This document shows positions 1 to 33,032 of a stretch of 33,032 nt of DNA, one piece after another. The notes below the pieces were generated by a model. That model searched no databases, was not told the DNA's origin, and saw only the letters and a list, made by a program, of their open reading frames with translations. The stretch is taken from IMG/VR virus record IMGVR_UViG_3300017726_000035, positions 1-33,032 of that record. One strand, 5' to 3'. Source of the DNA: a virus. The position numbers were made by a program, and so were the translations under genes. How positions within the stretch are numbered: position 1 is the stretch's first letter; each line of letters begins with the position of its first letter.

Positions 1-54
1 ACTGATTACGATTTATTACCAAGTAAACATCCTAAATCACCAAAAAAGAAATAA
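1..54 (+). CDS. 3' end of the prohead protease gene (repeat copy)
   Basis: Position 1 is a codon start of the gene that is complete at 31425-32963. This copy holds its last 17 codons, a basic tail ending in PKSPKKK, and the TAA at 52-54. It is not a separate gene. Confidence 0.93.
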   Translation, partial: TDYDLLPSKHPKSPKKK

Positions 55-123
55 TATGAAAAGTAAAAAATTTGTAACACCTAGCAGAACAAGTCCTAAA
101 AATACTAAACGTGGTTGTCTTTG
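1..123. repeat. Terminal direct repeat, left copy (circular overlap)
   Basis: Bases 1-123 are identical to 32910-33032. The repeat contains the last 17 codons and stop of the protease gene and the first 68 bases of the next small gene, with reading frames intact across the junction. This is what an assembler leaves when a circular or circularly permuted genome is written as a line. It could also be a short physical terminal repeat, but its position inside genes and its length close to a k-mer size make an assembly overlap more likely. The unit length is 32,909 bp. Confidence 0.93.
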
Positions 124-208
124 TCCAGATGGAAAAAGATACAGCAGAAAGTGTTGTGATGGTTCACTACAAGCTCAAGGAATAGGTTCTACTAGAGGCA
201 GTAATTAA
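56..208 (+). CDS. Small Cys-rich phage protein, 50 aa
   Basis: ATG at 56 follows the protease stop by one base; stop TAA at 206-208. The N-terminal 20 residues are basic and Ser/Thr-rich (MKSKKFVTPSRTSPKNTKRG). The C-terminal half has four cysteines in a CLC...CC pattern, then DGSLQAQGIG. I recall such a Cys-Leu-Cys, Cys-Cys-Asp-Gly, Gln-Gly-Ile-Gly tail in small proteins of Bacteroidota phages and prophages, but no function is known to me. Its place between prohead protease and scaffold-like gene suggests a virion or assembly role, which is inference. The four cysteines could bind a metal. The gene is closed by an intrinsic terminator, so it is the last gene of the tail/protease transcript. 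The first 68 bases recur at 32965-33032. Confidence 0.72.
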   Translation: MKSKKFVTPSRTSPKNTKRGCLCPDGKRYSRKCCDGSLQAQGIGSTRGSN

Positions 209-211
209 AAG

Positions 212-238
212 AGCCACTCTTTTGAAGTGGCTTTTTTG
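212..238 (+). terminator. Intrinsic terminator ending the tail/protease operon
   Basis: A 7-bp stem, AGCCACT (212-218) with AGTGGCT (226-232), has a 7-base loop and is followed by a T-run (232-237). It lies four bases after the small Cys-rich gene and before the converging minus-strand gene. It would stop rightward transcription coming from the tail genes. Confidence 0.85.
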
Positions 239-257
239 TTTTAGTTATTTTTTTTAT

Positions 258-611
258 TTAACGTAAATTGTTTTTGTTATAAACATTAAATTTATCTTCT
301 ATAAGCTTTCTATCTTTTGATGTTTCAATTGCATCTTCTATCTCTTGCTTGTATTTTTCAGTTTCTTTTTGTGTCATAAAATGTGTATCTCCATAAAATA
401 TTTGCATATAATCTAGTTCATGTCTATTTACTATGTCACTTGTTGTTATTAAAAGGGTTTTCCATTGACTTAATGTTAAATCCTGTACGTCAGTATTACT
501 TATTAAAAAGTCTGTGCATAAATCAACTAAGTCAGGAAATTTAATGAATTGTTCTTTTAAACCGTTTTTAAATTTTGGTCTTAATCTGTTGTATAAATTA
601 TATAGTTTCAT
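258..611 (-). CDS. Unknown protein, 117 aa; only minus-strand gene
   Basis: Reading is on the minus strand with ATG at 611-609. The start is preceded by an A/C-rich leader, AAAAAACAAACAAA, the same leader seen before the genes at 22207 and 22434, which supports both the gene and the start. The protein is hydrophilic and mostly helical-looking, with no signal peptide or membrane segment, and it has a charged Lys/Glu-rich C-terminal third. I do not recognise the family. It converges on the terminator at 212-238 and diverges from the capsid operon, so it forms its own one-gene transcript. Such isolated, opposite genes are often accessory (moron-type) genes or regulators; that is inference. Confidence 0.72.
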   Translation of the reverse strand: MKLYNLYNRLRPKFKNGLKEQFIKFPDLVDLCTDFLISNTDVQDLTLSQWKTLLITTSDIVNRHELDYMQIFYGDTHFMTQKETEKYKQEIEDAIETSKDRKLIEDKFNVYNKNNLR

Positions 612-636
612 TTTGTTTGTTTTTTAAATTACAGTG

Positions 637-666
637 TAAATATAAATATAAATATTTAATAAACAA
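637..666 (-). promoter_or_regulatory. Putative promoter of the minus-strand gene
   Basis: On the minus strand, TTG (666-664) is followed after 19 bases by TATATTTA (644-637), close to the Bacteroidota consensus TTG, 17-21 bp, TAnnTTTG. A start near 630 would give a leader of about 20 bases. A second TATATTTA register overlaps it at 650-643. The area is very AT-rich, so chance matches are possible. Confidence 0.5.
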
Positions 667-671
667 GCATT

Positions 672-740
672 TTATAAAAAAAGTTTAAAAAAAAATATAA
701 CAGTTGCTATTCTCGAACGTTATTATAGGTATATACTCAA
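672..740 (+). promoter_or_regulatory. Putative promoter region of the capsid operon
   Basis: The divergent spacer must carry a rightward promoter because a terminator and an opposing gene lie upstream. The 15 bases at 672-686 (TTATAAAAAAAGTTT) are identical to 22127-22141 in the promoter at 22.15 kb. A TTG at 704-706 is followed by a TATAGG/TATATAC stretch at 724-736. There is no good TAnnTTTG, so this may be a phage-specific late promoter. The exact boxes are uncertain. Confidence 0.4.
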
Positions 741-743
741 ATT

Positions 744-1379
744 ATGAAAGCAAACGAAATACTAAACAAAATAAAAAATATTGTTGGTGAGAAGACAGAA
801 CTTTCTGAAACAAAAATTGAGATGGCTGAAATTAAGCTAGAAAACGGAACTGTACTAGTTGCAGAATCATTTGAAGCAGGAAAATCAATATTCATAAAAA
901 CCGAAGATGAAGAAGTGGCTTTGCCAGTTGGTGAATATGAATTAGAAGATGGAAGAGTTTTAGCAGTCTCAGAAGAAGGACTAATCGACAGTATTAAAGA
1001 AGCTATCAAAGAAGAGATGGCTGATGAAGAAGCATCAGAAGAATCTAACGAAGAAACTAAAGAAGTTGAAACAGAGTTAGAAGAAGAGGATGAGAAAAAA
1101 GAAGAAATGGAATATGTAACTAAACAAGAATTTGCTGAGGCAGTTGAAGAAATCAAAGCAATGATTGAAAAAATGGGTTACAAAGATAAAGACGAAATGA
1201 GTGAAGAAGTTACTGAAAAAGTAGAAGAAACAAAAGAAGAACTTTCTGCAGTTGCTCCTGAACCTGTAAAACATAATCCTGAAGCGAAAGTAGATAATAA
1301 AATAAATTTTAAAATCTCTAGCAATAGAGTTGAAACTACTAGAGACAGGGTTTTTAATAAAATTTTTAATAATAAATAA
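744..1379 (+). CDS. Acidic scaffold-like head assembly protein, 211 aa
   Basis: This 211-residue protein sits 11 bases before the major capsid gene. Residues about 28-75 form a beta-rich region typical of Bacteroidota phage head operons: a Glu/Lys/Leu stretch with NGTVLVAE, then ALPVGEYELEDGR. Residues about 85-165 are extremely Glu/Lys-rich and should be helical coiled coil. The C-terminus is basic (DRVFNKIFNNK). An acidic, helical protein with a basic tail just before the capsid gene is the usual form of a capsid scaffold, whose basic C-terminus docks on the shell. No protease domain is present here, so scaffold and protease functions are on separate genes. It could instead be a minor head or decoration protein. 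Confidence 0.62.
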   Translation: MKANEILNKIKNIVGEKTELSETKIEMAEIKLENGTVLVAESFEAGKSIFIKTEDEEVALPVGEYELEDGRVLAVSEEGLIDSIKEAIKEEMADEEASEESNEETKEVETELEEEDEKKEEMEYVTKQEFAEAVEEIKAMIEKMGYKDKDEMSEEVTEKVEETKEELSAVAPEPVKHNPEAKVDNKINFKISSNRVETTRDRVFNKIFNNK

Positions 1380-1390
1380 AACATAAAAAA

Positions 1391-2338
1391 ATGGCGGAAA
1401 AAAGTTTAAATAGCCTATCTACTACCTATGCAGGAGAGTTTGCAGGACAATATATTTCTGCAGCACTTTTGAGTGCTAACACTATCGACAAAGGTGGTAT
1501 AGAAGTAAAACCAAATATCAAGTATAAATCAGTAATGAAGAAAGTTGCTACAGGCTCATCTGTAATAGGAAATGCAGCATGTGACTTTTCTGGAACTGCT
1601 GACCAAGTTACTATTACTGAAAGAATATTACAACCTGAGGAGTTCCAAGTGAACCTCGAGTTTTGTAAGCAAGATTTCCAAGAAGATTGGGAAGCAGTAC
1701 AAATGGGATATTCAGCATTTGATAAAATGCCTCCTAAATTTTCAGATTTCATTATTGGACATGTTGCTGGATTAGTAGCTGAAAAAACTGAGAACAACAT
1801 TTGGCAGGGAGTTAATGCAAACGCAGGAGAGTTTGATGGATTAGTAACTTTAGCTACAGCAGACTCAGACGTATTAGATGTAACTACATCTGAAACTTCA
1901 ATTACATCTGCTAACATTATTGGAGAATTAGGAAAAATCGTTGATTTAGTTCCTTCTTCACTTTACAACAAAGAAGATTTACATATTTACCTACCTCAAA
2001 ACATGGCTAGAGCTTATGTTAGAGCACTCGGTGGATTTGCTTCTGGTGTTGGTTCTAATGGTACAGATGCAAAAGGAACACAATGGTACAATGCAGGTGG
2101 ACAACTATCTTTTGATGGTGTAAAAATCTTTGTTGCTAATGGTTTAGCTGACAACAAAGCAATGGCGGCTCAAAAATCTAACTTATACTTTGGTACTGGT
2201 TTATTATCAGACATGAACGAAGTAAAGGTTCTAGATATGGCAGACATTGACGGAAGTCAGAATGTTAGAGTTGTGATGAGATTTACTTCTGGAGTTCAGT
2301 ACGGAATTGGTTCTGATATTGTTCTTTACTCTATATAA
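1391..2338 (+). CDS. Major capsid protein, 315 aa
   Basis: The length, the position after the scaffold-like gene and before tail-tube and portal genes, and the sequence character fit the major capsid protein of Bacteroidota siphoviruses. Recognisable stretches are the N-terminal LSTTYAGEFAGQYISAALL, a GGIEVKPNIKYK strand and the FCKQDFQEDWEAVQMG segment. The C-terminal half is rich in Gly, Val and short strands, as expected for an HK97-type fold, though that fold is inferred. The protein builds the icosahedral shell around the portal. It is followed by a stable hairpin without a U-tract (2351-2370), which may protect the abundant capsid mRNA or reduce read-through. Confidence 0.85.
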   Translation: MAEKSLNSLSTTYAGEFAGQYISAALLSANTIDKGGIEVKPNIKYKSVMKKVATGSSVIGNAACDFSGTADQVTITERILQPEEFQVNLEFCKQDFQEDWEAVQMGYSAFDKMPPKFSDFIIGHVAGLVAEKTENNIWQGVNANAGEFDGLVTLATADSDVLDVTTSETSITSANIIGELGKIVDLVPSSLYNKEDLHIYLPQNMARAYVRALGGFASGVGSNGTDAKGTQWYNAGGQLSFDGVKIFVANGLADNKAMAAQKSNLYFGTGLLSDMNEVKVLDMADIDGSQNVRVVMRFTSGVQYGIGSDIVLYSI

Positions 2339-2350
2339 TTAATTAATAAC

Positions 2351-2370
2351 AGGGAGCTGAAATGCTCCCT
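2351..2370 (+). promoter_or_regulatory. Hairpin after the capsid gene
   Basis: A perfect 7-bp GC-rich stem, AGGGAGC (2351-2357) with GCTCCCT (2364-2370), closes a 6-base loop. It lies in the 49-base gap after the capsid gene. No T-run follows, so it is not a classic terminator. An mRNA-stabilising or attenuating hairpin is the likeliest reading. Confidence 0.55.
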
Positions 2371-2387
2371 TATCTAAACTTTAAAAA

Positions 2388-2933
2388 ATGGCGTGTGATT
2401 TATCAATAGGTAGAGCTCTGAACTGCAAGGATGTAATCGGTGGTATTGTAAGAGCTTGGTTCGTAGATTTTGGCGAATTAGGCACAGTAACATTAACAGA
2501 CGATGAAATTACTGCATTATCAGGAACTATTACTGCTCTACAATATGATTTGAAAGGAACTAATTCCTTAGAAACTGCAGTAAACAGCTCGAGAGAAAAT
2601 GGAACTACTTTCTATGAAAGTACTCTTACTTTGAGCTTACCAAAATTAACTAAAGAGGACCACAAGGAATTAAAATTAATGGCTTTTGGTCGTCCTCATG
2701 TTTGTGTAGAGGATAGAAACGGAAACTTTTTCCAGTTAGGTTTGTATCATGGATGTGAAGTTACTGGTGGAACTATTGCTACTGGAACTGAATTTGGAGA
2801 CATGAGTGGTTACACTTTGACATTAACATCTCAAGAGGCTTTACCACCGAACTTTATTTCTGGTGGAACATCTTCTGACCCTTATGCGGGAACTGGTGCT
2901 ACTGTTACTGTAACTGTAGGAACAAATAGTTAA
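2388..2933 (+). CDS. Major tail / tail-tube-like protein, 181 aa
   Basis: A 181-residue, beta-rich protein with an N-terminal MACDLSIGRALNCKD and many short Thr/Gly strands, e.g. SSRENGTTFYESTLTLSLPK, followed by HKELKLMAFGRP. I recall the ESTLTLSLPKL...D...LKLMA pattern from putative tail-tube proteins of Bacteroidota phages. Tube subunits are usually 130-250 residues, so the length fits. The low-complexity Gly/Thr C-terminus (after about residue 155) may be exposed. It is flanked by the capsid hairpin and a strong terminator, so it is the last gene of a three-gene, high-expression unit with scaffold and capsid. A minor head protein is the alternative. Confidence 0.6.
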   Translation: MACDLSIGRALNCKDVIGGIVRAWFVDFGELGTVTLTDDEITALSGTITALQYDLKGTNSLETAVNSSRENGTTFYESTLTLSLPKLTKEDHKELKLMAFGRPHVCVEDRNGNFFQLGLYHGCEVTGGTIATGTEFGDMSGYTLTLTSQEALPPNFISGGTSSDPYAGTGATVTVTVGTNS

Positions 2934-2985
2934 AAGAATATACAATTAACATAATTGTGTAATTTTCGTAATATATAGTTGATTG

Positions 2986-3017
2986 AGGGGAGGAAGTGAT
3001 TAGCCTCCCCTTTTTTA
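2986..3017 (+). terminator. Strong intrinsic terminator after the tail-tube gene
   Basis: An 8-bp stem, AGGGGAGG (2986-2993) with CCTCCCCT (3004-3011), has a 10-base loop and runs directly into a T-tract (3011-3016). It ends the scaffold-capsid-tube transcript just before the gene at 3026. Genes further right are then transcribed by read-through or from an unseen promoter. Confidence 0.88.
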
Positions 3018-3025
3018 TTTAAAAT

Positions 3026-3379
3026 ATGCAAGTAGTAAAATCAAGTGGAACAAGAATTATTAACTTTATACCTAGAGAGTTAATCTCAGACAGCAAGACT
3101 TATAAGCTAGTGATAAAATCAGAAGCGAAAAATAAAGTTATTAATACAGATAATGATGCTACTTTTACAGAATTAGCTTATTATTACCAATATTCAACCA
3201 CTCAAGCATTGGTTGAAAACAATTACTATACTATTACGATTACTAATATTACGGATAATAAAATAATTTTTAAGGATAAAATGTATTGCTCAGACCAAAC
3301 ACTTTCAGACTATGAAATTTCAAATGGTGTTTACATAGAGCAGAGTACAGGAGATAACGAATTTGTATATTATGGATAA
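3026..3379 (+). CDS. Small beta-rich protein before the portal, 117 aa
   Basis: ATG at 3026 lies just after a terminator T-tract. The protein looks all-beta: alternating Ile/Val/Tyr/Thr strands such as YYTITITNITDNKIIFKDKM, with no signal peptide and no membrane segment. Its last codons overlap the start of the portal gene (ATG at 3372, stop 3377-3379), so the two are translationally coupled. I associate small proteins of this form (beta start RIINFIPRE, later strand IIFKDKMYCSDQ) with head and tail regions of Bacteroidota phages, but the function is unknown. Coupling to the portal suggests a virion or connector role; that is inference. Confidence 0.68.
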   Translation: MQVVKSSGTRIINFIPRELISDSKTYKLVIKSEAKNKVINTDNDATFTELAYYYQYSTTQALVENNYYTITITNITDNKIIFKDKMYCSDQTLSDYEISNGVYIEQSTGDNEFVYYG

Positions 3380-5141
3380 CTTACATTTAATACAATTAAA
3401 TCAATACGAAAGACCAACAATTACCGAAGAGCGTAATAAAGATTACGTTTCAATTGGTGATAATAATGACTACTATCAAGATTTGATTAATGCTTACATG
3501 GATAGCACAACTAATCAAGCGGTAATAAATGGAGTAGTAAATCAAATATACGGAAAAGGATTAGAGGCTACTGATTCAGCAGAAAAGCCAGACCAGTATG
3601 CACAAATGAAAAGCCTTATAAAAAGTGATTGTCTTAGAAAGGTTTGTCAAGATTTAAAATTATTAGGTGAAGCAAGTTTTCAAATTACTTATGCAGGTAA
3701 TAAAATTTCATCAGTAACTCATTTTCCAAGAGAAACATTACGTGCTGAAAAAATGAATGATGGAGAAATAAAGAATTATTTTTATGCTCCAGACTGGACA
3801 AAAGTTGATAGAAATACAGTATTAAAAAAGTTTCCTGTATTTGGAAGTGGTGCTCAAAATGAAATATACATTATAAAAAGATATGTCACTGGGTTTTATT
3901 ATTACTCTCCTGCAGATTATAATACTGCTTACGCAACACTAGAAAACGAAATTGCTTGTTATCTAATTAATGACACTCAGAATGGTTTTTCAGGAACAAA
4001 GGTTGTAAACTTTAACAACGGAGTGCCAGATAGAGAAAAACAATTAGCAATAAAAAATGATGTAATGAATAAACTCACTGGTAGTTATGGTGAGAAAGTT
4101 ATCGTTGCATTTAACAATAATGCAGAAAGTAAAACAACTATTGAGGATATTCCACTTGACAATGCTCCTCAGCATTACGAATATCTAAGTGCTGAATGTA
4201 GTAGAAAGATTATGCTTACTCACAGAGTTACTTCTCCGTTATTAATTGGTCTAAGAGATGGCAATAATGGTTTAGGAAATAATGCTGATGAGATACAAAA
4301 CGCTAGTAGGTTATTTAATAACGTAGTAATCCAACCTTATCAGAATTTATTAATTGATTCTTTAGATGAAATACTAGCAGTAAATGGAATTAGTTTAAAT
4401 CTATATTTCAAAACAATTGAACCTCTTGAATTTATGGATTTAGAGGATATTGATAATGAGGAGGTAGAGGAAGAACAAACAGGAATTAAAGATGAGGAAA
4501 CTAAATCTGAATTGTTATCTAGCCCTAAAACGTGTTTTCATGACGTCTCAGACGATAAATTAAATATTATAGCCAATGATATAATAAGCTGTGGAGAAGA
4601 CGAGGAAATTGAAGGATATGAGCTTATTGATAGTCAGTTAGCGACAGACGATGAGGATAATATAATCAGTCACTTCAATTTTGCTAGTGTAGTCAAATCA
4701 TCTCCGCAAAGAAAAAGTGAGCAAGACACCTCTTTATTTAAGGTAAGATATAAATATTTCCCTGCACAAGTAGGAGAAAAAAGCAGGGAGTTTTGCAGAA
4801 AGATGGTGAAAGCTAATAAAGTATATAGAAAAGAAGATTTAGATAAACAAAGCGGTGCTAACTCTGAACTAGCCGCATCTGGAGAATCTACATATAATAT
4901 TTGGCTTTATAAAGGTGGTGCAAATTGTGGACATGCTTGGATAAGGAATATTTATCTAAGAAAAAATAATAGAAAAATAAGTGTAGGACAGGCTAGAAAA
5001 ATGATTACTTCTTTACCTATAAAAGATGGAGAAAGAGATAAAGCAAGGTATGAAGAAAACGATAAAAAAGTTGCTCAAAGACCAATAGATATGCCTAACA
5101 ATGGTTATAAAAATCCAAGAACTAAAAAGAAAAAGAAATGA
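3372..5141 (+). CDS. Portal protein with a C-terminal head-morphogenesis-like extension, 589 aa
   Basis: Start ATG at 3372 is preferred over the in-frame TTG at 3363 because it overlaps the upstream stop as ATGGATAA. Residues about 1-390 have portal character: an alpha/beta core with LIKSDCLRKVCQDLKLLGEASFQ and the HRVTSPLLIGLRDGNNGLGN segment, which fits the portal clip/stem area where phage portals carry conserved Gly/Asn loops. An acidic linker (about 395-470) follows. The C-terminal ~120 residues contain FKVRYKYFPAQ, SREFCRKMVKANKVYRKEDL and CGHAWIRN, ending in a Lys tail. That Cys/His-containing end resembles the head-morphogenesis (MuF-like) extensions found on Bacteroidota portals. The portal forms the dodecameric packaging channel. 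The large terminase is far away, at 20.4 kb. Confidence 0.78.
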   Translation: MDNLHLIQLNQYERPTITEERNKDYVSIGDNNDYYQDLINAYMDSTTNQAVINGVVNQIYGKGLEATDSAEKPDQYAQMKSLIKSDCLRKVCQDLKLLGEASFQITYAGNKISSVTHFPRETLRAEKMNDGEIKNYFYAPDWTKVDRNTVLKKFPVFGSGAQNEIYIIKRYVTGFYYYSPADYNTAYATLENEIACYLINDTQNGFSGTKVVNFNNGVPDREKQLAIKNDVMNKLTGSYGEKVIVAFNNNAESKTTIEDIPLDNAPQHYEYLSAECSRKIMLTHRVTSPLLIGLRDGNNGLGNNADEIQNASRLFNNVVIQPYQNLLIDSLDEILAVNGISLNLYFKTIEPLEFMDLEDIDNEEVEEEQTGIKDEETKSELLSSPKTCFHDVSDDKLNIIANDIISCGEDEEIEGYELIDSQLATDDEDNIISHFNFASVVKSSPQRKSEQDTSLFKVRYKYFPAQVGEKSREFCRKMVKANKVYRKEDLDKQSGANSELAASGESTYNIWLYKGGANCGHAWIRNIYLRKNNRKISVGQARKMITSLPIKDGERDKARYEENDKKVAQRPIDMPNNGYKNPRTKKKKK

Positions 5142-5641
5142 GTAAAGCCTTATTTGTAACCAGACATGATATTTCAGTATTCACTAATGCAAATGGTAAT
5201 ATTGATGATGACAAGATTCTACCATTTATTAATCAAGCTCAAGATATTCATATACAAAATTATCTAGGTACTGATTTATATGTCAAAATACAAAACGATA
5301 TTACATCAAGTAGCTTAACTGGAGACTATTTAAACTTAGTCAATGACTATATTAAGCCAATGCTTTTACACTGGTCAATGGTGGAATATTTACCCTATGC
5401 AGGAATCAATATTGCTAATGGTGGGGTATATACTAAGAATCCAGAAAATAGCACTCCTTTGAGTAGGAATGACGTAGATAAATTAGTTGAAAGAACGAGA
5501 ACGACCGCACAATTTTACACAAATAGATTCATAGATTTTATGCAAAACAATGCTCAATCTTTATTTCCAGAATATTACAGTAACAGCCAAGAGGATATGT
5601 ACCCTGATGATGTTGCTGATTTTGGAGGTTGGGTGCTTTAA
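5138..5641 (+). CDS. Head-tail connector-like protein, 167 aa
   Basis: The start overlaps the portal stop as ATGA, so it is co-translated with the portal. The first ~100 residues are helical, with an N-terminal DDDKILPFINQAQDIHIQNY stretch followed by LGTDLY and a later LHWSMVEYLPYAGI helix. This is the pattern of the small connector-like proteins (DUF6712 type) that follow portals in Bacteroidota phages. By analogy with gp6/gp15-type adaptors it would bind the portal and prepare it for tail joining. The family assignment is from memory of the pattern. Function is inferred from position and fold character. Confidence 0.65.
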   Translation: MSKALFVTRHDISVFTNANGNIDDDKILPFINQAQDIHIQNYLGTDLYVKIQNDITSSSLTGDYLNLVNDYIKPMLLHWSMVEYLPYAGINIANGGVYTKNPENSTPLSRNDVDKLVERTRTTAQFYTNRFIDFMQNNAQSLFPEYYSNSQEDMYPDDVADFGGWVL

Positions 5642-5651
5642 ATTTTAAGAT

Positions 5652-7214
5652 ATGCCAGATAACGAAATAGGATGGGGACAAGGAGCAACTAATAATGATA
5701 TTGAATGGGGAAAAGCCTATACAAATAATACTATTGGATTTGGTGCTGTTTATCCAAATTCTCCAAGTGGTGATACTGATTTAATTGGTGGTTCATCTGT
5801 TGAAGAACACATGAAGTTTGAAGTTACTGTTCCATCAAGCGACCTTTCAATGCAGTTTAGTATTGATGGAAGAACCTTTACAGGAGGTGCAGGTTATGCT
5901 TGGGGATATACTATTGATTGGGGAGATGGAACTACTTTTACTCAGCCTTATAGTGCTTCTTACTCCAAAACTCATACACACACTTACTCAAGTGCTAGTT
6001 CCTATACAATTACTATTGATTGGCAAAATGCTTTCAATAACACCAACGCTTATTACTCTATAATTATGAATAGTCTTCATAATTATAAACTTACAAAGTG
6101 GTTAAGTTGGGGAATACATTTTAAAATAGGAAGTTATAAATCTATGTTTTCGGGGTTAAGAAACATGGTAAATTACTCTAATGACTTTCCAACAGTTTGG
6201 AATGTTAATGGACCACTTGCTAGTCACAACTGGCTAGCAACTTTTGGAAACTGTGAGTCTTATAACTCACCAATAAATTTATCTGATTATAATGTAAGTC
6301 TATGGACGTCTAGTTCTAGGTATTCAAATACTTTTCAAAATATGTATAATCTACCTCAATTAACTTTACAAAATGAAACTATCAATAATGGAGCTTCTCA
6401 AAATCCATGGGTAGACGCTGGTTTTACGCAAAATGTAGGAAGAGATACCTCGTCTGGATGTTTGTTTCAATTTAGTGATATTAATGTGGAAGGAGCAGGA
6501 GCTAATAATTTGTTTGGACAAAGACTAGCACAACAAGCGTATTTACATAAAGAAAGTTATTTTAAGAATTTTACTTATGATACTTCATCAATGACCACAC
6601 ATGCTTCATTTAGTTCATTCTTTGGTGCTTGTTATATTAAAAATGTATCTGACAATGAAGATTTAACAATTGATTTTACTGGTTGGAAAACAACAAATAA
6701 TACAATTCTACCAATAAATCCATATCAATTCGCATCTCAAGGATTTAGAAAAGATGGAGCAACAACTACATCAGGAACTTTAACTATTGATATGACAAGT
6801 CCTTATGGCTTAGAATTTCATTATACAGCTAGAAATATGTTTTACGATATATATAACACGAGTAAATGGTCAGGATTAACTATAATTGGAGCTGGTAATT
6901 GGACTATTAATAATATTACTAATTCTAATGGATTAAGAAATATGTTTTATAATTGTGGCACATTAGATATTGATTTAACTAATTTTGATTTTACAGGAGT
7001 TTCTCAGTTAAATTCATTTCTAAATGGAAACACAGTTCTTACAACTTCAAGATATGAAGAAGCTTTATTGGCTTGGGATGCTAGTGGTGTTCAAAATATA
7101 GTAAATTTAAAAATGGCAGGTTCGCAATATACGGCAGGAAGTGCAGCGGAAACTGCAAAAAATAACTTAATAAATAATAAAGGCTGGTCTATTAATGATG
7201 GAGGTGCAGTTTAA
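5652..7214 (+). CDS. Tail-fibre-like adhesin with PKD-like and BspA-type repeats, 520 aa
   Basis: The N-terminal ~45 residues carry degenerate short repeats (GWGQGATNNDIEWG, then KAYTNNTIGFG). Residues about 85-120 match a PKD-like beta domain: DWGDGT, then HTHTYSSASSYTITID. The rest resembles surface proteins with BspA-type (DUF285) leucine-rich repeats, with repeated MF-x-N/G-L/C units such as MFSGLRNM and MFYNCGTL. It closes with the family's typical end: EALLAWDASGV, then AAETAKNNLINNKGWSINDG. These folds bind surface ligands in Bacteroidota, so a receptor-binding or tail-fibre role is likely. No signal peptide is present, as expected for a virion protein. It starts the host-interaction/lysis segment. 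Confidence 0.72.
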   Translation: MPDNEIGWGQGATNNDIEWGKAYTNNTIGFGAVYPNSPSGDTDLIGGSSVEEHMKFEVTVPSSDLSMQFSIDGRTFTGGAGYAWGYTIDWGDGTTFTQPYSASYSKTHTHTYSSASSYTITIDWQNAFNNTNAYYSIIMNSLHNYKLTKWLSWGIHFKIGSYKSMFSGLRNMVNYSNDFPTVWNVNGPLASHNWLATFGNCESYNSPINLSDYNVSLWTSSSRYSNTFQNMYNLPQLTLQNETINNGASQNPWVDAGFTQNVGRDTSSGCLFQFSDINVEGAGANNLFGQRLAQQAYLHKESYFKNFTYDTSSMTTHASFSSFFGACYIKNVSDNEDLTIDFTGWKTTNNTILPINPYQFASQGFRKDGATTTSGTLTIDMTSPYGLEFHYTARNMFYDIYNTSKWSGLTIIGAGNWTINNITNSNGLRNMFYNCGTLDIDLTNFDFTGVSQLNSFLNGNTVLTTSRYEEALLAWDASGVQNIVNLKMAGSQYTAGSAAETAKNNLINNKGWSINDGGAV

Positions 7215-7225
7215 AAAATAATATT

Positions 7226-7432
7226 ATGCAATGTTTAAAATTTCCTAGTGTAATAACTTACTTAATCACATTTAACAATGGTGATGTAAATGGTACAATT
7301 TACGTTGAAACTAATCAAGAATATTGTATGCCTGATTCATGGAGTAGTGAGGAGTTTACTAATAAAGATGAATATATTGAAAGATGCGAAGAGCTTGGTA
7401 TTGAGCCAGTTTTACCTATAGAAGAAGAATAA
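7226..7432 (+). CDS. Small protein following the tail fibre, 68 aa
   Basis: A 68-residue protein with an N-terminal beta stretch (VITYLITFNNGDVNGTIYVE) and an acidic C-terminus (LPIEEE). The ATG follows the fibre stop by 11 bases, and the stop is followed directly by the ATG of the next small gene (TAAATG). I do not recognise the family. A fibre-associated or virion-decoration protein is a guess from position only. Confidence 0.6.
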   Translation: MQCLKFPSVITYLITFNNGDVNGTIYVETNQEYCMPDSWSSEEFTNKDEYIERCEELGIEPVLPIEEE

Positions 7433-7612
7433 ATGGGTTTAGTAATAAATAGCACAACAGGAGTAATTGACGTTTCAGCAAGTACCGTTGGAACATACAA
7501 TGTAGTATATACTGTCGGCAATGTTTCTGCAACTACTCAAGTAACAATACAAGATTGTTCTAGTGGTGAAGATAGTGGAGACAGACAAGGTTCAAGAGAC
7601 GATGGCGGATAA
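7433..7612 (+). CDS. Single Ig-like surface repeat as a separate mini-gene, 59 aa
   Basis: ATG at 7433 follows the upstream TAA without a gap, and its stop overlaps the next ATG (ATGGCGGATAA). The first ~40 residues match one bacterial Ig-like repeat of the kind found in tandem in Bacteroidota surface proteins: INSTTGVIDVSAS, TVGTYNVVYTV, TTQVTIQ. The rest is a short acidic, Gly/Ser/Asp-rich tail. A repeat that normally occurs in arrays is here a whole gene. It may be a decoration protein or a remnant of a longer fibre. The coupling on both sides argues that it is translated. Confidence 0.62.
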   Translation: MGLVINSTTGVIDVSASTVGTYNVVYTVGNVSATTQVTIQDCSSGEDSGDRQGSRDDGG

Positions 7613-7901
7613 TTTAAAAAATATAGAAATGGATGACCACAATTTATTATTGATAATTAGTTCTTTAATTGGTGCTTTAGGTATTAAGGAAGTATGGGGA
7701 ATTATAAAGCAGAAAATTGATATAGGAGCTAAAAAAGAAGAGAGAGAAGAAAGTTTTTATATTCAACAAATAAGTGAATTAACGAGCAAAATTGGTCAGC
7801 TTGAAAAGAAGATTGAAGTTTTGATTGAAGAAAATATACAACTTAGAGTAAAAGTTGAAAAGATGCAGAACAGATTAATAATGTCTGCAAAAAAAAAGTA
7901 A
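7602..7901 (+). CDS. Membrane-anchored coiled-coil protein of the lysis region, 99 aa
   Basis: ATG at 7602 is chosen over an in-frame GTG at 7563 because it overlaps the upstream stop. Residues about 12-33 (NLLLIISSLIGALGIKEVWG) could form one membrane or amphipathic segment. From about residue 45 the sequence is a clear coiled coil, with a heptad-like EESFYIQQISELTSKIGQLE run and onward to a basic KKK end. Its place 12 bases before the endolysin suggests a role in lysis, as a holin-like or spanin-like partner. The same architecture precedes amidases in other Bacteroidota phages as far as I recall. The exact role is unproven. Confidence 0.62.
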   Translation: MADNLKNIEMDDHNLLLIISSLIGALGIKEVWGIIKQKIDIGAKKEEREESFYIQQISELTSKIGQLEKKIEVLIEENIQLRVKVEKMQNRLIMSAKKK

Positions 7902-7913
7902 ATAAAAAAAGAA

Positions 7914-8447
7914 ATGAGGAAAATTAATCAAATACATATACATTGCTCAGCTACTAGAAAAATAGTAAATGCTGAGACTATAAGAAAATGGCATACCTCT
8001 GAACCTCGTAACTGGTCAGATATTGGGTATCATTTCGTTATTACAAATCAAATTGAAGTAGGCAGACCTTTACATAGAAATCCTGCCTCAGCTCGTGGAC
8101 ATAATTCTAATGCAATTGCTATTTGCTATGCAGGAGGGTTAAATCCTAAAACTGGAAAAGCAGAAGATACTAGAACACCAAGACAAAAAGAGTTATTAGT
8201 TAAATTAATAAAGAGATTAAAAACTAAGTTTCCAAATGCATCTATTCATGGACACAGGGATTTATCTCCTGACAAAAATAATGATGGTAAAATCGAAGAA
8301 TGGGAATTTATGAAGCAATGTCCTTGCTTTGATGCAGAAGTAGAGTATGCAGAGTTTCAGCCAAAGAATTTTAAACCAAAAAGTGCCTCAGCTCAAAAAC
8401 GAAAAAAAACAAAAAAAGAATCAACTAATGAAGAACAAGCAGACTGA
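7914..8447 (+). CDS. Endolysin: N-acetylmuramoyl-L-alanine amidase with EF-hand-like loop, 177 aa
   Basis: Amidase_2/PGRP-type zinc amidase that cleaves the lactyl-amide bond in peptidoglycan. Expected zinc ligands are visible: H10 in IHCSAT, H114 in GHRDLSP, and a C-terminal Cys in CPCFD (C136 or C138). Y39 in GYHF corresponds to the catalytic Tyr of T7 lysozyme. Between H114 and the Cys lies D120-x-N122-x-D124-G-K-I-E-E-W-E131, a complete 12-residue EF-hand-like calcium loop. No signal peptide is present, so export needs a holin. After residue ~150 there is a Lys/Ser-rich tail. The holin-like gene follows at 8538. Its end overlaps the next small gene. Confidence 0.9.
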   Translation: MRKINQIHIHCSATRKIVNAETIRKWHTSEPRNWSDIGYHFVITNQIEVGRPLHRNPASARGHNSNAIAICYAGGLNPKTGKAEDTRTPRQKELLVKLIKRLKTKFPNASIHGHRDLSPDKNNDGKIEEWEFMKQCPCFDAEVEYAEFQPKNFKPKSASAQKRKKTKKESTNEEQAD

Positions 8448-8541
8448 TTTAGAAGAATTAATAAAAAGCCTAGAGAATATTCCTGTTCCTGAAAGAACTT
8501 GCGATATTGAAGATGAAAATTGTGAAAGCTGTAGTGGATGA
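8428..8541 (+). CDS. Small acidic Cys protein between endolysin and holin, 37 aa
   Basis: ATG at 8428 lies 20 bases inside the end of the amidase gene, and its TGA (8539-8541) overlaps the holin-like start as ATGA. This double coupling is the main support. The N-terminal half is helical (LEELIKSLENI). The C-terminus has three cysteines (TCDIEDENCESCSG). There is no membrane segment. A role in lysis timing is possible, but the sequence gives no direct hint. Confidence 0.5.
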   Translation: MKNKQTDLEELIKSLENIPVPERTCDIEDENCESCSG

Positions 8542-8984
8542 AAAAATTAAAAGACACTAAAATAGGAACACTATTAAAAGAGAAAGCACCTAAAGTTTTA
8601 GAGATTATTGGAGATGTTCTACCATCTAATGGTACAATGGGAATATTAAAGAACATTATATCTAAAGACCCTGATTTAAGTCCTGAGGATAAAGAACAAC
8701 TACATAGACAAGTCGTTGAAATGTATAAACTAGAAGTAGAAGATAGAAACTCAGCTAGACAAAGAGAAGTTGAAATGGTTAAAGCTGGTTCTGATGACTG
8801 GATGATGAATGTAACTGGTATAATTGGTCTTTCTAGTTTTGTTTTTCTAATATTTGCTATTGTTTTTATCACAGTACCAGAATCAAATTCTGAATTATTA
8901 ATTCATACAACTGGAATTGTTGAGGGAATAGTGCTTTCAATTGTTGGATATTACTTTGGTTCTATAGCTAAAAAGAACAACTAA
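8538..8984 (+). CDS. Holin-like membrane protein, 148 aa
   Basis: The protein has a cytoplasmic helical N-terminus, then a conserved charged stretch with EVEDRNSARQREVE before the membrane part. Two hydrophobic segments follow at about residues 93-112 and 121-141, the second ending in GYYFGSIAKK. The DR-x-SAR-x-REV box followed by two TM helices and a YYFGS end is typical of the 3TM-holin-like family found next to endolysins and in gene-transfer-agent release cassettes. It would make the inner-membrane lesions that release the amidase. It is co-translated with the small gene upstream (ATGA). Confidence 0.78.
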   Translation: MKKLKDTKIGTLLKEKAPKVLEIIGDVLPSNGTMGILKNIISKDPDLSPEDKEQLHRQVVEMYKLEVEDRNSARQREVEMVKAGSDDWMMNVTGIIGLSSFVFLIFAIVFITVPESNSELLIHTTGIVEGIVLSIVGYYFGSIAKKNN

Positions 8985-9017
8985 TAAAAAATTTTATATA
9001 TTTGACAAACTTGTTGA

Positions 9018-10079
9018 ATGAAATCTCATAAAAAAAGATGGAGGGATAAAGGTAATCCTCGTTATCGCCTCAACTCAGACGAAGCACAAATTATAAACGA
9101 TTATAGAAGATTAAAACAGGAAGCAGAAGCTGAGGGTTTAAATCCAAATGATATTCATAGTGGTTGGATAAAAAACAAAAAAGCCAGTTTATATTTTAAA
9201 AATCCAAATTTTAAACAAAACGATTTAAAGGAGTTTAAGCAACAATTACTAAACGAACTTAAAGAATATTCACCTAACTTTGAAAAGATTGTAAAACCTA
9301 AGGTAAATGATGGACATTGCCTTTTAATATCTCCTGCGGATATTCATATCGGTAAATTATGTAAATCTTTTGTAAGTGGTGAAGAATACAATAAGCAAAT
9401 AGCAGTTCAAAGAACTTTAGAGGCTATTGATGGCATATTACAAAAGAGTAATGGTTTTAATATAGATAAATTAATTCTAGTTATTGGTAATGATGCAATG
9501 CATATTGACACATCAAGCGGAGGAAAGACTACAAAAGGAACAGTTCAGGATGTTGATGGTATGTTTTTTGAGCATTTTCACATTGCAAAAAGATTATATA
9601 TTAATATTATTGAAACTCTGGTTTCTTTTTATCCAGATTTACACGTTGTTTATAATAGTAGTAATCACGATTATTTGACTGGGTTTTGTTTAGCAGATAC
9701 GATAGCAACATACTACAGAAAAAGCAAGAATATAACTTTTGATATTAGTTTACAACATAGAAAGTATTATACGTATTATGATAATCTAATAGGTTCTACT
9801 CATGGAGATGGTGCTAAATGGGATTTATTGCCTTTATTAATGGCAGATGAGTGTTCAGAATGGAGTAGATGCAAGTATAGATATATGTTTACACATCACG
9901 TGCACCACAAAATATCAAAGGATTTGATAGGTTGTACTTTAAGCAGTTTCCGTAGTCCTAGTCCTGCAGATAGTTGGCATTCTAAAATGGGATATACTTC
10001 TTCTAATAATCAAGGTATTGAGGGAGTAGTGTTTTCAAAGCATAATGGACAAGTTGCTAGAATAACACATTTGTTCTAG
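9018..10079 (+). CDS. Calcineurin-like metallophosphoesterase, 353 aa
   Basis: All five metallophosphoesterase motifs are in order: D108-x-H110 in SPADIHIG, GND (157-159), NHD (216-218), HGD (262-264) and HHVHH (293-297). These bind a dinuclear metal centre. The basic N-terminal ~90 residues (KSHKKRWRDKG, later an Asp/Lys-rich helix) may bind DNA. Similar proteins occur in many phages as putative nucleases or phosphodiesterases related to Mre11/SbcD, but here no SbcC partner is seen. It stands after the lysis genes and ends in the 11-bp repeat at 10077. A TATATTTG at 8996-9003 upstream lacks a well-spaced TTG. Substrate unknown. Confidence 0.85.
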   Translation: MKSHKKRWRDKGNPRYRLNSDEAQIINDYRRLKQEAEAEGLNPNDIHSGWIKNKKASLYFKNPNFKQNDLKEFKQQLLNELKEYSPNFEKIVKPKVNDGHCLLISPADIHIGKLCKSFVSGEEYNKQIAVQRTLEAIDGILQKSNGFNIDKLILVIGNDAMHIDTSSGGKTTKGTVQDVDGMFFEHFHIAKRLYINIIETLVSFYPDLHVVYNSSNHDYLTGFCLADTIATYYRKSKNITFDISLQHRKYYTYYDNLIGSTHGDGAKWDLLPLLMADECSEWSRCKYRYMFTHHVHHKISKDLIGCTLSSFRSPSPADSWHSKMGYTSSNNQGIEGVVFSKHNGQVARITHLF

Positions 10080-10102
10080 CCACCCTATAGCCACCCTATA
10101 CC
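10077..10102 (+). repeat. Tandem 11-bp repeat (TAGCCACCCTA x2), left array
   Basis: Two perfect copies of TAGCCACCCTA (10077-10087, 10088-10098) are followed by TACC. The first copy begins with the stop codon of the phosphoesterase gene. A one-strand purine tract of A and G (10107-10133) follows, and then the promoter at 10147. The same order of repeat, purine tract and promoter occurs at 22025-22181. A spacing of 11 bp puts the copies on one face of the helix, as for an operator or replication iterons. Confidence 0.7.
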
Positions 10103-10146
10103 AATAAGAAAAGAAAAAGAAAAAGAAAAGATTTTTTGCTTCCGAT

Positions 10147-10177
10147 TTGGTTCGTATTATAATTATACTTATAATTG
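10147..10177 (+). promoter_or_regulatory. Promoter of the early region (Bacteroidota type)
   Basis: TTG (10147-10149) and TATAATTG (10170-10177) are separated by 20 bp. The 15 bases GATTTGGTTCGTATT (10144-10158) recur at 22148-22162 in the promoter of the gene at 22207, with the same spacing to the second box. It would drive the long rightward cluster from 10201. Confidence 0.68.
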
Positions 10178-10200
10178 TAAAGAATTTAAAAATTAACAAA

Positions 10201-10491
10201 ATGAAAACATTTAAAAACGTAAAATTATTTCAATCACAAGATAGACAAGGATTTTTAATTTCTTTAGATATTGAAGATTTAAAAAATGATACATACTCAG
10301 AAGAAAAATTAATCAATTGGTTAAAAAATAATCATAATGAAATTTATTGGGATATTGAATTGCATGAAAATGGAACTGTGAATTTAGAACAATATACAGA
10401 TGGCTATAGAATTGTGTTCAGTGGAGACAATGGAATTTTTATTCTTGAAGAGGTAGAAATTGAAAGAATAGTATTTAATCCAATGACATAA
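10201..10491 (+). CDS. First early-region gene, unknown protein, 96 aa
   Basis: The start at ATG 10201 is preferred over upstream in-frame alternative starts at 10147 and beyond because the promoter boxes lie at 10147-10177 and an A-rich leader (TTAACAAA) precedes this ATG. The protein is acidic and alternates short strands and helices: FLISLDIEDLKND, a helical EEKLINWLKNNHNE, then strands ending in RIVFNPMT. There are no membrane segments and no family I recognise. As the first gene behind a strong promoter it may be an early host-takeover protein; this is inference. Confidence 0.68.
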   Translation: MKTFKNVKLFQSQDRQGFLISLDIEDLKNDTYSEEKLINWLKNNHNEIYWDIELHENGTVNLEQYTDGYRIVFSGDNGIFILEEVEIERIVFNPMT

Positions 10492-10538
10492 AATAATTAA
10501 AAAAACAACTAAATAATAACTAATAAAAAACGAAAATT

Positions 10539-10730
10539 ATGCAACTAAATAGATATAAACAAAATTTAAGAATCGAAGGAAATAGAGTTATCAGTTACGT
10601 AACACACGTTGCTACAATTGACTGGTCAAACAGAGAACTACATCAACTAGGTTGGTGGAGTATGACAACTCAGAAGCATATTAATTACGTAGCTAGAGAA
10701 TATAATCTAGATTTAATTGATAAATCATGA
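10539..10730 (+). CDS. Small conserved-type phage protein, 63 aa
   Basis: The reading has a strand-rich start (RIEGNRVISYVTHVATID), then GWWSMTTQKHINYVA and a short C-terminal helix. I recall the pattern SYxTHVAxI...GWxSxTTxKHINYVA from small proteins in many phages and mobile elements (DUF8033-like), without known function. Its stop overlaps the start of the next gene as ATGA, giving translational coupling. The leader (AATAAAAAACGAAAATT) is A-rich as in other genes here. Confidence 0.68.
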   Translation: MQLNRYKQNLRIEGNRVISYVTHVATIDWSNRELHQLGWWSMTTQKHINYVAREYNLDLIDKS

Positions 10731-10942
10731 GTGATAAAAAACAAATGTATGTGCATGAAACCCTGACGTTCTTTGAGGACTCAGGGGAATTGCACATAGA
10801 ATGCGAACAAGGTTGGATTGTGTGGAACTTAGAGACTTTATACAATGATATTCCTCACATGTTACAATATTGTTTAGAAGAACATAAGAAAAAAGATAAA
10901 AGAATAAAACAAGAAATAACTGATATTTGTAAGAAAAAATAA
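10727..10942 (+). CDS. Unknown small protein, 71 aa
   Basis: Coupled to the upstream gene through an ATGA overlap. The protein is acidic in its first two thirds and strongly basic at the end (KKKDKRIKQEITDICKKK). A predicted helix covers residues ~38-65. There is no recognisable domain. Trp, His and Cys are more common than in the neighbours. It is part of the early string of small genes. Confidence 0.62.
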   Translation: MSDKKQMYVHETLTFFEDSGELHIECEQGWIVWNLETLYNDIPHMLQYCLEEHKKKDKRIKQEITDICKKK

Positions 10943-10956
10943 TTATATTTACAAAT

Positions 10957-11133
10957 ATGAATACAAAAAATAAAATTATGAGTAGACAAATTAGTTACAC
11001 GACAAGAACATTTTATGTTCCTGCAGAAAAAATTGATACACTTGTAGAATTTCAAAACAAGTGCAAATCAAATGGACACAAATCTTATTCCGAGGTTTTG
11101 TTAAAACTGATGGAGCAATACAATGAAAAATGA
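10957..11133 (+). CDS. Ribbon-helix-helix-like protein, 58 aa
   Basis: The stop TGA (11131-11133) overlaps the next start as ATGA. A second in-frame ATG at 10978 could be the true start. The sequence fits a ribbon-helix-helix (CopG/Arc-type) fold: beta strand TTRTFYVP, helix A EKIDTLVEFQNKCKSNG, a turn, then helix B SYSEVLLKLMEQYNEK. Such proteins dimerise and put paired strands into the DNA major groove. It is a candidate transcription regulator of the early region and could act on the repeats at 10077 or 22025. No antitoxin-partner evidence is seen. Confidence 0.62.
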   Translation: MNTKNKIMSRQISYTTRTFYVPAEKIDTLVEFQNKCKSNGHKSYSEVLLKLMEQYNEK

Positions 11134-11492
11134 CTAGGCAAGAAGAATATATTTTGCATAGAATAAACGAACAAAGCCATGAATGGTTTGCTCACGAAAC
11201 TAGTTCTTATAACTACGATAGATTATTAAACTTGATAAAAGCTATCAAATATAATTACCAGTTGCTTGAGAATATGAAAAAGACTGGACACCTAAATATG
11301 AATAAACTAGAAATTCATAAAAACAGGATGGACAGATACATGCAAAAAGTAGAAAATATTGACTGCATTTTAAAAGAAAACAACTATAACTACAATCCAA
11401 AAAGGATTGAAATAATCAAAAAAACAATCACTAAACTTAAATATTATGAAAATCAAAAAAATAGCCGAAGATTACAACCTTACAAAGGATGA
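11130..11492 (+). CDS. Unknown helical protein, 120 aa
   Basis: Translationally coupled to the ribbon-helix-helix-like gene (ATGA). The protein is almost fully helical and basic, rich in Asn, Tyr, Lys and Ile, with a possible coiled coil at residues ~28-60 and a basic C-terminus. Its 3' end overlaps the next gene by 47 bases in another frame, an unusually long overlap for this genome. I do not recognise the family; a nucleic-acid-binding accessory protein is possible. Confidence 0.62.
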   Translation: MTRQEEYILHRINEQSHEWFAHETSSYNYDRLLNLIKAIKYNYQLLENMKKTGHLNMNKLEIHKNRMDRYMQKVENIDCILKENNYNYNPKRIEIIKKTITKLKYYENQKNSRRLQPYKG

Positions 11493-11820
11493 CTTTTGGC
11501 AACACAGACAGTCAGGCAAATGGATTCTAACCCACAGTGCTTGCGAAAAAATAGCTAAAAAATGTAAGATACAGTTTGGAGCTCCTACCATATTTAGAGA
11601 TGACAATAAGAACATCGCTATGGTTGGGGATGCGAAACGTGGAAACACTGTAGTATGGTCCACTGGAGAGGCTTGTCCAGAGAATTGCAGAATGGCATAT
11701 CCTTTCAGCATGGCAGAAAAGAGACTCAAAGATAGACTCGTTCTTAAATTAATCGATGCTCATGAATATGGTATCAGTTCAGAAGAAGAAGCTGAGGCAT
11801 TTGAAAAAAGAAACTCGTGA
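11446..11820 (+). CDS. Conserved phage DNA-metabolism-type protein, 124 aa
   Basis: The N-terminal half contains FWQHRQSGKWILTHSACEKIA, then FGAPTIFRDDNKNIAMVGDA. The C-terminal half has the signature AEKRLKDRLVLKLIDAHEYG followed by SEEEAEAFEK. I have seen this MAEKRxxDRxxLKL...YG.SEEEA pattern in uncharacterised phage proteins next to recombination and nuclease genes. It resembles parts of single-strand annealing proteins, but I cannot assign it to a named family. The next gene is an exonuclease-like protein, so a recombination partner role is plausible. Its TGA overlaps the next ATG. Confidence 0.65.
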   Translation: MKIKKIAEDYNLTKDDFWQHRQSGKWILTHSACEKIAKKCKIQFGAPTIFRDDNKNIAMVGDAKRGNTVVWSTGEACPENCRMAYPFSMAEKRLKDRLVLKLIDAHEYGISSEEEAEAFEKRNS

Positions 11821-12482
11821 TGACAGATGTATCAAAATTCAGAATCCGTTGTTCTGCTATAAATAAAATTATGGCAAAGCCAACTGGAAAAAGATTGGTG
11901 TCTGCAGGAGCAGAAACATTCTTAAAACAATGGTACATTGAAAAAGTGTATAAAAGAAAGCCAGACATATATTCTAAATACATGGATAAAGGTGTTACTA
12001 TGGAAGATAATTCGATAGATTTTATTAGTGATTATCTAAACTATGATAGTTTAATGAAAAACGATGAATGGTTGGAGAATGACTATATGCATGGAACACC
12101 AGATGTTATTACAGATGATTGTATCATAGAGGTAAAAAACTCTTGGGATTGCTTTACGTTTCCATTACTAGAAACAGAATGTCCTAAAAAAGACTATTTC
12201 TATCAATGTCAAGGATATATGCACCTAACAGGACATAAAAAAGCCAAGTTAATTTACGTTCTAATGGACACTCCTGAGCATTTAATTCAAAAAGAATATA
12301 GATACAAAGGAGATAATAATCCATTTGAATACGAGGATTTTAGGAAAAAATACCTTTTTAGTGATGTCAAAGATGAATACAGAATAAAAGTATTTAATAT
12401 TGATTATGACCAAGAAGTAATTAACACAATAGAAGACAGAGTCAAATTATGCAGAGAATACTTAAAAAATATAAAAAAATGA
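11820..12482 (+). CDS. PD-(D/E)XK exonuclease-like protein (YqaJ/RecB type), 220 aa
   Basis: ATG at 11820 is chosen over the in-frame GTG at 11817; it overlaps the upstream TGA. The nuclease core is visible: E62 in GVTMEDNS, D95 in HGTPDVITDD, and E104-V-K106 in IIEVKNSW. Then comes QCQGYMHLTG, the Gln-containing helix common in lambda-exonuclease/YqaJ-like and RecB-family nucleases. It would resect DNA ends for recombination or degrade DNA. The gene before it may be an annealing-type partner, as in lambda exo/bet, though that is inference. The next gene is coupled through ATGA. Confidence 0.8.
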   Translation: MTDVSKFRIRCSAINKIMAKPTGKRLVSAGAETFLKQWYIEKVYKRKPDIYSKYMDKGVTMEDNSIDFISDYLNYDSLMKNDEWLENDYMHGTPDVITDDCIIEVKNSWDCFTFPLLETECPKKDYFYQCQGYMHLTGHKKAKLIYVLMDTPEHLIQKEYRYKGDNNPFEYEDFRKKYLFSDVKDEYRIKVFNIDYDQEVINTIEDRVKLCREYLKNIKK

Positions 12483-13231
12483 AAAATATATATCATTATA
12501 TGGTTAATGAAAAAATTGACCTAGATAAAATTAAAATTAAAAAATCTTATGATTATCATAAATTCAGACTAATGGCTGATAATAGACAAATAAATACTCA
12601 ACATTTAGCCAGATTAAAAGAGTCTATGAAAGAAGATTATTTGTTTACAGTTATAATAGTAAATGAACATTTCCAAGTATGTGATGGACAACATAGGTTT
12701 ATGGCTTGCAGGGATTTAAAACTGCCAATTTATTACGTAGTTTGCAAGGGTTACGGAATAAAAGAAGTAACGACATACAATGAACAAACATCAAACTGGA
12801 GTGTTAAAAATTATCTAGATAGATACGTAACAAATGAATATCCTGAATACATTAATTATAAAATTTTCCAGAAGAAATATGGTTTTCCTCATAGAGCAAA
12901 TATTACATTACTTTGTGGAGAAGATTACAGAACTCACGAACTACTATTTAAAAAAGGAACTTTTAAAATTAATAACCTACAAAGAGCAATTGATTATGCA
13001 GAGCAAATAACTAAAACTAAAAAACTATATAAAGATTATAAACGAAATAATTTTATAGGTGCGTTATATAAACTGATGCAGAAAGATGTTTTTAGTATGG
13101 ATGAGTTTCTTAAAAAGTTTGAAATAAAATCATCTATGATGAAGAACTGTACTACAGTAAAAGAGTATATTGATATTATAGAAGAAATATATAATTTCAA
13201 AAGAACACAAAAAGTAAATTTAAGATTTTAA
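12479..13231 (+). CDS. ParB/Srx-domain protein (first of three), 250 aa
   Basis: ATG at 12479 overlaps the nuclease stop (ATGA) and is preferred over 12449. Residues ~40-90 form a ParB/sulfiredoxin-like N-terminal domain: RQINTQHLARLKESM, then the nucleotide-binding motif CDGQHRFMACRDLKLPIYY. The rest is helical, with many Lys/Tyr/Asn and no clear partition-type helix-turn-helix. This is therefore not a plasmid-type ParB. Solitary domains of this kind in phages act as CTP/ATP-binding switches or nucleases. Its place after the exonuclease suggests a DNA-transaction role. Confidence 0.75.
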   Translation: MKNIYHYMVNEKIDLDKIKIKKSYDYHKFRLMADNRQINTQHLARLKESMKEDYLFTVIIVNEHFQVCDGQHRFMACRDLKLPIYYVVCKGYGIKEVTTYNEQTSNWSVKNYLDRYVTNEYPEYINYKIFQKKYGFPHRANITLLCGEDYRTHELLFKKGTFKINNLQRAIDYAEQITKTKKLYKDYKRNNFIGALYKLMQKDVFSMDEFLKKFEIKSSMMKNCTTVKEYIDIIEEIYNFKRTQKVNLRF

Positions 13232-13248
13232 CAATAAAATAAATAAAG

Positions 13249-13509
13249 ATGGAAAAACAAAAAATAGTCTATTGTGGTGGAGGGAAAAAAATGGGAGCAG
13301 ATTGGCTCAAGGTAACCGTTCACCTAGACAAAGTAAAAGAACATGTATTTGAGTATAAAGGAAAACACTATCTCAAATTAAATGTAAATGTCAAAGAACA
13401 AGCAGACCAATACGGAAAAGATGTTTCGTTAAGTGTTGATACTTATCAGCCAGAAGAACAAAAATCTGCCGAGGTCAAAGTAAATGAAAGTGAAGATTTA
13501 CCATTCTAA
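13249..13509 (+). CDS. Single-stranded DNA-binding-like protein with SSB C-terminal tip, 86 aa
   Basis: The C-terminus is acidic and ends in EDLPF, the type of tip with which bacterial SSB proteins recruit partner proteins (DDLPF in Bacteroidota, DDIPF in E. coli). Before it lies a beta-rich core: WLKVTVHLDKV, YKGKHYLKLNVNVKE, VSLSVDTYQP. This could be a short OB-fold, although 86 residues is small compared with the ~110-residue OB domain of host SSB. It precedes the replication genes with a TAATG junction to the next gene. An SSB-binding mimic that competes for the host SSB partners is the alternative. Confidence 0.65.
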   Translation: MEKQKIVYCGGGKKMGADWLKVTVHLDKVKEHVFEYKGKHYLKLNVNVKEQADQYGKDVSLSVDTYQPEEQKSAEVKVNESEDLPF

Positions 13510-13790
13510 TGACTAGCGATTACAGATATGAGCATATATTAGGGGATGCTGAAAGACAACGCATCTCCTATCTATTGCTCACAAATAAAAAACCAATCAA
13601 TTACATATCGTCTAAATTCGGACTATCTAAGAGGTTTTTAACTCATTTATATATTAACCTACAAAAAACAACAAGAACGGATTTAGGAAGTAAGACCGAA
13701 CCATACTACACTGACGAAATGGATTATGGTAGAACACCAGAATACAAATGGTCGGAACTTTCAGCTAATGAAATAAAAGATTATATTTAA
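13509..13790 (+). CDS. Small HTH-like protein, 93 aa
   Basis: It starts within the stop of the SSB-like gene (TAATG). Residues ~28-52 (INYISSKFGLSKRFLTHLY) look like a helix-turn-helix, with the GLS turn in the expected place. The C-terminal half is polar and acidic with no clear fold. A DNA-binding accessory or regulator of the replication operon is likely. The HTH score by eye is moderate. It could be a replication-initiation helper. Confidence 0.58.
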   Translation: MTSDYRYEHILGDAERQRISYLLLTNKKPINYISSKFGLSKRFLTHLYINLQKTTRTDLGSKTEPYYTDEMDYGRTPEYKWSELSANEIKDYI

Positions 13791-13812
13791 TAGAACAGAT
13801 AAAAAAAATAAA

Positions 13813-14211
13813 ATGAACAATTTACCTTGGTTTAAATTCGACCCATCACAATGGCTCACAGGTTCAATATCCTTTGAAAGAAAATCAATTAAAGGAGCAT
13901 TTATTGACTTGATGTGTTATTACTGGTCAAAAAAATGTGAAATGACTATAGCTCAAGCAAAACAAGTAACAGGCAGAGAATGGAAGGAACTTTTACGTTC
14001 TGGAGTTGTGAAAGTAGATAATGACATTGTGAGAATAGATGCTTTAAAAAATCAATATGATAAGATGTTAATTGACTATGAACGTGCTGTTGCTAATGGG
14101 CGAAAAGGTGGATTAGCCAAAGCAAAGAAAACTAAAAAAATTACTTACGATAATAACAATCTTTTGAAAGTACAGCCAGAAGTTCTTAAATTACTAGGAA
14201 ATGACAAATGA
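13813..14211 (+). CDS. DUF1376-type replication protein / helicase-loader-like, 132 aa
   Basis: The N-terminus (LPWFKFDPSQWLTGSIS...GAFIDLMCYYWSKK) has the winged-helix replication domain of DUF1376-type phage proteins (FDP...WL.G.I...G.F..L...YW). These often sit directly before a DnaB-type helicase, as here. It ends with the NGRKGGLAKAKK basic stretch that usually links to a second, variable half. That second half is short here (about 30 residues), so the protein is on the small side. It would bring the helicase to the origin. It overlaps the helicase gene by 11 bases. Confidence 0.68.
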   Translation: MNNLPWFKFDPSQWLTGSISFERKSIKGAFIDLMCYYWSKKCEMTIAQAKQVTGREWKELLRSGVVKVDNDIVRIDALKNQYDKMLIDYERAVANGRKGGLAKAKKTKKITYDNNNLLKVQPEVLKLLGNDK

Positions 14212-15052
14212 GAATTTAAAATATTTATTTGATTTTAAAGATGGTAAGATAAAAAAAGGCTTGACTATAGACTGCATACTAGATGATTATTTTGTTTATA
14301 AGCAGGGAGAATTTAACATGGTGTTAGGACTTGATAATGTAGGAAAAACTAACTGGATAATATGGTACTTAACAACACTAGTCAAAAAATATAATAAAAA
14401 GTTTGCAATCTGGAGTGGAGAAAATAAGACTGGTCAAATTATAAGAGACATTATACAATTTTGGACAGGAACTAATCTTAAAGAATTAAAGAAAAGTCAG
14501 ATTGAATTTTATCATAATATAATAATTAAACACTTTTTTTTTATCCCAAACAATCGTCTTTATGACCATAAACAATTACTAGAAATATTTAATAAACTAG
14601 AAATTGATGGTGCATTAATTGACCCATATACAGGACTAAATCACAATAGGAGAGTAGCACAATTTGAGAGGAATTACGAAGTATGTAATGATGTACGAAA
14701 ATTTTGTAATGAAACTAAAAAAAGTATTTACATATCTATACATCCACAAACAGAATCTGCCAGAAGAGTATATCCTCCAGACCATATATTGAACGGACAT
14801 ATACAACCACCAAGAAAAGCAGACTGTGAGGGAGGGCAAGTTTTCCCAAACAGAGTCGATAATTTCATTTGCCTACATAGATTAATTAATAGTAAGGAAT
14901 TATGGCATCAAACGGAAGTACATGTTTACAAAATAAAAGATAAAGAAACTGGAGGAAAGCCAACAAATCTAGGTGAACCACTGAGGTTTGACTGGAATCA
15001 AGGACTAGGCTTTACGATAGGAGGAATTAACCCAATAAAACAAATAAAATGA
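14201..15052 (+). CDS. DnaB-like replicative helicase / RecA-fold ATPase, 283 aa
   Basis: Walker A is GLDNVGKT (residues 43-50). A sensor-like IWSGENK follows at ~70-76. The Walker B-like strand GALIDPYTGL carries D141, and SIYISIHPQTE is the next core strand. The DnaB N-terminal domain is missing. The length matches monodomain RecA-fold phage helicases (RepA/AAA_25-like). It probably works as a hexamer with the DUF1376-type loader. It overlaps the upstream gene by 11 bases and the next start as ATGA. No polymerase or primase is evident in the genome, so the phage must use the host replisome. Confidence 0.78.
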   Translation: MTNENLKYLFDFKDGKIKKGLTIDCILDDYFVYKQGEFNMVLGLDNVGKTNWIIWYLTTLVKKYNKKFAIWSGENKTGQIIRDIIQFWTGTNLKELKKSQIEFYHNIIIKHFFFIPNNRLYDHKQLLEIFNKLEIDGALIDPYTGLNHNRRVAQFERNYEVCNDVRKFCNETKKSIYISIHPQTESARRVYPPDHILNGHIQPPRKADCEGGQVFPNRVDNFICLHRLINSKELWHQTEVHVYKIKDKETGGKPTNLGEPLRFDWNQGLGFTIGGINPIKQIK

Positions 15053-15288
15053 GATACACTTATGAAGATATAAAAACATTCATGGAATACACATCATGGA
15101 CAGACAAAAAGAAAATAGATAAACTTCTAGAAATAGACTGCAGTTTATATTGCAGTTTAGGTTCTGATTCAAAACAATATGAAAGAGATGAGGTTAGGAG
15201 AAAAAGCATTGATATTTACAGGACTATAAAAACACTAGACAGAAAACTAGGAGATGAATTTTTATTAACAATGGATTTAAAACAATAA
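15049..15288 (+). CDS. Conserved-type small phage protein, 79 aa
   Basis: It starts in the helicase stop (ATGA). The core IDCSLYCSLGSDSKQYERDE followed by VRRKSIDIYRTIK is a pattern I have seen in small proteins next to helicases in Bacteroidota phages; the function is unknown. The protein looks helical and lacks membrane segments. Position supports a replication-associated role. Confidence 0.65.
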   Translation: MRYTYEDIKTFMEYTSWTDKKKIDKLLEIDCSLYCSLGSDSKQYERDEVRRKSIDIYRTIKTLDRKLGDEFLLTMDLKQ

Positions 15289-15292
15289 AAAA

Positions 15293-15550
15293 ATGAGAGA
15301 CATTGAATTTATCACAGCAAAAAACAAATTAGAAATTTTAGCTTACAAAGTAGAAAATAAGTATCGGAATGTTGATATACCAGAAGAATCTAAAAGTGTC
15401 TTAGATGCGATATATCATGCCATCAGCGTGCTAATAAGACAAGATAGTGACATAGAAATTTTGAAAAATCAAATAATTGACATAAAATTGCAGAACATAG
15501 ACGCTTATAAACAAACAGCAGAATTAAAAAAGAAGATAAAATGGGCATAG
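15293..15550 (+). CDS. Unknown coiled-coil protein, 85 aa
   Basis: A fully helical small protein. The C-terminal 35 residues (DIEILKNQIIDIKLQNIDAY onward) look like a coiled coil. Its TAG stop overlaps the start of the next mini-gene (ATGGGCATAG), which couples them. No family is recognised. The neighbours are a helicase-associated protein and two tiny membrane proteins. Confidence 0.62.
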   Translation: MRDIEFITAKNKLEILAYKVENKYRNVDIPEESKSVLDAIYHAISVLIRQDSDIEILKNQIIDIKLQNIDAYKQTAELKKKIKWA

Positions 15551-15636
15551 CAATCACACTGACAATTACTCACATGACTTGCTTTGTCATAGGAATAGTA
15601 ATAACGCATATAATTGAAAAAGGGTTTAAGAAATAA
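15541..15636 (+). CDS. Single-TM microprotein, 31 aa
   Basis: ATG at 15541 overlaps the upstream stop. The whole N-terminus is one membrane helix (IAITLTITHMTCFVIGIVIT) followed by a basic HIIEKGFKK tail, which predicts a Nout-Cin orientation by the positive-inside rule. Coupling to the upstream gene and a second microprotein just downstream are the main support. It could affect the host envelope or exclusion, but there is no direct evidence. Confidence 0.45.
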   Translation: MGIAITLTITHMTCFVIGIVITHIIEKGFKK

Positions 15637-15653
15637 AAAACATAGAACACTCA

Positions 15654-15770
15654 ATGAGTACAGACAAACAAAGGACTCGCATTATAATAATCCTGTTACT
15701 CCTGTTGAGTATAATATTTCTCTACTGTGTCGGATATATCCTAACGACAAAGAACTTGGAGCAGTTATAA
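15654..15770 (+). CDS. Single-TM microprotein, 38 aa
   Basis: The reading starts with a basic cytoplasmic end (MSTDKQRTR), then a long hydrophobic helix (IIIILLLLLSIIFLYCVGYI), then a short polar end (TTKNLEQL). The topology should be Nin-Cout, opposite to the microprotein just before it. It has no lipobox match, because the Cys is inside the helix and not behind a small residue. The pair might work together in the inner membrane. It fills most of the gap between the coiled-coil gene and the resolvase-like gene. Confidence 0.48.
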   Translation: MSTDKQRTRIIIILLLLLSIIFLYCVGYILTTKNLEQL

Positions 15771-15789
15771 GAAAACATTTTCAAGTGAG

Positions 15790-16140
15790 ATGAGTTTAAA
15801 TGCAAACAAGAAAGGAAAAAGGTTTGAATTAAAAATAGCAAAAGACCTTGCAAAAAAATTTAATACTAATATAAGAAGGACACCAAATAGCGGTGGTCTT
15901 TCTATTAAGGGGGACATTCTAACTACTACAGGAATATTATCAGAATATTCTTGGGAATGCAAAAATCAAGAAAAACTAAATATCTGGAAAGCTCTAGAGC
16001 AGAGCAAAGGAGATGCAAGGGGAACATTAAAAACTCCTGTTGTGGTCTTTACGAAAAACTTTGAGGATGATTATATTGCTCTAAAATATGATGATTTTGT
16101 AAACATCTTATTAGAATTAGATGAATACAGAAGTAAATAA
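15790..16140 (+). CDS. Holliday-junction-resolvase-like PD-(D/E)XK nuclease, 116 aa
   Basis: The core motifs of a small PD-(D/E)XK nuclease are in order: E13 in GKRFELKIAKDLAKKF, D42 in SGGLSIKGDIL, and E56-x-K58 in WECKNQ. The KGxxFE...RRxPxSGG...GD...ECK set is that of archaeal Hjc/VRR-NUC-like resolvases found in phages. It would resolve branched replication or recombination intermediates before packaging. The 3' end overlaps the sigma-like gene by 20 bases. Confidence 0.75.
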   Translation: MSLNANKKGKRFELKIAKDLAKKFNTNIRRTPNSGGLSIKGDILTTTGILSEYSWECKNQEKLNIWKALEQSKGDARGTLKTPVVVFTKNFEDDYIALKYDDFVNILLELDEYRSK

Positions 16141-16630
16141 CGTATTACATATATTAGTCAAAGAGCAAAAAACTTGGATAAAAATGGCTAGTGATATAAC
16201 ACATAATAGCAGGATTGATTCTAAAGACTTATTGCATGATTTTTATATTACTTTATATTCTAAAATACACAATGGCAAGGTTAAGATTTCAGATATCATG
16301 TATAACGATTCATTAAATAAATCGTTTGTATATAAAATGATGAATAATATCTTTATCGATAACATAAGAAAAAACAAAGATGTTTACATAGATAAAGAAT
16401 TACACAACTTACTCAGAGCAGACAATAGTCCTTACATAGATAAAGAGCAAATTGTAGACGATATATTGAGTGACTTACATTGGTTTGATAGAAAGTTGTT
16501 TAACCTATATAGAAAGAAATTTCATAGTATCAGAAAATTATCTGATGCTACTGATATATCTCATGTTGTGGTATGGAGAACCATCAATAATGTAATTAAA
16601 CAAATAAAAAAAAAGATTAATGAAAAGTAA
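16121..16630 (+). CDS. Sigma-70-like RNA polymerase sigma factor, 169 aa
   Basis: The N-terminal half resembles sigma region 2: DSKDLLHDFYITLYSKI, then SFVYKMMNNIFIDNIRKNK, close to the 'DLxQDxxIxL ... xxxYxxxxxxNxxxDxxRK' form of small sigma factors. The C-terminal part resembles region 4: DLHWFDRKLFNLYRKK, then the HTH HSIRKLSDATDISHVVVWRT. Length and two-domain order fit ECF-like factors in Bacteroidota phages. It may switch host polymerase to the phage late promoters, such as the unusual one before the capsid genes. A later in-frame ATG at 16184 could be the start. The gene overlaps both neighbours. Confidence 0.62.
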   Translation: MNTEVNNVLHILVKEQKTWIKMASDITHNSRIDSKDLLHDFYITLYSKIHNGKVKISDIMYNDSLNKSFVYKMMNNIFIDNIRKNKDVYIDKELHNLLRADNSPYIDKEQIVDDILSDLHWFDRKLFNLYRKKFHSIRKLSDATDISHVVVWRTINNVIKQIKKKINEK

Positions 16631-17006
16631 AGGTCTTGGAGATTCTATTGAAAAGGTTACAAAAGCGACAGGCATAAAGAAAGCTACTGATTGGATATTT
16701 GACAAACTAGGAGCTGACTGTGGATGTGATGCTAGGAAAGAAAAATTAAATAAGATGTTTCCCTATAAAGTAGAATGCTTAAATGAAGAAGAATATATTT
16801 ATTTAAAAGTATTTTTTAGTCGTAATAAAAGCGTAGTAAATAACAATGAGCAGTTACAATTACTTGCAATACACAATAGGGTTTTTAATGCTAATAAGAA
16901 AAAGTCTAACTGTGGGAGTTGTGTCAAGGATTTAGTTAATACAATGAGAAAATTATATAATGAATATGAACAAGAAAATAAAAGTAATAGAAAGGAAACT
17001 AATTAA
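16620..17006 (+). CDS. Cys-rich small phage protein (KATGIKKATDWIFDKLG type), 128 aa
   Basis: The N-terminus GLGDSIEKVTKATGIKKATD followed by WIFDKLGADCGCDARKEKLN is a pattern I recall from many Bacteroidota phages and prophages, where it is uncharacterised. Two Cys clusters are visible: CGC at ~35-37 and CGSC at ~98-101, which together could bind one zinc. The C-terminus is helical and charged. It overlaps the sigma-like gene end by 11 bases. A regulator that works with the sigma factor is possible, but this is only inferred from position. Confidence 0.68.
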   Translation: MKSKGLGDSIEKVTKATGIKKATDWIFDKLGADCGCDARKEKLNKMFPYKVECLNEEEYIYLKVFFSRNKSVVNNNEQLQLLAIHNRVFNANKKKSNCGSCVKDLVNTMRKLYNEYEQENKSNRKETN

Positions 17007-17017
17007 TTTTTTTAAAC

Positions 17018-17602
17018 ATGAAGATACAAAAGATAAACATAAAGAAAATAAAACCGAACCCAAAGAATCCAAGAGTAATTCGTGATGATGATTTCCACCA
17101 GTTAGTTCAATCCATTAAAGAGTTTCCTAAGATGTTACAAATCAGACCAATTGTAGTCAATGACGAAATGTTTGTTCTTGGTGGTAATATGAGGCTTAGA
17201 GCTTGTCAAGAGTCTGGACTAAAAGAGGTTTATATAATTAAAGCGGATGAACTAGATAGCAAGGAACAACTTGAGTTCATGATAAAAGATAATAATAATT
17301 TTGGGATGTGGGATTGGGATAAATTAGCAAATGAGTGGGATACGCAATCTCTCCAAGACTGGGGTATGAAATTAAAATTCCTAGAAGAAGAGTTTGAAAT
17401 TGAGGAACATAATAATCCTAATGCTTATGATAAACCAGATTCAAGAGATGATGAGTATTCTAACTTTGAGATAGTTCTGAGACATGAAACTAAATTAAAA
17501 TTTCTAGAGGTTTTAAACGATATTAAGAATAAAAATAAATATACTAAAATAGAGGAGTCAATTCTCCGATTAATTGAAATATACAATGAAAAAAGAAAAT
17601 GA
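17018..17602 (+). CDS. ParB/Srx-domain protein (second of three), 194 aa
   Basis: Residues 1-90 are a clear ParB-like N-terminal domain: IKKIKPNPKNPRVIRDDDFH, then SIKEFPKMLQIRPIVV, then the motif LGGNMRLRACQESGLKEVYI. The stretch after it (DELDSKEQLEFMIKDN, WDWDKLANEWD) matches the usual tail of phage ParB-like proteins placed beside methylases or PAPS-reductase-like genes. The C-terminal ~50 residues are a separate helical part. It overlaps the cupin gene by 17 bases, which places it in the four-gene cassette 17018-20055. Confidence 0.82.
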   Translation: MKIQKINIKKIKPNPKNPRVIRDDDFHQLVQSIKEFPKMLQIRPIVVNDEMFVLGGNMRLRACQESGLKEVYIIKADELDSKEQLEFMIKDNNNFGMWDWDKLANEWDTQSLQDWGMKLKFLEEEFEIEEHNNPNAYDKPDSRDDEYSNFEIVLRHETKLKFLEVLNDIKNKNKYTKIEESILRLIEIYNEKRK

Positions 17603-18389
17603 TGCTTTTATAAGTTTTGACAATAGTCAAGCAGGACTAATCATGGATGATTCTAAACATCCTTTATATCCAATAAAATATTGGAATGTTATTAATGGAG
17701 TTGGTATGGGAGAAGTTAATCCTAGACACTCTTATTACATTTATTTGTATAGTGGTGTCAGTAACTTAGAACAGTCAGGCAGAGCACCGCAGATTTTAAA
17801 TGAAGGGATGTTTGCATCTGTTCATGGTGATTTTGTTTTGAAATGTGGTGATAACAGCAAAGCCATTGTAATAGAAACAATTAATGAAAAAGGGGAATAT
17901 AAAAAAGATAACTTTTCAGCTTACTATATGCTTGGTGGTCCTATTGAAGAAACTGGTCGTTTAAAATATATTGATGGTTGTACTGATAGTTTACTTTTAA
18001 ATCCTGTTAAAATGGGAAACCCATGTTTAAATCATTTACATTTCCCTCACTCAATTGACCAAACACTACACACACATCCAACACATAGAATCGGAATAGT
18101 GGCTAGAGGTCATGGAGAATGCATTACTCCTTTTGGAAACTTACCATTGTATAAAGAAATGATTTTTGTGATAAAAGAGTGGGATGGAAAAACAATGAGA
18201 AAAGGATTAGATGGAAAAGATTATCCAGTAGGATTACACGCATTCAGAACATTTGATGAAACAATGGATGTAATAGCTTTTCATCCTGACTCTGATTTTG
18301 GAAGTACAGATGAGGTTCACCCTATGATTAACAGAACAATAGTAGATGGTAAAAAGGCTAGTCAAATAGAAGAAATACGAACCAAATGA
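17586..18389 (+). CDS. Double-cupin-like protein, 267 aa
   Basis: ATG at 17586 is preferred over an in-frame TTG at 17574. The C-terminal half has cupin metal-binding motifs: HLHFPHSIDQTLHTHPTHR, then GIVARGHGECITPFG, with His residues in place for an H-x-H...H-x-H site. The N-terminal half (SYYIYLYSG, then MFASVHGDFVLKCGD) looks like a second, degenerate beta-barrel, giving a bicupin. A third His-containing strand (VIAFHPDSDFG) follows. Cupins of this form are metal-dependent oxygenases, isomerases or ligand binders. Coupling on both sides (17-base overlap, then ATGA) to ParB-like and PAPS-reductase-like genes is unusual. Confidence 0.75.
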   Translation: MKKENDAFISFDNSQAGLIMDDSKHPLYPIKYWNVINGVGMGEVNPRHSYYIYLYSGVSNLEQSGRAPQILNEGMFASVHGDFVLKCGDNSKAIVIETINEKGEYKKDNFSAYYMLGGPIEETGRLKYIDGCTDSLLLNPVKMGNPCLNHLHFPHSIDQTLHTHPTHRIGIVARGHGECITPFGNLPLYKEMIFVIKEWDGKTMRKGLDGKDYPVGLHAFRTFDETMDVIAFHPDSDFGSTDEVHPMINRTIVDGKKASQIEEIRTK

Positions 18390-19558
18390 AAATAAGAAAA
18401 AAAGAATTTAAAGAAACATCTGTTTATGAAGAAGCATTAGCTAGGACAAGATATATTTATGAAAATGCTGACCACGTTTCTGTTTCTTTTTCTGGAGGTA
18501 AGGATAGCACAGCAGTTTTAAATATTGCTTTACAAGTGGCTAGAGAAAAAAATAAATTACCTTTGCATGTAGTATTTTTTGATGAGGAAGCAATACACCC
18601 TCCAACAATAGAATATGTTAAAAGAGTTGCAGAGAATCCAGATATAAACCTTGATTGGTATTGTCTAGAATTTAAACATAGAAACGCATGTTCAAATGAA
18701 GAACCTTTTTGGTTCACGTGGGATAAAGAAAAAAAAGATAAATGGGTCAGACCTATGCCAGAAAATGCAATTACTGAACATAAGTATTTCAGAAAGGGAA
18801 TGAGTTTTCAGGAATTTTGTCAATACATTTATCCAAGAGATTTAGGAAATGTTTATTGTCTAGTAGGTATTAGGACAGAAGAAAGTCTGACACGATACAG
18901 AGTTATAGCTAGAAAGAAAAATGACCATTTTATGAATACACATTTTGAGGGAAGTTCTTCCACTAAACGAGCATTTCCAATTTACGACTGGAGTTCAAAA
19001 GATGTTTGGTTAGCTGTTAAAAAGTTTGGTTGGGATTATAACACGACCTATGACATTATGAATAAAACTAAAATGTTTGGAAAATATTTAATTCAAAGAG
19101 TATGTCCTCCTTTTGGTGAAGAACCATTGCGAGGTCTGTGGATGTATGCAGAATGTTTTCCTGAAATGTGGCATAAGATGTTGAACAGAGTTAAGGGTGT
19201 TAATACAGCTTGGAGATATGCCAATACAGAACTGTATTCTAACGCAAGTAAAAAGCCAGAGGATTTAACTTATAAAGAATATTTTAATATTGTTCTAAAG
19301 AGTTATGATTTTGATTATCAAAACATAGTGAAAAAGACAGCAAATAGTTATATAAAGTATCACAAAAACAATACTAGTCAAATAGTTCCAGATGAGGAGT
19401 ATCACCCATTAAGCGGTGTCTCATGGAAATTTCTTTGTGATGTGGTTATTCGAGGAGATTTTAAAGGTAGGCAAAAACCTAAACTAATCAAGAATAGCCA
19501 ACAAACTATTAACAAATTAAAAATAACATTAGAAGAAGCAAAACTATTATACTCATGA
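18386..19558 (+). CDS. PAPS-reductase-like PP-loop protein (IbrA/DndC-like), 390 aa
   Basis: The PP-loop SFSGGKDS (residues 34-41) is followed by HVVFFDEEAIHPPT, the standard second strand of PAPS-reductase/ATP-pyrophosphatase proteins. Downstream are VGIRTEESLTRY and AFPIYDWSSKDVW, typical of the IbrA/DUF3440 branch and also of DndC. DndC adds sulfur to DNA, but no DndA, D or E is seen here. The following ParB-like gene matches the usual IbrB partner, so an IbrA-IbrB-type pair is the best reading. The role in phages is not settled; activation of gene expression and DNA modification have both been suggested. Both junctions are ATGA overlaps. Confidence 0.82.
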   Translation: MKIRKKEFKETSVYEEALARTRYIYENADHVSVSFSGGKDSTAVLNIALQVAREKNKLPLHVVFFDEEAIHPPTIEYVKRVAENPDINLDWYCLEFKHRNACSNEEPFWFTWDKEKKDKWVRPMPENAITEHKYFRKGMSFQEFCQYIYPRDLGNVYCLVGIRTEESLTRYRVIARKKNDHFMNTHFEGSSSTKRAFPIYDWSSKDVWLAVKKFGWDYNTTYDIMNKTKMFGKYLIQRVCPPFGEEPLRGLWMYAECFPEMWHKMLNRVKGVNTAWRYANTELYSNASKKPEDLTYKEYFNIVLKSYDFDYQNIVKKTANSYIKYHKNNTSQIVPDEEYHPLSGVSWKFLCDVVIRGDFKGRQKPKLIKNSQQTINKLKITLEEAKLLYS

Positions 19559-20055
19559 AAAAACAACCACTAGAAAAAATACAATGGATTGACAGAGAAA
19601 AGTTAATACCAAATAATTATAATCCAAATAAAGTAGCACCTCCAGAACTAGAACTTCTCAAAATATCAATACTTGAAGATGGTTGGACTCAGCCAATTGT
19701 TTGTAATAATGATTACACTATTGTAGATGGTTTTCACCGTTGGACTGTATCTGGTAATAAGGAAGTAAATAAATTAACTGATGGGAAAGTTCCTGTAGTT
19801 ATTTTAGATAGAGCAGATGAGAACCATAAAAGAATGTCCACAATAAGACACAACAGGGCAAGAGGAACACATGGAGTTCTTGAGATGTCAAAAATTGTAA
19901 TTGATATGTCAGAGAATGGAGCAACAGGTGAGGAGATAATGAAACGATTACAAATGGAAAAAGAGGAAGTTGTTAGATTATTACAAAGGTCAGGAATACC
20001 AAAAGACAAAGTATTTAAAGAGTCTGAATTTAGTAATTCATGGCAACCAAAATAA
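19555..20055 (+). CDS. ParB/Srx-domain protein, IbrB-like (third of three), 166 aa
   Basis: The ParB-like domain covers residues ~5-90: WIDREKLIPNNYNPNKV, ILEDGWTQPIV, then the motif IVDGFHRWTVSG. It continues with RMSTIRHNRARGTH, a stretch typical of IbrB-like proteins that pair with IbrA-type PAPS-reductase-like proteins. The end has a possible HTH (GATGEEIMKRLQMEKEEVVR). Start overlaps the upstream stop (ATGA). It overlaps the small-terminase gene by 16 bases, so the cassette is in one transcript with packaging genes. Confidence 0.82.
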   Translation: MKKQPLEKIQWIDREKLIPNNYNPNKVAPPELELLKISILEDGWTQPIVCNNDYTIVDGFHRWTVSGNKEVNKLTDGKVPVVILDRADENHKRMSTIRHNRARGTHGVLEMSKIVIDMSENGATGEEIMKRLQMEKEEVVRLLQRSGIPKDKVFKESEFSNSWQPK

Positions 20056-20417
20056 CCAGAAAAAAACGTGAGAATATGGCAAATGAACAAAACTTAAAAC
20101 CTTTTGAAAAGGGAAACACATTTGGGAAAGGTAGACCTAAAGGAAGTTTAAATAGAAGTACCATTGCTAGAAAGTGGTTAAATACTTCCAGAGTTGGGAA
20201 GAATCCTATTACTGGTCAAGAAGAAATATTAAGTCAGGAAGATGTTATTACTTTGGCTATAATCAGAAAAGCTATTGATGGCGATGTACCAGCATATAAG
20301 GCTTTATTAGATTCTGCACATGGTACAGCAAAAGACACCATTGATATAAAGAGTGAACATGTAGGAATTGACTTTGACCAATTAATGTCAAAGTTAGGCA
20401 AGAATGCTAAATCCTAA
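20040..20417 (+). CDS. Small terminase subunit-like protein, 125 aa
   Basis: Residues ~20-45 contain PFEKGNTFGKGRPKGSLNRS, the GxRPKGSxNR motif of DUF5681-type proteins that sit directly before large terminases and probably serve as DNA-recognition subunits. Then follows a helical segment with VITLAIIRKAIDGDVPAYKA. It overlaps the large terminase by 14 bases. An in-frame ATG at 20076 is an alternative start. It would recognise the packaging site; no cos or pac site can be named from sequence alone. Confidence 0.75.
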   Translation: MATKITRKKRENMANEQNLKPFEKGNTFGKGRPKGSLNRSTIARKWLNTSRVGKNPITGQEEILSQEDVITLAIIRKAIDGDVPAYKALLDSAHGTAKDTIDIKSEHVGIDFDQLMSKLGKNAKS

Positions 20418-21606
20418 ATTCAATATATTTTATAATCCAACTAGATACTTTCTTTTAACAGGAGGTCGTGGCTCTGGTAAATCTTTTGGAGTAGCTCTAA
20501 ATGTATTACTGCTATCACTAGATAATAAGTTCCAACAAAAAATATTATTTACTAGATATACATTAACCTCAGCAAGAATATCAATTATTCCAGAGTTCAA
20601 AGAGAAGATTGATTTAATGGGTTGGAATGATAACTTCCACATAACCAATAATGAAATAACAAATTTAATCACTGGAGCAAAGATATTGTTTAGGGGTATT
20701 AAAACTAGCTCAGGCGACCAGACAGCAAATCTTAAATCATTACAAGGTATTACTACTTGGGTAATTGATGAAGCTGAGGAGATGGTAGATGAAAACATAT
20801 TTGACAAAATAGATTTTTCAGTTAGACAACAAGGTTCTAAAAACAGAGTAATAATGATTATGAATCCATCAACTAAGGAGCATTGGATATATAAAAGATT
20901 TTATGAGTTGTCAGGTGTTCCATCTGGATTTAGTGGAATTAAAGATGATACTACATATTGCCATAGTACTTACTTAGATAATATTGATAATCTCTCTGAG
21001 AGTTATATCCAGAGAATAGAACAAATGAAAGTCAGGCGACCAGAAAGATATAAGCATACTATTGAGGGTGCTTGGCTTGATAAAGCTGAGGGAGTTATTT
21101 TTACACGTTGGGAGATAGGAGAATACAGAGAGATAGGACCTACAGTTCTAGGTCAAGACTTTGGATTTTCGTCAGACCCATCAACGCTTATCATGACTAG
21201 TATTGATAAGGATAATAAAAGAATATATATTAAAGAATGTTTTTACGAAACTAAATTAACAACCAGTCAGATAGCTGTATTAAATAAAAAGTTTGCAGGA
21301 GATAATCTTATTGTTGGAGATTCTGCAGAACCTAGATTAATCCAAGAGTTGTCTAGAGAATGTAATATTGTTGCCAGTATTAAAGGACAGGGTAGTGTTA
21401 ATTTTGGTATCTCATTATTACAGGATTATGACTTAATTATTGATTCAAGTTCGATTAATGTTGTCAAAGAATTGAATAACTATGTATGGCTTGAGAAGAA
21501 AAGTTTAACTCCATGTGGTTCATTTAATCACACTTTGGATGCAATTCGTTATGCTGTAAGCTATCAATTACAGAATCCAAACGTGGGTGAATACTACATT
21601 CATTAA
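20404..21606 (+). CDS. terL: Terminase large subunit, 400 aa
   Basis: The ATPase domain shows Walker A GGRGSGKS (residues 20-27) and Walker B WVIDEAEE (119-126; D122, E123). MIMNPSTKEHW is the coupling strand. The C-terminal RNase H-like nuclease has three acidic positions in the usual setting: D252 in GQDFGFSSDPS, D306 in IVGDSAEP and D379 in NHTLDAIRYAVSY. Length (400) is on the short side of the usual 400-550. It docks on the portal and pumps DNA into the head. The portal gene is distant (3372), an uncommon order, and the putative structured RNA lies directly downstream. Confidence 0.93.
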   Translation: MLNPKFNIFYNPTRYFLLTGGRGSGKSFGVALNVLLLSLDNKFQQKILFTRYTLTSARISIIPEFKEKIDLMGWNDNFHITNNEITNLITGAKILFRGIKTSSGDQTANLKSLQGITTWVIDEAEEMVDENIFDKIDFSVRQQGSKNRVIMIMNPSTKEHWIYKRFYELSGVPSGFSGIKDDTTYCHSTYLDNIDNLSESYIQRIEQMKVRRPERYKHTIEGAWLDKAEGVIFTRWEIGEYREIGPTVLGQDFGFSSDPSTLIMTSIDKDNKRIYIKECFYETKLTTSQIAVLNKKFAGDNLIVGDSAEPRLIQELSRECNIVASIKGQGSVNFGISLLQDYDLIIDSSSINVVKELNNYVWLEKKSLTPCGSFNHTLDAIRYAVSYQLQNPNVGEYYIH

Positions 21607-21637
21607 AAAAATTAACAGAGGTAGAACAAAAAAAATT

Positions 21638-21689
21638 AAAAAAAGTTTGTTTGGGATTTGGAAGTTATAATTATAAATACATATATTTG
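21638..21689 (+). promoter_or_regulatory. Strong Bacteroidota-type promoter of the ncRNA
   Basis: TTG (21658-21660) and a perfect TATATTTG (21682-21689) are 21 bp apart, as in the Bacteroidota consensus. The upstream 24 bases (21638-21661; seven A, GTTTG, TTGGGATTTGG) match 22131-22154 with one mismatch. Such A-tract UP-like elements occur on highly expressed genes. The start should be near 21695. No good open reading frame follows. Confidence 0.78.
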
Positions 21690-21692
21690 TAC

Positions 21693-22022
21693 TGTAATTA
21701 ATTTTACAAGAGTTCTTAAACGTATTTAAAATCTAAAACAGCAAGGTAAAATTTGTTAATTTTGTGTAGTAGAGTTATATAGAAATATATAACAAGGAAA
21801 GAATCAAGATTGGAATAATAGTAAAGCTAACTATTAACGACCTTTAGTACAGGTCAGTCAGTACCAACGCGACACAAGAATAATAAAAAATCCTATTAGT
21901 CTGGGGATGCTAATTTCAAAATGCTAAAAGTCCCTAGTCATTTTAAACCACTTCCAAATAGTCAGTTGGCAAAAGACGTTACCTCGCCAGGGTATCTACT
22001 GCAGAACGGAAGTGGTTTTTTT
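21693..22022 (+). ncRNA. Putative structured noncoding RNA, about 330 nt
   Basis: A promoter at 21638-21689 and an intrinsic terminator at the other end frame a 330-base stretch with little coding signal. Helices by eye, in order: 21693-21697/21704-21708; 21716-21720/21725-21729; 21748-21753/21758-21763; an 8-bp GAAA-tetraloop hairpin 21774-21781/21786-21793; 21816-21822/21830-21836; 21839-21843/21851-21855; 21901-21907/21931-21937; and an 11-bp closing helix 21945-21955/22008-22018 around an inner stem 21967-21970/21986-21989. The 3' half is less AT-rich than the genome. CTATTA occurs at 21831-21836 and 21893-21898, and both can pair with 21816-21821, so alternative folds are possible. I recognise no known RNA class. 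Its place after terL invites a packaging-RNA idea, but regulation is equally open. Confidence 0.65.
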
Positions 22023-22023
22023 T
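21945..22023 (+). terminator. Terminator formed by the 3' domain of the ncRNA
   Basis: AAACCACTTCC (21945-21955) pairs perfectly with GGAAGTGGTTT (22008-22018), followed by a run of T to 22023. The loop is 52 bases and itself folds, so the terminator stem is the closing helix of an RNA domain rather than a simple hairpin. Confidence 0.78.
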
Positions 22024-22024
22024 A

Positions 22025-22057
22025 TAGCCACCCTTAACCCACCCTATAGCCACCCTC
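22025..22057 (+). repeat. Tandem 11-bp repeats (TAGCCACCCTA type), right array
   Basis: Three head-to-tail 11-mers: TAGCCACCCTT (22025-22035), AACCCACCCTA (22036-22046), TAGCCACCCTC (22047-22057). They are followed by TAGC, an A/G-only tract (22066-22090, broken by two T) and the promoter at 22151. The same module with two copies is at 10077. A helical-turn period suggests cooperative protein binding, either operator or replication iterons. Confidence 0.7.
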
Positions 22058-22130
22058 TAGCATTAAGATAAGATAAGAAAAGAAAAGAAGATATGGCAGA
22101 GCTAGATGGCTCATAAAATGTAAGTATTAT

Positions 22131-22181
22131 AAAAAAAGTTTGGTTGGGATTTGGTTCGTATTGTATTTATATTTATACTTG
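22131..22181 (+). promoter_or_regulatory. Promoter of the 22207 gene, twin of the early promoter
   Basis: TTG (22151-22153) and TATACTTG (22174-22181) are 20 bp apart. The upstream 24 bases match the ncRNA promoter (21638-21661) with one mismatch. The GATTTGGTTCGTATT stretch at 22148-22162 matches the early promoter at 10144-10158. It therefore combines parts of both. The leader to ATG 22207 is A-rich (AAAAAAACAAACAAA). Confidence 0.7.
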
Positions 22182-22206
22182 TATAGAAATTAAAAAAACA
22201 AACAAA

Positions 22207-22422
22207 ATGAAAAATTTTAACAACATTAATAAAGTCTTAAATAATCAAATTCAGAATAGAATTTCATTACAGAAAAAAATTGCAAATCATTTAGGTTTGC
22301 CTTACAGTATTGTAAATAGGTCAGTAATAATAAATTACAGACATAGCAATCACTTTGTAAATATTATCATTAATAATGATTGGAATAACAAAGTAAATTT
22401 TAATTTGAATTTACTTAAATAA
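22207..22422 (+). CDS. Unknown small Asn-rich protein, 71 aa
   Basis: ATG at 22207 follows the promoter and the shared leader AAAAAACAAACAAA; upstream in-frame starts overlap the promoter and are rejected. The protein is rich in Asn, Lys and Ile. The middle (ISLQKKIANHLGLPYSIVNR) resembles a short helix-turn-helix, followed by a beta stretch and a polar end. DNA binding is possible but uncertain. It is the first of two small genes closed by the terminator at 22632. Confidence 0.6.
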   Translation: MKNFNNINKVLNNQIQNRISLQKKIANHLGLPYSIVNRSVIINYRHSNHFVNIIINNDWNNKVNFNLNLLK

Positions 22423-22433
22423 AAACAAACAAA

Positions 22434-22583
22434 ATGAAAATAGCATTATCAGTATTAAAAGAACTTTCAGAGCAAAAAAATATTTCTCAATCATTGTTTT
22501 CTAAACATCCAATTGATATACAAGAAATAGAAGAGGTATTATATTATGCAAAAAAAATAAGCAAAGAGATTAAAAATAATTAA
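22434..22583 (+). CDS. Unknown small helical protein, 49 aa
   Basis: It has the same leader (AAAAACAAACAAA) as the genes at 22207 and 611, which supports the start. The protein is two helices joined by HPID: residues 2-20 (IALSVLKELSEQKNISQS) and 28-48. It has no cysteine and no membrane segment. A regulator or small inhibitor is possible. It is the last gene before an intrinsic terminator. Confidence 0.55.
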   Translation: MKIALSVLKELSEQKNISQSLFSKHPIDIQEIEEVLYYAKKISKEIKNN

Positions 22584-22631
22584 AATACCAAGAGGCAGCC
22601 GATTTATTAGCGTAAGTCCTCAAATAATTAG

Positions 22632-22660
22632 AAGCTACTGTAACAAGTAGCTTTTTTTTT
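22632..22660 (+). terminator. Intrinsic terminator before the tail operon
   Basis: AAGCTACT (22632-22639) pairs with AGTAGCTT (22646-22653) over a 6-base loop and runs into nine T (22652-22660). It ends the two-gene small transcript. A TAGATTTG (22662-22669) directly behind it fits the TAnnTTTG box but has no well-placed TTG. Between the last gene and this stem, 22592-22595 and 22618-22621 (GAGG/CCTC) may pair. I see nothing else in 22584-22706. Confidence 0.85.
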
Positions 22661-22706
22661 CTAGATTTGTATATAACGATTCACTAATTAATCCGTTTAT
22701 ATAATA

Positions 22707-23378
22707 ATGAAGTTAAGCATTACAATTCCAGAAAACTTAAATGATGTCAGTCTAGGACAGTATCAAAAATGGTTAAAGATTGCCAAAGATAAAGAACAAG
22801 ACCATTTCCTGCAGAAAAAAATGATTGAGATATTTTGTAATGTTCCTTTAAAACAAGTATTGCAAATCAAAGCAAATGATATAAAAAACATTTGTTTAGA
22901 AATATCTAAGTTGTTTACTAAAGAACCTAGATTCATTGATAGGTTTAATCTTAATGGAAAAGAGTTTGGATTTGTACCTAGTCTTGATGAAATGACTTTC
23001 GGTGAATACGTTGATTTAGATACTTATTTGAATGACTGGGATTTGATGCATAAAGCAATGGGAGTATTATTCAGACCAATAACATATAAAAAGAAGAAAC
23101 AGTATTTGATAGAGGATTATGAAAGAGCTGATAAATACGATATGAAAGATATGACTCTGGATGTTGTATTTGGTGCGACTGTTTTTTTTTACAATTTAAA
23201 GAACGAATTACAGAAAGTTATTCTGAGCTATTTGGCGATACAGAAGGAGATAGAATTGCCACAGCATCTTCGGGATTCTCTGCTAAATGGGGCTGGTATC
23301 AATCAATATACGGACTGGCAAACGGAGACATCCTTAAATATGATGAGATTACAAAACAAAACATCCACAAGTGTTTGA
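22707..23378 (+). CDS. Tail assembly chaperone-like protein, zero-frame product, 223 aa
   Basis: The sequence fits a tail-chaperone-type protein of Bacteroidota phages: LNDVSLGQYQKWLKIA at the start, FGFVPSLDEMTFGEYVDLDT, then WDLMHKAMGVLFRPITYK and MTLDVVFGATVFFYN. Its place before tail-completion and tape-measure genes matches the lambda G/GT site. The zero frame passes through nine T at 23182-23190 and stops at 23376-23378. From the same T-run the -1 frame is open and gives a second product (see 22707-23443). The zero-frame tail (NGAGINQYTDWQTETSLN) looks like a natural C-terminus of this family, so both products may be made. Confidence 0.72.
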   Translation: MKLSITIPENLNDVSLGQYQKWLKIAKDKEQDHFLQKKMIEIFCNVPLKQVLQIKANDIKNICLEISKLFTKEPRFIDRFNLNGKEFGFVPSLDEMTFGEYVDLDTYLNDWDLMHKAMGVLFRPITYKKKKQYLIEDYERADKYDMKDMTLDVVFGATVFFYNLKNELQKVILSYLAIQKEIELPQHLRDSLLNGAGINQYTDWQTETSLNMMRLQNKTSTSV

Positions 23379-23443
23379 CATTTTTATCATTTGAAAAAGA
23401 CAAGTATAAACTAGAAACGCAAATGCTTAAAAGCAAAAGATGA
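22707..23443 (+). CDS. Predicted -1 frameshift fusion of the tail chaperone (G-GT-like), 245 aa
   Basis: Join of 22707-23189 in frame 0 with 23189-23443 in frame -1, giving 161 + 84 residues. After the T-run the -1 frame has no stop for 84 codons and encodes KWGWYQSIYGLANGDILKYD followed by EITKQNIHKCLTFLSFEKDK. I recall this as a conserved C-terminal segment in Bacteroidota phage tail proteins. Its TGA (23441-23443) overlaps the next ATG (23440) as ATGA, as at most junctions here, while the zero-frame stop leaves a 61-base gap. This fits a lambda-type G-GT pair. A one-base indel in the homopolymer is the alternative. Confidence 0.62.
23181..23191 (+). other. Putative -1 ribosomal slippery site (G plus nine T)
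   Basis: In zero frame the codons are GTT TTT TTT TAC; the heptamer T TTT TTT meets the X XXY YYZ rule. After slipping by one base the next codon is TTA (23189-23191). Homopolymer T runs also slip in transcription. I do not see a strong hairpin directly behind it. Confidence 0.6.
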
Positions 23444-23706
23444 CAAAAGAAGAAATATTAAATGAATTAACCGACAGGGATTTGTTAAATCCTAATATGG
23501 AGATAATTCTAGTGGATGGTTTTGAAGAAGCATTTTTAGGAATAACAGTAGAAAAATATCCAGTTGCAATATATGACTATTGGATATGTCTTGATATTTT
23601 AGTTCAGAAAGAGAATCTAAACTTTGATTATGCTATTGATAGTCTTGACGAGTTTATTGCTCAGGATTTAGGAAAACACACACCAATATATATGAAACCA
23701 GTATGA
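23440..23706 (+). CDS. Small tail-region protein, 88 aa
   Basis: The start overlaps the TGA of the frameshifted chaperone product and the stop overlaps the next start (ATGA). The sequence VDGFEEAFLGITVEKYPVAI followed by YDYWICLDIL, then HTPIYMKPV, is one I recall from many phages (acidic, ~90 aa), often annotated as hypothetical and not limited to tail regions. There is no membrane segment. The function is unknown. The double coupling makes it a firm gene. Confidence 0.72.
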   Translation: MTKEEILNELTDRDLLNPNMEIILVDGFEEAFLGITVEKYPVAIYDYWICLDILVQKENLNFDYAIDSLDEFIAQDLGKHTPIYMKPV

Positions 23707-24158
23707 ACAGTTTTTACAACATAACAGATAAAATTAAACAAGTAGTATCAGCAGAGCCATTTAATAATGAAATGACTTTTGGAGATATATCAGATATTGA
23801 CCTAAAAAAACAAAGTTTATTTCCATTGGCTCATTTAACTGTAAATAATGCAACAATAAATGACAACTTTGTAAATCTTAATATGACTATCTTTTTTATG
23901 GATATAGTCGATAGTAGTAATGAGCAGACAAGAGATTACTTTACTGGAAATGACAATCTCCATGATATATTAAATACTCAATTGGCTCTAGCTACTAGGA
24001 TGATGAGGGTGTTACAAAAGAGCAATTTATACACTGACAAATTTGAATTAATTAATCCAGCTACTTGCGAACCATTCACAGAAAGATTTGACAACACTCT
24101 AGCAGGATGGGCGGTTACGTTTGATGTAGGTACTAAAGACGAAATGACTTTTTGCTAA
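23703..24158 (+). CDS. Tail completion/terminator-like protein, 151 aa
   Basis: The protein begins NITDKIKQVVSAEPFNNEMT followed by FGDISDIDL, has the core FMDIVDSSNE and FTGNDNLHDILNTQL, and ends PATCEPFTERFDN, then AGWAVTFDV. This matches a family typical of Bacteroidota siphovirus tail regions, where it lies before the gp10-like protein and the tape measure. By position it corresponds to tail-terminator proteins of the lambda gpU type. The fold is inferred, not seen directly. It overlaps both neighbours (ATGA at the start, TAATG at the end). Confidence 0.65.
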   Translation: MNSFYNITDKIKQVVSAEPFNNEMTFGDISDIDLKKQSLFPLAHLTVNNATINDNFVNLNMTIFFMDIVDSSNEQTRDYFTGNDNLHDILNTQLALATRMMRVLQKSNLYTDKFELINPATCEPFTERFDNTLAGWAVTFDVGTKDEMTFC

Positions 24159-24637
24159 TGAGTGAGTTTAGAAAGGCATTAGAGAAATACGCTAAGTATG
24201 TTATTCAACAGTCAAGAAGTAATTTGACTAAAAAGAAAAACAATGCATCTAAGCAATTATATAATAGTCTAGAATATAAAATAACAGGCGACAGAGTAAA
24301 GTTTATTAGTGAAGATTATGGAGAGTTTGTTGATAGAGGAGTTAAAGGTTCTAAATCAACTTATCCTGAAAGCTCTGCCAGTCCATTTAGATATACCACT
24401 AAACAACCACCAAGTTCAGTATTTGATAAGTGGAGTATAAGAAAAGGTATTGCACCAAGAGATAGTAAAGGAAGATTTATTAATAGACAATCACTTAATT
24501 TTTTAATTGCTAGAAGTATCAAGAACAAAGGAATTAGAGCAACATTATTTTTTACTAAGCCATTTGAAAGAGGTTTAGATTTATACGGAGACGAAATAGT
24601 TGCAGGATATTTAGAAGATAAATTAAATTTACAATGA
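24158..24637 (+). CDS. HK97 gp10-like neck/tail-completion protein, 159 aa
   Basis: ATG at 24158 is chosen over an in-frame TTG at 24152; it overlaps the upstream TAA. The core VKFISEDYGEFVDRGVKG is the typical gp10 motif (Y-G-x-F-V-D-x-G-V-x-G). It is preceded by a basic helix and followed by a Ser/Pro-rich loop and IARSIKNKGIRATLFFTKPF, also usual in the family. Such proteins act at the neck when tails join heads. The stop overlaps the next start (ATGA). Confidence 0.72.
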   Translation: MSEFRKALEKYAKYVIQQSRSNLTKKKNNASKQLYNSLEYKITGDRVKFISEDYGEFVDRGVKGSKSTYPESSASPFRYTTKQPPSSVFDKWSIRKGIAPRDSKGRFINRQSLNFLIARSIKNKGIRATLFFTKPFERGLDLYGDEIVAGYLEDKLNLQ

Positions 24638-25779
24638 GTACAATAATAAGAACAAGAAGTCCTTTCTTTATAAGGACACCACAAGAGACTAGTAGTCTTT
24701 TAAACTACTTTCAAATTAATATACAATTACATGGAGGACAAAGTGGTTCAAGCGAAATATGTGATGATTTATATGCCGCTTATCAATTACAGAAAACACC
24801 ATTAGGAAGTGAAACATCTGTTTCATTTGATATTAGCGAAATAGTAAATGATAATATTCAACAAATATTTACAGGAACTTATTCTGACTCATCTGTGAAA
24901 AGTTCTATCTGGGTAGTTGTTCAAACCTCAGCAAGACAAATTGATGGTAGTATAATTGGCTCAGTAACTTCAAATACTTATTTAGCTCAAGAAGGATATA
25001 ATAAATTTAAAGAGGGCGTAAACTATACAGTAGAACCTATTGCAATGATGACAGGAACATATTTTGAATATCATAAAGGAAGTCCACTTACGATACCAAT
25101 AAATTCCGAGAGAGTTAGTCAGGTTCAATATATAAGTGCTAATGGCATTACAGTTGGAACGCAAAATTTTACTGATAATGGACATCAGAATCAAAAAATA
25201 GAATATTCTCAATTTACTGCTACAGATGTTAAAGATGTTGCAAGAGTTAAAATAACTTATGACACAACAAATTTTACAACTATTTATACAACAGAAATTG
25301 AAGAATGCAAATATCCAGTTAATAAAATAACATTTGTAAATAGATGGGGAGCAATGCAAGATTTATTCTTTTTTAAGAAATCAACAGAAAGTTTAGATGC
25401 TACTAGAGAGAACTTTAATTCAAGTATATTTAAAGCAAGAAGTGTTCAGTTAGAGCCTGGCGAAGAGCCTGGAGACGATTGTGATGAAACTATTACTTAC
25501 AACACTTATTCAACAACAGCACACTCAAAGAAAACATTTAATGCTAATGCTACAGAATCTATTCTGCTAAACAGTGGATTTGTTAATGAATTAATGAATC
25601 CATTTTTTGAGGAGTTAATGGTTAGTGAATACATTTGGCTAACTGATTCTAGTGCTAATATTTATCCAGTTAATTTAAAAGAAAGCTCATTTGCTAAAAA
25701 GACAGGATTAAACGATAGATTAATAAACTATACAATGAGTTTTGAAAAATCATTCCATTTAATAAATAATATTAGATAA
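24634..25779 (+). CDS. Tail structural protein, 381 aa
   Basis: Beta-rich with a start (TIIRTRSPFFIRTPQETSS) that I recall from large tail proteins of Bacteroidota phages; later FDISEIVNDNIQQ and FVNRWGAMQDLFFFKKSTES. There is no enzymatic motif. It is coupled to the gp10-like gene (ATGA) and its last base overlaps the next start (25779). It is likely a distal-tail or baseplate component, placed as such because it precedes the larger tail protein and the tape measure. The acidic insertion PGEEPGDDCDE at ~270-282 looks like a surface loop. Confidence 0.65.
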   Translation: MSTIIRTRSPFFIRTPQETSSLLNYFQINIQLHGGQSGSSEICDDLYAAYQLQKTPLGSETSVSFDISEIVNDNIQQIFTGTYSDSSVKSSIWVVVQTSARQIDGSIIGSVTSNTYLAQEGYNKFKEGVNYTVEPIAMMTGTYFEYHKGSPLTIPINSERVSQVQYISANGITVGTQNFTDNGHQNQKIEYSQFTATDVKDVARVKITYDTTNFTTIYTTEIEECKYPVNKITFVNRWGAMQDLFFFKKSTESLDATRENFNSSIFKARSVQLEPGEEPGDDCDETITYNTYSTTAHSKKTFNANATESILLNSGFVNELMNPFFEELMVSEYIWLTDSSANIYPVNLKESSFAKKTGLNDRLINYTMSFEKSFHLINNIR

Positions 25780-28238
25780 TGCAAAAAGTAATTCTATACA
25801 TACAACCTAAACTAGTAAATACTGAAACAGAGCAGGACTATGTTAGAGTTGATTTAATGGAAGAAGAATTAATTACTTTGACTCAAGTTATTCAAGATGT
25901 AAAAGATATTGAGAAACTGTTTACAGACTATTCTAGGACTTTTAACCTACCTGCGAGTAAAACCAATAACAAAATATTTAAATACTGGTTTAATCCAGAC
26001 GTAAACCAATTTAACAGCCAAACCTTTAGTAAAGCAAAAATTGAATTAAATCATTTTGAGTTTAAGACTGGTACAATACAATTGAATGAAGTTATAATGA
26101 AACATAACAAACCATCAATGTATAAAGTAACATTCTTTGGACAAACTACAGATTTTGCAAATTCTCTTGCTGAGGATGAATTGACTGACTTGATTTGGTT
26201 AAATAATTTTAGCCATGATTTTACTTTAGAAACTCAATCAGGAACTACTTACCCAAATGTAAAAGATGGTTTAGAAAATGGTTTAAATTTTACTGTGGAT
26301 AGTGTTACTTATAACGATGCTATCATTTATCCTTTAATAGCTCATTCTTTGAGTTATATATACAACTTAAATGCAGACCATCAAAATCCAGTAAATATTT
26401 CTACACACTCATCAAATGACCAAAAAAGAGGAGTTTTGCCAGTAGATTTAAAACCTGCTGTTTCTGTAAAAATGATTTTAAAAGCAATAACAGAAAAATA
26501 TAATATTAATTTTAAATCAGGAGGTTTCTTTGATTCAGACGTATTTAACGATATGTATATGTGGCTACATAGAGAAAAAGGACCAATGGTATTAAGCAAG
26601 AGTAAAAACTTTATTGATGTAAGCAATTTAACTTGTGGAAATATATCTGGAGGAGGTACAAATCCAGACTGTACTCAATTAACTGACCAAACATTTACAC
26701 CACCATCAGGAAGTATTCTAGGAGGTAAAACTAATTTTCAGCAAAGAGGTTGGTTCTCAATAACAACAGGAAACAACGAAAGACGAGGAGTTTTCTTTTA
26801 TAGTGCATATATGTTTATGGCTGATGAAAACCATCAATTTACTGTGAATGTAACTCCCAACGTAAACAATGTTCCATACACAATTGAAATAGTAAGAGAC
26901 AACAACAATGAAGTCTATGCTAGAAGCACAAACAATCTAGGTGCAAGTTCATTGACTATGGAAATATTTACTGACCCAGATTCACCATTTAATCCAACTG
27001 GTAATAAATTAAATAGAGCTGACTTGTATTTTTTAAGAACTGGTGGTTTAAATATATTTGGAACACACCATGAATTTTATGCCAGAATAAGTTGCGAAGA
27101 AGCTATTACTGTAAATATGACTTATGACTTAGTAAGGTCTTGGACAGCTCAAGCACAACAAGGCGGTTCAACTGAAACAGTTAGTGGAAGAATGACAATG
27201 TCAAACAGTATAACGGTAAATACAGAATATATACAAATTACATCACAACTTCCTAAACTAAAAATAAAAGACTTTTTAAATGGTTTATTTAGAAAATACA
27301 ATTTAATTGCCAGACTAAATTTTCAGAATGAGATAATAGTTGAGCCATTAGATAGCTTTTATGATGGTGGACAAACTTTTGATTTAACTGAATATACAGA
27401 TACTGAACAGCATACTGTTGGAGAGGTTATACCATTTAGCGAAGTGGACTTTGAATACTCAGAACCAAAGACAATACTTGCTCAACAATTTGAATTACTT
27501 AATAATAAAAAATACTCAGAATTAAATTTTCTATCTCAAGCCAGTAATAAAAATATATATCAAATTAAACTACCTTTTGAGAGTGTTATTTATGAAAGGT
27601 TATTTGACCAAGGCGATGGAACTGCAACATCAATACAAGTAGGAACATTTTTAAATGAAGATTTAGAACCAGATATAGGAATGCCACTTTTATTTTATGG
27701 CATACATCAAACAACATCCACAACGAATATAAATTTTGTGTATTCTACTAGAGAAGATTTATCACAAGGTAATCACTCAAATTTTAGTTTGAATACATAC
27801 TGGATACCTAGTGCAAACAACGAGTTAGGAACATCAACAACTCCACCAGATTACAATCTAAATTTTGGTAGTGAAATAAATACTTACACTTTGACAGATT
27901 ATGCAGGAGTGAACAATAGTTTATTTGAGAAATATTATAAAAATTATATTTTAAGATTGTTTAACACTAGAACAAGGATATTCAAATTTAAAGCAATACT
28001 ACCTTTAAAAGTATTATTGAATCTAAGTCTAGATGATTTGATTATTGTAGGAACAAGAGCTTTTACAATAAACAAAATGACAACGAAACTACAAAGTGGA
28101 GAAACAAATTTTGAACTGTTAAATGAACCAACAATTATTAGAGTAGGAATTGAATATGATTCTGCATCTTATTGCACAACAGATAGCGACCCTACCCCAT
28201 CAGTTCAACCATCTGGAGGAACATTTAGCGTAATTTAA
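25779..28238 (+). CDS. Large tail/baseplate-hub-like protein, 819 aa
   Basis: The N-terminal part (VRVDLMEEELITLTQVIQDV onward, then DIEKLFTDYSRTFNLPASKT) has the pattern of large minor tail proteins in Bacteroidota siphoviruses, with a 'YSRTFxLPxSxxNxxIF' box. Residues ~290-480 are Thr/Asn/Gly-rich beta, possibly a carbohydrate-binding or Ig-like insertion. Then comes LPKLKIKDFLNGLFRKYNLI, a hub-like segment repeated in this protein family. There is no peptidase motif. It probably builds the tail tip that carries the fibre encoded at 5652. Confidence 0.65.
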   Translation: MQKVILYIQPKLVNTETEQDYVRVDLMEEELITLTQVIQDVKDIEKLFTDYSRTFNLPASKTNNKIFKYWFNPDVNQFNSQTFSKAKIELNHFEFKTGTIQLNEVIMKHNKPSMYKVTFFGQTTDFANSLAEDELTDLIWLNNFSHDFTLETQSGTTYPNVKDGLENGLNFTVDSVTYNDAIIYPLIAHSLSYIYNLNADHQNPVNISTHSSNDQKRGVLPVDLKPAVSVKMILKAITEKYNINFKSGGFFDSDVFNDMYMWLHREKGPMVLSKSKNFIDVSNLTCGNISGGGTNPDCTQLTDQTFTPPSGSILGGKTNFQQRGWFSITTGNNERRGVFFYSAYMFMADENHQFTVNVTPNVNNVPYTIEIVRDNNNEVYARSTNNLGASSLTMEIFTDPDSPFNPTGNKLNRADLYFLRTGGLNIFGTHHEFYARISCEEAITVNMTYDLVRSWTAQAQQGGSTETVSGRMTMSNSITVNTEYIQITSQLPKLKIKDFLNGLFRKYNLIARLNFQNEIIVEPLDSFYDGGQTFDLTEYTDTEQHTVGEVIPFSEVDFEYSEPKTILAQQFELLNNKKYSELNFLSQASNKNIYQIKLPFESVIYERLFDQGDGTATSIQVGTFLNEDLEPDIGMPLLFYGIHQTTSTTNINFVYSTREDLSQGNHSNFSLNTYWIPSANNELGTSTTPPDYNLNFGSEINTYTLTDYAGVNNSLFEKYYKNYILRLFNTRTRIFKFKAILPLKVLLNLSLDDLIIVGTRAFTINKMTTKLQSGETNFELLNEPTIIRVGIEYDSASYCTTDSDPTPSVQPSGGTFSVI

Positions 28239-28243
28239 AAAAT

Positions 28244-28381
28244 ATGAAAACAATATTAGAGGCATTAGAATTTTGTAAGGAGAACAAATTGTATTCTCCA
28301 TATATTAAGATAGCATTAGGTATTAACAAAGTACCATTAACATTTAAAGAGGGGTTTAATCAATTAAGAATGAAGAAATGA
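28244..28381 (+). CDS. Small protein before the tape measure, 45 aa
   Basis: ATG at 28244 follows the large tail gene by five bases, and its TGA (28379-28381) overlaps the tape-measure start (ATGA). The sequence is basic and helical (TILEALEFCKENKLYSPYIK onward, ending RMKK). No family is recognised. It may be a translational lead for the tape-measure gene or a small tail chaperone. Coupling is the main evidence. Confidence 0.5.
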   Translation: MKTILEALEFCKENKLYSPYIKIALGINKVPLTFKEGFNQLRMKK

Positions 28382-31300
28382 GTAATAAGGTCGTTACAGT
28401 AACATTAAAAACAGATACAAAACAAACTGATAAAAAACTTGATAAAGTTAATAAGAGTTTAAAGAAAACTGAAAAACAGGCTAAGGAAACAGGCGGTGCA
28501 ATGACATCAGCTTTCAACGCATTACCAGCCTCTGTTCAAGGATTAATAGGTCAGGTTAAAAATTTAGGTACATCTTTCAAAGCAATAGCGGTTGGTGGAG
28601 TTGTAGGAGCAATTGCAGGACTAGGAACATTATTTGTTACTGCTACTAAAAAAGGAGCTGAGTTTGCAAAACAAATGTCTACTCTAGAAGCTGTTTCTGG
28701 AGCAAGTGCTATTGAGATGGGAAAAATGGCGGAATCCGCTAAACAGTTAGGAGCAAGTACTCAATTCACAGCAATGCAAGTTGGTGAGCTACAAACTGAA
28801 TTTGCTAAGATGGGATTTTCTACTGACCAGATTCTAGCCTCAACAGAAGCAACACTAGCCTTAGCCGCATCAATGGAAGTAGGGTTAGCAGAAGCAGCTA
28901 CTTTAGCAGGTTCAACTGTAAATGCTTTTGGATTAGAAGCTGAGGACACTCAAAGGGTAGTTGATGTATTAGCAAAGAGTACAAGTACAAGTGCATTAGA
29001 TTTCAGTAGTTTAACAGAATCATTAAAAAATGTAGCACCATCAGCCAAAGCAACGAATGTAACTGTCGAAAAAACTACTGCATTGTTAGCGGTATTAGCT
29101 GATAATGGTATAAAAGGAAGTAGAGCAGGAACTGGATTAACAGCCGCCTTTGTTGAATTAAATAAAAAAGGATTAACATTAGAAGAAGCTTTAAAACAAA
29201 TTGGAGAAAGTTCCAACCAATTAGGTACTGCGATGGACATAGCAGGAAAACAAGGTGGTAAGGCTTTATTAACATTAACAGGACAAGAAGATAAAATTGA
29301 TAGATTAACTCTATCCTTAGAAAACTCAGCAGGTGCGGCTCAAGAAATGGCTGAGGTAAGATTAGATAATTTAGCAGGAGACACGACTAAATTAGGTTCA
29401 GCATGGGAAGGATTCTTATTATCAATTGAAGATGGAGAAGGTATGTTTAACAGTATTGCAAGAGGTATAGTTCAAGCCACTACAGCCTTATTAAACTTTA
29501 TCACACCAACAACAAAACTTTCTGAGCAGTTAGAAAAAGAAAGAATTGAACTATTCAAGACAGAGGCTGAACTGGATAGACTTGACACCAAAATGCAAGA
29601 TGCTACTTTATCAGAAGAAGAATTAAAACTGGTGCAAGATGAACGTATCGCAATTATACAAGATTTAAAAAAGGAATATCCTGATTTATTAAAAGACATA
29701 AAAGCAGAAGAAGTTTCAACTCAAGACTTGAAAAAAGCTATTGATGAAGTGAATAAATCTTTAATCAATAAAATATTAATTCAAGAAAAGGAAGAAGAGA
29801 TAATGGAACAAGCTGAGGAATCAGCAGAAGAACTTAATGACTTGCTTGAAAAAGAAGCTGAAACAAGAGATTTCGTTGCTAAATTACAAGCTGAATATAC
29901 AAAACTAGGACTAGAGTTTCAAGAGACTGACCCAGTTAAGTTTCAAAAAGAATTAAACGATGTTATAGAAAGAGAAAAACAATTATTAAGGGAGGGCAAT
30001 GGAGAAAACAAACTTAAAATTGGTCAATTATCTACACTACAAAAAAGGCAAAATGATTTATTATTTAAAATAAAATCAGTAAATAAAGCTGAGGAAAATT
30101 ATCAAGAAGAAGTTGAAAAAGGAAATGTTCTTTTAAACGAAAAAGATGCTATACTAAAAAGACTGGGTATTACTCAAGATGAAGAAATTGAAAAAACAGA
30201 AGAAAGCAATGATGCTACAAGTGAAGAAATTGAAAGCATTACAAGTTTAATCAAGATTCAGGAAGATTTACTGGAACAAGCTCAACAAATGCCAGAATCA
30301 ACTGAGGCAGAATTGAAAGCTAAAAATAGAAAGATTGATGCTATAAATACTGAAATTAAAAGACTTAAATCTCTAGGGGTAGAACAAAAAAAGGAAAATA
30401 AAGAAACAACAGATTTAATTGCTTTAAAACAACAAGAGCTTAAAGACATACAAAATACTGAGGCGGCAACTAAAAAAGAAGTTGCTCAAAGAAATGACAG
30501 GATAAAAGCAATACAAGACGAGATTAAAGAACTACAAAATCTTTCATTAAAAAAACTTGGTATTGAAAAAATTGATACTGAATCTTTGCCGAAACTAGAA
30601 AGAAGAGAAGCTAAAAAAGTCAAAGTAAGAACCAACACAGAAGACCAAGTTAATAGATATGTAAGAAAGGTAGAGGATTTGACTGTTGATTATGTAAGAA
30701 TGACTGAGGAAGAGAAAAGAGCACTCAGACAAAAAAATGTTGAATTTACAGCCAATGCTCTAGCACAAGCCTCTTCTATAATTTCAGGATTTGCTGAATT
30801 GAATCAAGAAAAGTTTGATACTTTAAATGAAAATGTTATTCAAGAGCAAGAAAGATTAAGTCAGCAAATACTAAATAATGAATCATTAACAAATAAGCAG
30901 AAAAGGATTGAGATTGCAAGAATGAACGCTGCCAAAGAAAAAGAACTAGATGCTAATAACAAAAGAGCTGAGAGAGCTTTTAATGTTCAAAAAGGTGCTA
31001 ACATTGCAACAGCATTAGCAACAACTTACTTGACAGCAGTACAAGCCTATCAATCACAGTTTATGCCAATTCCTGACCCTTCCTCACCAATTAGAGGTTC
31101 GATAGCGGCAGGTCTTGCTGTTGGAGCAGGACTTATGAATGTGGCACAAATAAGAAGGCAAAAATTTGAAGCAGCCTCTTTTGCACCAGTAGAATTACCT
31201 CAACCAAACTTGAGTGCAGGTGCAGGTGGTGGAGCAGATGGTGGAGCATCACAAACGCAAGCACCTAGTTTTAATGTAGTAGGTCAATCAGGATTTAATC

Positions 31301-31413
31301 AAATTGCAGGAGCTTTAGGTTCAGCAGGACCAATTCAAGCATTTGTGGTTTCTGGTGATGTAACTACTGCTCAACAATTACAAAACAATACAATTACACA
31401 AGCAACTTTTTAA
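28378..31413 (+). CDS. Tape measure protein, 1011 aa
   Basis: Typical layout: a basic coiled-coil start, a hydrophobic stretch at ~68-88 (AIAVGGVVGAIAGLGTLFV), then the PhageMin_Tail/TP901 core domain with AKQLGASTQFTAMQVGELQT, AGSTVNAFGLEAEDTQRVVD and GIKGSRAGTGLTAAFVELNK. A long coiled coil covers about 385-900. A second, small hydrophobic part (~890-925) and a Gly/Ala/Gln-rich end follow. At about 1.5 A per residue the tail would be near 150 nm, a siphovirus tail. It works with the G/GT-like chaperone at 22707. Confidence 0.9.
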   Translation: MSNKVVTVTLKTDTKQTDKKLDKVNKSLKKTEKQAKETGGAMTSAFNALPASVQGLIGQVKNLGTSFKAIAVGGVVGAIAGLGTLFVTATKKGAEFAKQMSTLEAVSGASAIEMGKMAESAKQLGASTQFTAMQVGELQTEFAKMGFSTDQILASTEATLALAASMEVGLAEAATLAGSTVNAFGLEAEDTQRVVDVLAKSTSTSALDFSSLTESLKNVAPSAKATNVTVEKTTALLAVLADNGIKGSRAGTGLTAAFVELNKKGLTLEEALKQIGESSNQLGTAMDIAGKQGGKALLTLTGQEDKIDRLTLSLENSAGAAQEMAEVRLDNLAGDTTKLGSAWEGFLLSIEDGEGMFNSIARGIVQATTALLNFITPTTKLSEQLEKERIELFKTEAELDRLDTKMQDATLSEEELKLVQDERIAIIQDLKKEYPDLLKDIKAEEVSTQDLKKAIDEVNKSLINKILIQEKEEEIMEQAEESAEELNDLLEKEAETRDFVAKLQAEYTKLGLEFQETDPVKFQKELNDVIEREKQLLREGNGENKLKIGQLSTLQKRQNDLLFKIKSVNKAEENYQEEVEKGNVLLNEKDAILKRLGITQDEEIEKTEESNDATSEEIESITSLIKIQEDLLEQAQQMPESTEAELKAKNRKIDAINTEIKRLKSLGVEQKKENKETTDLIALKQQELKDIQNTEAATKKEVAQRNDRIKAIQDEIKELQNLSLKKLGIEKIDTESLPKLERREAKKVKVRTNTEDQVNRYVRKVEDLTVDYVRMTEEEKRALRQKNVEFTANALAQASSIISGFAELNQEKFDTLNENVIQEQERLSQQILNNESLTNKQKRIEIARMNAAKEKELDANNKRAERAFNVQKGANIATALATTYLTAVQAYQSQFMPIPDPSSPIRGSIAAGLAVGAGLMNVAQIRRQKFEAASFAPVELPQPNLSAGAGGGADGGASQTQAPSFNVVGQSGFNQIAGALGSAGPIQAFVVSGDVTTAQQLQNNTITQATF

Positions 31414-31424
31414 AATAAAAAAAC

Positions 31425-32963
31425 ATGGATATAGTAGAATTAATATTAGACGAAGAAAACGAAGAAATGGTCGGTATCGATGCAGTCAGCATTGTAGAAA
31501 ATCCAGCTATTGAAAGTGATTTCATTGCATTGTCAAAAGAAGAAATAAAACTGGCTAAGGTAGATGAAGAAAAGAAAATACTTATGGGTGCGGCCTTAAT
31601 TCCGAACAAACCTATTTTCAGGAAAAGAAATGAAACAATGTTTTATGTATATTTTTCTAGAGATACAGTTAGGAGAGCAAGTGAATTATTCTTTCAAAAT
31701 GGTAATCAAAACAACGCAACACTAGAACATGAGATGAGCGTGAATGGTTTAACTGTAGTAGAGTCTTGGATAGTTGAGGATTCTAAGATGGATAAATCTG
31801 CTAAGTATGACCTTGAAATGCCTGAGGGTACTTGGATGATTTCAATGAAAGTAGAGAATGAAGAAATCTGGAATGATTATGTCAAAACTGGTAAAGTAAA
31901 AGGATTTAGTATTGAGGGATATTTTGCAGATAAGGCACAAATTAAAAAACCAGATACAAAAGCAGAGATGCAAGCTATTGAAGAAGAAGAAGCTGAATAC
32001 ATGTTGAGCAATATTATAGCAGTAATTAAAAATGACAAGAGAACTAAATCTGGTAAAAAGATAGAATTAGAAACTTACAATGATTATCCTCAGGCAGTAA
32101 GTAATAATGCTAAAAGAGGAATTGCTTTAAATGAAAAAGTTAATAATAAATGTGCCACGCAGGTAGGAAAAATTCGTGCAACACAGCTCCGAGATAAAGA
32201 AAAACTCTCAGTACAAACAATAAAAAGAATGTACTCTTATTTATCAAGAGCTCAGGAATATTATGATGAGGGTAACAATCAAGCGTGTGGTACTATTAGT
32301 TATTTATTGTGGGGAGGTAAAGCAGGTTTAAGATGGTCAGAAAGCAAATTAAAAAAACTAGGAGAAATTAAATTAAAATCAATTGCAGTTGATGACAGCT
32401 TTGCAATTATTGACGACAGGCTTGCATATTCCGATAAAGAGAAAGCCTTGGAAATGGCACGTAACATAGGTTGTCAGGGCTTTCACGTTCATGAGTTTGA
32501 TAATAAAACGTGGTATATGCCTTGCGAAAAGCATTCTATGGCTGAGGTTGGACCAAAGGGAGGTATAAAAAAAAGTCCTAAAGCACCAAAGTCAGACACA
32601 CCAAATAAAAATCCAAAAGGAAAAGGTACTGCAAAAGGAGATGCCTCAACAAGTAGAGGTGCTAAAGTAAGTAAACAAGATGAATCTACATTACAAAAAA
32701 AAGCAGATGATTTTAACGAGAGATATAAAAAGAAACTAGGTTATGGAGTAACTATTGGTCAGCTAAAAACAGTTTTTCAAAGAGGATTAGGTGCATTCAA
32801 TACATCACATTCTCCAAATGTAACAAGTGCAAAGCAATGGGCATTTGCCAGAGTTAATGCTTATTTATATCTAGTTAAAAACGGAAGACCACAGAATCCA
32901 AAATATAATACTGATTACGATTTATTACCAAGTAAACATCCTAAATCACCAAAAAAGAAATAA
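31425..32963 (+). CDS. XkdF-like prohead protease with C-terminal extensions, 512 aa
   Basis: Residues 1-170 match the XkdF-like serine protease (Peptidase S78-type): VDAVSIVENPAI-like start, LEHEMSVNGLTVVESWIVED with H102, and VKGFSIEGYF with S162, the expected His/Ser pair. Residues ~205-300 are a second domain (YPQAVSNNAKRGIAL, RSxLKxRxxE-like helices, CGTISYLLWGGKAG). Residues ~415-495 resemble the DUF5824-type domain (KADDFNERYKK, TVFQRGLGAFNTSHSP). A Lys/Ser-rich linker (370-410) and a basic tail join them. The protease would mature scaffold and capsid before packaging. It is separated from the capsid operon by the small gene at 56, a terminator and the minus-strand gene. The 123-bp repeat starts within it. 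Confidence 0.82.
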   Translation: MDIVELILDEENEEMVGIDAVSIVENPAIESDFIALSKEEIKLAKVDEEKKILMGAALIPNKPIFRKRNETMFYVYFSRDTVRRASELFFQNGNQNNATLEHEMSVNGLTVVESWIVEDSKMDKSAKYDLEMPEGTWMISMKVENEEIWNDYVKTGKVKGFSIEGYFADKAQIKKPDTKAEMQAIEEEEAEYMLSNIIAVIKNDKRTKSGKKIELETYNDYPQAVSNNAKRGIALNEKVNNKCATQVGKIRATQLRDKEKLSVQTIKRMYSYLSRAQEYYDEGNNQACGTISYLLWGGKAGLRWSESKLKKLGEIKLKSIAVDDSFAIIDDRLAYSDKEKALEMARNIGCQGFHVHEFDNKTWYMPCEKHSMAEVGPKGGIKKSPKAPKSDTPNKNPKGKGTAKGDASTSRGAKVSKQDESTLQKKADDFNERYKKKLGYGVTIGQLKTVFQRGLGAFNTSHSPNVTSAKQWAFARVNAYLYLVKNGRPQNPKYNTDYDLLPSKHPKSPKKK

Positions 32964-33032
32964 TATGAAAAGTAAAAAATTTGTAACACCTAGCAGAACA
33001 AGTCCTAAAAATACTAAACGTGGTTGTCTTTG
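32910..33032. repeat. Terminal direct repeat, right copy (circular overlap)
   Basis: This is identical to bases 1-123. It begins 54 bases before the protease stop and ends inside the small Cys-rich gene. The window is therefore one full turn of a circular map plus 123 bases. Confidence 0.93.
32965..33032 (+). CDS. 5' end of the small Cys-rich gene (repeat copy)
   Basis: This copy holds the first 68 bases of the gene that is complete at 56-208. It is cut by the window end and is not a separate gene. Confidence 0.92.
   Translation, partial: MKSKKFVTPSRTSPKNTKRGCL

Follow-up and report, generated by a model that had tools for sequence, protein, structure and literature searches.

Large structured RNAs carried by phages, GOLLD and ROOL among them, remain puzzles both in function and in how such large untranslated RNAs get made during infection. 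ROOL, found in phages and prophages, proved non-essential in one strain tested, and both GOLLD and ROOL are suspected to act on the host (PMC12286853). The expression of ribosomal RNA offers a further point of reference. BoxA is the binding site for NusB and S10 in rRNA leaders and in the nut sites of lambda, and in the leaders of rRNA operons it is preceded by a hairpin (PMC10250234, PMC4807359). In the literature we found no paper that links boxA to GOLLD, that describes boxA in the rRNA leaders of Bacteroidota, or that tests boxA in this phylum.

The locus considered here lies in a stretch of viral DNA of 33,032 nt, hereafter the window. The host group of this virus is the flavobacteria; its TerL is about 54% identical to those of the Nonlabens phages P12024L and P12024S, which are flavobacterium phages. 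A cassette of about 330 nt (21693–22023, + strand) is sited between terL, whose stop codon is at 21606, and a downstream promoter. The preliminary description had located here an interval with no good gene, and this holds for place and content alike: there is no ORF of at least 50 amino acids from the terL stop to 22144, and no frame of the cassette bears a coding trace. We regard the cassette as an accessory phage RNA gene, an "RNA moron," with an rRNA-style boxA leader and, as a best guess, a stable host-acting RNA as its product, and we would assign this reading a probability of roughly 0.7. That the gene is a real RNA gene is argued by three partial homologies, which reside in the promoter and leader, the boxA head, and the 3′ domain.

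The post-terL site is a gene-swapping slot, and the RNA cassette is an insertion there. The flank just 3′ of terL (ACAGAGGTAGAA, 21615–21626, +) is also found between terL and the cassette in contigs L201–L206 and L178, with ACAGGGGTAGAA in its place in L202. A purine-rich noncoding element (GCATTAAGATAAGATAAGAAAAG..., 22060–22094, +) forms the 3′ boundary. Because relatives without the RNA have this element directly after terL, the cassette can be placed between terL and the boundary. In two sets of 80 relatives, one for terL and one for the downstream gene, the spacing from terL to the next gene ranges from almost nothing to more than 1.4 kb, and the spacer holds varied promoter–ORF–terminator cassettes. 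The boundary element itself is strongly conserved 3′ of terL in dozens of relatives; it is possible that it is a packaging or recombination site. Beyond it, a second, separate promoter recognized from its sequence (TTTGG ... TATACTTG, 22150–22181, +) serves a small-ORF cassette and matches the first promoter at 75% across 63 nt. A AGAGGCAGCCGATTTATTAGCGTAAGTCCTC-like motif, present in the window at 22594–22622, recurs before the terminators of the small-ORF cassettes of relatives and displays apparent compensatory changes, GAGG/CCUC to GAGC/GCUC.

The layout of the slot bears on two alternative roles. A terminator at the end of the cassette, with co-oriented genes beyond it, would suit a cis-acting leader or attenuator that controls those genes, but they have a promoter of their own, and the cassette precedes the conserved boundary element; control of this kind is very improbable. 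The preliminary description had also raised the idea of a packaging RNA that works with TerL in the manner of the phi29 pRNA, an idea to which the adjoining terL gene and the strong folding of the RNA lend some appeal. Comparison with relatives leaves it unsupported. A pRNA is expected wherever its motor is kept, whereas the window RNA is absent from most terL relatives: in phages with related terL (about 50–77% identity) the slot mostly has other content or almost nothing. Moreover, the TerL of the window matches Terminase_3 and Terminase_3C, not the phi29 motor family, and it is a conserved DNA element, not an RNA, that stays beside terL. Since members of the family can dispense with the RNA, a role in packaging is highly improbable.

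The near-consensus promoter of the preliminary description was assigned to the right place but to the wrong kind. It is of the Bacteroidota type, not the E. coli type (21657–21689, +), with a −33 element, TTTG, at 21657–21660 and a −7 element, TATATTTG, at 21682–21689, both found by motif scan; TAnnTTTG is the −7 box of flavobacterial sigma-A (PMC9723704). Matches to the sigma-70 consensus are about as frequent in the window as chance predicts (25 against 23.3 expected). The Bacteroidota motif alone is not rare either, with four occurrences in the window against 2.1 expected; the promoter is convincing because it is conserved in relatives (L194/L206 and L201–L207). The transcript is predicted to start at about 21693–21697.

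At the 5′ end of the predicted transcript is a leader hairpin (TGTAA/TTACA, 21693–21708, +), conserved in the window and in the two types of relative described below, which is followed by a boxA-like element (AGTTCTTAAA, 21711–21720, +; AGTTCTTTAA in the relatives). Together the hairpin and AGTTCTTWAA resemble the NusB/S10 antitermination boxA, of which the window carries a variant with one substitution, GTTCTTAAA instead of GTTCTTTAA. The element begins about 18 nt 3′ of the predicted start, within untranslated transcript, a position in keeping with boxA-led stable RNAs. In Bacteroidota leaders the identification as boxA is a putative one, drawn from position and similarity.

A leader-pattern scan finds the promoter and 5′ leader in 10 IMG/VR contigs, in which 35 bases at the transcript start are identical; L194/L206 aligns with the window at 81% over 125 nt, spanning flank, promoter, and leader. 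Nine of the ten (L201–L205, L207–L210), phage contigs of the Bacteroidota type, carry in their terL slot a conserved structured noncoding RNA of about 440 nt, here called type A (for example L201:3196–3643, +). Five of these nine (L201–L204, L207) repeat the arrangement of the window, in which terL is followed by the flank, promoter, RNA, terminator, and next element. Seven base pairs of type A have changed on both sides, a number reached in none of 500 shuffles. The RNA ends in an intrinsic terminator, and the 5′ strand of its closing helix, a helix that rests on the alignment, is the leader itself. Scanning the slots of the relatives gave no match of type A to Rfam, and type A represents a covarying RNA family absent from that database. 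A covariance model of type A, R2, recovers all type A loci and finds no match in the window at E up to 5. The window RNA and type A therefore share a head but not a body: slot, promoter, leader hairpin, and boxA are the same, whereas the body of about 440 nt has no detectable relation to that of the window. No match to R2 was found in 397 Flavobacteriaceae genomes, a set with no positive genome as control. Type B (L206) has its leader in common with the window, and its body folds no better than chance.

The same head is found well beyond the terL slot. Scanning viral contigs for TATATTTG-N16-28-AGTTCTTTAA yields at least 120 matches, at least 25 of them intergenic; the intergenic matches listed mostly head type A or B, tRNA-Met, tmRNA, permuted tmRNA, and two orphan noncoding RNAs (L240:506–850, and L281, minus strand, about 1020–1219). 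The association with GOLLD and tRNA was measured on contigs retrieved by the boxA pattern itself, and for that reason boxA-less promoter sites in the same contigs are the fair control. Among the matches listed, a tRNA or tmRNA lies within 120 nt of 6 of 17 boxA sites and of 9 of 172 boxA-less promoter sites (p = 6.5e-4). At least seven promoter–boxA leaders (L221, L225, L229, L263, L270, L280, L303) precede a GOLLD RNA encoded on their own strand by 0.7–1.3 kb, an interval free of long genes, and lead to it by way of tRNA-Met or, in L221, of tmRNA. In flavobacterial chromosomes the head stands before tRNA operons (L361, L365, L368) and one rRNA-type promoter (L366), and flavobacterial rRNA leaders carry a sister form, RGTTCATTRACATATTG. 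Because the same head precedes tRNA, tmRNA, GOLLD, and host RNA operons, the leader is best read as a host-type boxA head of untranslated RNAs. That the cassette starts with a segment of the sort used to drive ribosomal, transfer, and giant GOLLD RNAs argues in turn for a genuine RNA product over empty DNA. In one viral contig, a permuted tmRNA match (L223:6775–6993; Rfam RF04321, just above cut-off) lies directly 3′ of a promoter–boxA leader.

The helices listed in the preliminary description are all present at high pairing probability: an 8-bp helix with a GAAA loop (21774–21781/21786–21793), helices of 7 bp (21816–21822/21830–21836) and 5 bp (21839–21843/21851–21855), and the closing helix of the 3′ domain. 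The two CTATTA copies with a single partner (21816–21821) are likewise found. Missing from that list was the most important helix, a long-range pairing of about 17 bp (21752–21770/21869–21887), mostly with p > 0.9, that encloses a three-hairpin domain. Pairing probabilities delimit a central domain (21744–21894, +) in which this helix, together with 21744–21746/21892–21894, surrounds hairpins 21774–21793, 21816–21836, and 21839–21855. Next comes a hairpin with a GGGGAU/GUCCC core (21899–21939, +), whose main-stem pairing probabilities are 0.86–1.0. About 25 nt separate boxA from the start of the long helix, which, unlike the type A closing helix, does not include the boxA strand itself. In a gapped-duplex test, pairing of the boxA segment in a closing helix reaches significance in L240 and L281 alone, and not in the window or type A; in L240 and L281 the closing helix begins at boxA (2 and 0 of 200 shuffles, respectively).

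The segment 21638–22023 folds with z = −3.25 and the predicted transcript with z = −2.67, one shuffle in 100 being equally stable in each case. Since the reverse strand has almost the same stability (z = −2.2), the fold alone is not decisive, and since no homologue of the body was found, the central fold is without covariation support. The Rfam scan that had been proposed as a check gives no match to the window RNA, whether at the gathering score or with E relaxed to 10. A blastn search of phage and plasmid records returns only short AT-rich matches, and exact 16–27-mers of the body in viral contigs are either absent or fall within unrelated sequence. Only chance matches emerge from blastn searches of about 720 flavobacterial genomes (Weeksellaceae-type and Flavobacteriaceae, part of the family) and from a single-sequence covariance model, R1, run on 397 of them. 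The best two matches to the RNA in flavobacterial genomes were inspected and dismissed as chance. Against about 168 terL-slot loci, R1 matches the window alone. The label "orphan" thus suits the body and the Rfam result but not the whole cassette, for the promoter–leader and the 3′ domain have relatives.

The 3′ domain (21945–22023, +), delimited by pairing probabilities and sequence, is probably the terminator. The 11-bp closing helix that had been said to double as a terminator is indeed present (21945–21955/22008–22018) and runs into a T8 tract (22016–22023). Within the 3′ domain, AAATAGTCAGTTGGCAAAAGACGTTACCT (21956–21984, +) matches, at 26 of 30 bases, the core of a small-RNA/terminator hairpin that occupies the same slot in many relatives; the match scores 38, whereas 60 shuffles of the whole window peak at 31, and none of 2000 shuffles of the RNA reaches it. 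That hairpin, of about 70–90 nt with core AGTCGGCAAAAGAGCGTT, occurs in L126, L134, L138, L142, L143, and others, just before the post-terL gene. Its stem covaries by eye (AGGTA/TACCT, GTAGG/CCTAC, GGTGAA/TTCACC), and the loci scanned gave no Rfam match to it.

It might be argued that the cassette is a degenerate remnant, a promoter and terminator whose gene has decayed and which is transcribed without function. Such an origin would account for a body that has no homologue found, and the slot does hold many disposable cassettes, one of them decayed-looking in L017; the type B body, too, is not stably folded. Decay of a gene is nevertheless rather unlikely, given that coding traces are absent in all frames, that the fold has a z of about −3, that the leader retained is of the RNA type and not the ORF type, and that the 3′ domain is homologous to a conserved small RNA. 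The 3′ region also bears on the possibility of a long antisense or target-pairing RNA, regulating phage or host mRNAs, in which the structured body would serve mainly for stability. Possession of its own promoter and terminator is in keeping with such a function, and 21938–21960 is 88% complementary to 25 nt of a phage gene (3838–3862, minus), at an E of 0.011 for this genome that may be chance. However, the complementary stretch overlaps the terminator stem, and an RNA with a long central helix and a leader of the rRNA type is more suggestive of a structural role, so that a pairing function seems unlikely.

The reading preferred here is an accessory RNA gene. Judged from its sequence, the window RNA looks like a mosaic of a boxA head, an orphan structured body, and a recycled terminator domain, and the same evidence supports independent transcription of a structured RNA from its own promoter to its own terminator, as the preliminary description had proposed. 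Host polymerase would start near 21693–21697, and boxA, to judge by the anatomy of the leader, would recruit host NusB–S10 as the RNA emerges; binding of NusB here is suggested by analogy. NusB–S10 would then permit a high-level untranslated transcript without Rho termination and could aid closure of the long-range helix, as on rRNA. The transcript would end at 22016–22023 and persist as a stable folded RNA. Our best guess, held with modest confidence, is that this RNA may act on the host, in translation or defence. We prefer action on the host to a part in building the particle, since phages whose packaging and head genes are the same manage without the RNA; roles as a host-regulating RNA or a defence decoy are both possible.

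A broader proposal is more tentative, and we hold it at somewhat less than even odds. Bacteroidota phages may possess a class of rRNA-style RNA genes in which a promoter and hairpin–boxA leader are joined to interchangeable bodies (GOLLD, type A, the window RNA, L240, L281) that are matured via closing helices like pre-rRNA; the terL-adjacent site would swap such RNA morons, and the promoter–boxA signature would find them. If this is correct, the shared head would explain how large phage RNAs are transcribed, the signature would reveal unknown RNA genes in phages of a dominant marine and gut phylum, and a role for host NusB in phage RNA expression would be directly testable.

Among known systems, GOLLD (RF02032) is likewise a large structured noncoding RNA of phages, and in at least seven viral contigs with Bacteroidota-type promoters it has the same kind of promoter–boxA head. 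It is often longer than 800 nt, as against 330 nt for the window RNA, and its conserved 3′ domain has no covariance match in the window (gathering score or E up to 10). The window contains no tRNA or tmRNA, and both the tRNA-island setting of GOLLD and an upstream tRNA are absent. The window RNA resembles ROOL in being phage-borne, large, and structured, but it is about half as long and lies in another genomic setting; neither ROOL nor other large phage RNAs in Rfam have a covariance match in the window. With the boxB–boxA antitermination leaders of rRNA operons (rrnTAC; lambda nut) the window shares an order of elements, namely a hairpin and boxA, with the 5′ strand of a long-range helix further on (in the window, about 25 nt beyond boxA), and elements of this kind also occur in the tRNA and rRNA operons of flavobacterial hosts. 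The difference is that in the window this leader, its boxA altered by one substitution, drives a single orphan RNA.

Follow-up and report, generated by a model that had tools for sequence, protein, structure and literature searches.

Frameshifted tail assembly chaperones are textbook knowledge, and tail assembly chaperones as such are highly divergent. The slip site of lambda G/GT is G-rich. T4-like tail chaperones were reportedly treated by Vladimirov et al. in 2022 (cited in PMC10885494), and gp26 and gp51 are presumably the T4 genes concerned; their products share an N domain between a short and a long form and both match phrog_150, but they are encoded by two separate genes. In lambda G/GT and in many siphoviruses, a gene of the tail block yields a short form and a fusion with a C-terminal helical domain (PMC5009743). 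A frameshifted tail-tube protein is known from SPP1 (PMC8718954). At the level of transcription, programmed realignment occurs at T runs longer than eight (PMC3711429), and in Shigella mxiE a nucleotide added at a U run fuses two ORFs (PMC1088944).

Here, we describe a frameshift gene in a window of 33,032 nucleotides (IMG/VR virus record IMGVR_UViG_3300017726_000035, positions 1 to 33,032), which originates from a phage of marine Bacteroidetes. The frame-0 ORF (22707..23378, plus strand, as are all genes of this block given below) encodes 223 aa, matches phrog_32199 (E 1e-12) and ends with TGA at 23376-23378; it would represent the short, ‘G-like’ product. Its slip site, G TTTTTTTTT (23181..23190), consists of a G at 23181 and nine T at 23182-23190, as the initial annotation had placed it. 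Codons 159-162 read GTT TTT TTT TAC in frame 0, with the in-phase heptamer T_TTT_TTT at 23183-23189. Read in the -1 frame from 23189, the sequence begins with TTA CAA TTT and stays open for 84 codons (LQFKERITESYSELFGDTEGDRIATASSGFSAKWGWYQSIYGLANGDILKYDEITKQNIHKCLTFLSFEKDKYKLETQMLKSKR) until TGA at 23441-23443, in agreement with the open frame first noticed. This ‘T-like’ domain (23189..23443 including the stop) carries the motif KWGWYQSIYGL...FEKDK and, joined to the N domain that is common to the short and long products (residues 1-161), gives a predicted long product of 245 aa. The start of the next gene (88 aa, 23440..23706) overlaps the -1 stop as ATGA and the frame-0 stop leaves a gap of 61 nt, so the two stops are arranged as originally described. 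The window contains six A/T runs of at least nine, and only the one at 23182-23190 is followed by two long overlapping frames.

At the sequence level, the shift of frame thus falls close to the 3' end of the short ORF and gives a short and a fused long product. As in lambda G/GT, there would be a short form and a low-level -1 fusion with a second domain, the gene lies in the tail module and the end of the second domain overlaps the next gene. It differs from lambda G/GT in lacking detectable sequence homology and in having a T9 slip site in place of a G-rich one. A homologous gene is found next to the terminase large subunit gene (TerL) in the Nonlabens (Persicivirga) phages P12024S and P12024L (Inhavirus), again with T9 and a -1 extension; there, however, it was deposited as two hypothetical proteins (gp38+gp39 and gp40+gp41, respectively) with no frameshift annotated. 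These proteins belong to phrog_32199 and phrog_38404, and a fused query of the N and T-like domains aligns by tblastn in two pieces across both frames of the P12024S/L genes.

The junction was compared across 302 loci, comprising 80 IMG/VR relatives (49-83% identity), 63 relatives of P12024S, 80 loci of a third clade and 79 retrieved with a diverse profile; the latter 79 are new with respect to the other three sets, and the junctions of all four sets were read by script. The T run is uninterrupted and in identical register in all 302 loci (T9 in 271, T10 in 30 and T12 in one), so that the site codons are xTT TTT TTT Txx, or the corresponding longer series, and the T_TTT_TTT heptamer is in phase in every locus. 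Elsewhere in the frameshift genes, TTC accounts for 449 of 1600 Phe codons (28%); judged from these sequences, the slip site is conserved beyond codon usage. The -1 extension measures 80-92 codons in 289 of the 290 loci that are complete on both sides. The sole exception, L218, has a stop five codons past the slip (L218:1942-1956); its near relative L220 has no stop at that position. The extension meets the next gene through ATGA in 176 and through TAATG in 38 of 290 relatives. When 80 loci were retrieved by the -1 domain alone, without conditioning on the slip site, each had at least nine T (80/80), some of these loci lying on contigs already present in the other sets. The same T run and -1 arrangement occur on a contig of a Bacteroidetes bacterium MAG (L084), and a prophage survey of 395 Bacteroidota genomes returned a single positive, namely the MAG contig used as centre. 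Taken over the 302 loci, of which a single one has lost the -1 ORF, the comparison strongly supports the programmed -1 frameshift that had been proposed.

Homopolymers are error-prone, and if faulty sequencing or assembly had altered the length of the T run, the gene would really be one continuous ORF. We rejected this artefact, to which we attach next to no probability, since the run is shared by relatives including the cultured phages: hundreds of separately assembled contigs and two cultured phage genomes have T9 in the same register, the T10 and T12 relatives preserve the -1 offset through codon changes, and both frames are under selection. It is also very improbable that the -1 ORF has an internal start of its own, as a gene apart, and is not a frameshift fusion. 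P12024S and P12024L do have an ATG within the -1 frame, from which gp39 (in the GenBank record of P12024S) and gp41 were annotated, but the protein is conserved from the T run onward (LxFKxRI...) with no conserved start codon, and this reading leaves the conservation of the T run unexplained.

Ahead of the slip, the sequence differences among relatives fall at codon positions 1/2/3 in proportions of 0.30/0.20/0.49, the pattern of frame 0, and past the frame-0 stop in proportions of 0.32/0.22/0.45, the pattern of the -1 frame; the overlap region lies between the two. Synonymous divergence was expressed relative to the codon-usage expectation in 82 non-redundant sequences, in blocks of 12 codons. 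It amounts to 0.94-1.01 of expectation in most of the N domain (~0.97 upstream of the slip). In the -1 frame past the slip, it is 0.54 for codons 1-12 and 0.65 for codons 13-24, followed by 0.94, 0.71, 0.87 and 0.88. Because the -1-frame synonymous divergence falls there, frame 0 constrains approximately the first 24 codons past the slip. In frame 0, synonymous divergence is low (0.25-0.67) across the whole overlap, and the length of the frame-0 tail ranges from 16 to 88 codons among relatives. Synonymous shuffling, with P values that apply per sequence to sequences that are mutually related, gave P 0.004 in the window for the openness of frame 0 given the -1 protein, P < 0.06 for the same quantity in 30 of 31 representatives, and P 0.0005 in the window for the converse, the openness of the -1 frame given the frame-0 protein.

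The sequence comparison therefore indicates clear selection on both frames at approximately 23191..23262, and selection mainly on the -1 frame from 23262 to 23378. The dual coding that the initial annotation assigned to all of 23191-23378 holds for the first of these stretches and gives way to mostly -1-frame selection beyond it; the codon-position and synonymous-divergence tests took the place of the dN/dS comparison suggested there. A frame-0 NGxGI motif is conserved, yet we rejected it as a sign of frame-0 selection, as it arises for the most part from KWGWY read in the -1 frame. Conservation of only one frame among relatives, the outcome named beforehand as contrary to frameshifting, was not what we found: the -1 frame is open in all but one and both frames are selected.

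We consider it most likely, with a probability of about 0.6 (roughly 60:40 against slippage of RNA polymerase), that ribosomal -1 slippage produces two nested proteins, a short and a long chaperone-like form; the shift itself we infer from sequence. Normal decoding would yield the abundant 223-aa form. On reaching GTT TTT TTT TAC, a few of the ribosomes would slip back one base, the Phe tRNAs in the P-site and A-site re-pairing on T_TTT_TTT, and decoding would continue in the -1 frame. In place of the last 62 residues, the long form (245 aa in total) would carry a helical domain of 84 residues, and its translation would terminate where the -1 stop and the next start overlap as ATGA. If roles are divided as in lambda G/GT, the N domain common to both forms might coat the tape measure protein and the -1 domain of the minor form might recruit the major tail protein.

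Downstream RNA structure is frequent but not obligatory at -1 frameshift sites. A downstream hairpin or pseudoknot was rejected as a stimulator, with z -0.6 for the sequence in our window and a family mean near zero: among 85 non-redundant loci, the mean z ranged from -0.18 to +0.16 over seven downstream windows, with no excess stability. T_TTT_TTT is reported to be less shift-prone than A_AAA_AAG in E. coli (PMC5009743). As an alternative, RNA polymerase may slip, some transcripts gaining one U (U10) and bringing the -1 domain in frame; the resulting protein would be identical to the product of the ribosomal slip. Slippage of the polymerase stays a serious, if less probable, rival because every run has at least nine T and no excess of downstream structure is detected. 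The heptamer needs only seven T, but lineages with S-FFF-H, I-FFL-W, IFFFY and V-FFF-Y all retain 9-12 T, within the range of Tn (n>8) used in programmed transcriptional realignment (PMC3711429). Shigella mxiE, which joins two overlapping ORFs by nucleotide gain at its U run (PMC1088944), and Thermus dnaX likewise have a long T or A run (nine in Thermus dnaX); neither is a phage tail gene, and at our locus realignment is a candidate only. On the other side, the two T flanking the heptamer can be explained by protein constraint in the two frames (the site has V/L/I/F before FF, and L/F comes first in the -1 frame), as they occupy the first or second position of hydrophobic codons in one frame or both, and the published tail-chaperone cases that we found are ribosomal by description. 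A more doubtful proposition is that, in a large group of aquatic Bacteroidetes phages, the ratio of short to long tail chaperone is set by the polymerase slipping at a run that must hold nine T or more, and not by ribosomal frameshifting; if true, slippage in transcription would have taken the place of the lambda G/GT mechanism there.

Whichever machinery slips, the frameshift gene belongs to a conserved block. TerL (20404..21606) lies next to it on the upstream side in almost all long loci. Downstream of the 88-aa gene lie neck/tail genes of 151, 161, 381 and 819 aa (23703..28238), syntenic in all long loci, and the tape measure gene (28378..31413; 1011 aa), an assignment that we regard as certain from its matches to phrog_1533 (E 1e-55) and Pfam PhageMin_Tail (E 1e-31). 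The order TerL, frameshift gene, (88 aa), 151, 161, 381, 819 aa, tape measure, protease is conserved from TerL to the protease in all sufficiently long loci. In the window, five genes and ~5 kb separate the frameshift gene from the tape measure gene, and in relatives the tape measure match lies 5.5-7.3 kb downstream. Based on this conserved order, the gene is part of the tail block without adjoining the tape measure gene, and thus does not take the place in front of the latter that the initial annotation gave for lambda and many siphoviruses. The lambda gene, by comparison, is located between the major tail protein and tape measure genes, whereas the gene described here comes after TerL. No other chaperone candidate, nor another small gene before the tape measure gene, was found in the window.

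Our best guess is that the gene probably encodes a tail assembly chaperone, because its anatomy (a short form, a helical C-terminal fusion, a place in the tail block) is that of lambda G/GT. The G/GT-like designation is thereby upheld as to the tail gene block of the tape measure, which contains the gene in all long loci, the short and fused forms and the status as only candidate, but not by any significant sequence or fold match. Pfam, NCBIfam and the named PHROGs returned no significant match to the frameshift product, and the PDB, searched by sequence and by fold, no significant chaperone match; the tail-protein C-terminus that had been called recognisable matches no named family. Alignment with lambda G and T and with T4 gp26 and gp51 revealed no detectable homology. 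Weak matches to phrog_166 (‘tail protein’) were discounted, as different regions of the profile were hit. AlphaFold predicts the frame-0 product with a confident N domain (whole-model pLDDT 82), of alpha/beta fold and ending in a long helix that contains the slip site; the -1 domain is predicted as all-helical with low confidence (pLDDT 64).

Alternatively, the gene with the programmed frameshift could encode a virion component, a structural protein of the neck or tail, to which the -1 domain would add a minor extension as in SPP1 gp17.1/17.1* or T7 10A/10B. The precedent of the SPP1 tail tube (PMC8718954), the position after TerL, before neck-like genes and five genes ahead of the tape measure gene, and the lack of chaperone homology of the frameshift product are compatible with such a role. 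We nevertheless consider it unlikely: a predicted alpha/beta N domain with an all-helical -1 domain is unlike the FN3-type extension of SPP1, the window offers no other chaperone, and the best named Foldseek matches besides P12024S, although very weak (E 0.14 and 0.17), are tail assembly (chaperone) proteins.

Significant matches in BFVD were confined to uncharacterised phage relatives. Among BFVD entries, the uncultured phage proteins A0A6J5N0W0, A0A6J5N3F3, A0A6J5SVK3, A0A6J7XA66 and A0A6J5MY57 (234-267 aa) match the model of the N domain as well as that of the -1 domain, some weakly, and are perhaps single-ORF fusions for that reason. The genes just before the tape measure gene in Flavobacterium phage hattifnatt and Cellulophaga phage Nekkels showed no detectable kinship. 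On its minus strand (10042-10927), Flavobacterium phage 6H apparently encodes a distant relative of the N domain (10355-10927; hhalign pairwise E 3e-5), followed by an ORF in an overlapping frame whose end overlaps the next gene as ATGA. The -1 domain did not align in 6H, where no slip site stood out clearly; 10042-10927 may be a further frameshifted gene whose slip site differs.

The frameshift assignment, made on comparative grounds, is new for this widespread, unannotated family of aquatic Bacteroidetes phages, as are the invariant site of at least nine T, for which no stimulator was detected, and the gene's unusual location after TerL. The flavobacterial phage papers that we found, covering part of the literature, make no mention of the frameshift gene. 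The assignment offers a functional lead for the unannotated phrog_32199 and phrog_38404, present in hundreds of aquatic phage contigs, and corrects the split annotation in P12024S/L. The natural set of homologues with an invariant run of at least nine T would allow ribosomal and transcriptional slippage to be distinguished.

The frameshift gene probably opens a tail operon. A terminator-like hairpin with T9 (22633-22669) is immediately followed by TAGATTTG, which we take to fit the flavobacterial promoter element TAnnTTTG. This element occurs within 120 bases upstream in 21 of 84 relatives versus ~9 expected, with a cluster between -58 and -42; a hairpin with a T run precedes the frameshift gene in 29 of 83 relatives, mostly near -50. 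At opposite ends of the contig, the genes at 31425-32963 and 744-1379 correspond to the N and C halves of one PHROG (phrog_24921); the contig ends therefore probably join up, the genome being circular or permuted, and the order across the joined ends would be protease - scaffold - capsid - portal. At 18386-20055, a gene resembling PAPS reductase and, behind it, one resembling ParB were recognised by eye; together they presumably correspond in type to the IbrA/IbrB pair of other phages.
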